From contig NZ_JOJL01000001.1 of assembly GCF_000721705.1 (NCBI RefSeq), positions 124,001-188,000 of the forward strand: a DNA stretch of 64,000 nucleotides, in the 5' to 3' direction. Shown here one piece after another: positions 1-64,000 of this stretch. The stretch's first letter is position 1. Each line of letters begins with the position of its first letter. This stretch comes from Actinoplanes subtropicus (GTDB lineage Bacteria; Actinomycetota; Actinomycetes; Mycobacteriales; Micromonosporaceae). The translations under genes were made by a program, and so were the position numbers. The notes under the pieces were generated by a model. That model was not told the origin of the DNA. It worked only from the letters and a program-made list of their open reading frames with translations, and did not search any database.

Positions 1-1034
1 ACCGCCTCGGTCGGCGTGTCGACGCGGCCGGGCATCGCGATCGTGACGCTGACCATCGCGCCGTCCCGCTCGGCCGGGCCCGCGCCCAGCCGGCGCAGCG
101 TGCGCAGCATCGCCACGTTGTCGGCGGCGGTGTGCGCCACCAGCGCGGCGAAGTGGCCCTTCTCGGCCCAGGCCCGCAGCCGGCGGACCAGCGCCGTGCC
201 GATGCCGCGTCGCTGCCAGTCGTCCTCGATGAGCACCGCGATCTCGCCCAGGTCGCCCTCGGCCAGCAGGTTGGCCATGGCCACGACCTGGCCGCCGGCG
301 GTGACCGCGAGCAGCGTGCGGCCGCCGGCCGGGTCGAGCAGCCGGCGCAGCCGGGACTCGCTCGGCGCGCTGCCGCCCAGGTAGCGGCTCCGCACCGAGG
401 CCACCGAGGCCCGCTCGTGCAGGCCGAGCACGCCGTCGGCGTCGTCCGGCGTGGCGGTGCGCACGGTCAGCTCGCTGCCGTCGGTCAGCAGCAGCGTGGT
501 CTCCTCCTGCCGGTGCCGTACGGTCGCGCCGGCCACCCCCACCAGGGCCCGGGCCCGCGCGTACTCCGCCGGGGTGAACGACGGGCGGGCCCGCAGCACC
601 TCGTACGAGCCGCCGGACGGGTCGGCCAGGGTCATCCGGTCGTCGGTGTAGCCCGGCCGGCCCGGCAGCGGCTCCGGCCGCCAGCGCACCTCGGCCGCGT
701 CGAGCAGGGCGACCAGCGCCTCGCCCAGCGCGTCCGGGTCGTGCACCAGCCGCCCGGCCAGGGCCAGCGCCCGGGTCGGCTGGTCGGCCAGGCCCTCGGC
801 CTCGGCCCGGCACACGAAGGCGTTCCGCCCCCGGCCGCGGCCGACGGCGGTGAGCAGGTCCTCCTCGGTGAGCGCGTCGGGCGCGTCCACCAGGAAGTCG
901 TCCACCGCGCCGGCCTCGGTGGTGTGCACCTGGACGGCGAGGATGTTGACCGACTTCAGCGCGAGGCTGGCGGTCAGTACGGAGAGGTAGCCCGGCCGGT
1001 CGTCGACCGTCGCCCGGATCCGCCACAGCGCCAT
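1..1034 (-). CDS. ACT domain plus GNAT acetyltransferase protein (3' end cut by window edge)
   Basis: Reading the minus strand from an ATG at 1034 gives a continuous frame that leaves the window without a stop. The first 70 or so residues have the ACT-domain pattern (MALWRIRATVDDRPGYLSVL, then a VNILAVQVH segment), which usually binds an amino acid. The C-terminal part is a GNAT N-acetyltransferase fold with the acetyl-CoA loop DDWQRRGIGTALVRRL. This suggests an acetyltransferase controlled by a small-molecule sensor domain; the acceptor is unknown. A GGAAGGAG ribosome site lies about 10 nt before the ATG. It is downstream of, and on the same strand as, another ACT protein with a 108-bp gap, so the two may share a ligand signal. 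Confidence 0.85.
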   Translation of the reverse strand, partial: MALWRIRATVDDRPGYLSVLTASLALKSVNILAVQVHTTEAGAVDDFLVDAPDALTEEDLLTAVGRGRGRNAFVCRAEAEGLADQPTRALALAGRLVHDPDALGEALVALLDAAEVRWRPEPLPGRPGYTDDRMTLADPSGGSYEVLRARPSFTPAEYARARALVGVAGATVRHRQEETTLLLTDGSELTVRTATPDDADGVLGLHERASVASVRSRYLGGSAPSESRLRRLLDPAGGRTLLAVTAGGQVVAMANLLAEGDLGEIAVLIEDDWQRRGIGTALVRRLRAWAEKGHFAALVAHTAADNVAMLRTLRRLGAGPAERDGAMVSVTIAMPGRVDTPTEA

Positions 1035-1142
1035 GGTCCCGGCACTCCTTCCGGCGAGTTCAGGTTCAGCTTTCCTGTCCCAATTCTGCCTGGCGGGTGT
1101 TAACCGGACATTGCCTGAGCTGCGGTTTTATGGAGAGTCGGA

Positions 1143-1859
1143 TCACATGGCGGCGGGTACCGCGGCCGCGTCGAGGCGGTCGCCGAGGATCACCGCGGCG
1201 GCCCGGACCAGCTGCGCCACCCGGTCCACCTCGGTCACGTGGAAGCCGGCCGCGGGCAGCTCCTCGTCGTCCGCGCGGGCCACCACGAGCACCAGCCCGG
1301 CCCGGCCGAACGGGGCGATCGCGTAGCGCGTGCCCTCGGCGCCGGTGAGCGGGCGGGCCCGCAGCGGGGTGATCTCCGGGAGCTGCAGCGGGCCGGGGGC
1401 GCGCCAGCTCGCGTATACAACCGTCGGCTCGGCCGCGACGCCGGGCAGCGAGCGGGGCGCGGAGGAGCGGGACGCCCAGTCGGCCGGCACCACCGCGGCC
1501 GCGGCCCAGTCCGCGGCCAGCAGGCCGGGGACCGCGTCGACCAGCGTGGCGAGACCGTCGGACGGGTTCGCCGCGACCTGGGCCAGCAGTTCCGCGTCGT
1601 GGCCGCCGTTGACCGGCGCGCCGATCGCCTTCCAGACGCCGTCGACCTGGACGCCCGGGATGGCGGCGAGGCCGGCGAGGAGCCGTTCCACGCGGGACGC
1701 GCCCGGCCAGACCACGGTGAAGTCGTCGACGGCCCGGCCGCCGAGCCGCTCCAGGACGACGACCTGCACGATGTCGGCGCCGGCGACGCCGAGCGTGCGC
1801 GCCACCTGCCCGAGGGCTCCCGGGCGGTCGGGCAGGGTGACGCGTACCCGCAGCAACAT
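1143..1859 (-). CDS. ACT domain-containing amino-acid-binding protein
   Basis: 238 residues. The N-terminus (RVRVTLPDRPGALGQVARTL, then GADIVQVVVLE) is a typical ACT regulatory domain of about 70 residues. The remainder (about 80-238) has no catalytic motif I recognise and may be a second ligand-binding domain. The ATG at 1859 follows an AGGAGG ribosome site by 6 nt, so the start is secure. It lies directly upstream of the ACT-GNAT gene on the same strand and is divergent from the small Cys-rich gene and the reductase. A role as an amino-acid sensor is inferred from the domain only. Confidence 0.8.
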   Translation of the reverse strand: MLLRVRVTLPDRPGALGQVARTLGVAGADIVQVVVLERLGGRAVDDFTVVWPGASRVERLLAGLAAIPGVQVDGVWKAIGAPVNGGHDAELLAQVAANPSDGLATLVDAVPGLLAADWAAAAVVPADWASRSSAPRSLPGVAAEPTVVYASWRAPGPLQLPEITPLRARPLTGAEGTRYAIAPFGRAGLVLVVARADDEELPAAGFHVTEVDRVAQLVRAAAVILGDRLDAAAVPAAM

Positions 1860-2010
1860 TCGTCTCCTCCTGAGTCAGCGACCGTGATGGTCAACCCTGC
1901 CAAGGCGGCGTTTCGTCCTGATTGCGCGGCGGTGTCTCGCGCGTCAAGGGCATGGCGGTATGCCCCGCGTCACAGGAGCGTACTGGCGGCGCGAGTGACG
2001 CGGAAGACAG

Positions 2011-2025
2011 TAGGGTCGGGGGGTG
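2011..2025 (+). promoter_or_regulatory. Candidate -10 element giving a leaderless GTG start
   Basis: TAGGGT at 2011-2016 fits an actinobacterial -10 (TANNNT) and puts the expected transcription start at about 2022-2024, on the GTG of the 39-residue gene. There is no good ribosome site before that GTG and no clear -35 hexamer. Leaderless transcripts are common in actinobacteria, so this is plausible but unproven. Confidence 0.35.
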
Positions 2026-2142
2026 ATCTGCCGGGCCTGCCGGGAGCGCCGCCACGAGGAGTGCCGTGGCGGCTCGTGGTGCGACTGCCAGCACAAGCCG
2101 CCGACGCCGACCCCGCCGGTGACCGGCCCGCCCGGCCCATGA
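2023..2142 (+). CDS. 39-residue cysteine-rich putative zinc-binding protein
   Basis: GTG at 2023 opens a 39-codon frame whose TGA (2140-2142) overlaps the ATG of the reductase as ATGA. The product carries Cys and His in a zinc-ribbon-like spacing: ICRACRERRHEEC near the start, then WCDCQH, followed by a Pro/Thr-rich tail. Four or five Cys and two His in 25 residues are unlikely by chance in this GC-rich DNA. The 4-base overlap indicates translational coupling to the reductase. Function unknown; zinc or another metal is the likely ligand. I recognise the CDCQH-type tail as recurring in small actinobacterial hypothetical proteins, but could not search for it. Confidence 0.6.
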   Translation: MICRACRERRHEECRGGSWCDCQHKPPTPTPPVTGPPGP

Positions 2143-2846
2143 GCGCATGTCGGGAGTGGCCGGCCGACCCGGCCGGGCTGGTCGAGCTCTATCCGCGAAA
2201 CCCGCAGCCGACGCTGCGGGTCAACTTCATCGCCGCCCTGGACGGCGCGGTCACGGTCGACGGACTCTCCGCCGGGCTGCAAGGCCCCGGCGACAAGGAG
2301 ATCTTCGACTCGCTGCGGATGGTGTGCGACGCGCTGATCGTCGGCGCCGGGACGATCAGGACGGAGAAATACGACGCGTTGCGGCTCACCCCGGCCGCTC
2401 GCGCCTGGCGGGTCGAGCACGGCCTGCCCGAGTTTCCGCTGATGGTGGTCGTCTCCCGCGCGCTCGACCTCGACCCCGACCAGCTGATCTTCAGCGACGC
2501 TCCGATCCGCCCGATCGTCCTCACCTACCGGGACGCGCGGCCGGGCCGCATCGCCGAGGTCGCCGAGGTGATCACGGTGAACGACCTCGCGGCGGGCATC
2601 GGGGTGCTGCACGACCGGGGCGCGACCCAGCTGCTGTCCGAGGGCGGCCCGTCCCTGTTCGGCAGCCTGATCGCGTTCGACCTGGTCACCGAGCTCTGCC
2701 TGACGATGTCGCCGTTGCTGGTGGGCGGCGGTCCCGGCCGCATCGCGGCCGGGACGCCCGGTGTCGCGCGGGAGATGTCACTGCGGCACGTGCTCTCCCG
2801 GCAAGACATGCTTTTCCTGCGGTACGTGCGGCGTCAGGGCAGCTGA
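2139..2846 (+). CDS. RibD C-terminal-type pyrimidine reductase family protein
   Basis: 235 residues from the ATG at 2139. The frame is open far upstream, but conserved sequence begins only here and the ATG overlaps the stop of the small Cys-rich gene. Family hallmarks are visible: RVNFIAALDGAVTVDG, DALIVGAGTIRTEKYDAL (dinucleotide-binding loop) and LLSEGGPSLFGSLI. RibD C-terminal reductases use NAD(P)H to reduce the ribosyl group of the pyrimidine riboflavin precursor. A stand-alone copy outside a rib operon may act on another pyrimidine-like substrate, so the exact reaction is uncertain. Its 3' end overlaps the convergent CU044_5270 gene by 13 bp. Confidence 0.85.
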   Translation: MSACREWPADPAGLVELYPRNPQPTLRVNFIAALDGAVTVDGLSAGLQGPGDKEIFDSLRMVCDALIVGAGTIRTEKYDALRLTPAARAWRVEHGLPEFPLMVVVSRALDLDPDQLIFSDAPIRPIVLTYRDARPGRIAEVAEVITVNDLAAGIGVLHDRGATQLLSEGGPSLFGSLIAFDLVTELCLTMSPLLVGGGPGRIAAGTPGVAREMSLRHVLSRQDMLFLRYVRRQGS

Positions 2847-3826
2847 CCGGCCCGGTCGACGATCGCCATCCGGAGCTGGGCGGTCCAGCCGAGCACCGCG
2901 TCCTTCGGCAACCCGGGGTGGTCCCCGGCCACGACGTCGCGCTCGCCGAGGAACGCGTAGGTCGAGGCGTCGAAGATCAGTTCGTAGCTCTGGCCCTGGT
3001 CGGCGCGGCACACCGCGATGCCCCGGCGACCGGAGAGGTCGGCCTGCTTCTTCACGGTGGTGCCCGGGATCGTGGCGGCGGCCTCGAAGAGCGCGGCCAC
3101 CGCGCGGGGCGGCACATACTCCTCCCGGAGCGTGTCGCCGACCTTGGTGAAGGCCATCGTGTCGGGGCTCAGGTCGGACTTGCGGGCCGGGTCGGGCTTG
3201 GCGGAGTAGAGGTAGGCCCGCATGGCGGTCGCGTCGGTGGGGAGGTCGTCGCGGTACGGCGAGGGCAGCCGCACGCCCGGCGCGTCCTCGTTCCCCAGCG
3301 GGATGGTCTGCACCTTGCCGCCGTTCGCCCGCTGCTGCCGCAACAGGCCGGGGCGGGTGCCGTCGACCGAGAGCCAGACCCGGCGGAGCTTCTCGACCGG
3401 CGGCTGGTAGCCCGTCGTCCCGATCGTGCCGGGGGTGGCGGAGTTGCCGAGGGCGGTCGTGGCCCCGGCCCAGGCGACCCGCGACTCCACGTAGAGGAAC
3501 TGGTCGGGACGTGCGGTCAGCAGCGGGTCGCGGCGGGCCTCGGCGGCGGCCAGGCGCAGCACCCCGGCCGCGTCGGTGGCCGGGGAGCCCGGCGAGCCGT
3601 GGGCGGCCGGCGGAGTCGGGACCGGTGCGTGGCCCGTCCCGCCGAGCACGACGGCGGCCGCCACCACGGCGGCGAGCGCACCGGCCGGGATCAGTCCCCA
3701 CTGCCAGCGGGCGCGGCGCCGGGGCGCCGGGTCGTGGAACATCCGGGCGCGGGCCCGGCTCAGCACGGCCGGCTCGGCCGGCGGCAGGTCGGCGCGGAAG
3801 CGCTCGACCAGGTCGAGGTCACTCAT
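2834..3826 (-). CDS. CU044_5270 family membrane protein, partner of the ECF sigma factor
   Basis: 330 residues. It opens MSDLDLVERFRADLPPAEPAVL, the usual start of CU044_5270 family proteins, then has one transmembrane segment (about 45-65: LIPAGALAAVVAAAVVLGG) and a large extracytoplasmic domain. The family is encoded next to ECF sigma factors and is thought to act as a membrane regulator of them. Its ATGAGTGA start overlaps the last 8 bp of the sigma-factor gene, so the two are co-translated. No zinc anti-sigma motif is present. The signal sensed is unknown. Confidence 0.85.
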   Translation of the reverse strand: MSDLDLVERFRADLPPAEPAVLSRARARMFHDPAPRRRARWQWGLIPAGALAAVVAAAVVLGGTGHAPVPTPPAAHGSPGSPATDAAGVLRLAAAEARRDPLLTARPDQFLYVESRVAWAGATTALGNSATPGTIGTTGYQPPVEKLRRVWLSVDGTRPGLLRQQRANGGKVQTIPLGNEDAPGVRLPSPYRDDLPTDATAMRAYLYSAKPDPARKSDLSPDTMAFTKVGDTLREEYVPPRAVAALFEAAATIPGTTVKKQADLSGRRGIAVCRADQGQSYELIFDASTYAFLGERDVVAGDHPGLPKDAVLGWTAQLRMAIVDRAGQLP

Positions 3827-4391
3827 CGTCGTCTCCAGGAAGGTCGGGGAGGGCGGAACGGATGCGCTTGCGGGCGCTGTGCAGGCGGGAGCGGACCGTC
3901 CCGACCGGGACGTCCAGGGCCCGGGCCACCTCGGGATAGCTGAGCTGGGCCTGGGCGATCAGGGTCAGTACGTCGCGCTCGCCGGCCGGCAGCTTGGCGA
4001 GCACGCCGGCCAGCGCGCGCACATCGCCGGCCGCCGTCACCCGGGCGTCGGAGTCCTCGGAGGCGTCGTAGACCGGGTCGACCCCGGTGCGGGCGAGCGC
4101 CCGGTACTGCCGGACCTCGGCGCGCTGATGGCCGCGAAGCAGGTTGGCGGCGATGCCGTACAGCCAGGGCCGGCAGTCCGCATGCGACATGTCGTACTTA
4201 TCGCGACTGCGGAAGGCGATCAGAAACGTCTCCGCGGTCAGGTCGTCGGCGAGCAGCGGCCCGACCCGGCGGGCCAGGTAGCGGTGGATGGTGGCGGCGT
4301 GCCGGTCGAAGATCTGCCCGAAGGCCTCCGGATCGGCCGCCGACTGCCGGATCAGGTCGTGGTCGCCCACGACGACGGCGGGTGGACTCAT
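3819..4391 (-). CDS. ECF-type sigma-70 family RNA polymerase sigma factor
   Basis: 190 residues from the ATG at 4391, which sits 7 nt after an AAAAGGGG ribosome site; a TTG 18 bp upstream is less likely. Region 2 (FDRHAATIHRYLARRVG, then LTAETFLIAFRSRDKY) and region 4 (LTLIAQAQLSYPEVARALDVPVGTVRSRLHSARKRIR) are both complete. It would direct RNA polymerase to a small regulon, probably under control of the overlapping CU044_5270 membrane protein. It is divergent from the HerA-like operon. Confidence 0.9.
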   Translation of the reverse strand: MSPPAVVVGDHDLIRQSAADPEAFGQIFDRHAATIHRYLARRVGPLLADDLTAETFLIAFRSRDKYDMSHADCRPWLYGIAANLLRGHQRAEVRQYRALARTGVDPVYDASEDSDARVTAAGDVRALAGVLAKLPAGERDVLTLIAQAQLSYPEVARALDVPVGTVRSRLHSARKRIRSALPDLPGDDDE

Positions 4392-4488
4392 GCAGGGTCC
4401 CCTTTTCAACGAGTCGTCACCCGGTCATTGACCGATCGGCGGCAATCGGTTCGATGTCGGGCGCGCCTCCACAGCCCGGGCAAGATCT

Positions 4489-4529
4489 TGTGGATAAATC
4501 TGTGGATGGCCACCAGAAGTTGTGGACAA
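4489..4529 (+). promoter_or_regulatory. Cluster of three DnaA-box sequences upstream of the herA-like operon
   Basis: Three same-orientation sites lie within 41 bp: TGTGGATAA at 4489-4497 (exact complement of TTATCCACA), TGTGGATGG at 4501-4509 (7/9), and TGTGGACAA at 4521-4529 (exact complement of the actinobacterial TTGTCCACA box). They sit 50-90 bp before the herA-like ATG, inside the likely promoter region. No dnaA, dnaN or other oriC gene is nearby, so this looks like a DnaA-regulated promoter or DnaA-titration site rather than an origin. Confidence 0.55.
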
Positions 4530-4579
4530 CCAGTGCCAACCCCCGCCGGCTGCTCGTTCTGTCGTACCTCTGAGGCAAC

Positions 4580-6364
4580 ATGATCCGCGTGTCTGACGAA
4601 GCTGAGCTTCCCCGCAGCGGAAAACTGAATGCAAAACCGGACAATGACCCCGTCGGGCGGGTTCTCGGTACCGCCGATGCCACGCCGCTCCAGTTCTGGA
4701 CGGCCGTGACCCCGGGGAGCTACCTGCAGCTCGACGACGTCGTGGTGACCCAGCGCGAGCTGCCCGACCGCGAGCCGGTGACGATCGCCGGGGTGGTCAC
4801 CCAGGTTCGCGCGCGGCACGAGGGCGCGCAGTTCGACTCCGACGTCTTCGCCATCGCCGAGGGCACGCTGCCGGCCCTGGTGCAGGAGGCGGCCGAGATC
4901 ACCACCACCCGGGTCGACCCCGAGCTGTATGTGCCGCCTGCCCCCGGCGCCGTCGTGCACCGGGCGGAGGGCAGCGCGCGCGACGCGGCGCTGCACTTCG
5001 ACCGAATGGAGCGGCGCATCCCGATGGGCACCGGCCGCGACGGCGTGCCGGTCTTCCTCAATGCCGACTTCCTCGACGGCACCCGCGGCGCGCACGTCTC
5101 GATCTCCGGCATCTCCGGCGTGGCCACCAAGACCAGCTTCGCGACGTTCCTGCTCTACTCGGTGTTCCGCTCCGGCCAGCTGGGCGCCGACGGGGCCAAC
5201 GCGCGCGCCCTGATCTTCAACGTCAAGGGCGAGGACCTGCTGTTCCTCGACCACGCGAATACGAAGCTCGACCAGCCGACGACCGCGGCGTACAAGCTCT
5301 TGGAACTGCCCGCGACCCCCTTTTCCGACGTACGCGTCTACGCGCCCCCACGCGCCGGCGACTCGTCCGGCGCGCCCGACGTGAGCAGCCGGCTGACCGG
5401 GGTCGACGCGTTCTACTGGACGCTCGAGGAGTTCTGCGACCGCAAACTGCTGCCGTACGTGTTCGCCGACGCCGACGACGAACGCCAGCAGTACACGATG
5501 GTGGTCCACTCGGTGACCGCCCACCTGAACCGGTACGCGGTCGCCGCCGAGGGCGGGATCAGCATCGACGGCCGGCGTATCTCGTCGTACGGCGATCTGG
5601 TCGACCACATCGTCGAGCAGCTCACCGACGACGACACCCGGTCCACCTGGGCCGGCAGCGCGGTCAACATGGGCACGGTCAACGCGTTCGCCCGCCGGCT
5701 GATCGGCAGCAAGCGCGACCTGTCCCGGCTGATCCGCGGCGACCTGGCCACCCGCCGTCCCCACCAGATCAAGACCGCCGAGTCGGCCCAGGTCACCGTC
5801 GTCGACCTGCACAATCTCCCCGATCGCGCGCAGCGCTTCGTGGTCGGCGTGACGCTGAAGACCGAGTTCGACGAGAAGGAGAAGGCGGGCACCGGCCGCC
5901 CCCTGCTGTTCGTGGTGCTCGACGAGCTGAACAAGTACGCCCCGCGCGAGGGCAGCTCCCCGATCAAGGAGGTGCTGCTCGACATCGCCGAGCGCGGCCG
6001 CTCGCTCGGCGTGATCCTGATCGGCGCCCAGCAGACCGCGAGCGAGGTCGAGCGCCGCATCGTGACCAACTCGGCGATCCGGGTGGTCGGCCGGCTCGAC
6101 CCGGCCGAGGCGGCGCGGCCCGAGTACGGCTTCCTCCCGCCGGCCATGCGGCAGCGCGCCCTGCTGGCCCGGCCCGGCACGATGTTCGTCAACCAGCCCG
6201 ACATCCCGGTCCCGCTCTGCGTCGAGTTCCCGTTCCCGGCCTGGGCCACCCGCAAGTCCGAGTCCGGCCCGCCGCCGGCCGCCTCGATGCGCTCGATCGT
6301 CCAGGGCGCCGATCCGTTCGCGGTGGTGGGCCGCCCCGGCGCCGACGACGACATCCCGTTCTAA
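4580..6364 (+). CDS. HerA-like ATP-dependent DNA translocase (FtsK/HerA ATPase)
   Basis: 594 residues. The N-terminus (about 20-130) resembles the HerA beta-barrel (HAS-barrel) region. The RecA-type ATPase core follows, with an unusual P-loop GISGVATKTS near residue 177, Walker B RPLLFVVLDELNKYAP, and the HerA/FtsK run DIAERGRSLGVILIGAQQTASEV followed by RIVTNSAIRVVGRLD. HerA hexamers pump DNA to the nuclease NurA and, with Mre11-Rad50, resect double-strand ends in archaea. Here the gene is first in an operon with sbcD, sbcC and a NurA-like gene, 9 bp before sbcD. GAGG lies 4 nt before the ATG. The last P-loop glycine is replaced by Thr while Lys and Thr remain. Confidence 0.85.
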   Translation: MIRVSDEAELPRSGKLNAKPDNDPVGRVLGTADATPLQFWTAVTPGSYLQLDDVVVTQRELPDREPVTIAGVVTQVRARHEGAQFDSDVFAIAEGTLPALVQEAAEITTTRVDPELYVPPAPGAVVHRAEGSARDAALHFDRMERRIPMGTGRDGVPVFLNADFLDGTRGAHVSISGISGVATKTSFATFLLYSVFRSGQLGADGANARALIFNVKGEDLLFLDHANTKLDQPTTAAYKLLELPATPFSDVRVYAPPRAGDSSGAPDVSSRLTGVDAFYWTLEEFCDRKLLPYVFADADDERQQYTMVVHSVTAHLNRYAVAAEGGISIDGRRISSYGDLVDHIVEQLTDDDTRSTWAGSAVNMGTVNAFARRLIGSKRDLSRLIRGDLATRRPHQIKTAESAQVTVVDLHNLPDRAQRFVVGVTLKTEFDEKEKAGTGRPLLFVVLDELNKYAPREGSSPIKEVLLDIAERGRSLGVILIGAQQTASEVERRIVTNSAIRVVGRLDPAEAARPEYGFLPPAMRQRALLARPGTMFVNQPDIPVPLCVEFPFPAWATRKSESGPPPAASMRSIVQGADPFAVVGRPGADDDIPF

Positions 6365-6373
6365 GGTTCTGCG

Positions 6374-7525
6374 ATGCGCATCCTGCACACCTCCGACTGG
6401 CATGTCGGAAAGGTCCTCAAAGGCCGCACCCGGCACGAGGAGCACATCAAGGTGCTGGCCCAGGTGGTCGAGATCGCCCAGGCCGAGCAGCCTGATCTGG
6501 TGATCGTGGCCGGTGATCTCTACGACACCGCCGCGCCCACGGCCGACTCGACCCGGGTGGTCACCCGCGCGCTCTCCGCGCTGCGGCGTACCGGGGCGCA
6601 GGTGGTGGCGATCGGCGGCAACCACGACAACGGCGCGGCCCTGGATGCGCTGCGTCCCTGGGCCGAGGCGGCCGGCATCGTCCTGCGCGGGTCATTTCGG
6701 GAAAATCCGGACGAATTGCTCGTCCAGGGTGAGACCGCGAGCGGCGAACGCTGGCAGTTGGTCACCGTGCCGTTCCTCTCTCAGCGCTACGCCATCCGGG
6801 CGTCCGAAATGTACGAATTGACGGCGGCGGAGGCGACCCAGACGTACGCCGATCACATCGCCCGGCTGATCGAGAAGCTCAGCGAGCCGTTCGCCGAGCC
6901 GGGCGTGATCAACCTGGTGACGGCCCACCTGACCATCGTCGGGGCGTCGGCCGGCGGCGGCGAGCGCGAGGCGCACACCATCATGGGCTACGCCGTGCCC
7001 GCCACCGTCTTCCCGCGGAACGCGCACTACGTCGCCCTCGGCCACCTGCACCGCGCCCAGCAGGTGATCGCGCCCTGCCCCACCCGGTATTCCGGGAGCC
7101 CGCTCGCGGTGGACTTCGGCGAGGAGGAGAACGTGCCCTCGGTCGCCATCGTCGAGGTGGCCACCGACAAGGCGGCCCGGGTGCGGGACGTGCCGATCTC
7201 CTCGGCCCGCGCGCTGCGTACCGTCCGCGGCACGCTCGACCAGCTCGCCACGGTGAACCTTCCGGATGCCTGGCTCCGTGTCCTGGTGCGCGAGTCGCCC
7301 CGGGTCGGCCTGCGCGAGGACGTGCAGGAGCTGCTGCCCAACGCGCTCGAGGTGCGGATCGACCCAGAGATGTTGCCGAACAAGGCGGGGGAGCGGATGG
7401 CGCAGCGGGCCGGCCGGTCGCCGCGCGAGCTGTTCGGTGACTACCTGGACAGTCGCGGGAACGCCGAGGAGGGCGTCCGCGAGCTCTTCGACGAGCTGTA
7501 CGACGAGGTGAGCAGCAACTCATGA
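6374..7525 (+). CDS. sbcD: Mre11/SbcD-type exonuclease subunit
   Basis: 383 residues, normal for SbcD. All metallophosphoesterase motifs are present: TSDWHVGK (Asp8, His10), VIVAGDLYDT, AIGGNHDN, TAHLTIVG and ALGHLHRAQQ. These bind two manganese ions. The enzyme is a 3'-5' exonuclease and hairpin endonuclease working with the SbcC ATPase on blocked or broken DNA ends. It follows the HerA-like gene by 9 bp and precedes sbcC by 70 bp. Confidence 0.95.
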   Translation: MRILHTSDWHVGKVLKGRTRHEEHIKVLAQVVEIAQAEQPDLVIVAGDLYDTAAPTADSTRVVTRALSALRRTGAQVVAIGGNHDNGAALDALRPWAEAAGIVLRGSFRENPDELLVQGETASGERWQLVTVPFLSQRYAIRASEMYELTAAEATQTYADHIARLIEKLSEPFAEPGVINLVTAHLTIVGASAGGGEREAHTIMGYAVPATVFPRNAHYVALGHLHRAQQVIAPCPTRYSGSPLAVDFGEEENVPSVAIVEVATDKAARVRDVPISSARALRTVRGTLDQLATVNLPDAWLRVLVRESPRVGLREDVQELLPNALEVRIDPEMLPNKAGERMAQRAGRSPRELFGDYLDSRGNAEEGVRELFDELYDEVSSNS

Positions 7526-7595
7526 GTGAGCGCAGCGAACGCAGGTGGCTCAGTGGCCTTGCCGACGGCGCGGCGGAGCGAAGCGTGGCCGGGTC
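7526..7595. repeat. 70-bp sbcD-sbcC spacer with short GAGCG(C/A)AGC motifs
   Basis: The only sizeable gap in the operon contains GAGCGCAGCGAACG directly after the sbcD stop and GGAGCGAAGCG about 45 bp later. The complement of the second motif (CGCTTCGCTCC) recurs at about 26895-26907 between the cellulase and GMC genes. I have seen GAGCGAAGCG motifs repeatedly in actinomycete intergenic DNA, so this is a possible REP-like element. No ribosome site for sbcC is obvious in it. Confidence 0.4.
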
Positions 7596-10094
7596 ATGAG
7601 GCCCATCCGGCTGGACATGTCCGGGTTCACCGTCTTCCGCGACGACACCACGGTGGATTTCACCGACGCCGACTACTTCGCGCTGGTCGGGCCGACCGGC
7701 TCGGGCAAGTCGACGGTGCTCGACGCGATCACCTTCGCGCTGTACGGCACCGTCCCGCGCTGGGGCGGCGCCCGCGGCATCGCCAACGCGCTCGCCCCGT
7801 CCGCCGCCGAGGCCAAGGTCCGGCTGGTCTTCGAGTCGGCCGGCGACCGCTACGTGGCCACCCGGGTGGTGCGCCGGGACGGCCGCGGCAACGTCAAGAC
7901 CGCCGGCGCCGGCCTGCAGCTGATGCCCACCGGCTTCGACGTGACCAAGCTGGACACCGGCATGGACCTCGACGACCTGGGCGAGGTGCTGGCCGGCACC
8001 CCCGCCGAGATGGACGAGGCGGTCCTGGGCGCGGTCGGCCTGCCGTACGAGCAGTTCACCAGCTGCGTGGTGCTGCCGCAGGGCCAGTTCGCCGACTTCC
8101 TGCACGCCAAGCCGGCCGTCCGGCAACAGATCCTGATCAACCTGCTCGGCCTGCGCGTCTACGAGGACGTGCAGCAGCGGGCGGTGGCCCGGGAGCGCAC
8201 CGCCACCGACAAGCTCGGCGTGATCGAGCAGCAGCTGGCCGGGCTCGCCGATGCGACCGACGAGGCGGTCGACGCGGCCGACCAGCGGCTGACGCGGATG
8301 AGGGAGCTGACCGTCGCCGTCGAGGAGTCGGTTCCGGGGCTGCGATCCGCCCGCGCCGCCGAGGCCGAGGCCGCCGCCGCCCGCGACGCCCTGGAGGCGG
8401 AGTTGCGTGCGCTCGGGGCCGTCCGTACGCCCGAGGGAAGTGCGGAGATCGCCGGCGCGACGGCGGCAGCCAGGGCGAGCGCCGCGGAGGCCGCGGAGGA
8501 GGTGCGGGTCGCCGAGGAGCGCGAGGAGAAGGTGCGCGGCGAGCTGGCCGCCGCCGGGGACGTGGGCTCGCTGAAGCTGCTGCTCGACCGGCACGCCGAG
8601 CTCGACCGGCTGCTCGGGCAGGAGGAGTGGTTCGCCGGCGAGGTGCAGGTCGCCGAGGTCGAGTTCAAGGACGCGCAGGCCGCGGCCGAACTCGCGCACG
8701 GCGCCCACCTCGGCGCCACCCAGCTGCTCGAGCAGGCCCGGCTCGACTACACCGAGGCGCAGCGGATCGACCGAGCGGCGGCGCTGCGCGCGCACCTGGT
8801 GGCCGGCGACCACTGCCCGGTCTGCGAGCAGACCGTCACCACCGTCCCGGCCATGCCCGAGGGCTCGGCCGTGCGCGCGGCCGAGGCCACCGGCAAGGCC
8901 GCCCGGGCCGCCGCCGAGGTCGCCGAGTCGGGCTGGAAGCAGCGCGACGCGGTGGCCCGCAAGCTGGAGGGCAACCTCGAGCGCAAGCGGGCCCAGCACG
9001 AGCACCACCTGTCCCGGCTGGCCGAGGTCCGCGCCGTGGTGGCCGGCTCGCCCGGCGTGCCGGCGCTGGAGCGTCAGGTCGCCGAGATCGACTCGTTGCA
9101 GCGCAAGCTCGACCAGTCCGGCACGGCGGTCCGCGCCGCCCGCGAGGCGCAGCGGCGGGCGCAGGCCGCGGCCCTGCGCGCCGAGGAGCGTGAGCGCACC
9201 GCGTGGCGCACCTTCGACCAGGTCCGCGACGGGGTGGCCCGGTTCGGCCCGCCGCCGGCCGAGCGCGACGACCTGGCCGCCGCCTGGTCCGTCCTGGTCG
9301 GCTGGGCGGAGGGTGAGCACCGCGGCCGGGTCGCCGCGCGGGACGAGGCGGACGCGCGGGTCAGCGCCGCGCACGAGGCCACCGTGCACGCGTACGCGAC
9401 GATCGCCGCCCTGTTCACCGCGGCCGGGCTGGCCGCGCCGCCGCACCGTGAGGGCAACGGGGAGGCCGACCTGATCCGGGCGGCCGCCGTCGCCGCCACC
9501 ACCGCCGAGGGGGACCGCGAAAAGATCGCCGACCGGCGCGACCGGGTGCGGGAGCTGAGCGAGCAGCGGATGACCCTGCAGCGCGACGGCCGGGTGGCCA
9601 AGGCGCTCGCCGGTCACCTGCGGGCCAACAACTTCGAGCGCTGGCTGCTCGAGGAGGCGCTGGACCTGCTGGTCGACGGCGCGTCCCGGCTCCTGCGCGA
9701 GCTGACCGGCGGCCAGTACGACCTGATCCACGACAAGGGCGAGTTCTCCGTGATCGACCACCACGACGCCGGGCTGCGGCGCGCGGTGCGCACGCTCTCC
9801 GGCGGCGAGACGTTCCAGGCGTCGCTCGCCCTGGCGCTGGCGCTCTCCGAGCAGCTGGCCGGCCTGTCGTCCACCGCGGCCAGCCTTGAGTCGATCGTGC
9901 TGGACGAGGGCTTCGGCTCGCTGGACGCCGCCACGCTCGACGTGGTGGCCGCCACCCTGGAGAACCTCGCCGCCCGTGGCGACCGGATGGTCGGGTTGGT
10001 GACCCACGTGACCGCGCTGGCCGAGCGGGTGCCGGTGCGCTTCGAGGTGAGCAAGGACGCCCGGTCCGCCCGGGTGGAGAGGGTCGGCCTGTGA
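7596..10094 (+). CDS. sbcC: Rad50/SbcC-type SMC-like ATPase subunit
   Basis: 832 residues from the ATG at 7596, chosen because the conserved N-terminus MRPIRLDMSGFTVFRDD begins there. Walker A GPTGSGKST is at 32-40, the zinc hook CPVC at 407-410 sits in the middle of long Glu/Ala/Arg coiled coils, and the C-terminal head has the ABC signature TLSGGETFQASLALALALS and Walker B LESIVLDEGFGSLD. SbcC forms the ATP-driven tether and clamp of the SbcCD end-processing nuclease. It is somewhat short for SbcC, so its coiled coils are shorter than in E. coli. Its stop overlaps the start of the NurA-like gene as GTGA. Confidence 0.95.
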   Translation: MRPIRLDMSGFTVFRDDTTVDFTDADYFALVGPTGSGKSTVLDAITFALYGTVPRWGGARGIANALAPSAAEAKVRLVFESAGDRYVATRVVRRDGRGNVKTAGAGLQLMPTGFDVTKLDTGMDLDDLGEVLAGTPAEMDEAVLGAVGLPYEQFTSCVVLPQGQFADFLHAKPAVRQQILINLLGLRVYEDVQQRAVARERTATDKLGVIEQQLAGLADATDEAVDAADQRLTRMRELTVAVEESVPGLRSARAAEAEAAAARDALEAELRALGAVRTPEGSAEIAGATAAARASAAEAAEEVRVAEEREEKVRGELAAAGDVGSLKLLLDRHAELDRLLGQEEWFAGEVQVAEVEFKDAQAAAELAHGAHLGATQLLEQARLDYTEAQRIDRAAALRAHLVAGDHCPVCEQTVTTVPAMPEGSAVRAAEATGKAARAAAEVAESGWKQRDAVARKLEGNLERKRAQHEHHLSRLAEVRAVVAGSPGVPALERQVAEIDSLQRKLDQSGTAVRAAREAQRRAQAAALRAEERERTAWRTFDQVRDGVARFGPPPAERDDLAAAWSVLVGWAEGEHRGRVAARDEADARVSAAHEATVHAYATIAALFTAAGLAAPPHREGNGEADLIRAAAVAATTAEGDREKIADRRDRVRELSEQRMTLQRDGRVAKALAGHLRANNFERWLLEEALDLLVDGASRLLRELTGGQYDLIHDKGEFSVIDHHDAGLRRAVRTLSGGETFQASLALALALSEQLAGLSSTAASLESIVLDEGFGSLDAATLDVVAATLENLAARGDRMVGLVTHVTALAERVPVRFEVSKDARSARVERVGL

Positions 10095-11047
10095 CGAGGA
10101 TGTTCGTCGACGCGTGGGACCCGTCGTACGGGTCGTCCTTCGAGGGTGGCGAGGACGGCCCGGCCTCGCCGTCGAGTGCTCAGGTCGACACCGACGTCGA
10201 GGTGCCGGCCGCCGAGTGGGCCCCGATCGACGTGCCCCCTGGCCGGCGCGCGCCCGACGTGGTGTTCCTGGTGGACGGCGTGCGGCGCAACGACGCCGGG
10301 CTCTGGACCCAGGAGGAGGACGGCACCTCGTACGCCGGCCTGGCCGCCTCGTTCGCCGCCGGGGTGGTCCGCTGCGACCTGGGCCGCGGCTCGGCCGAGC
10401 TGGTCGACGCGCGGGTCGGGCGGGGCCTGTTCACGGCCAGCCCCTCCGCGCAGGACCTGCAGACCGGAATGATCCGGTACGAGGTGCATCGGGTCTCCGG
10501 CCAGGGCGAGGCGAGCAAGCTGCCGGCGGCGGTACAGCCGCAGCTGACCGCGCTGGAGATCGAGATCTCGGCCATGGCCCGGCAGACCGAGGACCTGCTC
10601 GTGGTGGACGGCCCGCTGCGTAACCGGCGTCACCTGCCACGCACGCTGGGCTTCGTGAAGCGCCAGCAGTCGCAGTATCTGTCCGCGACGCTGAACGCCG
10701 TGGTCACCGCCTTGAAGCCGGGCCAGCGCACCCCGGTCTTCCATCTGGGCACGGTCTGGGGCGGCTGGTCGTGGTATCTGCGGCTGCCCGGCGGCTCGGG
10801 CGCGCCCTGGTCGGGCATCGTCCGGGTGGAGTGTTCGCCCGATCTCACTCCGGAGCAGGCGATCGAGCTGGCCGAGCTGTCCGGGGCGACGCTGCCGCGG
10901 TTCGCCTCGTCGGCGTACAAGGATCCGCGCGCCCCGCAGAACCTCGTGCCGATCGCCGGCCTGGAGCGGCGGCTGCGCGGGATGCTCGGCGACGCCCGGG
11001 TCCTGCATCGGGCGTTGACGCTGGCCACTTCGCGTAATCGGGCATAA
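10091..11047 (+). CDS. NurA-like nuclease
   Basis: 318 residues starting at a GTG that overlaps the sbcC stop (GTGA); an ATG three codons in is an alternative. The protein has the NurA layout: VVFLVDGVRR (Asp62), DLLVVDGPLRNRR (Asp173), and a C-terminal segment with KDPRAPQNLVPIAGLERRLR. NurA is a dimeric manganese-dependent 5'-3' nuclease driven by HerA. Sequence similarity in this family is low, so the assignment rests on the two acidic motifs, length and the operon with HerA, SbcD and SbcC. It is usually annotated only as a hypothetical protein. Confidence 0.7.
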   Translation: MTRMFVDAWDPSYGSSFEGGEDGPASPSSAQVDTDVEVPAAEWAPIDVPPGRRAPDVVFLVDGVRRNDAGLWTQEEDGTSYAGLAASFAAGVVRCDLGRGSAELVDARVGRGLFTASPSAQDLQTGMIRYEVHRVSGQGEASKLPAAVQPQLTALEIEISAMARQTEDLLVVDGPLRNRRHLPRTLGFVKRQQSQYLSATLNAVVTALKPGQRTPVFHLGTVWGGWSWYLRLPGGSGAPWSGIVRVECSPDLTPEQAIELAELSGATLPRFASSAYKDPRAPQNLVPIAGLERRLRGMLGDARVLHRALTLATSRNRA

Positions 11048-11052
11048 GCCAC

Positions 11053-11066
11053 TGAGAGCGCTCCCA
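11053..11066. promoter_or_regulatory. CebR-like operator, near match
   Basis: TGAGAGCGCTCCCA matches 13 of 14 bases of the cellulose-utilisation repressor site TGGGAGCGCTCCCA. It lies 6 bp after the NurA-like gene and about 330 bp before the sigma-factor start, so its target gene is unclear. A perfect copy precedes the GH12 cellulase. Confidence 0.4.
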
Positions 11067-11200
11067 AGGGCGCGGATGCGTACGGTGCGGATGCACGTGC
11101 ACACGCAGCGGTGAGAAACCGCACCCCGAGTGCGTCGCCCCAGCTCAGAAGGGCGTTCCCTGTTACCGGTGTGTCTGAGTATTATTCGGTCGCCCTGGTA

Positions 11201-11257
11201 GGCATATCGGTCGTGATGGATTGATTTGATCGATTCAATGATCGTCGCCGATATGCC
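11201..11257. repeat. 57-bp interrupted inverted repeat
   Basis: Perfect 10-bp arms GGCATATCGG (11201-11210) and CCGATATGCC (11248-11257) enclose a second partial palindrome with ATTGA and TCAAT arms around a GATC centre. It could be a terminator of the nuclease operon or a protein-binding site in the sigma-factor upstream region. Confidence 0.4.
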
Positions 11258-11390
11258 CGTGCCGCCCCCCACACGACACCGGAGGACAGTTGACCCCCCG
11301 CGTCCCGGAAATTTCCGCGAGAGCGTTGATCCCCCCAGGTCCCCCCGCCCGTATCTCAGGCGACGGGGAAGGCTCCGGGCGGAGGTATCA

Positions 11391-12059
11391 ATGCATGCGG
11401 TGGTCGAGGAACGGCTCGCGCCGGGCGGGGTGTGCCTGATGACACAACAGAGGTCCGGCGGCCATTGGCAGTCCCTCGACGGCGGCCGCGGTGACGGTGG
11501 CTCGGTGATTCCCCGGCAGGCGCCGCGGCACGGCTCCTCGGAGCCGAGCCACGAGGACACCCTCGTCAAGATGCTGTACGAGGAGCACGCCGGCCCGCTG
11601 CTGATGTTCGTGCTGCGCCTGACCGGCGGCGACCGGCAGCGCGCCGAGGACATCGTGCAGGAGACCCTGCTGCGGGCCTGGCGCAACGCGCACCGGCTCG
11701 GCGCGCAGGGCCAGCAGTCGCTGCGTCCGTGGCTGGTGACCGTCGCCCGGCGGATCGCCATCGACGACCACCGCAGCGCGAGCGCCCGCCCCGCCGAGAC
11801 GTACGACCGTGAGCTGGAGAGCTTCCCCAGCACGGCGGACGACACCGACCGCGTCCTGCAGTCGATGACCGTCTCCGATGCCCTCCGCGAGCTGTCCCAG
11901 TCGCACCGTGAGATCCTGATCGAGACGTACTTCCGGGGCCGGACGGTGCCGGAGGCGGCGGAGAAGCTCAACCTTCCGTTGGGTACCGCCAAGTCACGCG
12001 TGTATTACGCTCTGCGTGCGCTGCGTACCGCGCTGCAGCAGCGGGGGGTGACGGAGTAA
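11391..12059 (+). CDS. ECF sigma factor
   Basis: 222 residues from the ATG at 11391, which follows GGCGGAGG by 5 nt; the frame upstream is open but unlike a sigma factor. Region 2 reads LYEEHAGPLLMFVLRLTGGD then AEDIVQETLLRAWRN; region 4 reads LSQSHREILIETYFRGRTVPEAAEKLN then GTAKSRVYYALRALR. The first 55 residues are an extra low-complexity extension. The TAATG junction couples it to the anti-sigma gene. Together with the secreted genes downstream it looks like a cell-envelope stress or surface-protein regulon. Confidence 0.9.
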   Translation: MHAVVEERLAPGGVCLMTQQRSGGHWQSLDGGRGDGGSVIPRQAPRHGSSEPSHEDTLVKMLYEEHAGPLLMFVLRLTGGDRQRAEDIVQETLLRAWRNAHRLGAQGQQSLRPWLVTVARRIAIDDHRSASARPAETYDRELESFPSTADDTDRVLQSMTVSDALRELSQSHREILIETYFRGRTVPEAAEKLNLPLGTAKSRVYYALRALRTALQQRGVTE

Positions 12060-12832
12060 TGACGCAGGAAGAGCACTACGACGTTGCGTCGTACGCGCTG
12101 GGTGTGCTGGACCAGCACGATGCCGCACGTTTCGAAGATCATCTCATCGAGTGTCCACGCTGCGCGTTCGAGCTCGAGTCCTTCGTGCAGGTCGCCGACC
12201 TGCTGGCGGATGTCGACGCGAGCGCCGTGGTGGCCGCCGAGGAGGTCAAGCGCGACGGCCTCGTGCTGCACAAGATGCTGGGCGAGGTGCGGACGGAGCG
12301 GCGCCGCGCCAACAGCCGGCGGCTCTATTCACTGGCCGCGGCCGTGGTCATCTTCGCGATGCTTTCGATCGGCGCGCTGTTCGCCGGCGGGAAGTGGTTC
12401 GCTCCCGACCAGAAAACGAACCAGACCGCCCAGCGCGGCAGTTCGCAACTCGACCCGCTGCCCAATGCGCAGGACGGCCCGGGTATCGGTGGTCCCGAAC
12501 TGACCGGGCAGAAATACAGCGGCACCGATCCGCGCTCCGGCGTGCATGCCGACGTGGCCCTGGAGAAGAAGGATTTCGGCACGCAGATATCGCTCGCCGT
12601 CTCCAGCATCAAGGGTCCGCTGGAATGCCGGATGGTGGTGGTGCACACCGACGGCACCACCGAGTCGCTCGGCTCCTGGACGGTGGGGGAGAAGGGCTGG
12701 GGCACCGCCGCCAATCCGAGCCCGCTGCTGTTGCAGGCGGTCACCGCGACGCCACGTGAGGACATCGCGCACGTCCAGGTGCAGGAGGTCACGTCCTCCG
12801 GCGGCGGCGAGACGCTGGTCCGCGTACCGTAA
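12059..12832 (+). CDS. Zinc-finger anti-sigma factor, membrane anchored
   Basis: 257 residues. The cytoplasmic N-terminus carries the zinc anti-sigma signature H-x3-C-x2-C (His28, Cys32, Cys35 in FEDHLIECPRC), one transmembrane helix follows at about 90-110, and about 145 residues are outside the membrane. The start overlaps the sigma stop by one base (TAATG). It should hold the sigma factor inactive until an envelope or redox signal releases it. A strong hairpin terminator follows the gene. Confidence 0.9.
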   Translation: MTQEEHYDVASYALGVLDQHDAARFEDHLIECPRCAFELESFVQVADLLADVDASAVVAAEEVKRDGLVLHKMLGEVRTERRRANSRRLYSLAAAVVIFAMLSIGALFAGGKWFAPDQKTNQTAQRGSSQLDPLPNAQDGPGIGGPELTGQKYSGTDPRSGVHADVALEKKDFGTQISLAVSSIKGPLECRMVVVHTDGTTESLGSWTVGEKGWGTAANPSPLLLQAVTATPREDIAHVQVQEVTSSGGGETLVRVP

Positions 12833-12844
12833 CGGATTTTTTTC

Positions 12845-12877
12845 AGAAGGGCCCGGCCGAATCGGCCGGGCCCTTCT
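12845..12877 (+). terminator. Hairpin terminator after the anti-sigma gene
   Basis: A 16-bp perfect inverted repeat (arms AGAAGGGCCCGGCCGA and its complement, one central base) starts 13 bp after the stop. It lacks a downstream T-run, as is common in actinobacteria; a T-run instead precedes it. It separates the sigma/anti-sigma pair from the lipoprotein gene. Confidence 0.75.
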
Positions 12878-13010
12878 TCGTGTGCACGCCGACACGCCGA
12901 GTGCTTCAAAGAAAATTAAGGAATTTGATGGGCCTGAGTGTTCAACCAACGCGGCCCGGCCCTCGTACTACTGCCCGGAAACGCCAGAAGAAGCAATCCC
13001 TGGAGGGCAA

Positions 13011-13730
13011 GTGGTACCGGAGAAGCGAAAGTTGATGGTCGTGGGAGCGGCCATCGCGGCGGCGTTCGCAGTGACCGGCTGCGCGCCAGCGTCATACAAC
13101 GCCGCCGACTACGGAAACGCCGCCCAACCCGCCTCGAACGACTCCGCGGCGAGCCCCGGCGCGACGGCCGACCCCAAGGCCACCGCCGACCCGTCGGCCA
13201 CCAGCGACCCAGCCGCCAACACCGACCCGGATGCCACCGCGCCTCCCGGTTCCGGCTCCACCGCGGCACTTCCCGCCTCCAAGGTCACCAAGACGCTCAC
13301 CGGCACCGCCGTGAAGCGCATGGGTGAGGTCGTGGAGGACGAGAAGGGCTTCGTGCTTTACCGCTTCGACGGCGATTCGAACAACCCGGCCAAGTCCAAC
13401 TGCAACGGTGACTGCGCCAAGGTCTGGGAGCCGGCCCTCACCAACGACGGCAAGCCGACCCTCAAGGGCGTCGCGGCCAACGTGGTGGGCACGGTGACCC
13501 GTGCGGACGGCACCAAGCAGCTGACCATCAAGGGCTGGCCGGTCTACCACTACATCGGCGACAAGACGCCGGGTACGTGGAAGGGCCAGAACGTCTCGGG
13601 CAAGTGGTTCGTGATCAAGCCGGACGGCGCCAAGAACCTCACCTGCGTGCCGGCCATCTCGAAGCCGGTCTCCCCGCCCGCCGGATCCGGCTCCGATTCC
13701 AGTAGCTCCGGTGGCGACTACAGCTACTGA
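13011..13730 (+). CDS. Lipoprotein_15 (secreted repeat) family lipoprotein
   Basis: 239 residues from the GTG at 13011, preceded by TGGAGGG. A lipoprotein signal ends with the lipobox AVTGC (Cys24). A Pro/Thr/Ala/Asp-rich spacer (about 25-85) leads to two copies of the PF03640-type module: GFVLYRFDGDSNNPAKSNC with a Cys pair (SNCNGDC) and AKVWEPAL, then GWPVYHYIGDKTPGTWKGQ with GKWFVIKPDG. Such proteins are anchored outside the membrane; their role is unknown. The gene sits between the anti-sigma gene and a DUF4142 gene on the same strand, with its own upstream space after the terminator. Confidence 0.8.
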   Translation: MVPEKRKLMVVGAAIAAAFAVTGCAPASYNAADYGNAAQPASNDSAASPGATADPKATADPSATSDPAANTDPDATAPPGSGSTAALPASKVTKTLTGTAVKRMGEVVEDEKGFVLYRFDGDSNNPAKSNCNGDCAKVWEPALTNDGKPTLKGVAANVVGTVTRADGTKQLTIKGWPVYHYIGDKTPGTWKGQNVSGKWFVIKPDGAKNLTCVPAISKPVSPPAGSGSDSSSSGGDYSY

Positions 13731-13774
13731 GTCAAACGCCCGATTCCCTAACTGCTGACTACCGGAGGTTGGAA

Positions 13775-14566
13775 ATGGTTGCCGCTCGCTTCGCAGGCCG
13801 GCCGTCGCGCTGGTTGGTGGGCATTTCGGCAATGGTTCTGACGTTCCTGCTGACGCCGATCTCCCCGGCCCGCGCGGACTCGACCATCCCGGGCATCCCG
13901 GTGCCGTCCACGTCCTTCAACGCCAAGGGCGCAGGCTCGGTCAGCCCGGCCGATCGCGACTTCGTGATCAAGGTGCGGCTGGCCGGGCTCTGGGAGATCC
14001 CCGCCAGCAACATGGCCCAGGAGAAGTCGGACGACCCGCGGATCGTGAACATCGGCAAGTCGATCAGCGCGCAGCACGTGCTGCTCGACCAGCTGGACCG
14101 GGACGTCGCCAAGAAGTTGGACATCGAGCTGCCCAATCAGCCGAACGGTGACCAGCAGTACTGGCTGAGCGAGATGCGCGCCGCCAACTCGACGACGTTC
14201 GACGAGATCTACATCGACCGGCTCCGGGCGGCGCACGGCAAGATCTTCCCGGCCATCGCGACGATCCGCGCGAGCACCCGCAACGACGCGGTTCGCCAGC
14301 TCGCGCAGCAGGCCAACCAGTTCGTCATGACGCACATGACGCTGCTGGAGTCGAGCGGGATCGTCGACTACGGCGCGCTGCCGACGGCGGCCGCCCCCAC
14401 TACTCCCGGCTCGGGCCCGGTGCCCGTTGACGGGCAGATGGTCGCTGCCGCGCATAGCAGCACCAGCGGGATCCCGGGTGTCAACACCACCGTGGTTCTG
14501 CTTGTCCTCGCCGTCGCCCTCGTGGCCGGCGTCATCACGACCATGCGCATCTTCCGGGCGAGGTAG
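13775..14566 (+). CDS. DUF4142 family exported, membrane-anchored protein
   Basis: 263 residues. ATG at 13775 lies 7 nt after CGGAGG; a TTG at 13769 would be too close to it. A signal peptide ends near ARA-DST (about residue 34), the helical DUF4142 (ferritin-like) domain covers about 50-200 (ADRDFVIKVRLAGLWEIPAS, then QHVLLDQLDRDVAKKL), and a C-terminal transmembrane helix (about 235-257) ends in RIFRAR. It is therefore a surface-anchored helical domain. It lies 44 bp after the lipoprotein gene, probably in one transcript. Confidence 0.8.
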   Translation: MVAARFAGRPSRWLVGISAMVLTFLLTPISPARADSTIPGIPVPSTSFNAKGAGSVSPADRDFVIKVRLAGLWEIPASNMAQEKSDDPRIVNIGKSISAQHVLLDQLDRDVAKKLDIELPNQPNGDQQYWLSEMRAANSTTFDEIYIDRLRAAHGKIFPAIATIRASTRNDAVRQLAQQANQFVMTHMTLLESSGIVDYGALPTAAAPTTPGSGPVPVDGQMVAAAHSSTSGIPGVNTTVVLLVLAVALVAGVITTMRIFRAR

Positions 14567-14608
14567 TCCCCGAAACCCCGTCCAGGTCGACAGAGAAAGG
14601 TGTCCCAC

Positions 14609-15808
14609 ATGCGAAGGTCCCAGTACCGGCGCGCATCCAGTAATTCGGGTTGGTTCAGCGGCCGTCGCCGGATCATCGCGGTCGCTGCCACGCTCGTGGC
14701 GTTCGGCGGCATCGTGACTGTCACTCAGGTCTCGAACGCGGCCACCACCCGGACCCAGAAGAAGGCGCTCTCGGCGTGTGACAACGTGCAGGCCCCGCCG
14801 CCGGCGAAGCTGTCAACCAAGACCAAGCGGACCACGTACACCACGAACAACGGCACCGTGATCCAGCACCCGGACGACGGCGCGGGCGAGACCGTGACCA
14901 CGGCTCAGCTCCGTGCCCGGTGCCGCCAGTGGGTCATGACCAACGTGGGCAACAACGGCACCGCCGCGCCGACCACGGCAGCCTCCGTCGCCGCCGGCAA
15001 CAACAACGCCGGCAACAACAACGGTGGGAACAACAACGGCGGCAACAACAACGGTGGGAACAACAACGGCGGGAACAACGGCGGTCAGGCCGACCCGAAC
15101 GCCGGGAACCAGCCCACCCCGCCGCCCGGCGCCGGTCTCGGCGTCCTCGCCAACAACTGCACGCAAAGCAAGCTGCAGCTGTTCGACGGTTTCCAGAACC
15201 CCAATCGCTGCGTCACCACCGAGTTCGGTGAGGTCGGCGCGGCGGCGAACAACCCGTCGCTGCTGATCACCTCGGCGCCGAAGTCGGTGGCCGTGAACAC
15301 GCCGTTCACGCTGCAGGTCAGCACCCGGAACCTGATCCGCGACCGGTTCCTCGCGGCCGGCGCCGGCGGTTACTACGTGGAGAGCTCGGTTCTGGAGAAC
15401 GGCATCGAGCGCGGCCACTTCCACACCGCCTGCCGGATGCTGGCGAACACCACCGAGGCCCCCGACCCGTCGCCGGTGCCCGCGTTCTTCGCGGCGACCG
15501 AGGACAAGAAGGGCGGCGTCGCCCCGGACGTGGTGACCATCCAGGTGCCCGGCCTGCCCACCGCGGGTGTCGCCCAGTGTGCCTCGTGGGCCGGTGACGG
15601 CTCGCACCGCATCCCGATGATGGAGCGGGCCAACCAGACCCCGGCCTTCGACGCGGTGAAGATCACCGTCCAGGCCGGCGGCGGCAACAACGGTGGTGCG
15701 GCCAACAACGGTGGTGCCGCTAACAACGGTGGTGCCGCTAACAACGGTGGTGCCGCTAACAACGGTGGTGCGGCCAACAACGGCGGCAAGAAGCGCGGCG
15801 GCAACTGA
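14609..15808 (+). CDS. Secreted Asn/Gly-repeat protein, function unknown
   Basis: 399 residues from the ATG at 14609 (8 nt after AGAAAGG). A basic N-terminus and hydrophobic segment ending VSNAATT form a signal peptide. Residues about 130-160 are GNNNG repeats and the C-terminal 35 residues are AANNGG repeats, ending KKRGGN. The central domain (about 175-355) has three or four Cys and motifs such as LENGIERGHFHTACRM and AQCASWAGDGSHRIPMMERANQ; I do not recognise the family. It closes the sigma-led cluster and is followed by a terminator. It is probably a surface or matrix protein. Confidence 0.75.
   Translation: MRRSQYRRASSNSGWFSGRRRIIAVAATLVAFGGIVTVTQVSNAATTRTQKKALSACDNVQAPPPAKLSTKTKRTTYTTNNGTVIQHPDDGAGETVTTAQLRARCRQWVMTNVGNNGTAAPTTAASVAAGNNNAGNNNGGNNNGGNNNGGNNNGGNNGGQADPNAGNQPTPPPGAGLGVLANNCTQSKLQLFDGFQNPNRCVTTEFGEVGAAANNPSLLITSAPKSVAVNTPFTLQVSTRNLIRDRFLAAGAGGYYVESSVLENGIERGHFHTACRMLANTTEAPDPSPVPAFFAATEDKKGGVAPDVVTIQVPGLPTAGVAQCASWAGDGSHRIPMMERANQTPAFDAVKITVQAGGGNNGGAANNGGAANNGGAANNGGAANNGGAANNGGKKRGGN
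14997..15085 (+). repeat. 15-bp tandem repeat encoding GNNNG units
   Basis: About six units of GGCAACAACAACGGT-type sequence with third-position changes, inside the secreted repeat protein. The alternation of GGC and GGT/GGG codons between units suggests unit duplication. Confidence 0.8.
15684..15788 (+). repeat. 18-bp tandem repeat encoding AANNGG units
   Basis: Five or six near-identical units of GCTAACAACGGTGGTGCC type at the C-terminal end of the same gene. Near identity at the DNA level makes copy-number change by slippage likely. Confidence 0.8.
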
Positions 15809-15849
15809 ATCGAGGAGCGTAGCCGCGGAGACCGGGAGCCGACCCGGCT

Positions 15850-15881
15850 CGGGACGGGGTAACCGACATTGCCCCGTCCCG
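15850..15881 (+). terminator. Hairpin terminator after the secreted repeat gene
   Basis: CGGGACGGGG (15850-15859) pairs with CCCCGTCCCG (15872-15881) around a 12-nt loop, 41 bp after the stop codon. Confidence 0.7.
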
Positions 15882-15986
15882 GGCGGGACCCCCCATCGGC
15901 ACCGGGGGTCGCCCTTCCCCCTGACGGACGACTTCTACGGCAAGCTCCACCTCGGCGATCGAATCACTCGGGTGTTCGGTCGCCCC

Positions 15987-16022
15987 CGATGGCCCTGACC
16001 GGGAGCGCGGTCAGGGCCATCG
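15987..16022 (+). terminator. Second strong hairpin before the glycosylase gene
   Basis: 14-bp perfect stem (CGATGGCCCTGACC and its complement) with an 8-nt loop. It ends 30 bp before the glycosylase start and insulates that gene from the sigma-led cluster. Confidence 0.75.
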
Positions 16023-16052
16023 GTCGTGTGGTCGTTGTGGCACAGTTGCCGG

Positions 16053-16949
16053 GTGACCCGCCGCCTGATCCCGCCCGAGCGTTACGCCTTCGGCGCGTCG
16101 CTCGCCTCGCTGCAGGCGCCCAACGGCGACCCGTGCGTCCGGGTCACCGGCGCCGAGCTGTGGATGGCGGCCCGCACCCCCGACGGCCCCGGCACCTTCC
16201 ACCTGGCCCGCGAGGGCGGCGAGCTGGTCGCCGAGGCGTTCGGCCCGGGCGCGGGATGGCTGCTCGACCGGGCCGACGCGATCGCGGGCCTGCGCGACGA
16301 CGTCAGCGGCTTCCCGGCCGTCGCCCGGGCCCACCCGGTGGTGCACGATCTGGCGCGCACCTTCGCCGGGCTCCGGCTGCCGGCCACCGGCCTGGTATTC
16401 CATCGCGTGCTGCGGGCGATCCTCGAGCAGAAGGTGACCGGCGTCGAGGCCTTCCGGGCGTACCGCAAGATTTGCCGGAAGTTCGGTGAGCCGGCGCCGG
16501 GCCCGCGAGATCTGCTGCTGCCGCCCGACCCCGCCGCGATCGCGGCCAGCCCGTATTGGATGTTCCATCCGCTCGGTGTGGAACAGCGCCGCACCCAGGC
16601 GCTGTTGCGCGCGGCCCGCGAGGCCGGCCGGCTCGAGCGGTGCGCCGACGCGGCCGAGGCGACCCGGCGGCTGACCGCGCTGCCGGGCATCGGCCCGTGG
16701 ACGGCCGCCGAGGTGGTCCGGGTGGCCTACGGCGACGCCGACGCGGTCAGCGTGGGCGACTACCACGTGCCCAACACGGTGGCCTGGGCGCTGGCCGGCG
16801 AGGCACGCGGCACCGACGAGCGGATGTTGGAGCTGCTCGAGCCGTTCCGCGGCCACCGGGGCCGAGTCTGCGATCTGCTCGCGCACGGCGGGATCGGGGC
16901 GCCCCGATTCGGCCCCAGAATGCCGGTTCGCTCTTTCGCGAGATTCTGA
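16053..16949 (+). CDS. DNA-3-methyladenine glycosylase-like HhH-GPD protein
   Basis: 298 residues from the GTG at 16053; an upstream GTG at 16026 overlaps the terminator region and is less likely. The helix-hairpin-helix LTALPGIGPWTAAEVV is followed by the catalytic aspartate context VSVGDYHVPN, the AlkA/OGG arrangement. The N-terminal half (YAFGASLASL, then ARTPDGPGTFHLAREGG) matches the beta domain of AlkA-like proteins. It should remove alkylated bases in base-excision repair. It is a single-gene unit followed by the CBS transporter gene 72 bp on. Confidence 0.85.
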   Translation: MTRRLIPPERYAFGASLASLQAPNGDPCVRVTGAELWMAARTPDGPGTFHLAREGGELVAEAFGPGAGWLLDRADAIAGLRDDVSGFPAVARAHPVVHDLARTFAGLRLPATGLVFHRVLRAILEQKVTGVEAFRAYRKICRKFGEPAPGPRDLLLPPDPAAIAASPYWMFHPLGVEQRRTQALLRAAREAGRLERCADAAEATRRLTALPGIGPWTAAEVVRVAYGDADAVSVGDYHVPNTVAWALAGEARGTDERMLELLEPFRGHRGRVCDLLAHGGIGAPRFGPRMPVRSFARF

Positions 16950-17021
16950 TGAGCGCACCGGTGTCACTCTGGGTACGGTTGATCCCCTCGTGATCGCTTT
17001 GGCCCGGGAGAACTGACGACA

Positions 17022-18311
17022 ATGGGTGGCACAGCCGGTGAGATCGTCCTGGTCCTGGTGCTGGTCCTGGTGAACGCGGCCTTCGCCGGCAGCGAGATGG
17101 CGCTGGTGTCGCTGCGCGAGAGCCAGGTGCAGCGGCTCGAGCGGCAGTCCCGCGGCGGCAGGACGCTGGCCCGGCTCACCCGCGACCCCAACCGGTTCCT
17201 GGCCACCATCCAGATCGGCATCACCCTGGCCGGCTTCCTCGCCTCGGCGGCGGCCGCGGTGTCGCTCTCCAAGCCGCTGCTGGGCCCGCTGAAGTTCCTC
17301 GGCAGCGCCGCCCAGCCGGTCGCGATCGTGCTGGTCACGATCGCGCTGACCTTCGTCACCCTGGTCCTCGGCGAGCTGGCCCCGAAACGGATCGCCATGC
17401 AGCGCACCGAGGGCTGGGCGTTGCTGGTCGCCCGCCCGATCGACGTGCTCGCGGCGCTCTCCCGCCCGGTGGTGTGGCTGCTCGGCGCGGCCACCAACGG
17501 GGTGGTCCGGCTGGCCGGCGGCGACCCGGCGGCCCAGCGCGAGGAGGTGACCGCCGAGGAGATCCGCGACATGGTCGCCGCCCAGCAGGACTTCTCGATC
17601 GAGCAGCGCACGATCATCAGCGGCGCCTTCGAGATCGCCGACCGGATCCTGCGCGAGATCCTGGTGCCCCGCCGCGACGTGCTCACCCTGCCCACCGGCT
17701 GCCCGGCGCACCAGGCGCTGCGCTCGCTGATCGCCGGCGGCCACTCCCGCGCCCCGGTGGTCGGCCCGGCCGGCCTGGACGACGTGATCGGCGTGGTGCA
17801 CCTGCGCGACCTGGTCGACGCGGACGGCCCGGTCGACGCGCTCTGCCGGCCCGGCCTGTTCCTGCCGGAGACGCTGCGGGTCTCCGACGCGCTGCGGCAG
17901 ATGCGCACCGAGCACGCCCAGCTGGCCCTGGTGGTGGACGAGCGCGGCGCGATCGACGGGATCATCACGATGGAGGACCTGGTCGAGGAGATCGTCGGCG
18001 AGATCTACGACGAGACCGACCGGGATGTGGCCGCCGTGGTCCGCGAGGCGGACGGGGCACTGCTGATGCCCGGCTCGTTCCCGATCCACGACCTGCCGGA
18101 CATCGGGCTGCACGACGAGTCGCACGGGCACGAGGACGGCGACTACACCACGGTGGCCGGCATGGTCCTGGCTGTGCTGGGGCACATTCCCACCGCGCCC
18201 GGCGAGGTGGTGCAGTTGCCGGAGTTCACCGCCGAGGTGGTGGAGGTCACCGGCCGCGCCATCACCCGCGTACGCCTGCGTCCCCTGCAGACGGCGGCCG
18301 AGGAGGCATAG
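17022..18311 (+). CDS. CNNM/CorC-type hemolysin-family transporter with CBS domains
   Basis: 429 residues. An N-terminal CNNM (DUF21) membrane domain with about four hydrophobic segments (IVLVLVLVLVNAAFAGSEMA, IQIGITLAGFLAS, VAIVLVTIALTFVTLVLGELAPKRIA) is followed by two CBS domains (about 205-330: ILVPRRDVLTLP and LALVVDERGAIDGIITMEDLVEEIVGEIYDE) and a C-terminal CorC-HlyC domain. This family moves or regulates magnesium and other divalent cations; CBS domains bind adenine nucleotides. The name hemolysin is historical. Confidence 0.9.
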   Translation: MGGTAGEIVLVLVLVLVNAAFAGSEMALVSLRESQVQRLERQSRGGRTLARLTRDPNRFLATIQIGITLAGFLASAAAAVSLSKPLLGPLKFLGSAAQPVAIVLVTIALTFVTLVLGELAPKRIAMQRTEGWALLVARPIDVLAALSRPVVWLLGAATNGVVRLAGGDPAAQREEVTAEEIRDMVAAQQDFSIEQRTIISGAFEIADRILREILVPRRDVLTLPTGCPAHQALRSLIAGGHSRAPVVGPAGLDDVIGVVHLRDLVDADGPVDALCRPGLFLPETLRVSDALRQMRTEHAQLALVVDERGAIDGIITMEDLVEEIVGEIYDETDRDVAAVVREADGALLMPGSFPIHDLPDIGLHDESHGHEDGDYTTVAGMVLAVLGHIPTAPGEVVQLPEFTAEVVEVTGRAITRVRLRPLQTAAEEA

Positions 18312-18344
18312 GCGTCACAATTGCTGTGCGAGGAGGTGACCTCC

Positions 18345-19115
18345 ATGCAAACTGGCGGCGTGGCTTTCACCCTGACGATCGATTGTGGCGGCGGCGGCAT
18401 CAAGGGATCGGTGCTCGACGAGGCGGGCACGATGCGGGCCCAGCCGTTGCGGGTGCCGACCCCGTATCCGTTGCCGCCCGAGCTTTTCGTCAAGACGTTG
18501 GTGCAGCTCGGGGAGCGGCTGCCGACCGCGGATCGGGTGACCGTGGGAATGCCGGGCATGCTCCGGCACGGTGTCGTGGTGGCCACGCCGCATTACGTGA
18601 CCCGCTCGGGGCCGCGTACCCGGATCGACCCCGAACTGGTGGAGGCGTGGCACGGGTTTGACGCGCGTACGGCGCTGGCGGAGGCGTTCGGGCTGCCGAC
18701 CCTGGTGCTGAACGACGCCGAGGTGCACGGGGCGGGCGTGGTCGCGGGCACCGGCTGCGAGCTGATGCTGACGCTGGGGACCGGGCTGGGGTGTGCCCTC
18801 TTCGACGGCGGGGTGCTGGCGCCGCATCTGGAGATGTCGCAGGCGCCGGTGCGGTGGGGGATGTCGTACGACACGTACATCGGGGAGCACGAGCGGCGGC
18901 GGCTCGGGGACGCGCTCTGGTCCCGCCGGGTGCGGAACGTGGTGGACGGGCTGCGACCGGTCTTTCTCTGGGACCGGCTGTATATCGGTGGTGGCAATTC
19001 CCGGCTGATCACGCCGACCCAGCTGGCGCGGATGGGGGACGACGTGGTGGTCGTGCCCAATACGGCGGGGATCGTCGGTGGGGTGCGGGCCTGGTCGTTG
19101 GGGACTGCGCGCTGA
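18345..19115 (+). CDS. ROK-family sugar-kinase-like protein
   Basis: 256 residues from the ATG at 18345, preceded by GAGGAGGTG. The phosphate loop TIDCGGGGIKGSVLDEAG, GMPGML, the catalytic-Asp context LVLNDAEVHGAG and LTLGTGLGCALF follow the ROK pattern and most resemble polyphosphate/ATP glucokinases. The usual ExGH metal/sugar motif after this loop reads LEMSQAPVRWG, so the sugar site is altered and the protein is short. It may be a kinase with another substrate or a non-catalytic relative. The HAD hydrolase gene begins one base after its stop. Confidence 0.75.
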   Translation: MQTGGVAFTLTIDCGGGGIKGSVLDEAGTMRAQPLRVPTPYPLPPELFVKTLVQLGERLPTADRVTVGMPGMLRHGVVVATPHYVTRSGPRTRIDPELVEAWHGFDARTALAEAFGLPTLVLNDAEVHGAGVVAGTGCELMLTLGTGLGCALFDGGVLAPHLEMSQAPVRWGMSYDTYIGEHERRRLGDALWSRRVRNVVDGLRPVFLWDRLYIGGGNSRLITPTQLARMGDDVVVVPNTAGIVGGVRAWSLGTAR

Positions 19116-19116
19116 G

Positions 19117-19875
19117 ATGCGGCCGGGTGCTCTGCTTCTGGACTTCGGCGGGGTGATCGCGGAGGCGCCGGCTCAGCGGGCGGCGCCGCCCTCGCTGGTG
19201 CTGCGGATCTACAACCTGGTGGGCGGGGTGTTGACGCCGGGGGAGATTCAGCGGTCGCTTACGTCGGGGGCCGCCGCGTGGGCTGAGTGGCGGGATGAGG
19301 ACTGGCCGGATGAGCTGCCGCAGGCTGAGGTCTGGGAGCGGTTCGTGTTGCCGGGGTGGCCGTCGGGGGCTCAGGTGCGGGTGCGGGGGGCGGTTCGACA
19401 GCTGTCTTATGAGTGGGCTTATCGGGACAATTGGGAGATTCGTGCCGGAATGCGGGAGGTGTTGAGCCGCGCTTCTGCGACGGACATTCCACTCGCGGTG
19501 GTATCGAACACGCTTTCCGGGGCTGCTCACCGCGACTTCCTGAAGAAGTCCGAAATTTCGGGATACTTCGCGGCGCAGATCTACAGCGACGAGGCCGGAG
19601 TCCGTAAGCCCAACCCGCAGATGATCTGGAACGCCTGTGACGAGTTGGGCGTGGCCGCCGAATCGTGCTGGTTTGTCGGGGATACGCCGCGTCGCGACAT
19701 CGAATGTGCCCGGCGGGCCGATGTGGCGTTGGCTGTCTTGATGCGGTCGTCGCGCACTGTTGGTGAGCCGAACGGTCCCGCCGCCGACGAGACCGTCGCC
19801 GATGGATTCGAGTTGAACGAGCTACTGCAGCGCCACCTGCCAGATGGTGGTTTCACGTACTTCGACGCTTTCTAA
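19117..19875 (+). CDS. HAD-superfamily hydrolase
   Basis: 252 residues from the ATG at 19117, one base after the ROK stop. HAD motif I is LLLDFGGVI, motif II AVVSNTLSG, motif III GVRKPNPQMI and motif IV CWFVGDTPRRDIECA, so all are present. A helical cap domain lies between motifs I and II. It probably dephosphorylates a small metabolite, perhaps one linked to the ROK protein. Its 3' end overlaps the convergent methyltransferase gene by 54 bp. Confidence 0.85.
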   Translation: MRPGALLLDFGGVIAEAPAQRAAPPSLVLRIYNLVGGVLTPGEIQRSLTSGAAAWAEWRDEDWPDELPQAEVWERFVLPGWPSGAQVRVRGAVRQLSYEWAYRDNWEIRAGMREVLSRASATDIPLAVVSNTLSGAAHRDFLKKSEISGYFAAQIYSDEAGVRKPNPQMIWNACDELGVAAESCWFVGDTPRRDIECARRADVALAVLMRSSRTVGEPNGPAADETVADGFELNELLQRHLPDGGFTYFDAF

Positions 19876-20457
19876 GGATTCGATTACCGGGACGGAATAG
19901 GTCGCCTGTTTGATGAAGCCGTCGGTGGGAAGGTAGGCGCGGCCGGGATCGCCCACCAGGACCAGGCATCCTCGGCCGGCGGCCCGGCGCAGGAACGGCA
20001 GCACCCGGCCCGCCATTTCGCGGCTGTAGAAGACGTCGCCGGCGAGGACTACCGAGGCTTGCGGATCGGTGTCCAGGATGTCCGCCTCGAGGGTTTCTAT
20101 CCGCACGTTGTTCGCGGCGGCATTGGCCTGGGCGGCAGCGAGTGAATACGGGTCGATGTCGTTGGCGGTGACCGGGCAGGCGCCTGCCAGTGCGGCCGCC
20201 ACGGCGACCAGGCCGGAGCCGGTGGCCAGGTCGAGGGTTGCGCGGGCCGTCACCAGTGACGGGTGGTCCAGCACGTGGCGGGCCAGGGCCTGGCCGCCCG
20301 CCCAGGCGAAGGCCCAGAACGGCGGTGGCTGCTGGGGGCCGCCCTCCTCCGTTTTCTCCCACAGGGTGATCGGCTCGTCGGCCTGGTGAAGGGTGATTTC
20401 GGGGACGAACGGCACCGGCGCGGGGCGGGTGTGGGTGCGGATGAACTCCAGGAGCAC
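19822..20457 (-). CDS. Class I SAM-dependent methyltransferase, ETFB-lysine/PrmA-like
   Basis: 211 residues. SAM motif I DLATGSGLVAVAAALAG, ANDIDPYSLAAAQANAAAN and the VVLAGDVFYSREM segment match the family of protein-lysine methyltransferases related to ETFB-KMT and PrmA. The N-terminal TLHQADEPITLWEK and PPFWAFAWAGGQALARHVLD are typical of it. The substrate in bacteria is not established. Its end overlaps the HAD gene, so the two transcripts collide. Confidence 0.8.
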   Translation of the reverse strand: MLLEFIRTHTRPAPVPFVPEITLHQADEPITLWEKTEEGGPQQPPPFWAFAWAGGQALARHVLDHPSLVTARATLDLATGSGLVAVAAALAGACPVTANDIDPYSLAAAQANAAANNVRIETLEADILDTDPQASVVLAGDVFYSREMAGRVLPFLRRAAGRGCLVLVGDPGRAYLPTDGFIKQATYSVPVIESLESVEVRETTIWQVALQ

Positions 20458-20528
20458 GCGCCGATTGTCTCAGTTTCGGCGTCGCCGGGCCGATTTGCAG
20501 TGGCGACGTGCACGGTTGGGGGAGCAGG

Positions 20529-23435
20529 ATGCCGCTGTTCGGCGGGTGGATGGTGGCGCTCGGCGTCGCCTTCTGGCTGGTGCCCGCCGGGCAGCCGGTC
20601 ATTCGCCTGGCGGCGGGCCTTTCCGCGGTGGCGGCCATCGCGTGGGGGTTGCGCTTCAACCGAGCAGGCGACCGTACGCCGTGGCAATGGCTCTCCGTGG
20701 CCGTCGGGTTGTCGGCGGCCGGCACCTTCGCCTACGTCGTCACGCCGAGCCTGCGGGCGGCCGGCGCGGCGCTGATCATCGCCACCTATCCGGTGCTCGC
20801 GGCCGTACTGCTGGTCTTCATTCGGCGGCGGACGGGGGCGAGCCGGGATCGGGCCGCGCTGCTCGACGCGCTTGTCGTGACCGCGGGTGGGGCGCTGCTG
20901 GTCTGGACGTTCCTGCTCGGGCCGCGGCTCGCCCACCGCGACTGGGTGCTGCTCGCGTACCCGCTCGGCGATCTGCTCTGCCTGGGGCTGCTGACCCGGC
21001 TGCTGACCGCCTCGGGGCGCAAGCCGGTGGCCGGTGGGCTGCTCGGCGCGGGGCTGGTCGCCATGCTGGCCGCCGACGTCGGCTACGAGCTGGGCTGGCT
21101 GTCCGGCGACGTGGCGACGATGGGCCGGTTCGCGCTGTACGCGGGCGCGGGGCTGGCCGCGCTGCATCCGTCGATGACGCTGCTCAGCGTGCCCGCCGAC
21201 GGGCCGCCGAGCGAGCCGGGCTGGTGGCGCGTGGCGCTGCTCGGGCTGGTCGCGCCGGCCGTGCTGCTCGGCGCCGGCCCCACCGTCGTCGCCGTGCTGA
21301 GCGCGCTGATCTTCCTGCTGGTCCTGGTGCGGATGGCCGGCATCATGTCGAACCACCGGCAGGCCCTGGCCCGCGAGCGTGGGCTGCGGCAGGCGTCGGC
21401 GGCGCTGGTCTCGGCGGCCGACGTGGACGCGGTCGGCGACGCGGTGCGGATCGCGGTGGCGCAACTGCTGCCGCCGGACACCCCGCACGGCGTGGTGCTG
21501 GCGATGGCGGTGCCGGACGACATTCCGCAGGGCAAGCCGGTCGACCGGTGGGCCGGCATCGTGCCGACCCGCGACCTGGACTGGGCGGTCGCCGTACGGC
21601 TCACCACCTTCAGCACGACGCTGCGCTGCCCGATGGTGCTCGCCGACCGGCCGGCGGGCGAGCCGCTGGTCGGTGTGCTGCACGTGGGTGCGCCCGCGTC
21701 GGCGCTGCCGCGGCTGCAGCGGGCGGTCGAGGTGCTGGCCGGGCAGGCGGCGCTGGCGCTGGAGCGGATCCAGCTGAGCGACGAGGTGATCCGGCGCAAC
21801 AGCGAGGTGTACTTCCGGACGCTGGTGCAGAACACCGCGGACGTGATCCTGATCCTCGACGACGAGCTGTACATCCGGTACGCGAGCCCGTCGGCCGCGC
21901 GCGTCTTCGGCGCCGACCCGGCCAGGTCGTACCTGGCCGAATGGATTCATCCGGACGACCACGAGTTGCTGGCCTCGCCGCGCGACGGGGTCGATCTTCG
22001 CGGGCCGGCGGACGTGCTGCTGGAGATGCACGTGTCGGACCTGCGCGACGAGCCGACCGTGGCCGGCCTGGTGATCACCCTGCGCGACGTGACCGAGCCG
22101 CGACGCCTCGAGCGGGAGCTCACCCACCAGGCGTTCCACGACGCGATGACCGGGCTGGCCAACCGGGTGCTGTTCCACGACCGGCTCGAGCACGCGCTCG
22201 CCCGCGGCGCCCGGGACGGCTCGGTGGTCGGCGTGCTCTTCATCGACCTGGACGACTTCAAGATCGTCAACGACACACTCGGGCACGCGGCCGGCGACAC
22301 CCTGCTGATCGAGGTGGCCAACCGGATCGCCGGCGCGCTGCGGGCCGACGACACGGCCGCGCGGCTGGGCGGCGACGAGTTCGCCGCGCTGATCGAGAAC
22401 GTGCAGGACCCGGGCGCGGTCGAGGAGACCGCCAACCGGATCCTGGCCGCGCTCGCCCCTCCGGTCGTGGTCGACGGCGAGACCTCGCTGCACGCGGTGG
22501 CCAGCATCGGCATCACCACCACGCCCGAGGCGGACACCGCCGATGAACTGCTGCGTCAGGCCGATCTCGCGCTGTACGTGGCCAAGGGCGCCGGCAAGAA
22601 CCAGTGGCGGCGCTACCAGGCGCACCTGCATGGCGCGATGGTGGAGCGGCTCGAACTGCGGTCGGCGCTCGACCACGCGGTCAACGAGGGCCACTTCTTG
22701 CTCGCGTACCAGCCGATCGTGGATCTCATCTCGCAGGAACCGGTCGGCTTCGAGGCGCTGGTCCGCTGGTACCACCCGACCAAGGGGCTGGTGGCGCCGG
22801 CCGAGTTCATCGCGGTCGCCGAGGAGAGCGGGCTGATCGTGCCGATCGGCCGCTGGGTGCTGCAGCAAGCCCTGCACACGGTGGCCCAGTGGCGGCGGGC
22901 GCTGCCGCGCGCCCGTTCGCCGTACGTCTCGGTGAATGTCTCCGTGCGGCAGTTCCGCGAGACCGGCTTCGTCGACGAGATCGTGCAGGCGCTGGCCTAC
23001 GCCGGCGTTCCGCCGGAGGCCCTGATGATCGAGCTGACCGAGACCCTGCTCGCGGGCGAGCACGAAACGGTCTGGCGTGACCTTGCGCAGCTGCGCGAGC
23101 ATGGCGTACGCGTGGCCATCGACGACTTCGGCACGGGCTATTCGTCGCTGAGCTACCTGCATCGCCGCCCGATCGACGTCGTGAAGATCGACAAGATGTT
23201 CATCGACGACATGGTCGAGAGTCAGCAGCAACTGGCCCTGGTCACCGGCATCGTCAGCCTGGCGCAGTCGCTCGGCCTCACGGTGATCGCCGAGGGTATC
23301 GAGTCGGCGGTGCACCGCGACCTGCTCGCCCGGCTCGGTTGCCCGTTCGGGCAGGGCTACCTCTGGTCGGCCCCGGTCGACGGCACCGAGGCACTGGCCC
23401 AGATGTCTAACGGGGAGCAATCGATGGCAGCGTAA
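20529..23435 (+). CDS. Membrane GGDEF-EAL protein with PAS domain (c-di-GMP turnover)
   Basis: 968 residues from the ATG at 20529, 5 nt after GGGGGAG; a GTG at 20508 is an alternative. About eight to ten hydrophobic segments fill residues 1-280, followed by a GAF-like part (about 290-415), a PAS domain (about 430-540: RTLVQNTADVILILDDELYI), GGDEF with an intact RLGGDEFAAL (614-618) and EAL with intact GFEALVRW (Glu742). Both halves keep their signature residues, including DDFGTGYSSLSYL, so it could make and degrade c-di-GMP. It probably links a membrane signal to development or motility. Confidence 0.92.
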   Translation: MPLFGGWMVALGVAFWLVPAGQPVIRLAAGLSAVAAIAWGLRFNRAGDRTPWQWLSVAVGLSAAGTFAYVVTPSLRAAGAALIIATYPVLAAVLLVFIRRRTGASRDRAALLDALVVTAGGALLVWTFLLGPRLAHRDWVLLAYPLGDLLCLGLLTRLLTASGRKPVAGGLLGAGLVAMLAADVGYELGWLSGDVATMGRFALYAGAGLAALHPSMTLLSVPADGPPSEPGWWRVALLGLVAPAVLLGAGPTVVAVLSALIFLLVLVRMAGIMSNHRQALARERGLRQASAALVSAADVDAVGDAVRIAVAQLLPPDTPHGVVLAMAVPDDIPQGKPVDRWAGIVPTRDLDWAVAVRLTTFSTTLRCPMVLADRPAGEPLVGVLHVGAPASALPRLQRAVEVLAGQAALALERIQLSDEVIRRNSEVYFRTLVQNTADVILILDDELYIRYASPSAARVFGADPARSYLAEWIHPDDHELLASPRDGVDLRGPADVLLEMHVSDLRDEPTVAGLVITLRDVTEPRRLERELTHQAFHDAMTGLANRVLFHDRLEHALARGARDGSVVGVLFIDLDDFKIVNDTLGHAAGDTLLIEVANRIAGALRADDTAARLGGDEFAALIENVQDPGAVEETANRILAALAPPVVVDGETSLHAVASIGITTTPEADTADELLRQADLALYVAKGAGKNQWRRYQAHLHGAMVERLELRSALDHAVNEGHFLLAYQPIVDLISQEPVGFEALVRWYHPTKGLVAPAEFIAVAEESGLIVPIGRWVLQQALHTVAQWRRALPRARSPYVSVNVSVRQFRETGFVDEIVQALAYAGVPPEALMIELTETLLAGEHETVWRDLAQLREHGVRVAIDDFGTGYSSLSYLHRRPIDVVKIDKMFIDDMVESQQQLALVTGIVSLAQSLGLTVIAEGIESAVHRDLLARLGCPFGQGYLWSAPVDGTEALAQMSNGEQSMAA

Positions 23436-23445
23436 GGTCCCGTGG

Positions 23446-24297
23446 ATGACCATCACTTTCTTGCGTGCTCCGCGGCGTGCCGCGGTCGCCGCGGCGGCCA
23501 TCACCGTGGCCGTCCTCGGCGGCGCCGGTGTCGGCTGGGCCGCGGCCGTGACGACCGCCCAACCGGCGATCCAGACCATCACTCCGCGCTCCGAGAAGGA
23601 CGTCACCAACCTCGACGTCCTCCGGCAGCAACTTCGTAACTACTACGGCGACGCGCTGGGCTCCGGCCAGTTCGCCGCCGACAGCAATTACGCCAAGGAG
23701 GCCTCGCACGTGGCCGCCGACGGCACGCGATACCTGAGCCACTACCGGTCGCACGGGCATGCCACCAAGGCGATCGTCCTGGACGTCGACGACACCTCGC
23801 TGGCGACCTGGAACTACGAGGTGTTCAGCAACTGGGCGTACAACCCGACCACCAACGCCGACTACGTGAACGGCCAGAAGTTCCCGGCGGTGCCGGGCAT
23901 GGTCGCGATGGCGCAGGCGGCCGAGCGCGAGGGCTACGCGATCTTCTTCCTGACCGGGCGGCCGACCTCGCAGGAGCAGGCCACGCTCGGCAACCTGACC
24001 GCGGACGGGGTCGGCGTGGACGACGGCTTCCCGAAGCCGACCACGCTGTCCGACGGCGAGGACGGCCTGTTCACCAAGCCGGACGTGACCGCGTACCCGG
24101 ACTACCTGAAGGCGGCCTGCGCCGACGACCCGGGCGGCAAGTGCACGACCATCCACTACAAGTCGGCGACCCGGGCGCACATCGAGTCGCTCGGCTACGA
24201 CATCGTGGCCAACTTCGGTGACCAGTACAGCGACCTGAAGGGCGGCCACGCCGACAAGACCTTCAAGCTGCCGAACCCGAACTACTACCTGCCGTGA
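23446..24297 (+). CDS. Secreted HAD-type acid phosphatase (class IIIB family)
   Basis: 283 residues, with a signal peptide ending about AAAVTTA (residue 35-40). HAD motif I is IVLDVDDTSLATW, motif II FFLTGRP, then KSATRAHIE and NFGDQYSDLKGG. This is the PF03767 layout of secreted acid phosphatases, which release phosphate from organic esters outside the cell. It starts 10 bp after the GGDEF-EAL gene and may be co-transcribed. A long GC hairpin follows. Confidence 0.88.
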   Translation: MTITFLRAPRRAAVAAAAITVAVLGGAGVGWAAAVTTAQPAIQTITPRSEKDVTNLDVLRQQLRNYYGDALGSGQFAADSNYAKEASHVAADGTRYLSHYRSHGHATKAIVLDVDDTSLATWNYEVFSNWAYNPTTNADYVNGQKFPAVPGMVAMAQAAEREGYAIFFLTGRPTSQEQATLGNLTADGVGVDDGFPKPTTLSDGEDGLFTKPDVTAYPDYLKAACADDPGGKCTTIHYKSATRAHIESLGYDIVANFGDQYSDLKGGHADKTFKLPNPNYYLP

Positions 24298-24307
24298 GCT
24301 CCGGGCT

Positions 24308-24346
24308 GGGCCGGGCCGGGGTCAGTCCCTCCGCCCGGCCCGGCCC
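24308..24346. terminator. Bidirectional hairpin between acid phosphatase and SDR genes
   Basis: 13-bp perfect stem (GGGCCGGGCCGGG at 24308-24320 with its complement at 24334-24346), overlapping the 3' end of the SDR gene. It can serve both convergent genes. Confidence 0.65.
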
Positions 24347-25041
24347 GCGAGCAGGCGGTCGGCGAGGAACGGCAGCGTGGTCGCCGCGGTGATCGCCGGC
24401 CGGTATTTCCACGGGACGACGATGCGCCGGCGCGGGCGGCGCAGCGCGCGCTCCACGGCGGCGGCGACGATCTCCGGGCCCGGCAGATTCTTCCGGGTGT
24501 TGAAGCCGGTGTCGATGAAGCCCGGCTCGATCAGCGTCACACCGATGCCGGTGCCGGCCAGTTCCCTGCGTACCGAGTCGGTCATGCCGCGCAGTGCGAA
24601 TTTCGTGGCGGAGTAGGCGCCCGCGAGGCCGATCTCGCCGGCCACCGATCCGATGTTCACGATCGAGCCGGAACGCTGTTCCCGCATGATCGGGATGACC
24701 GCGCGCATCAGCCGGATCGGGGCCACCAGGTTCACGTCGATCATCTCGGTGACCGCGTCGTCGCGGGCCAGGATCGACGGGCTGCTGCCGAGGCCGGCGT
24801 TGTTGACCAGGCCGTCGATCCGGCCGTCGACCTCGCGGGCGCGGGCCACCAGGGCCTCGATCGCGGCCGGGTCGCGGACGTCGGTGGGCACCACGACCGC
24901 CGTGCCGATCTCGGCGGCCACCTCGTCGAGCAGGTCGGCGCGCCGGGCGGCGAGCACGACCGTGACGCCGGCCCGGCCGAGCCGCAACGCGGTGGCGCGG
25001 CCGATTCCGCTCGACGCTCCGGTGACGATGACGACCGGCAT
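24322..25041 (-). CDS. SDR-family NAD(P)-dependent oxidoreductase
   Basis: 239 residues. The ATG at 25041 follows GGAGGG by 6 nt and begins at the conserved MPVVIVTGASSGIGRATAL, so an upstream in-frame start at 25095 is rejected. Cofactor loop TGASSGIG, NNAGLG, catalytic Ser in NIGSVAG and YSATK are all present. The C-terminal RRRIVVPWKYRPA and the hydrophobic tail suggest a membrane-associated lipid or ketone reductase. The substrate is unknown. Confidence 0.85.
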   Translation of the reverse strand: MPVVIVTGASSGIGRATALRLGRAGVTVVLAARRADLLDEVAAEIGTAVVVPTDVRDPAAIEALVARAREVDGRIDGLVNNAGLGSSPSILARDDAVTEMIDVNLVAPIRLMRAVIPIMREQRSGSIVNIGSVAGEIGLAGAYSATKFALRGMTDSVRRELAGTGIGVTLIEPGFIDTGFNTRKNLPGPEIVAAAVERALRRPRRRIVVPWKYRPAITAATTLPFLADRLLAGRAGRRD

Positions 25042-25110
25042 GGCTTTCCCTCCGGAAGAGAAACGGCGCCACCGATCGGTGACGCCGTTTGTCAAACGAT
25101 CGAGATCAAC

Positions 25111-25455
25111 CTACCGCTTGCTGTGGTACGCCTCGACGATGTGGCTCGGGATACGCCCGCGCTCGGAGACCTCGAACCCGTTCTTGTTCGCCCACTCGCG
25201 GATCGCCTGGTTCTGGTCGCGGCTGGCGCGGCCGGTGCTCGCGGGAGCGGCCCGCCGGGCGGTGGCCACGACGCCGCTGCGGCCGACCCGGGTCGCCGCG
25301 TTCAGGAACGGGTCGAGCGCCTTGCGCAACTTGCCGGCGTTCTTCTCGGAGAGATCGATCGTGTAGTTCACACCGTCGAGTCCGAACTCGACGGTGCGGT
25401 CGGCCTCTCCGCCGTCGATGTCGTCGGTCAGAAGGGTTATTACCTGCTTGGCCAT
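25111..25455 (-). CDS. lsr2: Lsr2 nucleoid-associated protein
   Basis: 114 residues, the usual size. The N-terminal dimerisation domain (MAKQVITLLTDDIDGGEADR, then FGLDGVNYTIDLSEKNAGKLR) and C-terminal DNA-binding domain with the RGR hook (FEVSERGRIPSHIVEAY) are complete. Lsr2 bridges AT-rich DNA and silences horizontally acquired genes in actinobacteria. It is divergent from the GH12 cellulase gene; GGGAGCAGG lies 6 nt before the ATG. Confidence 0.95.
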   Translation of the reverse strand: MAKQVITLLTDDIDGGEADRTVEFGLDGVNYTIDLSEKNAGKLRKALDPFLNAATRVGRSGVVATARRAAPASTGRASRDQNQAIREWANKNGFEVSERGRIPSHIVEAYHSKR

Positions 25456-25628
25456 GGTGTGCCTGCTCCCACTACAACGGTGTCATTTGAGTGACGACTA
25501 TGCGCACGCGGCGTGGCGCCGCGGATGTCGATACGCATTCATTCTGTCTCCGATCAGTTCTCAGTGCAAATTACCGCATCGCATGTCGCAATTGTTGTCG
25601 GTGCCGCAAGGTTCTCGGGCACAGCTAC

Positions 25629-25675
25629 TTTTCAGGTTCGTCAATGTCCTGTAACGTGTCGTGGGAGCGCTCCCA
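25629..25675 (+). promoter_or_regulatory. Promoter and perfect CebR-type operator of the GH12 cellulase
   Basis: TTTTCA (25629-25634), a 17-bp spacer and TAACGT (25652-25657) make a plausible promoter. The 14-bp palindrome TGGGAGCGCTCCCA (25662-25675), identical to the known CebR operator of streptomycete cellulase genes, begins 4 bp after the -10, i.e. over the transcription start. This is a classic LacI-family repression layout relieved by cello-oligosaccharides. Confidence 0.8.
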
Positions 25676-25715
25676 GTACCCGTCCCCGCGGGATCCCCTC
25701 CAAGGAGCTTCGCAA

Positions 25716-26819
25716 ATGAGACGTGCCATCCGCGCCCTCGCGGCCCTCGGCCTGCTGGCCGGGGCGGCCGTGACCGCCTTCGCCGTCGCCGGACCAGCGG
25801 CGGCCGACACGCAGATCTGCGAGCAGTACGGCAGCACCACCATCGGCGGCCGGTACGTGGTGATGAACAACCGCTGGGGCACCTCCGCCCAGCAGTGCAT
25901 CACCGTGACCAGCACCGGGTTCGCCATCCAGACCCAGCAGGGCACCGGCAGCACCAGTGGCGCCCCGGTCTCCTACCCGGCGGTCTACTACGGCTGCCAC
26001 TACACCAACTGCTCGCCGGGCACCAACCTGCCGATCCAGGTCGGCTCGATCTCCAGTGCCACCAGCAGCGTCGACTATCAGTTCGTCGGCGGCGCGACCT
26101 ACGACGCCGCGTACGACATCTGGCTCGACCCGACGCCCAAGAAGGACGGCGTCAACCAGCAGGAAATCATGATCTGGTTCAACCGGCAGGGCTCGATCCA
26201 GCCGATCGGCTCGGTGGTGGGCAACGCGACCATCGGCGGGCGTAGCTGGGAGGTCTGGCGGGGCAGCAACGGGTCGAACGCGGTCATCTCGTACGTGGCG
26301 CCGTCGCCGATCGCCAGTTGGAGCTTCAGCGTCCTGGACTTCCTCAACGACGTGAAGAGCCGCGGCGCGATCACCAGCTCGTGGTACCTGACCAGCATTC
26401 AGGCCGGCTTCGAGCCGTGGATCGGCGGCGCGGGCCTGGCCGTGACGAACTTCTCCGCGGCGGTCAACGGGGGCGGCGGCGGGCCTACGACCGGCACCTC
26501 CTCTTCGTGCAAGGTCACCTATGGCACGAACGTTTGGAACGCCGGCTTCACCGCGAACGTCACGATCGCCAATAGCGGAAGCGGCGCGATCAACGGCTGG
26601 AAACTCGGCTTCATGCTGCCGAGCGGCCAGACGATCACCTCGTCCTGGAACGCCGCCCTCACCGGTTCGAGTGGTGCGATCACCGCCAGCAACATTTCCT
26701 GGAACGGAAGCATCGCGCCCGGGGCCAACACGTCCTTCGGTTTCCAAGGCACCTACTCCGGCAGTTTCGCCAACCCGCCGTCATTCACGCTGAACGGCTG
26801 CACCTGTACCACCGCGTGA
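25716..26819 (+). CDS. Secreted GH12 endo-1,4-beta-glucanase with CBM2
   Basis: 367 residues from the ATG at 25716, 8 nt after AAGGAG. A signal peptide ends near GPAAA-DTQ (residue 30). The GH12 domain (about 32-250) has the nucleophile in QQEIMIWF (Glu150) and the acid/base in QAGFEPWIG (Glu233). A Gly/Thr linker (about 251-263) leads to a family 2 cellulose-binding module (about 265-363: CKVTYGTNVWNAGF, ASNISWNGSIAPG). It cleaves internal bonds of amorphous cellulose. A CebR operator immediately upstream predicts induction by cellobiose-type sugars. Confidence 0.93.
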   Translation: MRRAIRALAALGLLAGAAVTAFAVAGPAAADTQICEQYGSTTIGGRYVVMNNRWGTSAQQCITVTSTGFAIQTQQGTGSTSGAPVSYPAVYYGCHYTNCSPGTNLPIQVGSISSATSSVDYQFVGGATYDAAYDIWLDPTPKKDGVNQQEIMIWFNRQGSIQPIGSVVGNATIGGRSWEVWRGSNGSNAVISYVAPSPIASWSFSVLDFLNDVKSRGAITSSWYLTSIQAGFEPWIGGAGLAVTNFSAAVNGGGGGPTTGTSSSCKVTYGTNVWNAGFTANVTIANSGSGAINGWKLGFMLPSGQTITSSWNAALTGSSGAITASNISWNGSIAPGANTSFGFQGTYSGSFANPPSFTLNGCTCTTA

Positions 26820-26927
26820 GAGACGGCTCCGCTGACCCGAGCCGCCTCGTCGCCGATTCTCCGGTGCCGGGGCGGTTCGCCGAGCTGGCTGGCTCCGCTT
26901 CGCTCCGCGGGCGATCGCCCCTTTCGG

Positions 26928-26998
26928 GCTGATGAGGAGAGGCCGATTTTCGACACGGCAAACCCCGCGGCGCCGAAAATCGGCCTCTCCTCATCAGC
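26928..26998. repeat. 25-bp perfect inverted repeat between convergent genes
   Basis: Arms at 26928-26952 (starting GCTGATGAGGAGAGGCCG) and 26974-26998 are exact complements around a 21-nt loop. It lies between the convergent cellulase and GMC oxidase genes and could terminate both. The GGGCGATCGCCC palindrome (26909-26920) and a CGCTTCGCTCC motif sit just before it. A 25-bp perfect stem is longer than a normal terminator needs, so a small mobile repeat is possible. Confidence 0.65.
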
Positions 26999-27021
26999 TG
27001 GTCGACCGCGGGTGCGGCCGT

Positions 27022-28662
27022 TCACAATTCGGTTAGGCGTAGAGCAGTTGGGGCGCCGGCCGGAACGGCGGGGCGTTGCGGCGGGATCGGGGTCAGTCGT
27101 TCATATTTCGAACCGACGGGTGGCCGCCGATCGTCGTCGCCCTTGTTCGGCCACAGCGACATCGCGCGCTCGGCCATCGCGGTGATGGTCAGCGACGGAT
27201 TCACGCCCAGATTCGCCGGCACGGCCGCGCCGTCCACGACGTGCAATCCGGCGTACCCATATACGCGGTGATACGGATCCACCACGCCGGTCGCCGCCGA
27301 TTCGCCGATCGTCGCGCCGCCGAGAATGTGTGCCGTCATCGGAATGTCAAAGATGTCACCGACCGTCCCGCCCGGGAAACCGTCGATCTTCTCGGCGATC
27401 CGGCGCACCGCCTCGTGCCCCTGCGGGATCCAGGTCGGGTTCGCCTCGCCGTGGCCCGGCCCGGTGGTGAGCCGGCCGCGCCTGGTGCGCCGCACGGTCA
27501 GCGAGTTGTCGAGCGTCTGCATCACCAGCGCGATGATCGTGCGCTCGCTCCACCGCCGTACCGACAAGGACCGGAGCAGCACGTACGGGTGGCGCAGCGC
27601 CTGCCCGAGGAACTTGACCGGCCGCGGCACCCGCCCGCCGCCGTCCACCAGCAACGTGGCGAGCAGGCCCATCGCGTTGCTGCCCGGCCCATAGCGCACC
27701 GGCTCGATGTGCGTCGTCGAGTCCGGGTGGAACGACGAGGTGATCGCCACACCGCGGGAGAACGGCTCGGCCGGCACCGAGCGGGCCTGCGCGCCGAGCA
27801 GCGCCTCGGAGTTGGTGCGGGTCAGCGCGCCCAGGCTGGCCGAGATGCCGGGCAGCACGCCGGTGTCGCGCATCGCGTGCAGCAGGCGCTGGCTGCCGAG
27901 CGCCCCGGCCGAGAGGATCACCTGGCCGGCGGTGAAGCGCCCGGTGCGGGTCTCCACCGCCCAGCCGTCGCCGGCCGGTCGCAGCGCCGTCACCTCGGTA
28001 TCCGGATGCACCGTCGCGCCGGCCTTCTCGGCCAGGTAGAGGTAGTTCACGTCGAGGCGGTTCTTGGCGCCGACCTTGCAGCCGATCATGCAGTTGCCGC
28101 ACTGGGTGCAGCCGGTGCGGTCCGGTCCGGCGCCGCCGAAGAACGGGTCGGGCACCGTCTTGCCGGGCTCGCCGAAGAAGACCCCCACGGGCGTACGCCG
28201 GAAGGTCGAACCCACCCCCATGTCCTCCGCGACCTCTTTGATCACCACGTCGGACGGGGTCATCGTGGGCTGCTCGATCACGCCGAGCATCCGCGAGGCC
28301 TGGTCGTAGTGCGGCGCCAGTTCGGCCGCCCAATCGGTGATGCCGGCCCAGTGCGGATCGTCGAAGAACGTGGCCGGCGGGCGGTAGAGGGTGTTCGCGT
28401 ACACCAGGGAACCGCCACCCACCCCGGCGGCCGACAGCACCACGATGTCCTTGAGCAGGGTGATCCGCTGAATGCCGCGCAGGCCGAGCCGCGGCGCCCA
28501 GAGGAAGTTCTTCAGGTCCCACGAGGTCTTCGGGAGCATCTCGGGGGTGTAGCGCCGGCCCGCCTCGAGCACGCCGACCCGGTAGCCCTTCTCGGTGAGG
28601 CGCAGCGCGCTGACGCTTCCGCCGAAGCCGCTGCCCACGATCACGACGTCGTAGTCCGCCAT
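27022..28662 (-). CDS. GMC oxidoreductase, cholesterol-oxidase-like
   Basis: 546 residues from the ATG at 28662 (7 nt after AGGG). The FAD loop VVIVGSGFGGSVSALRL opens the protein; a Cys-rich segment CTQCGNCMIGC lies near residue 190; the C-terminus HVVDGAAVPANLGVNPSLTITAMAERA is the GMC signature. Class I cholesterol oxidases and the mycobacterial ChoD group share this layout. It likely oxidises a sterol or other bulky alcohol with FAD. No signal peptide is visible. The Cys cluster resembles an iron-sulfur site, but that is unproven. Confidence 0.85.
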   Translation of the reverse strand: MADYDVVIVGSGFGGSVSALRLTEKGYRVGVLEAGRRYTPEMLPKTSWDLKNFLWAPRLGLRGIQRITLLKDIVVLSAAGVGGGSLVYANTLYRPPATFFDDPHWAGITDWAAELAPHYDQASRMLGVIEQPTMTPSDVVIKEVAEDMGVGSTFRRTPVGVFFGEPGKTVPDPFFGGAGPDRTGCTQCGNCMIGCKVGAKNRLDVNYLYLAEKAGATVHPDTEVTALRPAGDGWAVETRTGRFTAGQVILSAGALGSQRLLHAMRDTGVLPGISASLGALTRTNSEALLGAQARSVPAEPFSRGVAITSSFHPDSTTHIEPVRYGPGSNAMGLLATLLVDGGGRVPRPVKFLGQALRHPYVLLRSLSVRRWSERTIIALVMQTLDNSLTVRRTRRGRLTTGPGHGEANPTWIPQGHEAVRRIAEKIDGFPGGTVGDIFDIPMTAHILGGATIGESAATGVVDPYHRVYGYAGLHVVDGAAVPANLGVNPSLTITAMAERAMSLWPNKGDDDRRPPVGSKYERLTPIPPQRPAVPAGAPTALRLTEL

Positions 28663-28715
28663 CGACACACCCTGTCATTACCGGCCGGTAATCGGAAGGG
28701 GTGTCGACTGTCAAT

Positions 28716-29726
28716 TCATGACGCGGTGAGCAGCACCTTGATGTGCGCGCCGGAGGCGGCGTCGGCGAACGCGGCGGCCGCCTCATCCAGCGGCCGTACG
28801 GCGGTGGCCATCCCGCCCACGTCGACCCGGCCCGACACGAGCAGGTCGATCGCGTCCGCGAAGTCCTCCGGGAGGTAGGTGGCGCTGCCCTGGATGCGCA
28901 ACTGGCTGTCCTGGATCATCGGCAGTGGGACGGTCACCGGCCCCGCCGGGACGCCGACCACCACGACCGTGCCGCCGGTGTTCGCCATCGCCAGCGCCTG
29001 GTCCATCGTGGACTGCTCGGCCACGCAGTCGAAGACGACGTCGGCGCTCTCGCCCAGCGCCTCCCTGGCCTGCTCGACCGCGTCGGTCGCGGTCGCGTCG
29101 AGCACCGCGTCCGGCCCGAAGCCGGCGGCCCGCTCCCGGCTCCGCGGCGACCGGGCGGTCATGACGATCCGGGCGGCCTTCTGCGCGCGGGCCACTTGCA
29201 GCGTGAGCAGCCCGATCGTCCCCGCGCCCAGGATCGCCACGGTCCGGCCGGCCAGCCCGCCCGCCAGCCGCGCCGCGTGCACCGGCGTGCCGAGCGGCTC
29301 GATGAACGCGGCCCGCAGCCAGTCCAGCTCGTCCGGGATCACGTGCAGCCGGCGCTGGTCGACGGTGAAGTAGTCGGCCATCCCGCCCTGGTCGTGCGCG
29401 CAGCCGAAGAAGCGCATGTTCTCGCAGATGTTCTGCCGCCCGGCCCGGCACTGCTTGCACGCCCAGCAGGGCAGGAACGGCTCCATCGTGACCCGCGCCC
29501 CGACCGGCAGCGTGGCGCCCGGGCCGGCCGCCTCGACGACGCCGCTCACCTCGTGGCCGGGCCGATAGGGCAGCGTGATGAACGGGTGCCTGCCCTGCAG
29601 CGCGTGCACATCCGAGCCGCAGACGCCGGCCATCGCCATCCGCACGAGCACCTCGCCCGCACCCGGTTCGGGCACCGCGGCCTCGGCTATCGACACGCCG
29701 GTCGTACCGACGACGACCCGCCTCAC
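28716..29726 (-). CDS. Zinc-dependent medium-chain alcohol dehydrogenase
   Basis: 336 residues from a GTG at 29726 that overlaps the stop of the LuxR regulator (GTGA). Catalytic zinc residues are in AGVCGSDVHALQG and RPGHEVSG; the four structural-zinc Cys are in FLPCWACKQCRAGRQNIC; the NAD loop is AILGAGTIGLLTLQ. It resembles threonine/sorbitol-type dehydrogenases. The overlap implies co-expression with the regulator, which probably controls it. The substrate is unknown. Confidence 0.88.
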   Translation of the reverse strand: MRRVVVGTTGVSIAEAAVPEPGAGEVLVRMAMAGVCGSDVHALQGRHPFITLPYRPGHEVSGVVEAAGPGATLPVGARVTMEPFLPCWACKQCRAGRQNICENMRFFGCAHDQGGMADYFTVDQRRLHVIPDELDWLRAAFIEPLGTPVHAARLAGGLAGRTVAILGAGTIGLLTLQVARAQKAARIVMTARSPRSRERAAGFGPDAVLDATATDAVEQAREALGESADVVFDCVAEQSTMDQALAMANTGGTVVVVGVPAGPVTVPLPMIQDSQLRIQGSATYLPEDFADAIDLLVSGRVDVGGMATAVRPLDEAAAAFADAASGAHIKVLLTAS

Positions 29727-30556
29727 GGCAGGAATCCCAGGCGGCGTGCGGTCACAATCGTCTCCATTCGGCCGTGCGTTCCCAATTTGCGCATCGCGTT
29801 GCGCAGATAGCTCTTCACCGTCTCGGGCAGCAGGCCCAGCCGCCGCGCCGCCTCCGCGTTCCCGCAGCCCACCGCCACCATGGCGAGCACATCCAGCTCG
29901 CGCGGGGAGAGGGGGTTGCGATCGGCTGCGCCGGGCCGATGCGCGACCAGGCGGCCGGAAATCTGTTGCAGCCGCGCCTTCAGCTCCGGGTCGGAGACCT
30001 CCGCGGCGAGCGTACGCAGGTCCGCGTGCGCCAACCGCACGTCCTCCCACTCCCGCGCGCTCGCGCCGGGCAGCCCTCGGGCGGCGCTGGTCTCGAGCTC
30101 GGCCATCCGGCGGGCGACCTCCCGGCGTACGGTCGCCTCGGTCCCCAACCGCACCGCGACCCGCCCCATCGCCTCCACGGCGCGGCCGCCCACCGCGATC
30201 GGCTCCCGGGTGCCGGCGTAGAGCACGGCCAGCACCGACCCGCCCATCGCCACCGGCACGGCCGCGATCGCCCGCAGCCCCTCGGCGCGCACCGGCGCGT
30301 CGTACTCATGACTGATCCGCGGGTCGGCCGCATAGTCCTCGACCCGCCCCGGCCGCGCACTCGTGACCACCCGGCCGCCCAGACCGTTGCCGGCGCAGAC
30401 AATCAGCCCGTTGAGCGCGAGCGTCGCGGTGCCGGCGAAGTCGGTCAGCCGCATCTGCCGTCCATCCGCCGAAACCAGCCCACCGAACGCCACCGGAAGC
30501 CCGGTAACCCGGCGAATCCGCCCCAACGCGGCAGGTAGATCGGCTGCTTCGAGCAC
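29723..30556 (-). CDS. GAF-LuxR transcriptional regulator
   Basis: 277 residues. A GAF domain (about 1-150, e.g. AVPVAMGGSVLAVLYAGTREP) is followed by a helical linker and a LuxR helix-turn-helix (LSPRELDVLAMVAVGCGNAEAARRLGL, then TVKSYLRNAMRKLG). It lies directly upstream of, and overlaps, the alcohol dehydrogenase gene. A paired 16-bp repeat lies about 55 bp upstream of its start and could be its operator. Confidence 0.85.
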   Translation of the reverse strand: MLEAADLPAALGRIRRVTGLPVAFGGLVSADGRQMRLTDFAGTATLALNGLIVCAGNGLGGRVVTSARPGRVEDYAADPRISHEYDAPVRAEGLRAIAAVPVAMGGSVLAVLYAGTREPIAVGGRAVEAMGRVAVRLGTEATVRREVARRMAELETSAARGLPGASAREWEDVRLAHADLRTLAAEVSDPELKARLQQISGRLVAHRPGAADRNPLSPRELDVLAMVAVGCGNAEAARRLGLLPETVKSYLRNAMRKLGTHGRMETIVTARRLGFLP

Positions 30557-30609
30557 GTCAACAGCATGTCACGCCAACCGCCCCCGACACCGCACATGTC
30601 ACGCCGGGC

Positions 30610-30641
30610 AAGATACTCGCTGAGCAAGATACTCGCTCAGC
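30610..30641. repeat. Two tandem 16-bp repeats, operator candidate
   Basis: AAGATACTCGCTGAGC (30610-30625) is followed directly by AAGATACTCGCTCAGC (30626-30641). The single difference makes GCTGAGC and GCTCAGC a 7-bp inverted pair. It lies between the divergent LuxR regulator and acyl-CoA synthetase genes. Confidence 0.5.
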
Positions 30642-30718
30642 TAGATACGGCAAGTCGTGCGGGGGTCACCCCCGAACAGGGGTAGCGCCGAAGCTGTGAC
30701 GCGGCTCATGCTGCAGAA

Positions 30719-32380
30719 ATGGAGTCTTCAGTCCGTTCAACGGTGGCGGCGGGCCGGTCGGACGGGGTGTCGTATGCATCCGGCACCAGCACCGCGCCCC
30801 TGCTCGGCGAGACGATCGGGGCGAACTTCGAGCGCGCCGTCGCCCGCTTCGGTGACCGGGAGGTCCTGGTCGACGTCGCGGCCGGCCGGCGGTGGACCTA
30901 CGCCGAGCTCGACGCCGACGTCAACCGGCTGGCCCGGGGCCTGCTGGCGCGCGGCATCGCGAAGGGCGACCGGGTCGGGATCTGGGCGCCGAACTGCGCC
31001 GAGTGGGTGATCACCCAGTACGCCACCGCGAAGATCGGCGCGATCCTGGTCAACGTCAACCCGGCGTACCGGACGCACGAGCTCGAGTACGTCGTGAAGC
31101 AGTCCGGCCTGAGCCTGCTGATCAGCGCGGTCGCCTTCAAGACCAGCGACTACCGCCGCATGATCGAGGAGATCGGCTTCACCGAGGTCGCGTACATCGG
31201 CGAGGCAAGCTACGCCGATTTGTCGCTCGAAGGCGACATGTCCGAAATATCGAGGCGCGCCGCCACTCTCGCGTTCGATGATCCGATCAACATCCAGTAC
31301 ACGTCGGGGACCACGGGATTCCCCAAGGGCGCGACCCTCTCGCACCACAACATCCTGAACAACGGCTACTTCGTCGGCGAGCTGATCAACTACACCGAGC
31401 ACGACCGAGTCTGCCTGCCCGTCCCGCTCTACCACTGCTTCGGCATGGTGATGGGCAACCTCGGCGCCACCTCGCACGGCGCCTGCATCGTCCTGCCCGC
31501 CCCCGGCTTCGACCCCGCCGCCACGCTCGCCGCCGTCCAGGCCGAGCGGGTGACGAGTCTCTACGGCGTACCCACCATGTTCATCGCCGAGCTCGGCCTG
31601 CCGAACTTCCCCGACTACGACCTGTCCTCGCTGCGTACCGGAATCATGGCCGGCTCGCCCTGCCCGGTCGAGGTGATGAAGCGGGTGGTCGCCGAGATGA
31701 ACATGGCCGAGGTGGCGATCTGCTACGGGATGACCGAGACGTCGCCGGTCTCCACCATGACCCGCCCCGACGACAACCTGGCCCGCCGCACCGAGACCGT
31801 CGGCCGGGTCATGCCGCACCTCGAGTCCAAGGTCGTCGACCCGGCCACCGGCCTGGTGGTCGAGCGCGGCGAGCCCGGCGAGCTGTGCACCCGCGGCTAC
31901 TCGGTGATGCTCGGCTACTGGGAACAGCCGGAGGCCACCGCCGAGGCGATCGACGCGGCCCGCTGGATGCACACCGGTGATCTGGCCACGATGGACGCCG
32001 ACGGCTACCTCAACATCGTCGGCCGGATCAAGGACCTGGTCATCCGCGGCGGCGAGAACGTCTATCCCCGCGAGGTCGAGGAGTTCCTGTACGGGCATCC
32101 GGACATCGCCGACGTGCAGGTGATCGGCGTGCCCGACGCGAAGTACGGCGAGGAGCTGATGGCCTGGATCGTCATGCGCCCGGGCACCACCCCGCTGACC
32201 GCCGAGGCCGTCCGCGCCTACTGCGCCGGCCGGCTCACCCACTACAAGATCCCGCGGTACGTGCACATCGTCGACAGCTTCCCGATGACCGTCACCGGCA
32301 AGGTCCGCAAGGTGGAGATGCGCGAGCGGGCCGTCGACATCCTCGGTCTCCAGGACGCCGACGCGATTCGCAACGCCTGA
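30719..32380 (+). CDS. Fatty-acyl-CoA synthetase (AMP-binding)
   Basis: 553 residues. The AMP-binding signature INIQYTSGTTGFPKGATLSHHNI, ICYGMTETSPVS, and the C-terminal hinge and lysine context GRIKDLVIRGGENVYPREVEEFLY and PMTVTGKVRKVEMRERAV are intact. It activates a fatty or aryl acid to its CoA thioester with ATP, closest to the FadD/AcsF-like medium-chain ligases. It is divergent from the LuxR-ADH pair and converges on the large LuxR regulator with one intervening base. Confidence 0.9.
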   Translation: MESSVRSTVAAGRSDGVSYASGTSTAPLLGETIGANFERAVARFGDREVLVDVAAGRRWTYAELDADVNRLARGLLARGIAKGDRVGIWAPNCAEWVITQYATAKIGAILVNVNPAYRTHELEYVVKQSGLSLLISAVAFKTSDYRRMIEEIGFTEVAYIGEASYADLSLEGDMSEISRRAATLAFDDPINIQYTSGTTGFPKGATLSHHNILNNGYFVGELINYTEHDRVCLPVPLYHCFGMVMGNLGATSHGACIVLPAPGFDPAATLAAVQAERVTSLYGVPTMFIAELGLPNFPDYDLSSLRTGIMAGSPCPVEVMKRVVAEMNMAEVAICYGMTETSPVSTMTRPDDNLARRTETVGRVMPHLESKVVDPATGLVVERGEPGELCTRGYSVMLGYWEQPEATAEAIDAARWMHTGDLATMDADGYLNIVGRIKDLVIRGGENVYPREVEEFLYGHPDIADVQVIGVPDAKYGEELMAWIVMRPGTTPLTAEAVRAYCAGRLTHYKIPRYVHIVDSFPMTVTGKVRKVEMRERAVDILGLQDADAIRNA

Positions 32381-32381
32381 C

Positions 32382-34691
32382 CTACGACCACCCGGCTTGG
32401 CCGCCGACGGTCCACGCGGCGATCTGCGACCGCGAGGTGAAGTCGAGCTTGGTGAGGATCCGCTGGACGTGGGATTCCACGGTGCGCGGGGAAATCACCA
32501 GCTTCTCGGCGATCCGGCGGTTGCTCAGCCCCTGGGCGACCAGGCCGGCGATCTCGTGTTCGCGGCGGGTCAGGATCTTCGCGGCCGGACCGTCGCCGGT
32601 GGGGGTGGGGCCGGGCGCCGGCCGCCCGGTGGCGTAGGCGAGCACCTCGTCCAGGCCGAGGCCGGCGCCGTGCACGAAGGCGGCTGCGAATGCGGCCTCG
32701 CCGAGGACGGCCCGGCTGGTCTTCTCGCACTCGCGGCGCGGCACCGCGAAGTGGGGCGAGTCGCGCAACAGGTGCAGCCCGAACTCCGCCCAGAGCGTGT
32801 CGGCGGCGCCGAGCAGCACGGCGGCCCGATCGTGGTCGCCGCTCGTGGCCGAGATCCACGCCAGGATGTCGACTGCCTGGACCAGGTAGGGCCGGGCCGA
32901 CCCGGGCCGGGCGGCCAGCACGGCCTGCCGGCCGTGCTCGGCGGCGGCGGCCAGGTCGCCGGCGCTCCACTCGGCCCGGGCCAGGAAGACCAGCACCAGC
33001 ACCAGCAGGCTGCGGTCGCCCCGCGCCCGGCAGATGGCCTCGGCCGCCTGGCATTGCGCCACGGCGCCGGCCGGATCGCCCAGCGCTATCCGGCAGGCGG
33101 CCAGGGTGCTCAACGCGATCACCGCCATCGGATCGGCCTCCGCACCGGCCGCGGCGAACCGGCTCAGCGAGTCACGGGCCAGCTCCTCGGCGCCGGTGTA
33201 GTCCCGGTGGTGCACGGCGACCCCGGCCCGGCGCGAGACGATGCGCGCGGTAGTGAGCGGATCGCCGGGGCGCACCGCCGCCCACGCCTGGTCGGCCAGC
33301 CGGCGGCCGGCGTCCACGTCGCCCAGCAGCGTGGCCGCGAGGCTGCTGGCCCACAGCCCCGCGGGCCGGCCCGGCGAGTCGTCGCCGACCCGCGACAGCG
33401 CCCGGGTCAGCCACAGGTTGCCCTCGAGCGGCCGGGCGGTGGCCATCCAGTCGAACCACAGGGCGGTGGCCAGGCGCAACGCCGCCTCGCCCCGGCCGCC
33501 GGCGTCGAGCAGGAAGTCGTACGCGATCCGCAGGTTGTCGTGCTCGTCGCGCGCCCAGCTCAACCACCGGGCCTGCGCCGGCCCGAACCACTCCCGCTCA
33601 CCCTGCTCGGCCAGGCGGAGATAGTGATCGGCGTGCACCCTGCGGACCTGGGCCTCGTCGTCGGCCTCGCGCAGCTTCTCGGCGCCGAATTCGCGCAGCG
33701 TCTCGAGGAGCCGGTAGCGCCCCGGGCCGGTCGCGTCGAACAACACGATCGACTTGGCCACCAGGCCGTCGAGCAGGTCGAGCACGTCGCCCGGGTCGAT
33801 CCCGTCACCGGCGCACACCCGCTCGGCCGACTCCAGGTCGAAGCCGCCCGCGAACGCCGAGGCCCGCGCCCACACCCGCTGCTCCGCCGGGTCGCACAGC
33901 TGGTGGCTCCACTCGATGGCGGCGCGCAGCGTGCGGTGGTGCGCCGGCCGGCCGCGGGCCTCGCCGGACAACAGCCGGAACCGGTCGGACAGCCGGGCCG
34001 CGAGCTGAGCCGGGGCCAGCACCCGCGCCAGCACCGCAGCCAGTTCGATGGCGAGCGGGTTGCCCTCCAGCTGTCGGCAGACGTCCAGCACGTGCGGGGT
34101 GTTGTCGGCGGTGAGCGCGAACCCGGGCGTGACCGCGGCCGCCCGGTGGACGAACAGGTCCACCGCGGCGCCGTACCCGCCGCCCGGGGCGTCCACGGTC
34201 AGCGGCGGTGTCGGGTACACCTGCTCGCCGACGGTCTCCAGCAGGTGCCGGCTGGTCGCCAGGATGCGCAGGCCGTCGGCCTCGACCAGCAGCCGGTGGG
34301 CCAGCGCCGCGCAGGCCGGCGCGAGATGCTCGCAGTTGTCCAGCACCAGCAGCATCTGCCGGTTTCGCAGGAAGCGGACCAGCTGCACCTCCGGCTCCGA
34401 GTCGTCCTCCTCGGGGATCTCGAGGGCCTGCGCCACCGCGTACGCGACCAGGGCCGGGTCGGCAATCGGGGCCAGCTCGACCAGCCGCACCCCGTCGCGG
34501 AACCCTCGCGCGACCCGGGCCGCCACCCGCAGCGCCAGCCGGGTCTTGCCCATGCCGGCCGCCCCGGTCAGCGTCACCAGGCGCGAATCGGAAAGCAGTT
34601 CGACCACTTCGGAGCTCTCCCGGCGGCGGCCGACGAAGCTCGTCAACTCCGCCGGTAGCCCACTGCCGCGCACACCCCTGCCCGCCGCCAT
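32382..34691 (-). CDS. Large ATP-binding LuxR-family regulator
   Basis: 769 residues. An NB-ARC/AAA-type ATPase (ELTSFVGRRRESSEVVELL; P-loop GAAGMGKTRLAL; LLVLDNCEH) is followed by a long TPR-like helical region (about 330-690) and a C-terminal LuxR helix-turn-helix (LTRREHEIAGLVAQGLSNRRIAEKL, then TVESHVQRIL). Such proteins switch on target genes after ligand- and ATP-dependent assembly. The target is not evident; the convergent acyl-CoA synthetase is only a neighbour. Confidence 0.88.
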   Translation of the reverse strand: MAAGRGVRGSGLPAELTSFVGRRRESSEVVELLSDSRLVTLTGAAGMGKTRLALRVAARVARGFRDGVRLVELAPIADPALVAYAVAQALEIPEEDDSEPEVQLVRFLRNRQMLLVLDNCEHLAPACAALAHRLLVEADGLRILATSRHLLETVGEQVYPTPPLTVDAPGGGYGAAVDLFVHRAAAVTPGFALTADNTPHVLDVCRQLEGNPLAIELAAVLARVLAPAQLAARLSDRFRLLSGEARGRPAHHRTLRAAIEWSHQLCDPAEQRVWARASAFAGGFDLESAERVCAGDGIDPGDVLDLLDGLVAKSIVLFDATGPGRYRLLETLREFGAEKLREADDEAQVRRVHADHYLRLAEQGEREWFGPAQARWLSWARDEHDNLRIAYDFLLDAGGRGEAALRLATALWFDWMATARPLEGNLWLTRALSRVGDDSPGRPAGLWASSLAATLLGDVDAGRRLADQAWAAVRPGDPLTTARIVSRRAGVAVHHRDYTGAEELARDSLSRFAAAGAEADPMAVIALSTLAACRIALGDPAGAVAQCQAAEAICRARGDRSLLVLVLVFLARAEWSAGDLAAAAEHGRQAVLAARPGSARPYLVQAVDILAWISATSGDHDRAAVLLGAADTLWAEFGLHLLRDSPHFAVPRRECEKTSRAVLGEAAFAAAFVHGAGLGLDEVLAYATGRPAPGPTPTGDGPAAKILTRREHEIAGLVAQGLSNRRIAEKLVISPRTVESHVQRILTKLDFTSRSQIAAWTVGGQAGWS

Positions 34692-34779
34692 GCTCCGAAG
34701 GTACGTCCGGCCCGTCGCGCGTTAACCCGTACGATGGACTTCCTCGACGCGGGCCGTGCCGCTACGACACGGTGGCGGG

Positions 34780-36063
34780 ATGAGCCAAGCCCGGGAACGC
34801 CGGACCGTGGTCGCGGCGAGCATCGGCAACCTGATCGAGGCGTACGACCTGTTCCTCTACGCCTACCTGGCGAGCACCCTGGCCGATCTGTTCTTCCCGG
34901 CCGGCGACCGCACCACGGCGCTGCTGAACACGTTCGCCATCTTCGCCGTCGGCTTCGCGGTGCGGCCGCTCGGCGGGTTCTTCTTCGGCCACATCGGAGA
35001 CAGGTTCGGGCGGCGGAGCGCGCTCTCCGCGTCGATCCTGCTGATGGGCGTCAGCACGCTCGCGATCGGCCTGTTGCCCCCGTACGAGACGGCCGGCGCG
35101 CTGGGCGCGGTGCTCCTGCTCGTCTGCCGGCTGGGACAGGGCTTCTCGGTGGGCGGCGAGTACACCGGCGCCAACATCCTGGTCCTGGAACAAGCCGCCG
35201 CGGGCCGGGCCGGCCGCGCCACCTCGGTCAACCTGGTGGCCGGCTACCTCGGGGTGGCGGCCGCGTCGACCACCGGCCTGCTGCTGGCCACCGTCCTCAC
35301 CCCGGCGGAACTGGCCGGTTGGGGCTGGCGGCTGCCGTTCCTGGTCGCGGGTCCGCTGGCGCTGGTCGGCCTGTACCTGCGGCTGCGCCTCCCGGACACC
35401 CCGGCGTTCGCGGCGACCGGCGGCGACCGGGTGACGTTCCCGCTCGCCGCGGCGCTGCGCGCCGCCAAGCGCGCCATGCTGATCTACGGCGGCTGGCAGA
35501 TGATGGTGGCGCTCGGCGGGTTCCTTCTCTTCGGATACGTGTCCAGTTACCTGATCCGGGTGGTCGGCCTCGACTCGGCGGGCGCGTACGTGGCGAGCCT
35601 GATCGCCGTGCTGACGGCCGTGGCCGGCGGCGTCGCCGGTGGCCGTCTGCTCGACCGTTACCCGTTGCGGCCGGTCGCGCTCGCGGCCGCCGCCGGGCTC
35701 GCCGTCACCGTGGTGCCCGGGTTCCTGCTCATCGGCCGGGGCGGCGTGGCCGCGGCGGTGGCCGGCCAGATGATCTGGGCCGTGTTCGTCGGCCTGGGCG
35801 CGGCCGTCAGCGCCGTGCTCGCGGGCGTCCTCTTCCCGGTCCACCTCCGGTGCACCGCCGCCGCGGTCGCCTACAACGTGAGCACCACGGTGGTCGGCGG
35901 CACGGCGCCGTACGTGTCGGTCTGGCTGGTCGCGCGCTCCGGCAGTCCGCTGACGCCCGCGTGGTATCTGGTGATCGTCGCGGTGGCCGGGCTGGCCACC
36001 GCGACGCTGGGCCTGCGCCGGCCGGCGCAGGCATCCCCTCGTGGTGCGGCGGTTACGGCATGA
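34780..36063 (+). CDS. MFS transporter, metabolite:proton symporter (MHS) type
   Basis: 427 residues from the ATG at 34780. Twelve hydrophobic segments, the early motif ASIGNLIEAYDLFLYAYLAS, GHIGDRFGRRSAL between helices 2 and 3, and CRLGQGFSVGGEYTGANILVLE match the MHS subfamily (ShiA, ProP, KgtP relatives), which imports organic acids or compatible solutes with protons. The substrate is not predictable. Its end overlaps the convergent secreted-protein gene by 11 bp. Confidence 0.88.
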   Translation: MSQARERRTVVAASIGNLIEAYDLFLYAYLASTLADLFFPAGDRTTALLNTFAIFAVGFAVRPLGGFFFGHIGDRFGRRSALSASILLMGVSTLAIGLLPPYETAGALGAVLLLVCRLGQGFSVGGEYTGANILVLEQAAAGRAGRATSVNLVAGYLGVAAASTTGLLLATVLTPAELAGWGWRLPFLVAGPLALVGLYLRLRLPDTPAFAATGGDRVTFPLAAALRAAKRAMLIYGGWQMMVALGGFLLFGYVSSYLIRVVGLDSAGAYVASLIAVLTAVAGGVAGGRLLDRYPLRPVALAAAAGLAVTVVPGFLLIGRGGVAAAVAGQMIWAVFVGLGAAVSAVLAGVLFPVHLRCTAAAVAYNVSTTVVGGTAPYVSVWLVARSGSPLTPAWYLVIVAVAGLATATLGLRRPAQASPRGAAVTA

Positions 36064-37319
36064 CTCGAGCGATCTTGATAGTGGTGTTCGTGCCGCCGGC
36101 CGCCGGGTAGGCGACGCTGCCGTCCGCGTACGACTTGAAGGCGATGTAGTCGTGGTCGCGGACGGCGATGGTGAACTGCTTGCCGACCGCCGCGCCGGTG
36201 CCGGAGTCGTAGACCTGGGCCCGCATCGAGGAGCCGGACTGCCAGGTCAGGAGCATCTTTCCCGACCCGTACGTGACCAGGTGCGGATGGTGGGTGGCCG
36301 CCGCCGTGGTGATCGTCTTGTTCGCCGCCGAGCTGCCCGAGAAGTGCGACAGCCTGGCCTGGCCGCCCTGGCTCCACGCCGTCCAGTAGCCGGACGACTT
36401 GGCCAGCACCAGGTCGCCGCCGAAGAGCGTGCCGTCGCAGGCGCCGGCCGCCACCGTCCGGTACGGGTCGGGCTGCGCTATCCGGCAGTCGTTGTCGGTG
36501 GCGCACACCATCACGAACTTCTTGGCCCGTGGATCCCAGACGATCCGTGACGTCCAGGCGTGGCTGCAGCCGAAGTCGAAGCTGCCGTGCCCGCTCAGCA
36601 GTGCGCCCGACTTGCTGACCACCTGCATCCGGTCGCCCTCGTGGATGTCCACGCAGTTGCCGTTCTGCACAGTGATCGCCACCCCGAAGTACGCGGCGTA
36701 GTTGCTGCCGTCGTAGGCCAGCCGCCCATGGTGCTGGTACCACCAGACGAACCGGGCGCCGTCGTCGTAGCCGCCGCGGGTGCTGGTGAGGTTGGTGACC
36801 TGCTGCTCCCAGACCGTGTGGCCGTTGTTGTCGAAGCGGACCATGAACATCTTGTTGCACGGGCTGGAGGTGCCGCCGCAGAGCGGGCCGGTGTGGCAGT
36901 CGCCCTTGCGGGTCAGCAGCAGCAGTGTCACCCTCGCCGCCGTAGCCCTTGACCGCCGAGCCGACGCTGACCTGGGTGATCCGGGCGACCGGCGACGCGC
37001 CGACCGGGCGGGCGCACGGGCCGGCGGTCTTCGCCGTGGCCGCGGCGGAAGCGGCCGCGGATGCCGACGCCGATGGACCGGCGGACGCCGATGCGACAGC
37101 GCCGCCGGGTGCCGCGGCGGCCCCGGACGAACCGGCGGCCGGCAAGGCCGCCGTCGACGGGGACGACGAGCTGGTGGAGGCCGCCGACTTGAACAGCCCG
37201 CTGGCGCCGGCCGGCAACACGAATGCGGCGGCCCCGACGAGGACCACAACGCCGGCGATGATGCCGATCAACAAAAGGTGGCGCCGCTGCCCACCGGACT
37301 CGACCTGGTGCGTGTTCAT
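36053..37319 (-). pseudogene. Membrane-anchored extracytoplasmic protein, frameshifted
   Basis: The N-terminal frame starts at 37319 (MNTHQVESGGQRRHLLLIGI) with one membrane helix and a long Ser/Ala/Pro linker, reaching VGSAVKGYGGEG. The rest continues only in the next frame (VTLLLLTRKGDCHTGPLCGG to TIKIARVMP at 36053). One extra G in the GGG run at 36931-36933 explains the break; removing it gives a protein of about 421 residues. The C-terminal half has several Cys and a beta-propeller-like look, but I do not recognise it. It could be a sequencing error or true decay. It is last in a minus-strand cluster with the GT39-like gene. Confidence 0.7.
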
Positions 37320-37389
37320 CGACGCGGGACTCTACTGGGCGCGCTCCCGGAACGTCATGTCCAGGAGCTTTGGTGATCCTTAAAAATTA

Positions 37390-38991
37390 TCAGCGTCGAT
37401 AGATCGTTATCGAGTATCCAACATTGTCGATCTCTTGGCTCGATGAGATCAGCTGCTGGAGCTTGCCGGTCGCCAGCGCCACCCGCGAGTCCGATACCAC
37501 CAACAGCCCATGAACCTGGTCGTTCGGCACGGCAAGCGGATTTTTACCCTGAATCCCGTAATACGACGGCACGCCGCTCGCCTTGAGGACGGTCCACACC
37601 GGCTCTCCGGGGTACTTCGTCCGCAGCCGTACGCCGAGCCGGGCCAGGTCCTGCCCCCAGTCGACGTTGGAGTCGTGCAGGTTGAGGTGGGTGCGCGAGG
37701 TGCCGCCGAAGGCCTCGTTCGAATACGGCAGGTAGTACGGAAAGGTCAGCAGCGAACTGACCGCCACGAAGGCGACCAGCGCGGCGGTGGCGACGCGCGC
37801 CCACCGCACCCGGATGAGCACCACCGTCCCGGCGACCACGGCCAGGAACACCGGCATGAAGATTACGTACCGGGTGCCGTAGTCGCGCGCCCCGGTCATC
37901 GCCACCAGCAGCATCACCCCGGCCGGTACGAGCAGGTACAGCGCCGCCACCCGCAGCGCCGGCTTCACCAGCATGGTGATCGCGCCGGCCAGCCACAGCG
38001 CCATCATCCCGAGCGGCGTCTTGATCAGCAGCGCGACCGGCTGGTAGTACCAGAGCGACCCGCGATAGGCGTGCCCGAGCAGGAACCCGTTGAAGGTCCG
38101 CGACTCGAACTGAAATTGGATCAAAACCCCGTCCCGGTACGCCTTGGGGAACGGCAGCAGGTCGACCGCGAGCCCCTTCAGCCCGCCCGGCCGGGGCAGG
38201 CCGGCCGGCGGCGTCCAGCGCAGCCGCGGATCGACGGCCAGGTAGACGACCCACACCACGGCCACCGCGATCAGCCCGACCCCGATGGCCGCCAGGACGC
38301 GCCACGCCAGCTTCTTCCACCAGGTCTCCGGTTTCCCGACGGCAAAAGGCGATAAAAGCGTAAGAAGCAGGACCAGCGGTACGGCCGGAAGCGCGCTCAT
38401 CCGGGTAGCGAGCGCCGCCCCGAGCGCCACGCCGGCCAGTGGCAGATACAGTCGGGGCCGCTGTCGAGACCGCCAGAGGAACCAGAAGGCGGCCAGCAGC
38501 ATCCCGGCCGCCGGCATGTCCAAGGTCGCCAGCGAGCCCTGCGCGATGATGTCCGGCGAGAAGGCGTAGAGCGCGAGTGCCACCAGCCCCGCCCACGGCC
38601 CCGCCAGGTCGCGCGCGAACGCCAGCACCACCAGCCCGAACAGCAGCGTCAGCACGATCATCGGCAGCCGGGCGGCGAGCATCAGCCGGAACGGGTTGTT
38701 GCCCGTCTCGTACAGCAGATGGCGCCCCTGCAGCGTCTGGTCGCCCTGGTACGAGGTGTCCAGCCGCGGGTCCACGAACGCCAGCCCGGCCGCCATGACG
38801 AGCTTGCCCAGCGGTGGGTGCTCGGGGTTGTAGAGCACGATGTGCTCCCGGCTCAGCACCTCGGCGGTGGCCACGTAGACCGGCTCGTCGATCGTCGGCG
38901 CCTGCTGGACCGCCGTGGTGACCATGGCGAACGCCATCTCGCCCAGTAACGCCACCACGACGAGCAGGTAGATCACGCGACCACGAGACAC
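37390..38991 (-). CDS. GT39/ArnT-like membrane glycosyltransferase
   Basis: 533 residues starting at a GTG. About ten or more hydrophobic helices, with the first luminal loop carrying the acidic motif APTIDEPVYV followed by YNPEHPPLGKLVMA, as in lipid-linked sugar transferases of the PMT/ArnT clan. The C-terminal soluble part (NLHDSNVDWGQDLARLGVRL) recurs in bacterial members. It would transfer a sugar from a polyprenyl phosphate donor to an exported acceptor. It starts 9 bp after the stop of the acyl-CoA synthetase gene, so the two are likely one transcript. Confidence 0.82.
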   Translation of the reverse strand: MSRGRVIYLLVVVALLGEMAFAMVTTAVQQAPTIDEPVYVATAEVLSREHIVLYNPEHPPLGKLVMAAGLAFVDPRLDTSYQGDQTLQGRHLLYETGNNPFRLMLAARLPMIVLTLLFGLVVLAFARDLAGPWAGLVALALYAFSPDIIAQGSLATLDMPAAGMLLAAFWFLWRSRQRPRLYLPLAGVALGAALATRMSALPAVPLVLLLTLLSPFAVGKPETWWKKLAWRVLAAIGVGLIAVAVVWVVYLAVDPRLRWTPPAGLPRPGGLKGLAVDLLPFPKAYRDGVLIQFQFESRTFNGFLLGHAYRGSLWYYQPVALLIKTPLGMMALWLAGAITMLVKPALRVAALYLLVPAGVMLLVAMTGARDYGTRYVIFMPVFLAVVAGTVVLIRVRWARVATAALVAFVAVSSLLTFPYYLPYSNEAFGGTSRTHLNLHDSNVDWGQDLARLGVRLRTKYPGEPVWTVLKASGVPSYYGIQGKNPLAVPNDQVHGLLVVSDSRVALATGKLQQLISSSQEIDNVGYSITIYRR

Positions 38992-39000
38992 CGCGCAACG

Positions 39001-40725
39001 TTAGCCGGTGAATTCGCCGTCCGGCCGGTTCTCCGGGTCGGCGTGCTTCTCCTGCTCCGCGGCGCGCAGCTCCACCCGGCGGATCTTGCCGGAGATCGTC
39101 TTGGGGAGCTCGGCGAACTCGAGACGGCGAATCCGGGCGTACGGCGGCATACGCTCCCGGGCGTACGCGAAAAGGGTCTCCGCGGTGGAAGCGGAAGCCT
39201 CCCAGCCCTCCGCGAGCACGACGTAGGCCTTCGGCACCGCCAGCCGCAGCGGGTCGGGCGACGGCACCACGGCCGCCTCGACCACCGCCTCGTGCTCGAT
39301 CAGCACGCTCTCCAGCTCGAACGGCGAGATCCGGTAGTCGGACGCCTTGAACACGTCGTCGGTGCGCCCCACGTAGGTGATGTAGCCGTCGTCGTCCCGG
39401 GAGGCCACGTCGCCGGTGTGGTAGTAACCGCCGGCCATCCGCTCCGCGGTCAGCGAGGCGTCGCCGTGGTAGCCCACCATCAGCCCGGTCGGCCGCGGCT
39501 CGAGCTTGACGCAGATCTCGCCCTCGGCGGCTGTGCCATTACCGACACCTGGTCCTACGGACGGTGTGGAGAATCCCGGCCGCTTCGCGGCTGGCTCACC
39601 GGTCAGCGGGTCGATCAGCTCGATCGTGAAGCCGGGCACCGGGCGGCCCATCGACCCCGGCTTGACCGGCTGCCCGGGCGTGTTCGCGACCTGCACGGTC
39701 GTCTCGGTCTGCCCGAAGCCGTCCCGGATCGTGACGCCCCACGCCTTCCGCACCTGGTCGATGACCTCGGGGTTGAGCGGCTCGCCGGCACCCACCACCA
39801 GCCGCGGCGGCGTGCGCAGCGCGGAGAGGTCGGACTGGATCAGCATGCGCCAGACGGTCGGCGGGGCGCAGAAGCTGGTCACCCCGCAGCGCTGCATCTC
39901 GGCCATCAGCCGGCCGGCGTCGAACCGGGCGTAGTTGTAGATGAAGACGCAGGCCTCGGCGTTCCACGGGGCGAAGACGTTGCTCCACGCGTGCTTGGCC
40001 CAGCCGGGCGAGGAGATGTTGAGGTGCACGTCGCCCGGGCGCAGGCCGATCCAGTACATCGTGGACAGATGACCCACCGGGTACGACTGGTGGGTGTGCT
40101 CGACCAGCTTGGGCCGGGCGGTCGTGCCCGAGGTGAAGTAGAGCAGCAGGGTGTCGGTCGCCTGCGTCGCGCCGTCCGGCTCGAACCCGACATTTCCGGA
40201 ATATGACTCACGGAAGGGCAGCCAGCCGTCGACCGGCTCGCCCACCGCGATCTTGGTGGCGTCGACCGCGTCGAACTTCGCCGCGGCGGCGGACGTGGCG
40301 ATCACGTGCTTGGCGCCGCCGCGAGCCACCCGATCGGCGGCGTCGGCCGGGCCCAGCAGGGGAGTGGCCGGGATCAGCACGGCACCGAGCTTCATGACGG
40401 CCAGGATCGTGTCCCACAACTCCACCTGGTTGCCGAGCATCAGCACGATCCGGTCGCCGCGCTGGACACCTCGCGCGCGCAGCCAACTCGCCACCTGGTC
40501 GGACCGGCGGGACATCTCGGCGAACGAGAACCGCTGCTCCGAGCCGTCCTCCTCGACGATCCACAGCGCGGGCGCGTCGTTCCCCCGGGCGATCACGTCG
40601 AACCAGTCGAGCGCCCAGTTGAACTCGCCCAGCGCCGGCCACGCGAACCCGGCCGTGGCCGCCTCGTAGTCCTCCGCGTGGGCGAGCAGGTAGTCCCGCG
40701 CGGCCCGGAATGCCTCCGTCGTCAT
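39001..40725 (-). CDS. Acyl-CoA synthetase, ACSM/medium-chain type
   Basis: 574 residues from the ATG at 40725, where the conserved sequence begins (MTTEAFRAARDYLLAH). The AMP-binding signature LLYFTSGTTARPKLVEHTHQSY, DGFGQTETT, YHTGDVASRDDDGYITYVGR and the lysine context LPKTISGKIRRVELR are present. A Pro/Gly-rich insert (about 400-425) lies before the hinge. It makes acyl-CoA and AMP from a short or medium-chain acid. It sits between the dioxygenase-like gene and the GT39-like gene in one orientation. Confidence 0.9.
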   Translation of the reverse strand: MTTEAFRAARDYLLAHAEDYEAATAGFAWPALGEFNWALDWFDVIARGNDAPALWIVEEDGSEQRFSFAEMSRRSDQVASWLRARGVQRGDRIVLMLGNQVELWDTILAVMKLGAVLIPATPLLGPADAADRVARGGAKHVIATSAAAAKFDAVDATKIAVGEPVDGWLPFRESYSGNVGFEPDGATQATDTLLLYFTSGTTARPKLVEHTHQSYPVGHLSTMYWIGLRPGDVHLNISSPGWAKHAWSNVFAPWNAEACVFIYNYARFDAGRLMAEMQRCGVTSFCAPPTVWRMLIQSDLSALRTPPRLVVGAGEPLNPEVIDQVRKAWGVTIRDGFGQTETTVQVANTPGQPVKPGSMGRPVPGFTIELIDPLTGEPAAKRPGFSTPSVGPGVGNGTAAEGEICVKLEPRPTGLMVGYHGDASLTAERMAGGYYHTGDVASRDDDGYITYVGRTDDVFKASDYRISPFELESVLIEHEAVVEAAVVPSPDPLRLAVPKAYVVLAEGWEASASTAETLFAYARERMPPYARIRRLEFAELPKTISGKIRRVELRAAEQEKHADPENRPDGEFTG

Positions 40726-40804
40726 CGCCACAGCCTGCGCCCTGGCCAGGCGCGCCGCCACCCCCGGAAGAGGGTGGCCCTGGTGGGCCGAAAGAGGGTG
40801 CTCC

Positions 40805-41446
40805 CTATATGCCGACAGTACGAGTCGCGACCAGTCCTCGGCGGAGGTCGCCGGTGACGCAGGCCATCTCGACCCGGGCGCCCGGGTGCTCGAGGCCACG
40901 GCTCGACTCGTAGCCGGACGTGGCGTAGACGGCCGAGCACGCGTCCGCCGGCAGCGTGATCTCGGCGGCGTGCAGCCGGGCCGCCGGCGCCTCGGCGAGG
41001 CTCGGGTAGACCTCGAAGTGCAGGCGCGGCCAGTGCCCGTCGTGCACGCCGGGGAAGACGCTGGTGAACCGGACCCAGCCGGCCGAATCGGACAGTTGCA
41101 CCCCGCGCAGGTAGTTCTCGTCCTCGAGCCCGGGCGCGTGCAGCGAGTAGTTGCCGTCCCGGTCGGCGTGCCACAGGTAGACCGCGTGGCCGGCCCGCGG
41201 CCGTCCCGAGTTCGCACTGGCCAACCGCAGCCGGATGTGCAGCCGCACGCCGTGCGCCACGCCGGGGGCGGTGCCGAAGCCGCGCCGGATGTCCCCGCGG
41301 ATGATGCCCGAGCGGGTCAGGTGCGAGGCCGCCCGGCCCAGGGTCGCCACCGTGACCGCGCCGGTCAGCCCGGTCATCCGTCGCCGGCGCATCACCGGGA
41401 GGTCGCTGGCCAGTCCACCGTCGTGCCGGGTACCCAGTTCGAGCAT
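40805..41446 (-). CDS. Intradiol-dioxygenase-fold protein with altered active site
   Basis: 213 residues. The fold markers VYLWHADRDGNYSLH, ENYLRGVQLSDSAGWVRFTSVFPG and RLHFEVYPS are those of intradiol ring-cleavage dioxygenases. In that family the iron ligands sit in PGWYxGRxxHIH; here the stretch reads FPGVHDGHWPRLHFEV, so the second Tyr is His and the first His is Arg. Only the first Tyr (NYS) and last His remain. Ordinary iron(III) catechol cleavage is therefore doubtful. It may be a structural or binding relative, or use another metal. It is upstream of the acyl-CoA synthetase on the same strand. Confidence 0.75.
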   Translation of the reverse strand: MLELGTRHDGGLASDLPVMRRRRMTGLTGAVTVATLGRAASHLTRSGIIRGDIRRGFGTAPGVAHGVRLHIRLRLASANSGRPRAGHAVYLWHADRDGNYSLHAPGLEDENYLRGVQLSDSAGWVRFTSVFPGVHDGHWPRLHFEVYPSLAEAPAARLHAAEITLPADACSAVYATSGYESSRGLEHPGARVEMACVTGDLRRGLVATRTVGI

Positions 41447-41548
41447 GAGACCCAGCAGACCCGTGGTGGGTTGCTCGATCGGACCGGTTCCGGTTGCCGT
41501 TCGGTTGTTTCCCCTATTTGTTTTCGCGTATTCGCCGGAGAAAAAGGA

Positions 41549-41577
41549 TTGTCACGGTGGCGCGGGTGCTCTACTGT
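41549..41577 (+). promoter_or_regulatory. Housekeeping-type promoter of the 52-residue gene
   Basis: TTGTCA (41549-41554), exactly 17 bp, then TACTGT (41572-41577): five of six consensus bases at -35 and a good TANNNT at -10. It predicts a start near 41585, 33 bp before the small ORF. Confidence 0.6.
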
Positions 41578-41617
41578 TTGAGGAGTCCGCAGGGAGAGCG
41601 CACGAAAGGAGATCGAG

Positions 41618-41776
41618 ATGATGTGGCAGGCCGCCTACCGCGCAGACCTGGCCGCACATGTTGCGACTTTCGATCGTGCCGGCATGCTGAAGCCCGGGGC
41701 CGCGAGCCTCGAGGGCCGGTGCATGCGACGAGCCACGATGTGGCGCTCCCCGGGAGTGAGCTGGCGAAACGGCTGA
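41618..41776 (+). CDS. 52-residue protein of unknown function
   Basis: ATG at 41618 lies 6 nt after AAAGGAG, a near-ideal ribosome site, in a transcript with a strong promoter and a terminator at 41796. The product begins MMWQAAYRADLAAHVATF, is basic toward the C-terminus (RCMRRATMWRSPGVSWRNG) and has no signal or membrane segment. I do not recognise it. The complete promoter, ribosome site and terminator make it a real small gene or a regulated leader just upstream of the tRNA array. Confidence 0.55.
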   Translation: MMWQAAYRADLAAHVATFDRAGMLKPGAASLEGRCMRRATMWRSPGVSWRNG

Positions 41777-41795
41777 CGCCGTCACGGTTTCCGCC

Positions 41796-41829
41796 GCCGC
41801 CCTCCCGCCTCCGGGAGAGGCGGCCTTTT
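41796..41829 (+). terminator. Intrinsic terminator after the 52-residue gene
   Basis: GCCGCCCTCCCG (41796-41807) pairs with CGGGAG-A-GGCGGC (41812-41824, one bulged A) around a 4-nt loop, followed by CTTTTC. It separates the small gene from the tRNA array. Confidence 0.7.
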
Positions 41830-41878
41830 CGTCTCCGGGCCTTTCCGGGGGCGATGGTAACCGTGCGATATTCGACTT

Positions 41879-41951
41879 GCGGGCGTAGCTCAAATGGTAG
41901 AGCAACGGTCTCCAAAGCCGTCTGTCGTGGGTTCGATTCCTGCCGCCCGTG
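41879..41951 (+). tRNA. tRNA-Trp (CCA)
   Basis: 73-nt cloverleaf. Acceptor GCGGGCG pairs with CGCCCGT (a G-U first pair), D stem GCTC/GAGC, anticodon loop CTCCAAA with CCA, T loop TTCGATT, discriminator G. No CCA tail is encoded. The T stem has G-U pairs, so it is a less regular tRNA-Trp than the usual actinobacterial one. Confidence 0.85.
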
Positions 41952-42296
41952 CGCGCCATTTTCCGTACCATTGAATAGCCTTTGAATGTCCCAGAAATAG
42001 GGGCGAGGAGCGGCGGTCACGCGGGCCGGCTGCGGCGGGTGAGGCGACCGCCGGGTTAGCTGGACGGGACTACTTGCGCTACCCGGCCAACGCGGTCGCC
42101 GCCGCCCTCGCCCGACGACATCCGTCGACCACCGATCCTGCCGTCCCCGCGCGGCGTCCGGCTTCCGCACGGCGTGGTCATCGTCGCGCCGCGGTCGCCT
42201 TCGGTGCCGTTGCCACGGGCGGGTCAGCCGTGACCAGTTCAGTCGTGACCGAGATGTGCCGCCGTGCCGCCACCGTTGTCGGCGCCGCGGTCTGGA
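41952..42296. other. 345-bp gap inside the tRNA array
   Basis: I see no gene or tRNA here. It contains GAGGCGACCGCCGGGTTAG near 42041, which closely resembles part of the 125-bp repeat at 56263-56387 (GAGGCGACCGCCGGGCTGAG), with a GGTCACGC match about 25 bp before it. It may be an old diverged repeat copy. Confidence 0.4.
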
Positions 42297-42369
42297 GGGC
42301 TCGTAGCTCATCGGGAAGAGCGTCCGTCTTGCAAACGGAAGGTGGCCGGTTCGAGCCCGGCCGGGTCCA
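42297..42369 (+). tRNA. tRNA-Ala (TGC)
   Basis: 73-nt cloverleaf with perfect anticodon stem TCCGT/ACGGA, loop CTTGCAA (anticodon TGC) and perfect T stem GCCGG/CCGGC. The acceptor GGGCTCG/CGGGTCC has a G3-U70 pair, the classic alanine identity element, which supports the isotype. No encoded CCA. Confidence 0.85.
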
Positions 42370-42410
42370 CGAGCGGTGGGGCCGCGGACCATCACCGCTC
42401 CCACACCAGC

Positions 42411-42483
42411 GTCGTCGTAGCTCAGCGGTAGAGCGCCGCCCTCATAAGGCGGAGGCCGGATGGTTCGACACCGCCCGACGACA
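42411..42483 (+). tRNA. tRNA with CAT anticodon (Met or Ile2)
   Basis: 73-nt cloverleaf: acceptor GTCGTCG/CGACGAC perfect, D stem GCTC/GAGC, anticodon stem CCGCC/GGCGG with loop CTCATAA. The T stem GATGG/CCGCC has one A-C mismatch and the T loop is TTCGACA. CAT could be elongator Met or Ile read with lysidine. No encoded CCA. Confidence 0.75.
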
Positions 42484-42487
42484 TCAC

Positions 42488-42604
42488 ACCCCTGTGGCGC
42501 AATGGAGAGCGCGTCGGATTACCGTCTTCAGTCCTCTTACGGGCGGTGGGCGGGGTGGTCGGATGGGAGTCCGAGGGTTGGGAGTTCGAGTCTCCCCAGG
42601 GGTA
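42488..42604 (+). tRNA. tRNA-like gene interrupted in the anticodon loop (Arg-like body)
   Basis: All four stems are perfect: acceptor ACCCCTG (42488) with CAGGGGT (ends 42603), D stem GCGC/GCGC, anticodon stem TCGGA (42514-42518) with TCCGA (42570-42574), T stem GGGAG/CTCCC with loop TTCGAGT. The anticodon loop is 51 nt (42519-42569) instead of 7, so 44 nt are inserted. The tRNA body (TGGCGCAATGG and GGTTGGGAGTTCGAGT) looks like tRNA-Arg, but the anticodon cannot be assigned. It could be an intron-bearing tRNA or a decayed one. It is packed 4 nt from each neighbour. Confidence 0.55.
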
Positions 42605-42608
42605 CTGC

Positions 42609-42682
42609 GCGTCGCTAGCTCAACTGGCCAGAGCATCCGGCTCTTACCCGGAGGGTTCAGGGTTCAAGTCCCTGGCGGCGCA
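42609..42682 (+). tRNA. tRNA-Lys (CTT)
   Basis: 74-nt regular cloverleaf: acceptor GCGTCGC/GCGGCGC (one T-G pair), D stem GCTC/GAGC, anticodon stem TCCGG/CCGGA with loop CTCTTAC, T stem CAGGG/CCCTG with loop TTCAAGT, discriminator A. No encoded CCA. Confidence 0.9.
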
Positions 42683-42684
42683 CT

Positions 42685-42762
42685 CGCAGGGTGGAGCAGC
42701 TCGGAGTGCTCACCGGTCTCATACGCCGGAGGTCGTGGGTTCGAATCCCACCCCTGCAACCA
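42685..42762 (+). tRNA. Initiator tRNA-fMet-like (CAT) with encoded CCA
   Basis: The unpaired C1-A72, the TGGAGCAG start of the D arm and the CAT anticodon are initiator marks. CCA is encoded (42760-42762), unlike in the others of the array. The anticodon stem is CCGGT/GCCGG, so one of the three G-C pairs typical of initiators is replaced by T-G. It begins 2 nt after tRNA-Lys and ends 10 bp before the convergent SDR stop. Confidence 0.8.
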
Positions 42763-42772
42763 ACGTACGGGG

Positions 42773-43558
42773 TCAGGTCGTCACGTTCAGCCAGCCGCCG
42801 TCGAGGTAGTACGTGGAGCCGACCGCGTAGGAGGCGCGGTCCGAGGACAGGTAGACGAACAGGTCGGCGACCTCCTCGGGGGTGGCGAAGCGGCCGATCG
42901 GGGCGTTGTCCTCGGCGATCTTCTGCAGGTACTGCTCCCAGGTCTGGTCGGTGCCCTCGGTCAGCAGCTTCGCGGTCTTCACCCAGTCGCCGGTCATCAC
43001 CAGGCCCGGGTTCACCGCGTTGACCCGGATGTTGTCGCCGATCAGCTCGTTGGCCAGGCACTTCGAGAACATCACCAGGGCCGCCTTGGTCACGTTGTAG
43101 ATCGGCTCGTAGCCCAGCGGCTGGGTCGCGCAGATCGACGCGTTGTGCAGGATCACGCCGCCGCCGCGGGCGCGCATGCCGGGCGCGAGGGCGCGGGCCA
43201 GGCGTACGGCGGCCATCACGTGCAGCTCCCAGTAGAACTGCCAGCGATCGTCGGGGGCGGTGAGGATCTTCTCCTCGCTGCCGGTGCCGGCGTTGTTGAT
43301 CAGGATGTCGGCCCCGCCGAACTCCCGCTCCACGGCCGCGGCCAGCCGGTCGGCGCCGTCGGGAGCGGTGAGATCGGCGGGGACGGCTACCACCCGTACG
43401 GCCGCAATCTCGGAAGCCACCGAGCGCAACCGCTCCTCGTCGCGTGCGCACAACACCAGATCGCAGCCCTCGGCCGCCAGGCCGTGAGCGATCGCGCGGC
43501 CGATCCCGGCGCTGCCACCGGTGACGACGGCGACCTTCCCGGTCAGATGCAGGTCCAT
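42773..43558 (-). CDS. SDR-family oxidoreductase
   Basis: 261 residues from the ATG at 43558. Cofactor loop VVTGGSAGIGRAIA, NNAGTGSEE, catalytic Ser in LHNASICATQ and YNVTK are present, with the C-terminal SSDRASYAVGSTYYLDGGWLN typical of classical SDRs. It follows the desaturase gene by 23 bp on the same strand, so it may reduce or oxidise a lipid-derived substrate. It converges on the tRNA array. Confidence 0.88.
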   Translation of the reverse strand: MDLHLTGKVAVVTGGSAGIGRAIAHGLAAEGCDLVLCARDEERLRSVASEIAAVRVVAVPADLTAPDGADRLAAAVEREFGGADILINNAGTGSEEKILTAPDDRWQFYWELHVMAAVRLARALAPGMRARGGGVILHNASICATQPLGYEPIYNVTKAALVMFSKCLANELIGDNIRVNAVNPGLVMTGDWVKTAKLLTEGTDQTWEQYLQKIAEDNAPIGRFATPEEVADLFVYLSSDRASYAVGSTYYLDGGWLNVTT

Positions 43559-43581
43559 CGAGCGACTCCGTTCACGTCGGG

Positions 43582-44589
43582 TCAGGCCCGGCGCAGGTCC
43601 GCACCGACGTCGTGCAGGTGGCGCAGGGCTTGGGCGTACGAGTCGGTGAGCGAGGTCATCTCGTACGGGATTCCGATCTCTTCGCAGTAGCGTCGCACGA
43701 TCGGCTGGGCCGTGCGCAGATTCGGCGTCGGCATGGCGGGGAACAGGTGGTGCTCGATCTGGTAGTTGAGCCCGCCCAGCGCCGCGTCGACCAGTACGCC
43801 ACCGCGGACGTTGCGCGAGGTCAGCACCTGCTTGCGGAGGAAGTCCTCGGTGCCGTCGGGGTGCGGCATGCCCTTGTGGTTGGGCGCGAACGTCAGGCCC
43901 AGGTAGACCCCGAACAGCGCTTGGTGCACCACGAAGAAGGCCAGCGCCTGCACCGGGCTCAGCACCAGGAGCAGGGCCGCGGCGTACCCGATGAAGTGGG
44001 CCGCGAGCAGCGCGGCCTCGGCCCGGCGGCGCTTGACCGTGCCGTCCAGCAGCGCGCGCACGCTGTCCCGTTTCAGCGAGAGGCCGAGCAGGGTGAGCAG
44101 CGGGAAGAAGAGGTAGGCCTGGTATTTGGCCAGGAAACCCTTGCCGCGGGCGGCCTCCCGGCTCCAGACCAGCACGCCGGGGCCGACATCGGGATCCAGA
44201 TCGTCGTGGTTGGGGTTGGCGTGGTGCTTGGTGTGCTTGTCCATCCAGTAGCCGTAGGACATGCCGATCCCGAGGTTGCCCGCGATCAGGCCGGCCCGGC
44301 GGCTCGGCGTGTTGGTGCGGAAGACCTGGCGGTGGGCCAGGTCGTGGGCGACCAGCGCGGCCTGGGCGAAGACCACGGCCAGGAAGACGGCCACGGCCAG
44401 ATTCCACCAGGAGGCACCGACCAGGAAGAACGCCGTCCAGCCGCCGGCCAGTGCGACGGCCACCAGGCCCAGCCGTACGGCGTAGTAGCCCGGCCGCCGA
44501 TCGAGCAGGCCGGCCGCGTTGATCCGGCGGGCCAGCTCCGCGAAGTCGCTCCCGGCCGTCGTTCTGGGCCGCTCTGCCATTGTCGTCAT
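43582..44589 (-). CDS. Membrane fatty-acid desaturase
   Basis: 335 residues from the ATG at 44589; an ATG 9 bp on is possible. Three histidine boxes are present: HDLAH, HTKHH and QIEHH, with four or more membrane helices. The QxxHH third box is typical of front-end or acyl-lipid desaturases. It introduces double bonds into membrane acyl chains using iron and oxygen. It is divergent from a NarL-type kinase-regulator pair, recalling the DesKR-controlled desaturase of Bacillus. Confidence 0.92.
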   Translation of the reverse strand: MTTMAERPRTTAGSDFAELARRINAAGLLDRRPGYYAVRLGLVAVALAGGWTAFFLVGASWWNLAVAVFLAVVFAQAALVAHDLAHRQVFRTNTPSRRAGLIAGNLGIGMSYGYWMDKHTKHHANPNHDDLDPDVGPGVLVWSREAARGKGFLAKYQAYLFFPLLTLLGLSLKRDSVRALLDGTVKRRRAEAALLAAHFIGYAAALLLVLSPVQALAFFVVHQALFGVYLGLTFAPNHKGMPHPDGTEDFLRKQVLTSRNVRGGVLVDAALGGLNYQIEHHLFPAMPTPNLRTAQPIVRRYCEEIGIPYEMTSLTDSYAQALRHLHDVGADLRRA

Positions 44590-44623
44590 GCGTCCAGCCA
44601 ACCGGGCGGGCGGCCGGAAGACA

Positions 44624-44651
44624 CTGGCGCCAGGCCTACTTCGGGGAGTAG
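44624..44651. promoter_or_regulatory. Two palindromes between the desaturase and the kinase genes
   Basis: CTGGCGCCAG (44624-44633, perfect) and CTACT-6-AGTAG (44636-44651) lie in the 110-bp divergent promoter region. They are candidate sites for the neighbouring response regulator. Confidence 0.4.
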
Positions 44652-44699
44652 TGCTAGCCCTACCGCGATCATGGCCCACGAGGGGTCAGGATGGTCGGC

Positions 44700-45986
44700 A
44701 TGGAGACGCGCGACTGGATTCGGGACGGCCTGCGGGCGGTGGCCGATGGCGCGCTCGCGATCGCCCTGTCGATCTCGAGCCTCGTGGTGCTCGGCCTTTT
44801 CCTCCTCGCGTTGGTGACGACGCCGGTGCTGGGCCTGGGCGCGCTGCTGCTGCCCCAGGTGACCAAGCTGGTACGGCTGCGCGCCGGCGCCGGTCGCCGG
44901 ATCGCCGGGCGATGGGGTGTGCCGGTCGCGACGCCGTACCGTCCGCGCCCGCCCGCCGGCGGGTTCCCCGGGTGGCGCCCGTTCCGCTGGGTCATCAGCG
45001 ACCCGGCCACCTGGCGCGACCTCGCCTGGCTGCTGCCCGGGGCGATCGTCGGGCTGGTGCTCGGCCTCGGCTCGCTGGCGATCCCGCTCTACGGCCTGCA
45101 GGGCATCCTGCTGATTCCCCTGTGGATCTGGCTGGGCACCGGCTGGTACGGGTACGGCGTCACCTGGCCGATCACCAGCGTCAGCGAGGGCTTCCTCTCG
45201 TTGCCGCAGGGCGCGCTGATCCTGGCCATCGGGCTGGCCGCGGCGCCCTACCTGCGCCGGGCCGACGCGCTCTTCGCGCAGCTGCTGCTCGGCCCGACCC
45301 GCAACGCCGAGCTGCGCCTGCGGGTCACCCAGCTGACCGTCACCCGGGCCGACACGGTCGACGCACAGGCGGCCGAGCTGCGCCGGATAGAGCGCGACCT
45401 GCACGACGGCGCCCAGGCGAGGCTCGTCTCGCTGGGCATGACGATCGGGCTGGCCGAGGAGATGGTCGACCGCGACCCGGCGGCGGCCCGGCAGCTGCTG
45501 GCCGAGGCGCGCGAGGCGAGCAGCACGGCCCTGGTCGAGCTGCGGCACCTGGTGCGCGGCATCCACCCGCCGGTGCTGGCCGAGCGGGGGCTGGACGGCG
45601 CGGTCCGGGCGCTCGCGCTGAACCTGCGGATCCCGACGAGCGTCGACTCGGACCTGTCCGGGCGGCTCGACACGCCGGTCGAGTCGGCGGCCTATTTCGC
45701 GATCGCGGAGGCGCTGTCGAACGCGACCGTGCACAGCGGGGCGACCTTCGCGTACGTGAGTATCAAGCGCACCGACGACCGCCTGCTGATGGAGGTCGGC
45801 GACGACGGGCACGGCGGCGCCGACCCGTCCCGGGGCACCGGGCTGCGCGGCATCGAGCGCCGCCTGGCCGCATTCGATGGCACGATGACGCTGACCAGTC
45901 CGCCGGACGGGCCGACCATCGTGACCATGGAGCTGCCGTGCGCGTTGTCATCGCCGAGGACCATGCTCTCCTCCGGGACGGATTGA
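44700..45986 (+). CDS. Sensor histidine kinase, HisKA_3 type
   Basis: About 428 residues; an ATG 9 bp upstream (44691) is equally possible. Four membrane helices in an N-terminal sensor domain (about 1-185), the phospho-acceptor motif RRIERDLHDGAQARLVSLGM, and an ATPase domain (AEALSNATVHSGA, VGDDGHGG, GLRGIERRLAAFDG). It is the LiaS/DesK/NarX class. Its last 49 bp overlap the response-regulator gene. It probably senses a membrane property, given the adjacent desaturase. Confidence 0.9.
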   Translation: METRDWIRDGLRAVADGALAIALSISSLVVLGLFLLALVTTPVLGLGALLLPQVTKLVRLRAGAGRRIAGRWGVPVATPYRPRPPAGGFPGWRPFRWVISDPATWRDLAWLLPGAIVGLVLGLGSLAIPLYGLQGILLIPLWIWLGTGWYGYGVTWPITSVSEGFLSLPQGALILAIGLAAAPYLRRADALFAQLLLGPTRNAELRLRVTQLTVTRADTVDAQAAELRRIERDLHDGAQARLVSLGMTIGLAEEMVDRDPAAARQLLAEAREASSTALVELRHLVRGIHPPVLAERGLDGAVRALALNLRIPTSVDSDLSGRLDTPVESAAYFAIAEALSNATVHSGATFAYVSIKRTDDRLLMEVGDDGHGGADPSRGTGLRGIERRLAAFDGTMTLTSPPDGPTIVTMELPCALSSPRTMLSSGTD

Positions 45987-46573
45987 CCCGGCTGCTGGAG
46001 GCGTTCGACTTCGAGGTCGTGGCGACGGTCGACAACGGGCCCATGCTGCTGCCGACGCTGCTCGAGCGGAAACCGGACGTGGCGGTCGTGGACGTGCGGC
46101 TCCCGCCGACCTTCACCGACGAGGGCCTGCAGGCGGCGATCGCGGCGCGGACCGAGGTGCCCGGCATGCCGATCCTGGTGCTTTCCCAGCACGTGGAGCC
46201 GCTGTACGCGCGGGAGCTGCTCGGCGACCGGGTCGGCGGGGTCGGCTACCTGCTGAAGGACCGGGTGTCCAATGTGGCCCAGTTCGTCGACGCGGTGCAC
46301 CAGGTGGCGGGCGGCGGGACGGTGATGGACCCGGAGGTGGTGGCCCGGCTGCTCGACCGCAGCCGCCCGCTGGACGTGCTGACCGTGCGGGAGCGGGAGG
46401 TGCTGGGCGAGATGGCGGCGGGGCGCTCGAACGCGGCGATCGCCGGCCGGCTGTTCGTGACCGAGAAGGCGGTCAGCAAGCACATCAACAACATCTTCAC
46501 CAAGCTCGGCCTGCCGCCCTCGGACGACGACAACCGCCGGGTGCTGGCCGTCCTCGCCTACCTGAACGCCTGA
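45938..46573 (+). CDS. NarL-family response regulator
   Basis: 211 residues from a GTG at 45938 that starts the conserved VRVVIAEDHALLRDGL. The receiver domain has the phospho-acceptor Asp in AVVDVRLPP and Lys in YLLKDR. The LuxR helix-turn-helix is LTVREREVLGEMAAGRSNAAIAGRLFV then KHINNIFTKLG. It overlaps the kinase gene, so the pair is co-translated. A likely target is the divergent desaturase operon. Confidence 0.92.
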   Translation: MRVVIAEDHALLRDGLTRLLEAFDFEVVATVDNGPMLLPTLLERKPDVAVVDVRLPPTFTDEGLQAAIAARTEVPGMPILVLSQHVEPLYARELLGDRVGGVGYLLKDRVSNVAQFVDAVHQVAGGGTVMDPEVVARLLDRSRPLDVLTVREREVLGEMAAGRSNAAIAGRLFVTEKAVSKHINNIFTKLGLPPSDDDNRRVLAVLAYLNA

Positions 46574-46607
46574 CCTTGCCGGTGGGCTGCCGGGGCCCGT
46601 CGCGGCG

Positions 46608-47069
46608 TCAGTGTTGGTGGCGGCGCTGGCGCTCGGCCGTGGCCAGGTAGAAGGCCCACGCGAAGGCGAAGCTGGTGAACAGGCTGGCGATGAAGTAGAG
46701 CCAGGGGCGGGCGATGCCGCGCCGCCGGCCGTCGACGATGGTGAACAGCGGCAGCAGAATCACGTTGGCGATCGTGTAGTCCTGCCCGGCCGAGCCGGCG
46801 GCCGGGTTGACGTACATGAGCCTGATGTACTGCGCCCAGCTCCCGTCGCCCCAGAGCGGGTTGGCGTGACCGTGCGCGTACTCCCTCACGAATTTGATGT
46901 TGAAGTACCAGCCGATCAGGACGGAGGCGACGCCCGCCAGGTAGTAGGCGCCCTCCAAAGGGGAGACCGGCGGCCCGGTCGCGGGGCGCCGGAAGATCGC
47001 CCGGTTGCCGGCGACGATGAGCCAGACGACGACCACGCCGAGCATCGCATGCACGATGAGCGACACCAT
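46608..47069 (-). CDS. DUF2834 family membrane protein
   Basis: 153 residues with about four hydrophobic segments and the family motif GWYFNIKFVREY followed by FTSFAFAWAFYLA. Function unknown. It is divergent from the TetR gene, with one TetR-type site between them, so it may be a target of that regulator. Confidence 0.8.
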   Translation of the reverse strand: MVSLIVHAMLGVVVVWLIVAGNRAIFRRPATGPPVSPLEGAYYLAGVASVLIGWYFNIKFVREYAHGHANPLWGDGSWAQYIRLMYVNPAAGSAGQDYTIANVILLPLFTIVDGRRRGIARPWLYFIASLFTSFAFAWAFYLATAERQRRHQH

Positions 47070-47100
47070 GCCGCCAGGGTGTCCCAGCCGGTCGGGTTAT

Positions 47101-47118
47101 GTCAATATTGTCGAAACT
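47101..47118. promoter_or_regulatory. Operator-like site 1 of the TetR regulator
   Basis: GTCAATATTGTCGAAACT, in the divergent DUF2834/TetR region, 22 bp before the TetR ATG. It contains a near-palindrome GTCAATATTGTC and matches site 2 at 16 of 18 bases. Confidence 0.6.
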
Positions 47119-47139
47119 AGGGCGGCTATAGTCGGCCGT

Positions 47140-47751
47140 ATGGTCCGGCCGGCACACACCGCGCGTAGCACGCGCACGCGCGAGGCGCTGCGGCGGGCGG
47201 CGGTGCTCCGCTTCCTCGCCCAGGGCGTGGAAGCGACGTCCGCCGAGCAGATCGCCGCCGACGCCGGGGTCACCCTGCGGACCTTCTACCGGCACTTCAC
47301 CTCCAAGCACGAGCTGCTGTTCGCCGACTACGACGCGGGCCTGCACTGGTTCCGCCGGGCGCTGGCGGCGCGCCCGGCCGACGAGCCGATCGTCGAGTCG
47401 GTGCGGGTGGCCATCTTCGCCTTCCCGTACGACGTGGAGGCCATCACGCAGATCGCCGCGCTGCGCGCCGAGGCGCTCGACCCCGGGCGGATCGTGGCGC
47501 ACATGCGCCGGGTCGAGGCCGATTTCGCGGCGGCCGTCGCGGAACGGCTGGGGCTGCGCGCGGGCGTCGAGCCAGGCCGGTCGCTGGCGGTGACGGTGAC
47601 CGCGCGGTGCATCGCCGCCGCCGTCTTCGGCGCGATGGAGTTCTGGATGCTGGGCGCCGACCGCTCGCTGGCCGAGCTGGCGCGACTCTGCCACGCCGCG
47701 CTCTCCGCCGTCGAGGACGGTGCCGTCGCCGGCCCATTCCGTCATTATTGA
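47140..47751 (+). CDS. TetR-family transcriptional regulator
   Basis: 203 residues from the ATG at 47140. The helix-turn-helix reads RRAAVLRFLAQGVEATSAEQIAADAGVTLRTFYRHFTSKHELLF, followed by a variable ligand domain. It lies between a DUF2834 gene and an FAD oxidoreductase gene. Two near-identical 18-bp sites flank it, one before its start and one over its stop, so it probably represses itself and both neighbours. Confidence 0.9.
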   Translation: MVRPAHTARSTRTREALRRAAVLRFLAQGVEATSAEQIAADAGVTLRTFYRHFTSKHELLFADYDAGLHWFRRALAARPADEPIVESVRVAIFAFPYDVEAITQIAALRAEALDPGRIVAHMRRVEADFAAAVAERLGLRAGVEPGRSLAVTVTARCIAAAVFGAMEFWMLGADRSLAELARLCHAALSAVEDGAVAGPFRHY

Positions 47752-47758
47752 CGAAACT
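47741..47758. promoter_or_regulatory. Operator-like site 2, before the FAD oxidoreductase
   Basis: GTCATTATTGACGAAACT overlaps the TetR stop codon and lies 24 bp before the oxidoreductase ATG. Its core, CGTCA-TTAT-TGACG, is a perfect inverted repeat. Confidence 0.6.
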
Positions 47759-47782
47759 CACCGGCCCGTGTCAGCCTGAGCC

Positions 47783-49343
47783 ATGGCGGACTACGACGCG
47801 ATCGTCATCGGCGCTGGACACAACGGGCTCACCGCGGCCGTCCTGCTGCAGCGGGCGGGCTTGCGCACGCTGTTGCTGGAGGCCAAGCGGTATGCGGGCG
47901 GCATGGCCTCCACCGTCGAGCTGTTCGACGGCTACCGGTTCGAGATCGCCGGCTCGGTGCAGTTCCCGACCTCCGCGACGGTGAGCCAGGAGCTCGGCCT
48001 CGACAAACTGCCCACCATCGACCTGGATGTCATGTCGGTCTCCACCCGCGGCATCGGCGACCCCCCCGGTCGTCTACTACACCGATCCGCTGCGGCTGAT
48101 GATGCACCTCGACGAGGTGCACGGCGGCGAGGCCGTCGCCGGGCTCGCCCAGCTGGTGGCGTGGAGCCAGGCGCCGGCCCGCGCGCTGGGCAGGTTCGAG
48201 GCCGGGCGCCCCCCGAAGACATTGGACGAGATGTACGCCTGCGCGACCAGCGAGTCCGAACGCGCCAGCATCAGCGACCTGCTCTTCGGCTCGGTCACCG
48301 ACGTGCTGGACCGGTACCTGCCGGACCGGGACAGGCACGGCGCGCTGCGCGGAATGCTCGCCTTCCTGGCCGTCAACGCCACCTACCGGGGCCCCGCGAC
48401 CCCGGGCAGCGCCGCCGCCCTGGCCTTCGGCCTGGCCCTGCCCGACGAGAACACCACGCTGATGAAGAAGCTGCGCGGCGGCATCGGGTCGCTCACCACC
48501 CACCTGCGCGAGCAGTTCACCGCCGCGGGCGGCGAGTTGCGGCTCCGTAGCGAGGTCACCGAGATCCGCGTCGAGGGCGGCCGGGTGACCGGAGTGACCG
48601 CCGCCCACGGATCCACCGCCGATGCCCCCGTCGTGGTCTCCTGCCTCGCCCCCGACCTGACGATGACCCGGCTGGTCACCCCGAGCGCGGTCGACTCCGA
48701 GGTCCGCGACCGGTTCGCCACGACCGACCACCGCGGCAGCTACGTGCAGATGCACTTCGCGCTCGACGGGGCCCCCGAGTTCGCGGCGCCGTACGAGCTG
48801 CTCAACGACCCGTCGATGCAGGCCGCCATCGGCCTGTTCAGCACGCCCGAGGAACTCCAGCGGCAGTGGGAGGACTGCCGCCGGGGCGTGGTACCGGCCG
48901 ACCCGGCCGTCGCCTTCCAGATCCCCTCGGCGCAGGATCCCGGCCTGGCCCCGCCCGGCAAGCACGCGGCGTCGGCCTTCGCCCTCTGGTTCCCCGTCGA
49001 GACGGACCACGCCGACTACGCGAAGCTGAAGGCCGAGATGGGCCGGCGGGTGATCGAAAAGATCACCCGCCTGGCGCCGAACTTCGCCGGCCTCATCACC
49101 AAGCACACCACGTTCACACCCCGGCACATGAGCACGATGTTCGGAGCCCCGGGCGGCGACTACTGCCACGGCCTGATCCACCCCGAGCAGATCGGCCCCA
49201 ACCGCCCCGGCCCCACCGGCTACCCCGGACAGCCCCTCGGCATCGACGGCCTCTACCTGGGCAGCGCCGGCTGCCACGGCGGCCCCGGCATCACCTTCAT
49301 CCCCGGCTACAACGCCGCCCAAGCCGCACTCGCCAGACGGTGA
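47783..49343 (+). pseudogene. Phytoene-desaturase-like FAD oxidoreductase, frameshifted in a C7 run
   Basis: The frame from the ATG at 47783 (DAIVIGAGHNGLTAAVLLQRAG, a FAD/NAD loop) is intact up to STRGIGDPP at about 48066. The rest continues in another frame from VVYYTDPLRLMMHLDE to the C-terminal FAD motif LYLGSAGCHGGPGITFIPGYNAA at 49343. Removing one C from the C7 run (48061-48067) restores a protein of about 519 residues in the CrtI/PYROXD2-like family. It may be a sequencing error, decay or slippage. It is probably controlled by the adjacent TetR regulator. Confidence 0.75.
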
Positions 49344-49391
49344 CCGGCCGTCCACCGGAGCAGCGAACGGTTGGCGTCCGGATCGGACAGG

Positions 49392-50927
49392 TCAGCGCTC
49401 GCCGGCCGGAGTCGCGGTGAGAGGCTCGAGCAGGGCGGTGGTCGCGGCCTGATGGAAGTGCTTGGCCCAGCCCAGCGGAGTCGCGTCGAAGCGCTGGTCG
49501 CGCAGGTTCGGGTCGGCCCCCAGGTCCAGGAGACGACGGGTGCGCGCGAGGTCGCCGCTCGCGGCGCTGTGGTGCAGCGCGGTCTCCCAGGGCTCCTCGA
49601 CCGGCGCGTCGCCGCGCCCGTACGCATTGACGTCGAAGCCGAGTTCCGCGAGCAGCGTGATCGTCTCGACCGGCGCCTGGGTGGCGGCCCAAACCATGAG
49701 CCCGGGGCGGGTGCGGCGGGCCCGGGCCACGGCGCCGGGATGTTCGGCGCGAACGAGGTCCAGGGCGCGACGGTCGGCGCGGAACGCCGCCGCGATCAGC
49801 TCCCGTACCGGGTCGGGACCGGGCGGCGCGGCACCTTGGCCGACGAGGTAACTGGTGATCTCGGTGTCGCCGGTGAGCCCGGCCAGCTCAACCGGCGTGC
49901 GGCCGTCGCCGGGGGCCCACGCGGGCCCGTCGCCCTCGAAGGGTGAGCGGAAGTCGACACCGTGCTCGACCAGCAGCCGTACCCGGCCGGGTTGGCGGTG
50001 CTCGACCGCCCAGCGCAGCTGGGTCCGCAGCATCCGCGCGGGGGTGTCCAAGTCGGGGATCCGGGTGTGCCACGGGCCGCCGTCGCGGGTGCCGAGACCG
50101 TAGGCGAAGAGCAGCTCGAGGTGCCCGTCATCCGGCGTGAACATCCTGTTGTACAGGGCCTGTGCATCGTTGGGGTCGGCACCGGCGTCCAGCAGCAGCC
50201 GGCCCAACGCCTGCCAGTGCGGGTGGCGGGGCTGGCGCCGCGGGCCCAACTCGCCGAGGCCGAACACGCCGGTCAGCAGCGTGAACGGTGACGGCAGCGC
50301 ATCGAAGAGGTAGCCCTCGTTCGGGTCGGCGCCGGCGGCGAGCAGGTGCCGGGCGACCGCGAGCACACGCTCGGCCGGGACGGCCGGGTCGAGACGCGAG
50401 TAGACGAGGTAGAACAGGGGTCGCCAGCGGAACGGGCCACCTCGCTCGGTCGCCCGCCGCGGCCGCGCGGCGAGCAGCCGAGCGACGTCGTCCGGCCGGG
50501 CGGCCGCCGCGGCGGCCCAGATGTGCTCCGTGGTCACATCGGGATGCCCGGCGATCAGTCGCCGGGCCTCGGCCCAGCGAGCCGGCCCGTCCTCGCGGCT
50601 GTACGTCAGGCAGGCGAGGCGGCAGAACTCGTCCGCGGGATCGGCCGCCGAAACCGCGCCGAGCCCGGTTTCCCAGCCGTGTTCGGCCACCGTTGCGAGA
50701 TATCGCCGGAGCCGCGGCCAGCTGGCGAACCCGTACTCGCGGGCGACGACCAGCTGCGCGGCGGCAAGCGGCAGGCCACCGAGGTCGTCAGGCAGCCCAC
50801 CGGGGTAGTGGCGGGCCAGCCGCGCGACCGCGCCGGCGTCGCCGGCCCGGAGGGCTCGCTGGAGGGAACGGGCCTGCCGGCGGAAGCTGTCAAGGTCGGG
50901 ACGGTCAGGCATGGCCAGGGTCGGCAC
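49392..50927 (-). CDS. Ankyrin-repeat protein
   Basis: 511 residues from a GTG at 50927, 7 nt after GAGGAG. Several ankyrin units are visible: LLAAGADPNEGYLF, LLLDAGADPNDAQ, LLVEHGVDF, TPVELAGLTGDTEITSYLV, TALHHSAASGDLARTRRLLDLGADPN. The N-terminal 90 residues are a helical leader (DLDSFRRQARSLQRALRAGD) found in related bacterial proteins. There is no signal peptide. It likely mediates protein-protein contact; the partner is unknown. A remnant of a similar gene lies at 56.6 kb beyond the inverted-repeat island. Confidence 0.85.
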   Translation of the reverse strand: MPTLAMPDRPDLDSFRRQARSLQRALRAGDAGAVARLARHYPGGLPDDLGGLPLAAAQLVVAREYGFASWPRLRRYLATVAEHGWETGLGAVSAADPADEFCRLACLTYSREDGPARWAEARRLIAGHPDVTTEHIWAAAAAARPDDVARLLAARPRRATERGGPFRWRPLFYLVYSRLDPAVPAERVLAVARHLLAAGADPNEGYLFDALPSPFTLLTGVFGLGELGPRRQPRHPHWQALGRLLLDAGADPNDAQALYNRMFTPDDGHLELLFAYGLGTRDGGPWHTRIPDLDTPARMLRTQLRWAVEHRQPGRVRLLVEHGVDFRSPFEGDGPAWAPGDGRTPVELAGLTGDTEITSYLVGQGAAPPGPDPVRELIAAAFRADRRALDLVRAEHPGAVARARRTRPGLMVWAATQAPVETITLLAELGFDVNAYGRGDAPVEEPWETALHHSAASGDLARTRRLLDLGADPNLRDQRFDATPLGWAKHFHQAATTALLEPLTATPAGER

Positions 50928-50981
50928 GACGATCTCCTCTCGTCTGCCTGCGGTCCGCTGCGTCAGGCCGAAAGGAGAACG

Positions 50982-51170
50982 ATGGTGACCATGGTGCACA
51001 CCCCAGGTGGGCTGAGCCCATTCCCGCGGACCGGTGGCCTCCTGGCGGCCGCCACCAGCCTAGCCGATCCTCAGGCCGGCGAGGATCTCGTGCCGGGCCA
51101 CCCCCGCGTCGGCAAGCACGAGAAAAGGGTGACCACCGATCTCAGCCCGGCGGTCGCCTCGCGGGCGTGA
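50982..51170 (+). CDS. 62-residue hypothetical protein running into the 125-bp repeat
   Basis: ATG at 50982 lies 4 nt after AAAGGAGA. The product (MVTMVHTPGGLSPFPRTGG to VGKHEKR) has no recognised domain, and its last 13 residues and stop are supplied by the 125-bp repeat starting at 51127. It may be a small gene truncated by repeat insertion, or chance. It is divergent from the ankyrin gene. Confidence 0.35.
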   Translation: MVTMVHTPGGLSPFPRTGGLLAAATSLADPQAGEDLVPGHPRVGKHEKRVTTDLSPAVASRA

Positions 51171-51251
51171 CCACCGACTGGCTCGCGTCGCGGCGCCGGG
51201 TTCGCGGCACCCGCGGTTGTGGAGCCGTCGAGCGTACGGTCGCCTGGTTTT
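51127..51251 (+). repeat. 125-bp inverted repeat, copy A
   Basis: From GGGTGACCACCGATCTCAG to ACGGTCGCCTGGTTTT. It matches the complement of 56263-56387 at about 120 of 125 bases. GTGACCACCGA occurs twice within it. It lies just past the 3' end of the xylanase gene and marks the left edge of the 5-kb island. Confidence 0.85.
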
Positions 51252-51317
51252 GAAAGAGCGTGAGAAAACCGGCGTGCCGGACCAGTGGGGGCTGGCCCGG
51301 CAACCGGTGGGGACGGG

Positions 51318-53418
<2,101 letters not shown>

Positions 53419-53633
53419 GGCGGATCCTTTCGTAGCGGATTGCTCACAATCTTGTGCACAGCATTGTTGCCGCTGCCGCCGAAGTCAACCACGCGTTGAC
53501 CTGCATAGATGTCCATTTCGGACGCCAAACGGCAGTATACGACGGCCCTTTTGCGGGGAAATGACCGTCATGACACGGCAACCCGCCTGCTCTACGATCT
53601 CGACCCGACGCGGGCGATTTCAGGAGGCATGGG

Positions 53634-54656
53634 ATGTTCAGAGGCACTCGGGTGCTGGCGGCGACGCTGCTGGCCACGGTGCTCGTCACGGCGAGCGCAT
53701 GCTCGAGTTCGGACGACAGCGAGGGCAGCGGGGGCACCGGCGCGCTGAAGAAGGTCACCTACGTGACGGCGTTCGGCGCGGTCGGCCGCGACTCGTTCGT
53801 CTGGGTGGCGAAGGAGAAGGGCTACTTCAAGGACGCCGGTCTCGACGTCACCATCCAGAAGGGCGCCGGCAACGCCCAGATCCTCGGCCTGATCAAGGGC
53901 AAGCAGGCCGATTTCGCCGCGCTCGACTTCACCGGCGCCGAGATCCAGGCCGGCAAGGGCGCGTTCACCAACTGGCGGGCGATCGCCGCGGTCCACCAGC
54001 AGTCCCTGGTGTCCATCATGACCACCGCGGACACCGGCATCACCAAGCCGGCCGACCTGAGCGGCAAGACCGTCGGGACGGCCACCGGCTCGGTGAGCGA
54101 GCTGCTCTTCCCGGCGTACGCGAAGCTGGCCGGCCTAGACCCGAAGTCGGTGAAGATCCAGGGCGCGCAGACCACCGCGCTCAACTCGCTGATGGCGCAG
54201 CGCAAGGTCGACGCCCTGTCCACCTTCCTGCTCTCCAAGAAGGCGCTCGAGACGGTCTCCAAGAAGCAGGTCGTGGTGCTGCCGTACAGCCAGTACCTGG
54301 CCGACCTGTTCGGCAACGCGATCATCGCCCGGGACGACGTCATCGCGAGCGACCGGGACGAGGTGCAGAAGTTCACCGACGCGATCATGAAGGGCCTGCA
54401 GTACACGATCGACCACCCCGACGAGGCGGCCCAGATCATGAACAAGGACGAGCCGACCGCGGCGATCCCGGCGGCCGTCGGTGAGATCAACGCGATGAAG
54501 CCGTACGTGTCGCCGCCGAACGGCGCCCCGCTCGGCCACCTGGACCAGGAGCGGGTCGCCCGCAGCATCGCCGTCCTGCAGGGCAACGGCCTGATCCCGG
54601 CCGGCCTCACCCCGGACAAGGTCGTCGACTTCAGCTTCATCAAGGCGTCGAGCTGA
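53634..54656 (+). CDS. ABC transporter substrate-binding lipoprotein, NMT1/TauA type
   Basis: 340 residues, 6 nt after AGGAGG. The lipobox is TASAC (Cys23), then a Ser/Gly/Asp linker. KVTYVTAFGAVGRDSFVWVAKEKGYFKDAGLDVTIQKGAGN and DFAALDFTG match the NMT1/THI5-like family that binds sulfonates, nitrate or pyrimidine-type ligands. It is the first gene of a complete importer operon, divergent from the DUF6282 gene, whose product probably acts on the ligand. Confidence 0.9.
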   Translation: MFRGTRVLAATLLATVLVTASACSSSDDSEGSGGTGALKKVTYVTAFGAVGRDSFVWVAKEKGYFKDAGLDVTIQKGAGNAQILGLIKGKQADFAALDFTGAEIQAGKGAFTNWRAIAAVHQQSLVSIMTTADTGITKPADLSGKTVGTATGSVSELLFPAYAKLAGLDPKSVKIQGAQTTALNSLMAQRKVDALSTFLLSKKALETVSKKQVVVLPYSQYLADLFGNAIIARDDVIASDRDEVQKFTDAIMKGLQYTIDHPDEAAQIMNKDEPTAAIPAAVGEINAMKPYVSPPNGAPLGHLDQERVARSIAVLQGNGLIPAGLTPDKVVDFSFIKASS

Positions 54657-54661
54657 CCGGC

Positions 54662-54691
54662 GCGCGGGGCGGGTAACATTCCGCCCCGCGC
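54662..54691 (+). terminator. Intra-operon hairpin after the binding-protein gene
   Basis: 11-bp perfect stem GCGCGGGGCGG with its complement, 8-nt loop, no T-run, between the binding-protein and permease genes. It probably attenuates or stabilises mRNA so that more binding protein than permease is made. Confidence 0.6.
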
Positions 54692-54712
54692 CCACTCCGG
54701 ACGGAGCAACAG

Positions 54713-55480
54713 ATGAGCGACTCGCGGGTATGGAGCAACGCCGTCCTGCCCACGCTCGGCGTGATCGTCGCGATCGCGCTGTGGTGGCTGGCCTGCGTGG
54801 TGTTCCACCTCGACCCCTTCTTCGTGCCGTCGCCGGCCGACGTGGTCGAGACGTTCCGGAAGACCCCGCAGTACCTGCTCGACCAGTCCTGGGTCACCGT
54901 CCAGCGGGTCCTCATCGGATTCGCCATCGCGGTGGCCGCCGGCCTGGTCATCGCCGTCATGCTGGCCGCCTCCCGCACGGTCGAGCGGATGGCGATGCCG
55001 GTCCTGGCCGCGGTCAACGCGATCCCCAAGGTCGCACTCGCCCCGCTGCTGCTGGTCTGGCTGGGCTTCGGCGACGAGCCGAAGATCGTGATGGTGGTCC
55101 TGGTCAGCTTCTTCCCGGTGATCGTCTCCACCATGGCCGGGCTCTCCTCCACCCCCGCCGACCTGCACGAGCTGGCCCGCTCGCTGAAGGCCAGCTGGTG
55201 GCAGACCTTCGTGAAGGTGCGGCTGACCTGGGCGCTCCCGCAGGTCTTCGTGGGTCTCAAGGTCGCGACCCCGCTCGCCATCATCGGCGCCGTGATCGGC
55301 GAGGTGGTCAACCCCGACCAGGGCCTCGGCTCGGTCATCGCCGGATCGAGCCAGAGCAGCGACACGGCGCTCGCCTTCGCCGCGCTGGTCCTGCTCGCCG
55401 TGCTCGGCGTGATCCTGTTCTACCTGGTGGCCGGCCTCGAACGGCTGCTGGTCCCGTGGGCTCGTTCGCTCTCCTCCTGA
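54713..55480 (+). CDS. ABC transporter permease
   Basis: 255 residues with six predicted membrane helices. The cytoplasmic EAA loop is ELARSLKASWWQTFVKVRLTWALPQVFVGLKVATPLAIIGAVIGE, of the SsuC/TauC class. It forms the channel of the NMT1-type importer with the flanking genes; the ATPase gene starts 15 bp after its stop. Confidence 0.92.
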   Translation: MSDSRVWSNAVLPTLGVIVAIALWWLACVVFHLDPFFVPSPADVVETFRKTPQYLLDQSWVTVQRVLIGFAIAVAAGLVIAVMLAASRTVERMAMPVLAAVNAIPKVALAPLLLVWLGFGDEPKIVMVVLVSFFPVIVSTMAGLSSTPADLHELARSLKASWWQTFVKVRLTWALPQVFVGLKVATPLAIIGAVIGEVVNPDQGLGSVIAGSSQSSDTALAFAALVLLAVLGVILFYLVAGLERLLVPWARSLSS

Positions 55481-55494
55481 CCAAGGGGCTCATG

Positions 55495-56274
55495 ATGATC
55501 ACGATCGACGGCGTGTCACAGACGTTCAAGGGCCGCTCCGGCCCGGTCGAGGCGATCCGCGACCTCAGCCTCACCATCGGCGAGGGCGAGTTCCTCACCG
55601 TGATCGGCCGCTCCGGCTGCGGCAAGTCCACCCTGCTCCGCATGGTCGCCGGCCTCCTGAAGCCCACCGCCGGCACGGTCACCGTCGACGGTTCGCCGGT
55701 CCGAGACCCGCGCCGCGACGTGGCGATGGTCTTCCAGAAGCCGGCCCTGCTCCCGTGGCGCACGGTCCAGGACAACGTCATGCTCCCCGTCGAGATCTTC
55801 GGCTGGCGCAGGTCGGAGCACCGCCCCCGCGCCGACCACCTCCTGGAGATGACCGGCCTGACCGCCTTCGCCAAGCGCCTGCCCCACGAACTCAGCGGCG
55901 GCATGCAGCAGCGGGTCGCCCTGTGCCGGGCGCTGATCCAGAGCCCGAAGGTCATGCTGATGGACGAGCCGTTCTCGGCCCTGGACGCGCTGACCCGCGA
56001 GGAGCTGGCGGTCGAGCTGCAGCGCATCCACATGGACCTGGGCACGACCATCGTCTTCGTCACCCACTCGATCCAGGAGGCCGTCCTGCTGGCGGACCGG
56101 GTCGCGGTGCTGAGCTCCGGCCCGGGCCGGCTGCGTCAGTTGGTGGAGATTCCGATTCCGCGGCCGCGCACCTTCGGCCACAACGCCCACCTGGAACAGG
56201 TGGCGGGCGTGTCGGCCGAGCTGCATTCCCTGTTGCTCAACGACGAACACCTACCAACTTCCAAAACCAGGTGA
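55495..56274 (+). CDS. ABC transporter ATP-binding protein
   Basis: 259 residues from the second of two adjacent ATGs (6 nt after AAGGGG). Walker A GRSGCGKST, Q-loop VFQKPALLPW, signature LSGGMQQRVALCRAL, Walker B VMLMDEPFSALDAL and the H-loop FVTHSIQEAV are complete; the SsuB/TauB class. The last four residues and stop lie in the 125-bp repeat B, so the natural C-terminus may have been replaced when the repeat arrived. Confidence 0.93.
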   Translation: MITIDGVSQTFKGRSGPVEAIRDLSLTIGEGEFLTVIGRSGCGKSTLLRMVAGLLKPTAGTVTVDGSPVRDPRRDVAMVFQKPALLPWRTVQDNVMLPVEIFGWRRSEHRPRADHLLEMTGLTAFAKRLPHELSGGMQQRVALCRALIQSPKVMLMDEPFSALDALTREELAVELQRIHMDLGTTIVFVTHSIQEAVLLADRVAVLSSGPGRLRQLVEIPIPRPRTFGHNAHLEQVAGVSAELHSLLLNDEHLPTSKTR

Positions 56275-56387
56275 CCGTACGCTCGACGGCTCGACAACCG
56301 CAGGTGCCGCGAACCCGGCGCCGCAGCGCGAGCCAGTCGGTGGTCACGCCCGCGAGGCGACCGCCGGGCTGAGATCGGTGGTCACCC
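56263..56387 (-). repeat. 125-bp inverted repeat, copy B
   Basis: Inverted copy of 51127-51251 with about five differences, starting AAAACCAGG and ending GGTCACCC on the plus strand. It overlaps the last 12 bp of the ABC ATPase gene and forms the right edge of the 5-kb island. Confidence 0.85.
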
Positions 56388-56608
56388 CAACCAACACCGC
56401 CGACCCCGAAGCTGCCCACGCCACCGGCGGCCCCGCCGCGGGCCAGCTGCCTGGATATTTCCGTTATTCCGGGCGCATCGGCTGGGGGCCTGCGCGAGGG
56501 TGGAGATTTCCTGTTCATGGCGAACGGTTGCGCTGCTAGATCGCGCGTCGCGCCGCGCACGCCGAATGTGCTGTTGGTGTGGATGGCGCCCGGACGAGGT
56601 TCATGTGC

Positions 56609-56744
56609 TCACCCCCGCGAGGCGACCCGCCTGCGCAACTCAGCCCACTCGGCGGCGGTGCGGCCCCGCCCGCCGTCCTCGCGCAGGCCGGGGTCGGCGC
56701 CGACGGCCAGCAACGCCCAGCAGACCTCGACGTGATCCCAGCAG
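56609..56744 (-). pseudogene. Ankyrin-repeat gene remnant
   Basis: On the minus strand the frame CWDHVEVCWALLAVGADPGL to AEWAELRRRVASRG and stop is an ankyrin C-terminus without start or body. A related fragment (FDLRSPFTF) continues in another frame to about 56830. It resembles the ankyrin gene at 49.4-50.9 kb but is not a direct copy. The stretch 56388-56608 between repeat B and this remnant holds nothing I recognise. Confidence 0.5.
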
Positions 56745-57131
56745 GCGGACGAAGGTGAACGGCGAGCGCAGGTCGAAAGCCTCGTCGCCCGCTACGCCGA
56801 ACACACCGATGTCCGGCACCCGTTCGCGCCGATCGGGGACGTTCCATTGACGAGCCGGGCGCAGCTGCGAGACCACTTCGCCGCGGCCCGGATCACCGGC
56901 GTCGACCGCTTCGAGCCGGTCGGGCACGTCCATGAGACCGCCGACCCGGAGGTGGTCATCTACGAGTTCAGCTATGTGGGCGAGGCGCGCGGGGAATCGT
57001 TCGCGATCCCGTGCCTGTTCGTCACGCGAGTACGCGACGGCCACATCGTCGAATCCCGCGACTACGCCGACCACCTCGCCCAGGCCCGCGTCTTCGGCCG
57101 CCTCTCCGCGCTGGTCGCCGCGCTCAGCTGA
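56736..57131 (+). pseudogene. SnoaL/NTF2-like protein, 5' truncated
   Basis: The frame after a TGA at 56733 reads RRAQVESLVARYAEHTDVRHPFAP, then FEPVGHVHETADPEVVIYEFSY and RVRDGHIVESRDYADHLAQ, the pattern of SnoaL-like NTF2-fold proteins. No ATG or GTG opens it; only a TTG at 56847 inside the conserved domain could serve. It is therefore probably a truncated gene. Ordinary members are about 130 residues and act as small enzymes or binding proteins. Confidence 0.6.
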
Positions 57132-57136
57132 GGCCG

Positions 57137-57208
57137 GAGTGACGCCCGCGCGCCGAGATGACCGGGCTGACCGCCAGCCGCGAGCGACCACCGGGCTGAG
57201 ATCGGTGG
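57137..57208 (-). repeat. Partial, diverged third copy of the 125-bp repeat
   Basis: GCGAGCGACCACCGGGCTGAG at 57180-57200 and the next 8 bases match repeat B (56352-56381) with one gap and one mismatch; the 40 bp before it match loosely. It lies among gene remnants. Confidence 0.55.
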
Positions 57209-57253
57209 GCGCGCTCAACTGATTCCCTGTCCAGGATTTGGCCGGACGAAGCG

Positions 57254-58026
57254 TCAGCGGCTCATCGCCTCGTCGTGCGCGCCGCGATCCAGCGTGTAGC
57301 GAGTTTGCGGGAGGACAGCGAGGGCCATGAGCGTCGCCGGCACCAGCGTGAAGCCGTATCGCACCGCGGCCAGCGCGCCGGCGGACTGGGCGACCGTCCC
57401 GCCGGCGCCGCTCGCCGTGAAGCCCCCGACCGCCAGGCACGCCGAGAACAGGTACGGACCGACCGCTCCGCCGGTGGCCTCGCGGTGGTCCACACGCCGG
57501 TGTAGCTGCCCGCGCTCGCCGCGCCGACGGGCCGCCCGCACCCACACCGGGATGGTCAGCACCGCCGGCGCCATGAACGCGCCGACGAGCAGCGAAGTGT
57601 CCTCCGGGTGGCCCAGCTCGTACCGGGCGAAGTACGGCTTCGCGGCCAGCACCAGATTCATCGTGATGGCCACGGTCAGGTAGGACGCGGTCAGCGCCCG
57701 GAACTGCCGGTCCCGCAGCGCCACCAGCAGACCGCCGGGGTGCCCGCGCTCGGCCCGGGCACCCGGCGCCGCCCGGTTGAGACGGGCGACGCCGGCGATC
57801 CCGGCCAGCATTGCGACCAGCGTGACCGCGCCGAAGACCAGCGCCATCCGGGTGTGCTCGCCGACGCCGGGGCGTCGCCGGCGAGCAGCGGCGCGAGCAC
57901 ACCCACCGTGATCACCGGGTTGCGGTAGTCCATCAGGCGGGTCGCCGCGGAGCAGGCCCGACTGACCGCCTTGATCACCGTTGCGACGGGCATCCCGGTC
58001 ACCGTCGCGGCCGGCCGGCGGGCCAT
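57254..58026 (-). pseudogene. MFS (GPH/MelB-like) transporter remnant
   Basis: The downstream frame (57847-57254) reads RMALVFGAVTLVAMLAGIAG, then FRALTASYLTVAITMNLVLAAKPYFARYELG and MAPAVLTIPVWVRAARR, as in GPH-family symporters. A preceding piece (LMDYRNPVITVGVLAPLLAGDAPA) is in another frame, the N-terminal half is missing and helices between WVRAARR and VGPYLFSA are gone. It is a decayed gene of about 770 bp instead of about 1250. Confidence 0.7.
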
Positions 58027-58139
58027 AGCCAGGTAGCCGGGTAGCCGGGGCGACGGATCTCGGCCTTGGCGGCCTGCCGCCTTCGCGCCCTATTTAGCTC
58101 GGAAGCACACAGAGATGATCCCCGTATTGCGGAAGGCCG

Positions 58140-58793
58140 CTATTTGGCCAGTCCGGACAAAAGGTTGATGGTGGCGGCGATGATGATCGCGCCGAACAGG
58201 TAGGACAACAGGCCGTGCCTGAGCGCGGTGTGACGGATGGCCGGCGTTTTCAGGTCGGTGTCGGATACCTGGTAGGTCATGCCGATGGTGAACGCCAGAT
58301 AGGCGAAATCCAGGTACGAGGGCGGCTGCTCCTGATTGAAGTCGATGCCCCCGTCGGTGCCGGTGTAGTACAGCCGCGCATATCGGGTGGTGAAGACGGT
58401 ATGGATCAACACCCAGGTCAACAGCAAACTCGACGCGCCGAACGCGGCAGCGAGGATGGGATCCACCGTGCTGTGGCTGCCACCGGCGATGATGACCGCG
58501 GCGACCGCGACGATGCTCGCCACGCTGGCGCTGAGCAGGATGACATCGACGACCGCACGGCCCGGATCCTCCCGTACGGCCAGACGGGCCGTCTGCTCGG
58601 CGTCGGCACCGCTCATCAAGATCCATGCCCAGGTCACGTATGTCGCGGCGGCGGCGTCCCACCCGGCCAGCGGGCCGAGCACGTTCGCCGTCAGCACCCA
58701 CACGACCACCCCGACGACCAGCCCGATCCCCGCACTGACGGCGAGCTGCGCACGAGCCCTGCCCGGTCGGCGACGCGCCGTGTCTGATGGCAT
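58140..58793 (-). CDS. DUF1345 family membrane protein
   Basis: 217 residues from the ATG at 58793 (after GGAGAGCAGG); an in-frame start at 58847 is less likely. Five or six hydrophobic segments with the family run DFAYLAFTIGMTYQVSDTDL, then LLSYLFGAIIIAATINLLSGLAK. The function of DUF1345 proteins is unknown. Confidence 0.85.
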   Translation of the reverse strand: MPSDTARRRPGRARAQLAVSAGIGLVVGVVVWVLTANVLGPLAGWDAAAATYVTWAWILMSGADAEQTARLAVREDPGRAVVDVILLSASVASIVAVAAVIIAGGSHSTVDPILAAAFGASSLLLTWVLIHTVFTTRYARLYYTGTDGGIDFNQEQPPSYLDFAYLAFTIGMTYQVSDTDLKTPAIRHTALRHGLLSYLFGAIIIAATINLLSGLAK

Positions 58794-59235
58794 AGCCTGC
58801 TCTCCAACTGTCTCGGAACGAATCTGATCGGTGACCGTACACGCCATCCGTAGTAGGCGTGGACGGCGCGTCCAGGACGACGGCGCCCCGCGACTCCGCC
58901 GGGATGATGCTCACCCCCTGGCCGTTCGGCAGGCGCCGGATCGCGCCGTTCTCCCGTACCTGGAGCCGTTGCTCTGACGACGCCCCTGGTGGCCGCCGCG
59001 GCAAGGAATGATGGAGTGATCCGCGCTGCGTTGGGTACCTCAGGCCAGCTCGAAACTGAAGCAGGCAGGCGAGAACATCAAGGACGCCTTCAAGTCCTGA
59101 CCACACCTTCGCCGGCACGGGCCGCGCGGACAGCCGCGGTCCGTAGGTGGGGGACACCGGGTGAGTCTCAGCGTTTGTCCACAGTTCCAGCTTGTCGGCG
59201 GGCGTCGGCCGGCGCCGAGGCTTAGCGTGCTTGTC
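58794..59235. other. 442-bp region with a CsbD-like fragment
   Basis: No complete gene. At about 59047-59099 a plus-strand frame ends KLKQAGENIKDAFKS and stop, like the C-terminus of CsbD stress proteins, without a matching N-terminus. A single TTGTCCACA (DnaA-box sequence) is at 59175-59183. Otherwise I see nothing. Confidence 0.4.
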
Positions 59236-59739
59236 ATGGATGACATCACCGCGCTGATCCTTGACGATCATCACCGGTTCCGAGTCGGATTCGCTCGGTT
59301 GGACGACGCTCGATCGCCGGCGGAACTGGAGGCGATCTGGACGCCGCTTGCTTTGCATCTCGACATCCATGCCGATGCGGAGGAGGAGATCCTCTACCCG
59401 CACCTGCTGAAGGACGCGGGCGGCGACGACGCCGAGGCGGAGACCGACGACGCGATCCGCGATCACAACAAGATCCGGGAGGGGATCGAGGAGGCGGGTA
59501 GGCATCCGGTGGGTTCGGACGCCTGGTGGACGGGCGTATGGAAAGCACGCACCGAGAACAGTGAGCATCTGGCCGAGGAAGAGGACGAGGTTCTCCCCGA
59601 CTTCCGCAAGCACGCGAGCCGGGAATTGCGCCTCGAGCTCGGGGCGCGCTGGCTGCGCTTCTTCGGGGAACACCCACAGGGCAAGGGCTTGTCGTTCGCC
59701 GACAAGGACCCGGCCGAATACATCGAGGAGAACAGCTAG
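59236..59739 (+). CDS. Hemerythrin-domain protein
   Basis: 167 residues from the ATG at 59236. The iron-binding pattern is visible: DDHHRFR, HLDIHADAEEEILYPHLL, IRDHNKIREGI and SEHLAEEEDEVLP, giving the His/Glu set of a non-heme diiron site in a four-helix bundle. Such proteins bind or sense oxygen, nitric oxide or peroxide. It is monocistronic. Confidence 0.9.
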   Translation: MDDITALILDDHHRFRVGFARLDDARSPAELEAIWTPLALHLDIHADAEEEILYPHLLKDAGGDDAEAETDDAIRDHNKIREGIEEAGRHPVGSDAWWTGVWKARTENSEHLAEEEDEVLPDFRKHASRELRLELGARWLRFFGEHPQGKGLSFADKDPAEYIEENS

Positions 59740-59777
59740 TCAGACGAGGCGTTCCGGCATCGCTCGGTGTGCGGTGG

Positions 59778-60659
59778 TCAGGTGAGGGAGGCCTGGTAGA
59801 TCTCGCCGATGGCGTCGTCGAGGGTGTGGTTGAAGTCGGCGTCGGACTGGTTGTGGCGGAGGTCTTGGACGAGGGCGCGGGAGAAGCTCGCGATCAGCCC
59901 GTGGTTGCGGGCCAGCAACTCGTCCGCCTCCTGCCGGCTGTAGCCGCCGGAGAGGGCGACCACGCGCAGCACCCGGGGGTGGCCGATCACGTCGGCGTAG
60001 AAGTCGTCGACCGAGGGGATGGAGAGTTTCAGCATCACCTGGCGGTCGGGTGGCAGGTCGGCCAGGCGGTCGAGGAGGCCCTGTTTGAGGAGCACCTCGG
60101 CCTCCAGCTTGGTGGGACTGTGGATGTCGACCTCGGGCTCGAGGATCGGCACCAGGCCGGCGTCGAGGATCTGCCCGGCGTACGCGAACTGCTGGTCGAT
60201 GACGGCCGCGATGCCGGTACGGGAGGCGGAGGCCACGAACGAGCGCATCTTCGTGCCGAAGACGCGCCGGGCGACGGCCCGGGCGAGCAGGCCGTCCAGC
60301 CGGGTGAACGGCTTCATCAGGCGTACGCCGTCGGACTCGTCGGCCAGGCCCTCGTCGACCTTGACGAAGGGCACGACGTTCTTGCGTTCCCAGAGGTACT
60401 GCGGCGACGGGATGCCGGAAATGTCGCGGTCCATGGTCTGTTCGAAGAGGATCGCGCCGAGGATGCGGGTGCCGTCGAACGAGGACGAGGTGATGATCCG
60501 GGCACGGAACTCGTGCATCAGGTCGAACATCTCGCCCTCGTCGGCGAAGGAGTCCACGCCGTACAGGGAAAGGGCTTTGGGGGTGCTTCCGCCGCTCTGG
60601 TCCAGGGCGGCGAAGAAGCCGGTGCCGTGTGCGATCTTCGACCGCTGGTCCTGGTCCAT
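59778..60659 (-). CDS. Class I fructose-bisphosphate aldolase
   Basis: 293 residues. AALDQSGGSTPKALSLYG near the start, the Schiff-base lysine in VMLKLSIPSV (Lys211), LEPEVDI and ALSGGYSRQEA match the FdaB-like class I aldolases, which cleave fructose 1,6-bisphosphate to glyceraldehyde 3-phosphate and dihydroxyacetone phosphate without metal. It is downstream of the BNR-repeat gene on the same strand (17 bp). Confidence 0.93.
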   Translation of the reverse strand: MDQDQRSKIAHGTGFFAALDQSGGSTPKALSLYGVDSFADEGEMFDLMHEFRARIITSSSFDGTRILGAILFEQTMDRDISGIPSPQYLWERKNVVPFVKVDEGLADESDGVRLMKPFTRLDGLLARAVARRVFGTKMRSFVASASRTGIAAVIDQQFAYAGQILDAGLVPILEPEVDIHSPTKLEAEVLLKQGLLDRLADLPPDRQVMLKLSIPSVDDFYADVIGHPRVLRVVALSGGYSRQEADELLARNHGLIASFSRALVQDLRHNQSDADFNHTLDDAIGEIYQASLT

Positions 60660-60676
60660 AAGCCCTCCCGTAATGG

Positions 60677-61717
60677 TCAGTGCCAGGACAGTCGTGCGAC
60701 GCGGCCCTGCTCGCCGGAGGCCCAGCAGGACCCGTCGCCGGCGCAGAGCACCGCGTCGAAACTGCCCGTGTCGAAGCTCTTCCAGTTTCTACCGCCGTCG
60801 ACGCTCAGATCGCTACCGGTCGGGCCGACGGCGAGGGCCAGCGGGCCGCGGCCGATCCACGCCGCACCCGAGCGGTATTCCCCGGGAACCGTGCGGGCAA
60901 CCGTCCAGGTGTGCCCGCGCAGGTAGGCCGCGCCGGACGGGGCCGCGGCGGGCGTCGCGTAGTCGCCGCCCACGGCCAGGCCGTGCGCCGGGTCGCGGTA
61001 GGCCAGGCTGTAGATTCCCGCGCTCGGCCCGCTCGGGATCGGCGTCGAGGTCACCGACCAGTGGTAACCGCCGTCCGCGGAGGAGAAGACCCGGGACGAG
61101 GAGCCGCCGCCGGAGGCGAAGAACGCCTGGCCGCCCGAGGACACCAGGCAGGTCCCGCTGGCCGCGAAGGCGAACTCGCCGTCGAGCGCGGCCGGCATCC
61201 CGGCGGTGGGCCGCACCGCCCAGCTCCGGCCGCCGTCGCTGGTGGCCAGGATGCGGAACTTGCCGTCGACCGGGTCGGAGAGCGCCAGGCCGTGCCGCCG
61301 GTCGAGGAAGGTCATGCAGTCGTAGAACGCGTTCGGGTCCTGGTTGGTGAACGCCGTCGTCCAGCTGCGACCGCCGTCCGAGGTCCGGTAGATGCGGGAG
61401 TCGGTGCCGTTCCCGATGGTGAGCGCCACCGCGGTGCGGGCGTCGACCGCCTCGATGTCGCGGAACTGCAGCGCGGCGGCGTCGGGCGGGCCGACCGAGG
61501 ACCAGCTGCGGCCGCCGTCGACGGTGCGCAGGACGGTCCCGGCGGTGCCGGCCACCCAGGCGACCTCGCCGCTGACCGGGGCGAGCCCGCGGAACCGCAC
61601 GGTGGGCGCGCCGGTCTCGGAGAGCTGCCAGTGCGGTCCGTGCCCGGTGAAGCCGGCGGTGGCGGCGAGCACGGCCACCCCGGCGATCACGATCGACAAC
61701 TTTCGGTGCAACATCAT
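60677..61717 (-). CDS. Secreted BNR/YCF48-type beta-propeller protein
   Basis: 346 residues, with a signal peptide at 1-24 (SIVIAGVAVLAATAGFTG). At least four sialidase-type Asp boxes are visible: RTVDGGRSWSS, RTSDGGRSWTT, ATSDGGRSWAV and SSADGGYHWSV, plus LSVDGGRNWKS. These mark beta-propeller blades, as in YCF48-like and oxidoreductase-annotated proteins. No catalytic sialidase residues are recognised. It lies 15 bp downstream of the alpha/beta-hydrolase gene and is probably co-transcribed. Confidence 0.82.
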   Translation of the reverse strand: MMLHRKLSIVIAGVAVLAATAGFTGHGPHWQLSETGAPTVRFRGLAPVSGEVAWVAGTAGTVLRTVDGGRSWSSVGPPDAAALQFRDIEAVDARTAVALTIGNGTDSRIYRTSDGGRSWTTAFTNQDPNAFYDCMTFLDRRHGLALSDPVDGKFRILATSDGGRSWAVRPTAGMPAALDGEFAFAASGTCLVSSGGQAFFASGGGSSSRVFSSADGGYHWSVTSTPIPSGPSAGIYSLAYRDPAHGLAVGGDYATPAAAPSGAAYLRGHTWTVARTVPGEYRSGAAWIGRGPLALAVGPTGSDLSVDGGRNWKSFDTGSFDAVLCAGDGSCWASGEQGRVARLSWH

Positions 61718-61732
61718 TCCCGGAAACTACGC

Positions 61733-63472
61733 CTATCGATCGAGCAGGGCACGCAGCCGTACGGTGTCGGCGGTGGTCCAGCCCGGCGGCGCGGCCACGG
61801 CCGCCCAGCCGTCGACCGTCCCGGACTTGTAGGTGTGCCCGTGCCCGACCGGCGCCTTGTTCGCGAACATCAGGTCGACCGTGGTCTGCCAGAACGTGAT
61901 CCCGGGGTACCAGTGCATCGCCGGGGTGACATCCGGCCCGCGCCGGCCGCGCAGCCAGTCCGGCCGGTGCCAGAGCAGGCCCACCCCGGCCCAGACCACC
62001 GGGTCGGACGAGTTCTGCATGTAGACGACCTTGGGCCGCGGGCCGGTCAGCTCACGCAACTCGGCCGCCCGGGAGGCGAACTCGATCGGGAGCTCCGGAT
62101 ACGACGGGTCCCAGACCGGGCTGCCGGGCGCGCGGTCCTCGGTGAGCTGTTGGTGGATCGGGTTCGCGAAGGTCGGGCCCTCGAGGAGGATGCCGTCGGC
62201 GCCGGCCACCATCTTCTCCGCCGAGCCGAAGGTCTTCTCCGTCCCGTACGTGCCGAGGCTCTCCCCGAAGATCAGCAGCTTGGGCCGGTGGTCCGGCGGC
62301 ATCGCGGCCCAGCGGTCGCGCACCGCCGTGATCAGCGCCGACGCGGCGTCGACCACCTGCGAGCGGCCGAACAGGAAGGAGAGCGCGCTGGGCAGGTACG
62401 AATACTGCATCGAAACCAGCGCGGTGTCGCCGCCGTACATGTACTCGAGGGAGCTGGGCACGTCGTTGTCCACCCAGCCGGTGCCGGTCGGGGTGAGGAC
62501 GGCGATCACCGCCCGGTCGAACGCGCCGGTGCGGTCCATCTCGCGGACCACCGTGGCGGCCCGTTGCCGCACGTCGCCGTTCGACTGGAGCCCGGCGTAC
62601 AGGCGGATCGGTTCGGTCGCCGGCCTGCCGGTGAACGCCGTGATCTGCGCCTGGCTGGGCGCCTTGGTGACGAAGTTGCGGCCCTGCCGGCCGAGCGAGT
62701 CCCAGCTGACCAGCGAGCCCGGGCCGCCGGAGCGCAGCGAGGACGCCGGCCGCACCACTCCGCGACCGGTGCCGCTGTCGGTGATCGCGGCGGACCGGTC
62801 GGCGGTGGTGTACAGGTTGTCGACCAGGATGCCGTCGAACGCGCCGTAGCTGAGCAGGGTGATCACCAGGAAGCCGGCGCAGTACGCCGCCGACTCGGGG
62901 ACCACGCGGATCAGCAGGCGGGCGATGCCGTGCGCGCCGAGCCGCAGCAGCCGCGCGGTGAGCAGCAGCAGGCCGAAGGTGAGCAGGCTGACCCCGACGG
63001 TGCGCATCGCGTCGTACTCCTGCTGCGGTTCCATTCCCAGTCGTACGCGCAGATCACGCTGCCACCGGGTGCCCAGCCAGAGGAAGACCAGGATCAGGAG
63101 CGGAACCAGGGCGAACAGCAGCCGCCAGGCGATCATCTCGACCCGGCGGCTCGGCCACCACCTGAGGCGCACGATCGCGCCGATCGCGGTGCCGGCCGCG
63201 TACCCCATCGCGGCGGTCAGCCCGGCGACCACGCCCTGCAGCAGCCACGGCCGGGGGAGCAGCGAGGGGGTGAAGGAGAGGCAGTAGAACACTGCCGACA
63301 GGCCGAAACCGGTCACGCTCAGACCGCAGCGCATCACCCGGCGGCGTGGCGGCGCGGCCCTGGCGACCGGGGCCTGGTTTTCCGGATTCTCGGGACTGCG
63401 CCGCGGCGCGGGAAGGAAACCGCGTCGCGGCGCGGATGTGTCCGGTAGCGCCGACACCACCAGCCTGCGCAT
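61733..63472 (-). CDS. Membrane alpha/beta-hydrolase family protein
   Basis: 579 residues from the ATG at 63472 (GGGGGA 6 nt before). Four or five membrane helices occupy the N-terminal 200 residues; the C-terminal domain (about 230-570) has the nucleophile elbow LIFGESLGTYG, the pattern of the PF10081-type alpha/beta-hydrolase family. The catalytic domain likely faces outside. The substrate is unknown. It leads a three-gene minus-strand run with the BNR protein and aldolase. Confidence 0.85.
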   Translation of the reverse strand: MRRLVVSALPDTSAPRRGFLPAPRRSPENPENQAPVARAAPPRRRVMRCGLSVTGFGLSAVFYCLSFTPSLLPRPWLLQGVVAGLTAAMGYAAGTAIGAIVRLRWWPSRRVEMIAWRLLFALVPLLILVFLWLGTRWQRDLRVRLGMEPQQEYDAMRTVGVSLLTFGLLLLTARLLRLGAHGIARLLIRVVPESAAYCAGFLVITLLSYGAFDGILVDNLYTTADRSAAITDSGTGRGVVRPASSLRSGGPGSLVSWDSLGRQGRNFVTKAPSQAQITAFTGRPATEPIRLYAGLQSNGDVRQRAATVVREMDRTGAFDRAVIAVLTPTGTGWVDNDVPSSLEYMYGGDTALVSMQYSYLPSALSFLFGRSQVVDAASALITAVRDRWAAMPPDHRPKLLIFGESLGTYGTEKTFGSAEKMVAGADGILLEGPTFANPIHQQLTEDRAPGSPVWDPSYPELPIEFASRAAELRELTGPRPKVVYMQNSSDPVVWAGVGLLWHRPDWLRGRRGPDVTPAMHWYPGITFWQTTVDLMFANKAPVGHGHTYKSGTVDGWAAVAAPPGWTTADTVRLRALLDR

Positions 63473-63694
63473 AGGCGGTCCCCCAGCCGATCGTCGATCC
63501 CCGCGACGCCACAACTACGGTCCGGCGTCCCTCCTCCATCTTGTGCCACACCGGCGCGCACCGCACGCATATAAATCGCTCATAGCGGGACATCTGGCGG
63601 CTTGACCGGGGAAGACGGGGGATCACCCCTAGGGCCGGCTTTTTCATTCAGCTTTCCGCCGCGGTGCCGATGACAAGCGGAGGAAGGGGGCGTC

Positions 63695-64000
63695 ATGCGG
63701 CTGCGCAACTGGCTAGCCGTGGTGGTCAGCGTGCTGTTGCTGGCGGCCGCGGGCACCATCGGCATCCTGGTGAACCGCTCGGCGCTGCGCGCGGCCGACG
63801 CCGTGCACCGGGCCGACTCGCAGGCGCTCGCCGTCAACAACGGCTCGCTTACCCGCCAGCTTCAGCTGATCTCGGCCGCCGAGCTCGCCGACGTCCCGGT
63901 CGACCATGCGTTGCAGGTGAGCCGCGGCAGCGCCGCCGATCGGCAGGTGCTCACCACGCTCGTGGCCAAGAGCTCGACCTTCGCGTACGGGGCGCTGATC
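63695..64000 (+). CDS. Membrane-anchored protein, probably a sensor (3' end cut by window edge)
   Basis: ATG at 63695 follows GGAGGAAGGGGG. The 102 visible codons give a short basic start, one transmembrane helix (about 6-26: WLAVVVSVLLLAAAGTIGIL) and an extracytoplasmic helical stretch (RAADAVHRADSQALAVNNGS). This layout is usual for sensor kinases, chemoreceptor-like or GGDEF proteins, but the output domain lies outside the window. Confidence 0.6.
   Translation, partial: MRLRNWLAVVVSVLLLAAAGTIGILVNRSALRAADAVHRADSQALAVNNGSLTRQLQLISAAELADVPVDHALQVSRGSAADRQVLTTLVAKSSTFAYGALI

Follow-up and report, generated by a model that had tools for sequence, protein, structure and literature searches.

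A HerA-SbcDC-NurA gene cluster in Actinoplanes subtropicus is conserved in its family and recurs in other bacteria

Introduction

HerA and NurA form a DNA end-trimming machine that is best known from archaea and Deinococcus, and SbcCD acts on blocked DNA ends. Another system, TdpAB, has a role in defense, and to our knowledge it has no link to SbcCD.

The Deinococcus complex is described as an assembly of two NurA and six HerA subunits that pumps duplex DNA and, in the course of translocation, digests the 5′ strand, and the two genes have been deleted together “as an operon” (PMC9960219). The same account reports that Deinococcus or Thermus strains from which nurA or herA was deleted show modest, or even increased, resistance to damaging agents. 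In archaea, according to PMC12977600 and PMC5448004, one herA-nurA-mre11-rad50 operon holds both pairs, and archaeal Mre11 has been reported to interact with HerA (PMC2288612). A 2026 study of T. kodakarensis doubts that HerA-NurA carries out resection and proposes an antiviral role instead; bacterial herA-nurA is described there as belonging to Deinococcus-Thermus, with probable transfer from archaea (PMC12977600). Among bacteria, Oceanithermus profundus is reported to have sbcD and sbcC downstream of hepA (herA), an arrangement read as archaea-like, and in Thermus nurA precedes hepA (PMC5448004). Titles and the opening parts of abstracts in the open-licence literature yielded no account of a HerA-SbcDC-NurA cluster in Actinomycetota. 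A bacterial herA-sbcD-sbcC arrangement is thus already in print for Oceanithermus; the present analysis adds a broader distribution, another gene order, and a possible link to DnaA.

Results

We analyzed a 64-kb stretch of DNA from the soil bacterium Actinoplanes subtropicus (the window), in which the open reading frames of herA, sbcD, sbcC, and nurA lie head to tail on the + strand (positions 4580–11047). herA (4580..6364, +) encodes a DNA-pumping ATPase of 594 residues, sbcD (6374..7525, +) an Mre11-type nuclease of 383 residues, sbcC (7596..10094, +) a Rad50-type ATPase with a CPVC zinc hook, and nurA (10091..11047, +) an RNase H-like nuclease of 318 residues. Direct reading of the sequence bore out the four reading frames given in the preliminary description, the 9-bp gap between herA and sbcD, and the GTGA overlap by which the GTG start of nurA overlaps the sbcC stop. 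The start of sbcC had to be corrected: it is most likely ATG 7596 and not GTG 7545 of the reading frame listing, because conservation begins at 7596 and relatives such as L064 begin sbcC at the sbcD stop.

In the window 70 bp separate sbcD from sbcC, whereas in L064 the sbcD stop directly overlaps the sbcC start. The extra DNA (∼74 bp) resembles a small insertion: the stretch at this junction (7520..7599, +) has TCATGAG at both edges and contains a 25-codon reading frame (MSERSERRW...), whose start overlaps the sbcD stop and whose stop overlaps the sbcC start, so that stop-start coupling is kept. In another relative (G412, locus L075), other DNA is found at this junction, with AGGTGGCTCAG in common with the window insertion. 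The operon is flanked upstream by an ECF-type sigma factor gene (3819–4409, −) and downstream by a sigma factor gene followed by a zinc-finger anti-sigma-like gene (11226–12832, +). Pfam matches were obtained for four of the seven neighboring reading frames scanned (two sigma factors, an anti-sigma-like zinc-finger protein, and a lipoprotein repeat) and not for the other three. Five tRNA genes (Trp, Ala, Met, Lys, Met) are clustered at 41879–42762 of the window.

When searched against solved structures with phmmer, the 594-residue ATPase matched D. radiodurans HerA (7f6d_B) with an E-value of 8e-149. The alignment runs in two stretches (query residues 22–325 and 356–562), both main parts being homologous, and the motifs SGISGVATKT, VKGED, and LDELN line up with Lys-175/Thr-176, Asp-220, and Asp-487/Glu-488, residues named for the Deinococcus protein in PMC9960219. 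The protein falls in the same HerA subfamily as that of the D. radiodurans NurA-HerA structures (7f6d, 7wrw, 7wrx), the SGISGVATKT P-loop being common to both. It had no match in Pfam at E ≤ 1 and scored 11.3 bits against the NCBIfam equivalog NF040819 (cut-off 970). The best of the PADLOC HerA defense models, PDLC01055, scored 22.8 bits and covered query residues 404–550 alone, not most of the length.

The 318-residue protein matched D. radiodurans NurA (E-value of 7.4e-22) and T. maritima TM1739 (E-value of 0.0049) among solved structures, and has the same RNase H-like NurA fold as the Deinococcus enzyme. The Pfam NurA model PF09376 stays below its cut-off of 21 on this protein (12.8 bits, E-value of 0.085) and gave no match at E ≤ 0.001 in the whole genome; the assignment therefore rests on structure and on likeness to D. 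radiodurans NurA. The Deinococcus catalytic residues Asp-53, Lys-201, and Arg-309 (named in PMC9960219) correspond to Asp-62, Lys-190, and Arg-280, none of which varies among the 43 NurA sequences aligned; the same is true of Asp-173. The two NurA-like aspartate motifs noted in the preliminary description are probably Asp-62 and Asp-173. Its naming of the two proteins as NurA and HerA held up when sequence and, for NurA, fold were examined. Protein homologues were taken from the best 120 of 6666 and the best 120 of 8000 matches. Among the best 120 of 6666, the naming of NurA is uneven, NCBI mostly giving “hypothetical protein” and UniRef often “NurA domain-containing protein.” The reading of the locus as a bacterial version of the archaeal machine stands insofar as the same four functional parts are clustered; the HerA-NurA pair itself is of the bacterial, Deinococcus type and not specially near the archaeal pair.

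SbcD and SbcC are both complete, as had been proposed. SbcD exceeds the cut-offs of TIGR00619 (181.7 bits, cut-off 77.65) and PF00149 (52.8 bits, cut-off 21.5), and contains the metallophosphatase motifs DWH, GDLYD, GNHD, TAH, and GHLH. SbcC matches PF13476 (AAA_23; 62.7 bits, cut-off 27) and PF13558 (SbcC_Walker_B; 39.6 bits, cut-off 27) and scores 249.1 bits against TIGR00618, below the cut-off of 478.5; it has a split ABC-type ATPase, a zinc hook, and an SbcC Walker B domain, with the motifs GPTGSGKS, CPVC, LSGGE, and LDEGFG. We take the motifs of both proteins to carry the functional meanings generally assigned to them. In six other genomes (G424, G748, G880, G796, G183, and G726), a second SbcD, 31–36% identical, is encoded away from the cluster, so that clustered and free SbcD coexist there.

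The A. subtropicus genome also holds two tandem PDDEXK_1 proteins that look like AdnAB. With such an AdnAB-like pair present, HerA-SbcDC-NurA would be a second, extra resection route, and the cluster probably does not replace RecBCD/AddAB-type enzymes.

We next consider how widely the cluster occurs. Across the family, Micromonosporaceae, 247 of 250 genomes, representing 42 of 44 genera, encode NurA, and HerA was found in all 45 representatives (44 genera; one genome per genus plus the window's own). Genes were counted as clustered when they lay within 12 kb on one strand, using coordinates from the search tables with, as a rule, one place per gene. On this count all four genes are together in 39 of the 45 representatives, with a herA-sbcD spacing of <0.5 kb in 35 and of 2.6–4.6 kb in four. 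In five of the six exceptions (G419, G427, G399, G413, and G397), the contig ends within sbcC or sbcD; the sixth, G435, extends 6.1 kb past herA without sbcD, a true separation of the two genes. The four genes are thus conserved as neighbors among relatives, and the cluster is no specialty of this organism.

HerA is present in 17 of 296 genomes of the class and 100 of 396 of the phylum. Among genomes picked for having a HerA match, the cluster was found in seven of seven from the class and 24 of 28 from the phylum, the latter divided equally between herA-sbcD-sbcC-nurA (12) and nurA-herA-sbcD-sbcC (12). One of the four failures is a split assembly (G183); the other three encode a distant HerA alone (30–32% identity), with no match to sbcD, sbcC, or nurA. 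G146 has matches to all four genes at two loci (contigs C33 and C15) and apparently carries two clusters; the C15 HerA is 30% identical to the window protein, and the other three genes there are matched in part. A cluster with a divergent HerA was seen in L167–L169 and in G374 and G113 (Acidimicrobiales-like genomes and a Pseudonocardia-labeled MAG). HerA of L167 is 79% identical to that of G374, which has a further SbcD/SbcC match elsewhere in the genome, and on the HerA tree L167–L169 are separate from the bulk of the Actinomycetota.

In a one-genome-per-species scan covering the best 80 of 481 relatives, the cluster is complete in 55 loci, nurA being first in 35 and last in 20. Twenty of the 25 incomplete loci run off the locus end. 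The remaining five comprise three with nurA-herA and no sbcDC in the locus DNA (L175–L177, two labeled Eremiobacterota), one with herA alone in the locus DNA (L240), and one that lacks nurA in the 2.3 kb following sbcC (L239). Records with the cluster are labeled Chloroflexi or Dehalococcoidia, Gemmatimonadetes, Acidobacteria, Spirochaetaceae, Thermaceae, Cyclobacteriaceae, and, for one MAG, Pseudomonadales, and MAG labels may err. Both gene orders occur outside the family. On a HerA tree of 68 rows (58 of the 80 named loci, nine others, and the window, with near-copies and short pieces dropped), gene order requires two changes, L123 and the long-branched Thermaceae row L237 being unresolved; rows assigned to the nurA-first order include some that show nurA-herA only. 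Two changes are not far from what one move of nurA would give. Compared with described loci, the window shares with O. profundus a bacterial herA with sbcD and sbcC downstream (PMC5448004), and its family differs from the Oceanithermus/Thermus order in having nurA last, after sbcC. Unlike the D. radiodurans pair, for which the description we drew on in PMC9960219 names no sbcDC neighbor, herA-nurA is linked to sbcDC in the window.

Inspection of the region ∼50–91 bp before herA revealed a three-part DnaA-box element. Two perfect boxes, TTATCCACA (box 1; 4489..4497, −) and TTGTCCACA (box 3; 4521..4529, −), lie on either side of a DnaA-box-like site (4501..4509, −) with two mismatches to TTATCCACA. 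Table 1 of PMC4285127 gives TTGTCCACA as the high-affinity box of Streptomyces coelicolor and M. tuberculosis. The window contains three perfect boxes versus 0.18 expected, and the genome 87 versus 28 for the pattern read backwards, with several other close pairs; the pair TGTGGATAA...TGTGGACAA (spacing 5–35) occurs three times in the genome. Within 300 bp of herA, 16 of 22 same-genus genomes have a perfect box (29 boxes versus 0.04 in shuffled sequences), and all 22 have a box with at most one mismatch near herA. The whole element, including its middle site, can be aligned in 22 of 22, regions that are not independent because 19 of the 20 added ones came from the best NurA matches (the other from lower in the list). 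In the same-genus sequences printed, the boxes stay while DNA further upstream varies, and the boxes therefore seem to be part of the herA operon. DnaA may bind these predicted boxes; we found no paper in the open-licence literature linking it to the cluster. Among 37 other genera of the family, a perfect box was present in four and a box with at most one mismatch in six, counts that speak against a family-wide DnaA rule. The 42 loci elsewhere include none with a perfect box and four with a box of at most one mismatch, close to the count in shuffled sequences (four sites versus 1.7, largest shuffled value 4). A similar triplet is found in L065, L073, and L101. In G000, many DnaA boxes lie in C29:113142–133531, possibly the origin region, and further close pairs on C4, C8, C16, C28, C29, and C45 could represent a DnaA regulon.

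Discussion

We consider it fairly likely that the four genes form one DNA-end-processing pathway, a chromosomal housekeeping repair operon of the family that acts beside an AdnAB-like resection enzyme. For the proposed mechanism, the present analysis supplies the identities of the genes, the fold of NurA, the catalytic residues, the conserved clustering, and the two gene orders, and the Deinococcus studies supply complex formation by HerA and NurA and 5′ resection. SbcCD, the bacterial Mre11-Rad50, would recognize and open blocked, hairpin, or protein-bound double-strand ends. The HerA hexamer would then thread onto the end and pump duplex DNA into the NurA dimer, which would cut the 5′ strand and leave a 3′ tail for RecA. 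As the named active-site residues are kept, the Actinoplanes-type HerA-NurA most likely pumps DNA and digests the 5′ strand like the Deinococcus pair, by analogy; in A. subtropicus, SbcCD would hand ends on to it.

Several observations weigh against a single pathway. Clustering may reflect common regulation without a common mechanism. The nurA-herA pair can stand apart from sbcDC (L175–L177), herA can stand alone (L240), and herA and sbcD are split in G435; in four other genomes of the family, 2.6–4.6 kb lies between the two. The proteins stay below the curated NurA and HerA models, and the deletion phenotypes reported for Deinococcus/Thermus (PMC9960219) and the doubts raised in T. kodakarensis (PMC12977600) point the same way. 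Alternatively, the genes could be co-expressed and their products work apart, SbcCD on hairpins or blocked ends and HerA-NurA in the processing of ends or forks that is linked to replication, in step with DnaA. This would suit the element before herA in all 22 same-genus genomes, the nurA-herA loci without sbcDC, and the other end-resection candidate in the genome. Yet sbcDC accompanies herA-nurA in divergent bacteria, even where the order of the genes has changed, and an interaction of archaeal Mre11 with HerA has been reported (PMC2288612), which leaves separate action rather unlikely. Still less probable is that HerA-NurA serves mainly as a nuclease on incoming phage or plasmid DNA ends, like HerA with SIR2 or DUF4297, and with SbcCD assisting, since retention in the family is near-universal instead of patchy. 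The role in defense against foreign DNA ends that had been put forward finds no support in this analysis; near-universality argues for DNA-end repair, and a chromosomal repair operon accounts for retention throughout the family better than a defense island does.

Returning to the one-pathway reading, the DnaA-box element may couple operon expression to replication. A bolder version is tentative, and we would sooner doubt it than adopt it: in Actinoplanes (in the wide sense), DnaA would directly control HerA-SbcDC-NurA via the three-box element, switching end processing with replication, and in bacteria the clustered SbcCD would be committed to HerA-NurA instead of being a general SbcCD.

Our comparative data do not settle the dispute over resection by HerA-NurA, as set out in PMC12977600. 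Clustering with SbcCD throughout a cultivable family and in loci labeled as other phyla does provide comparative evidence for a role in repair, and it opens the resection question to experiment in a mesophile, one that probably possesses a further resection enzyme.
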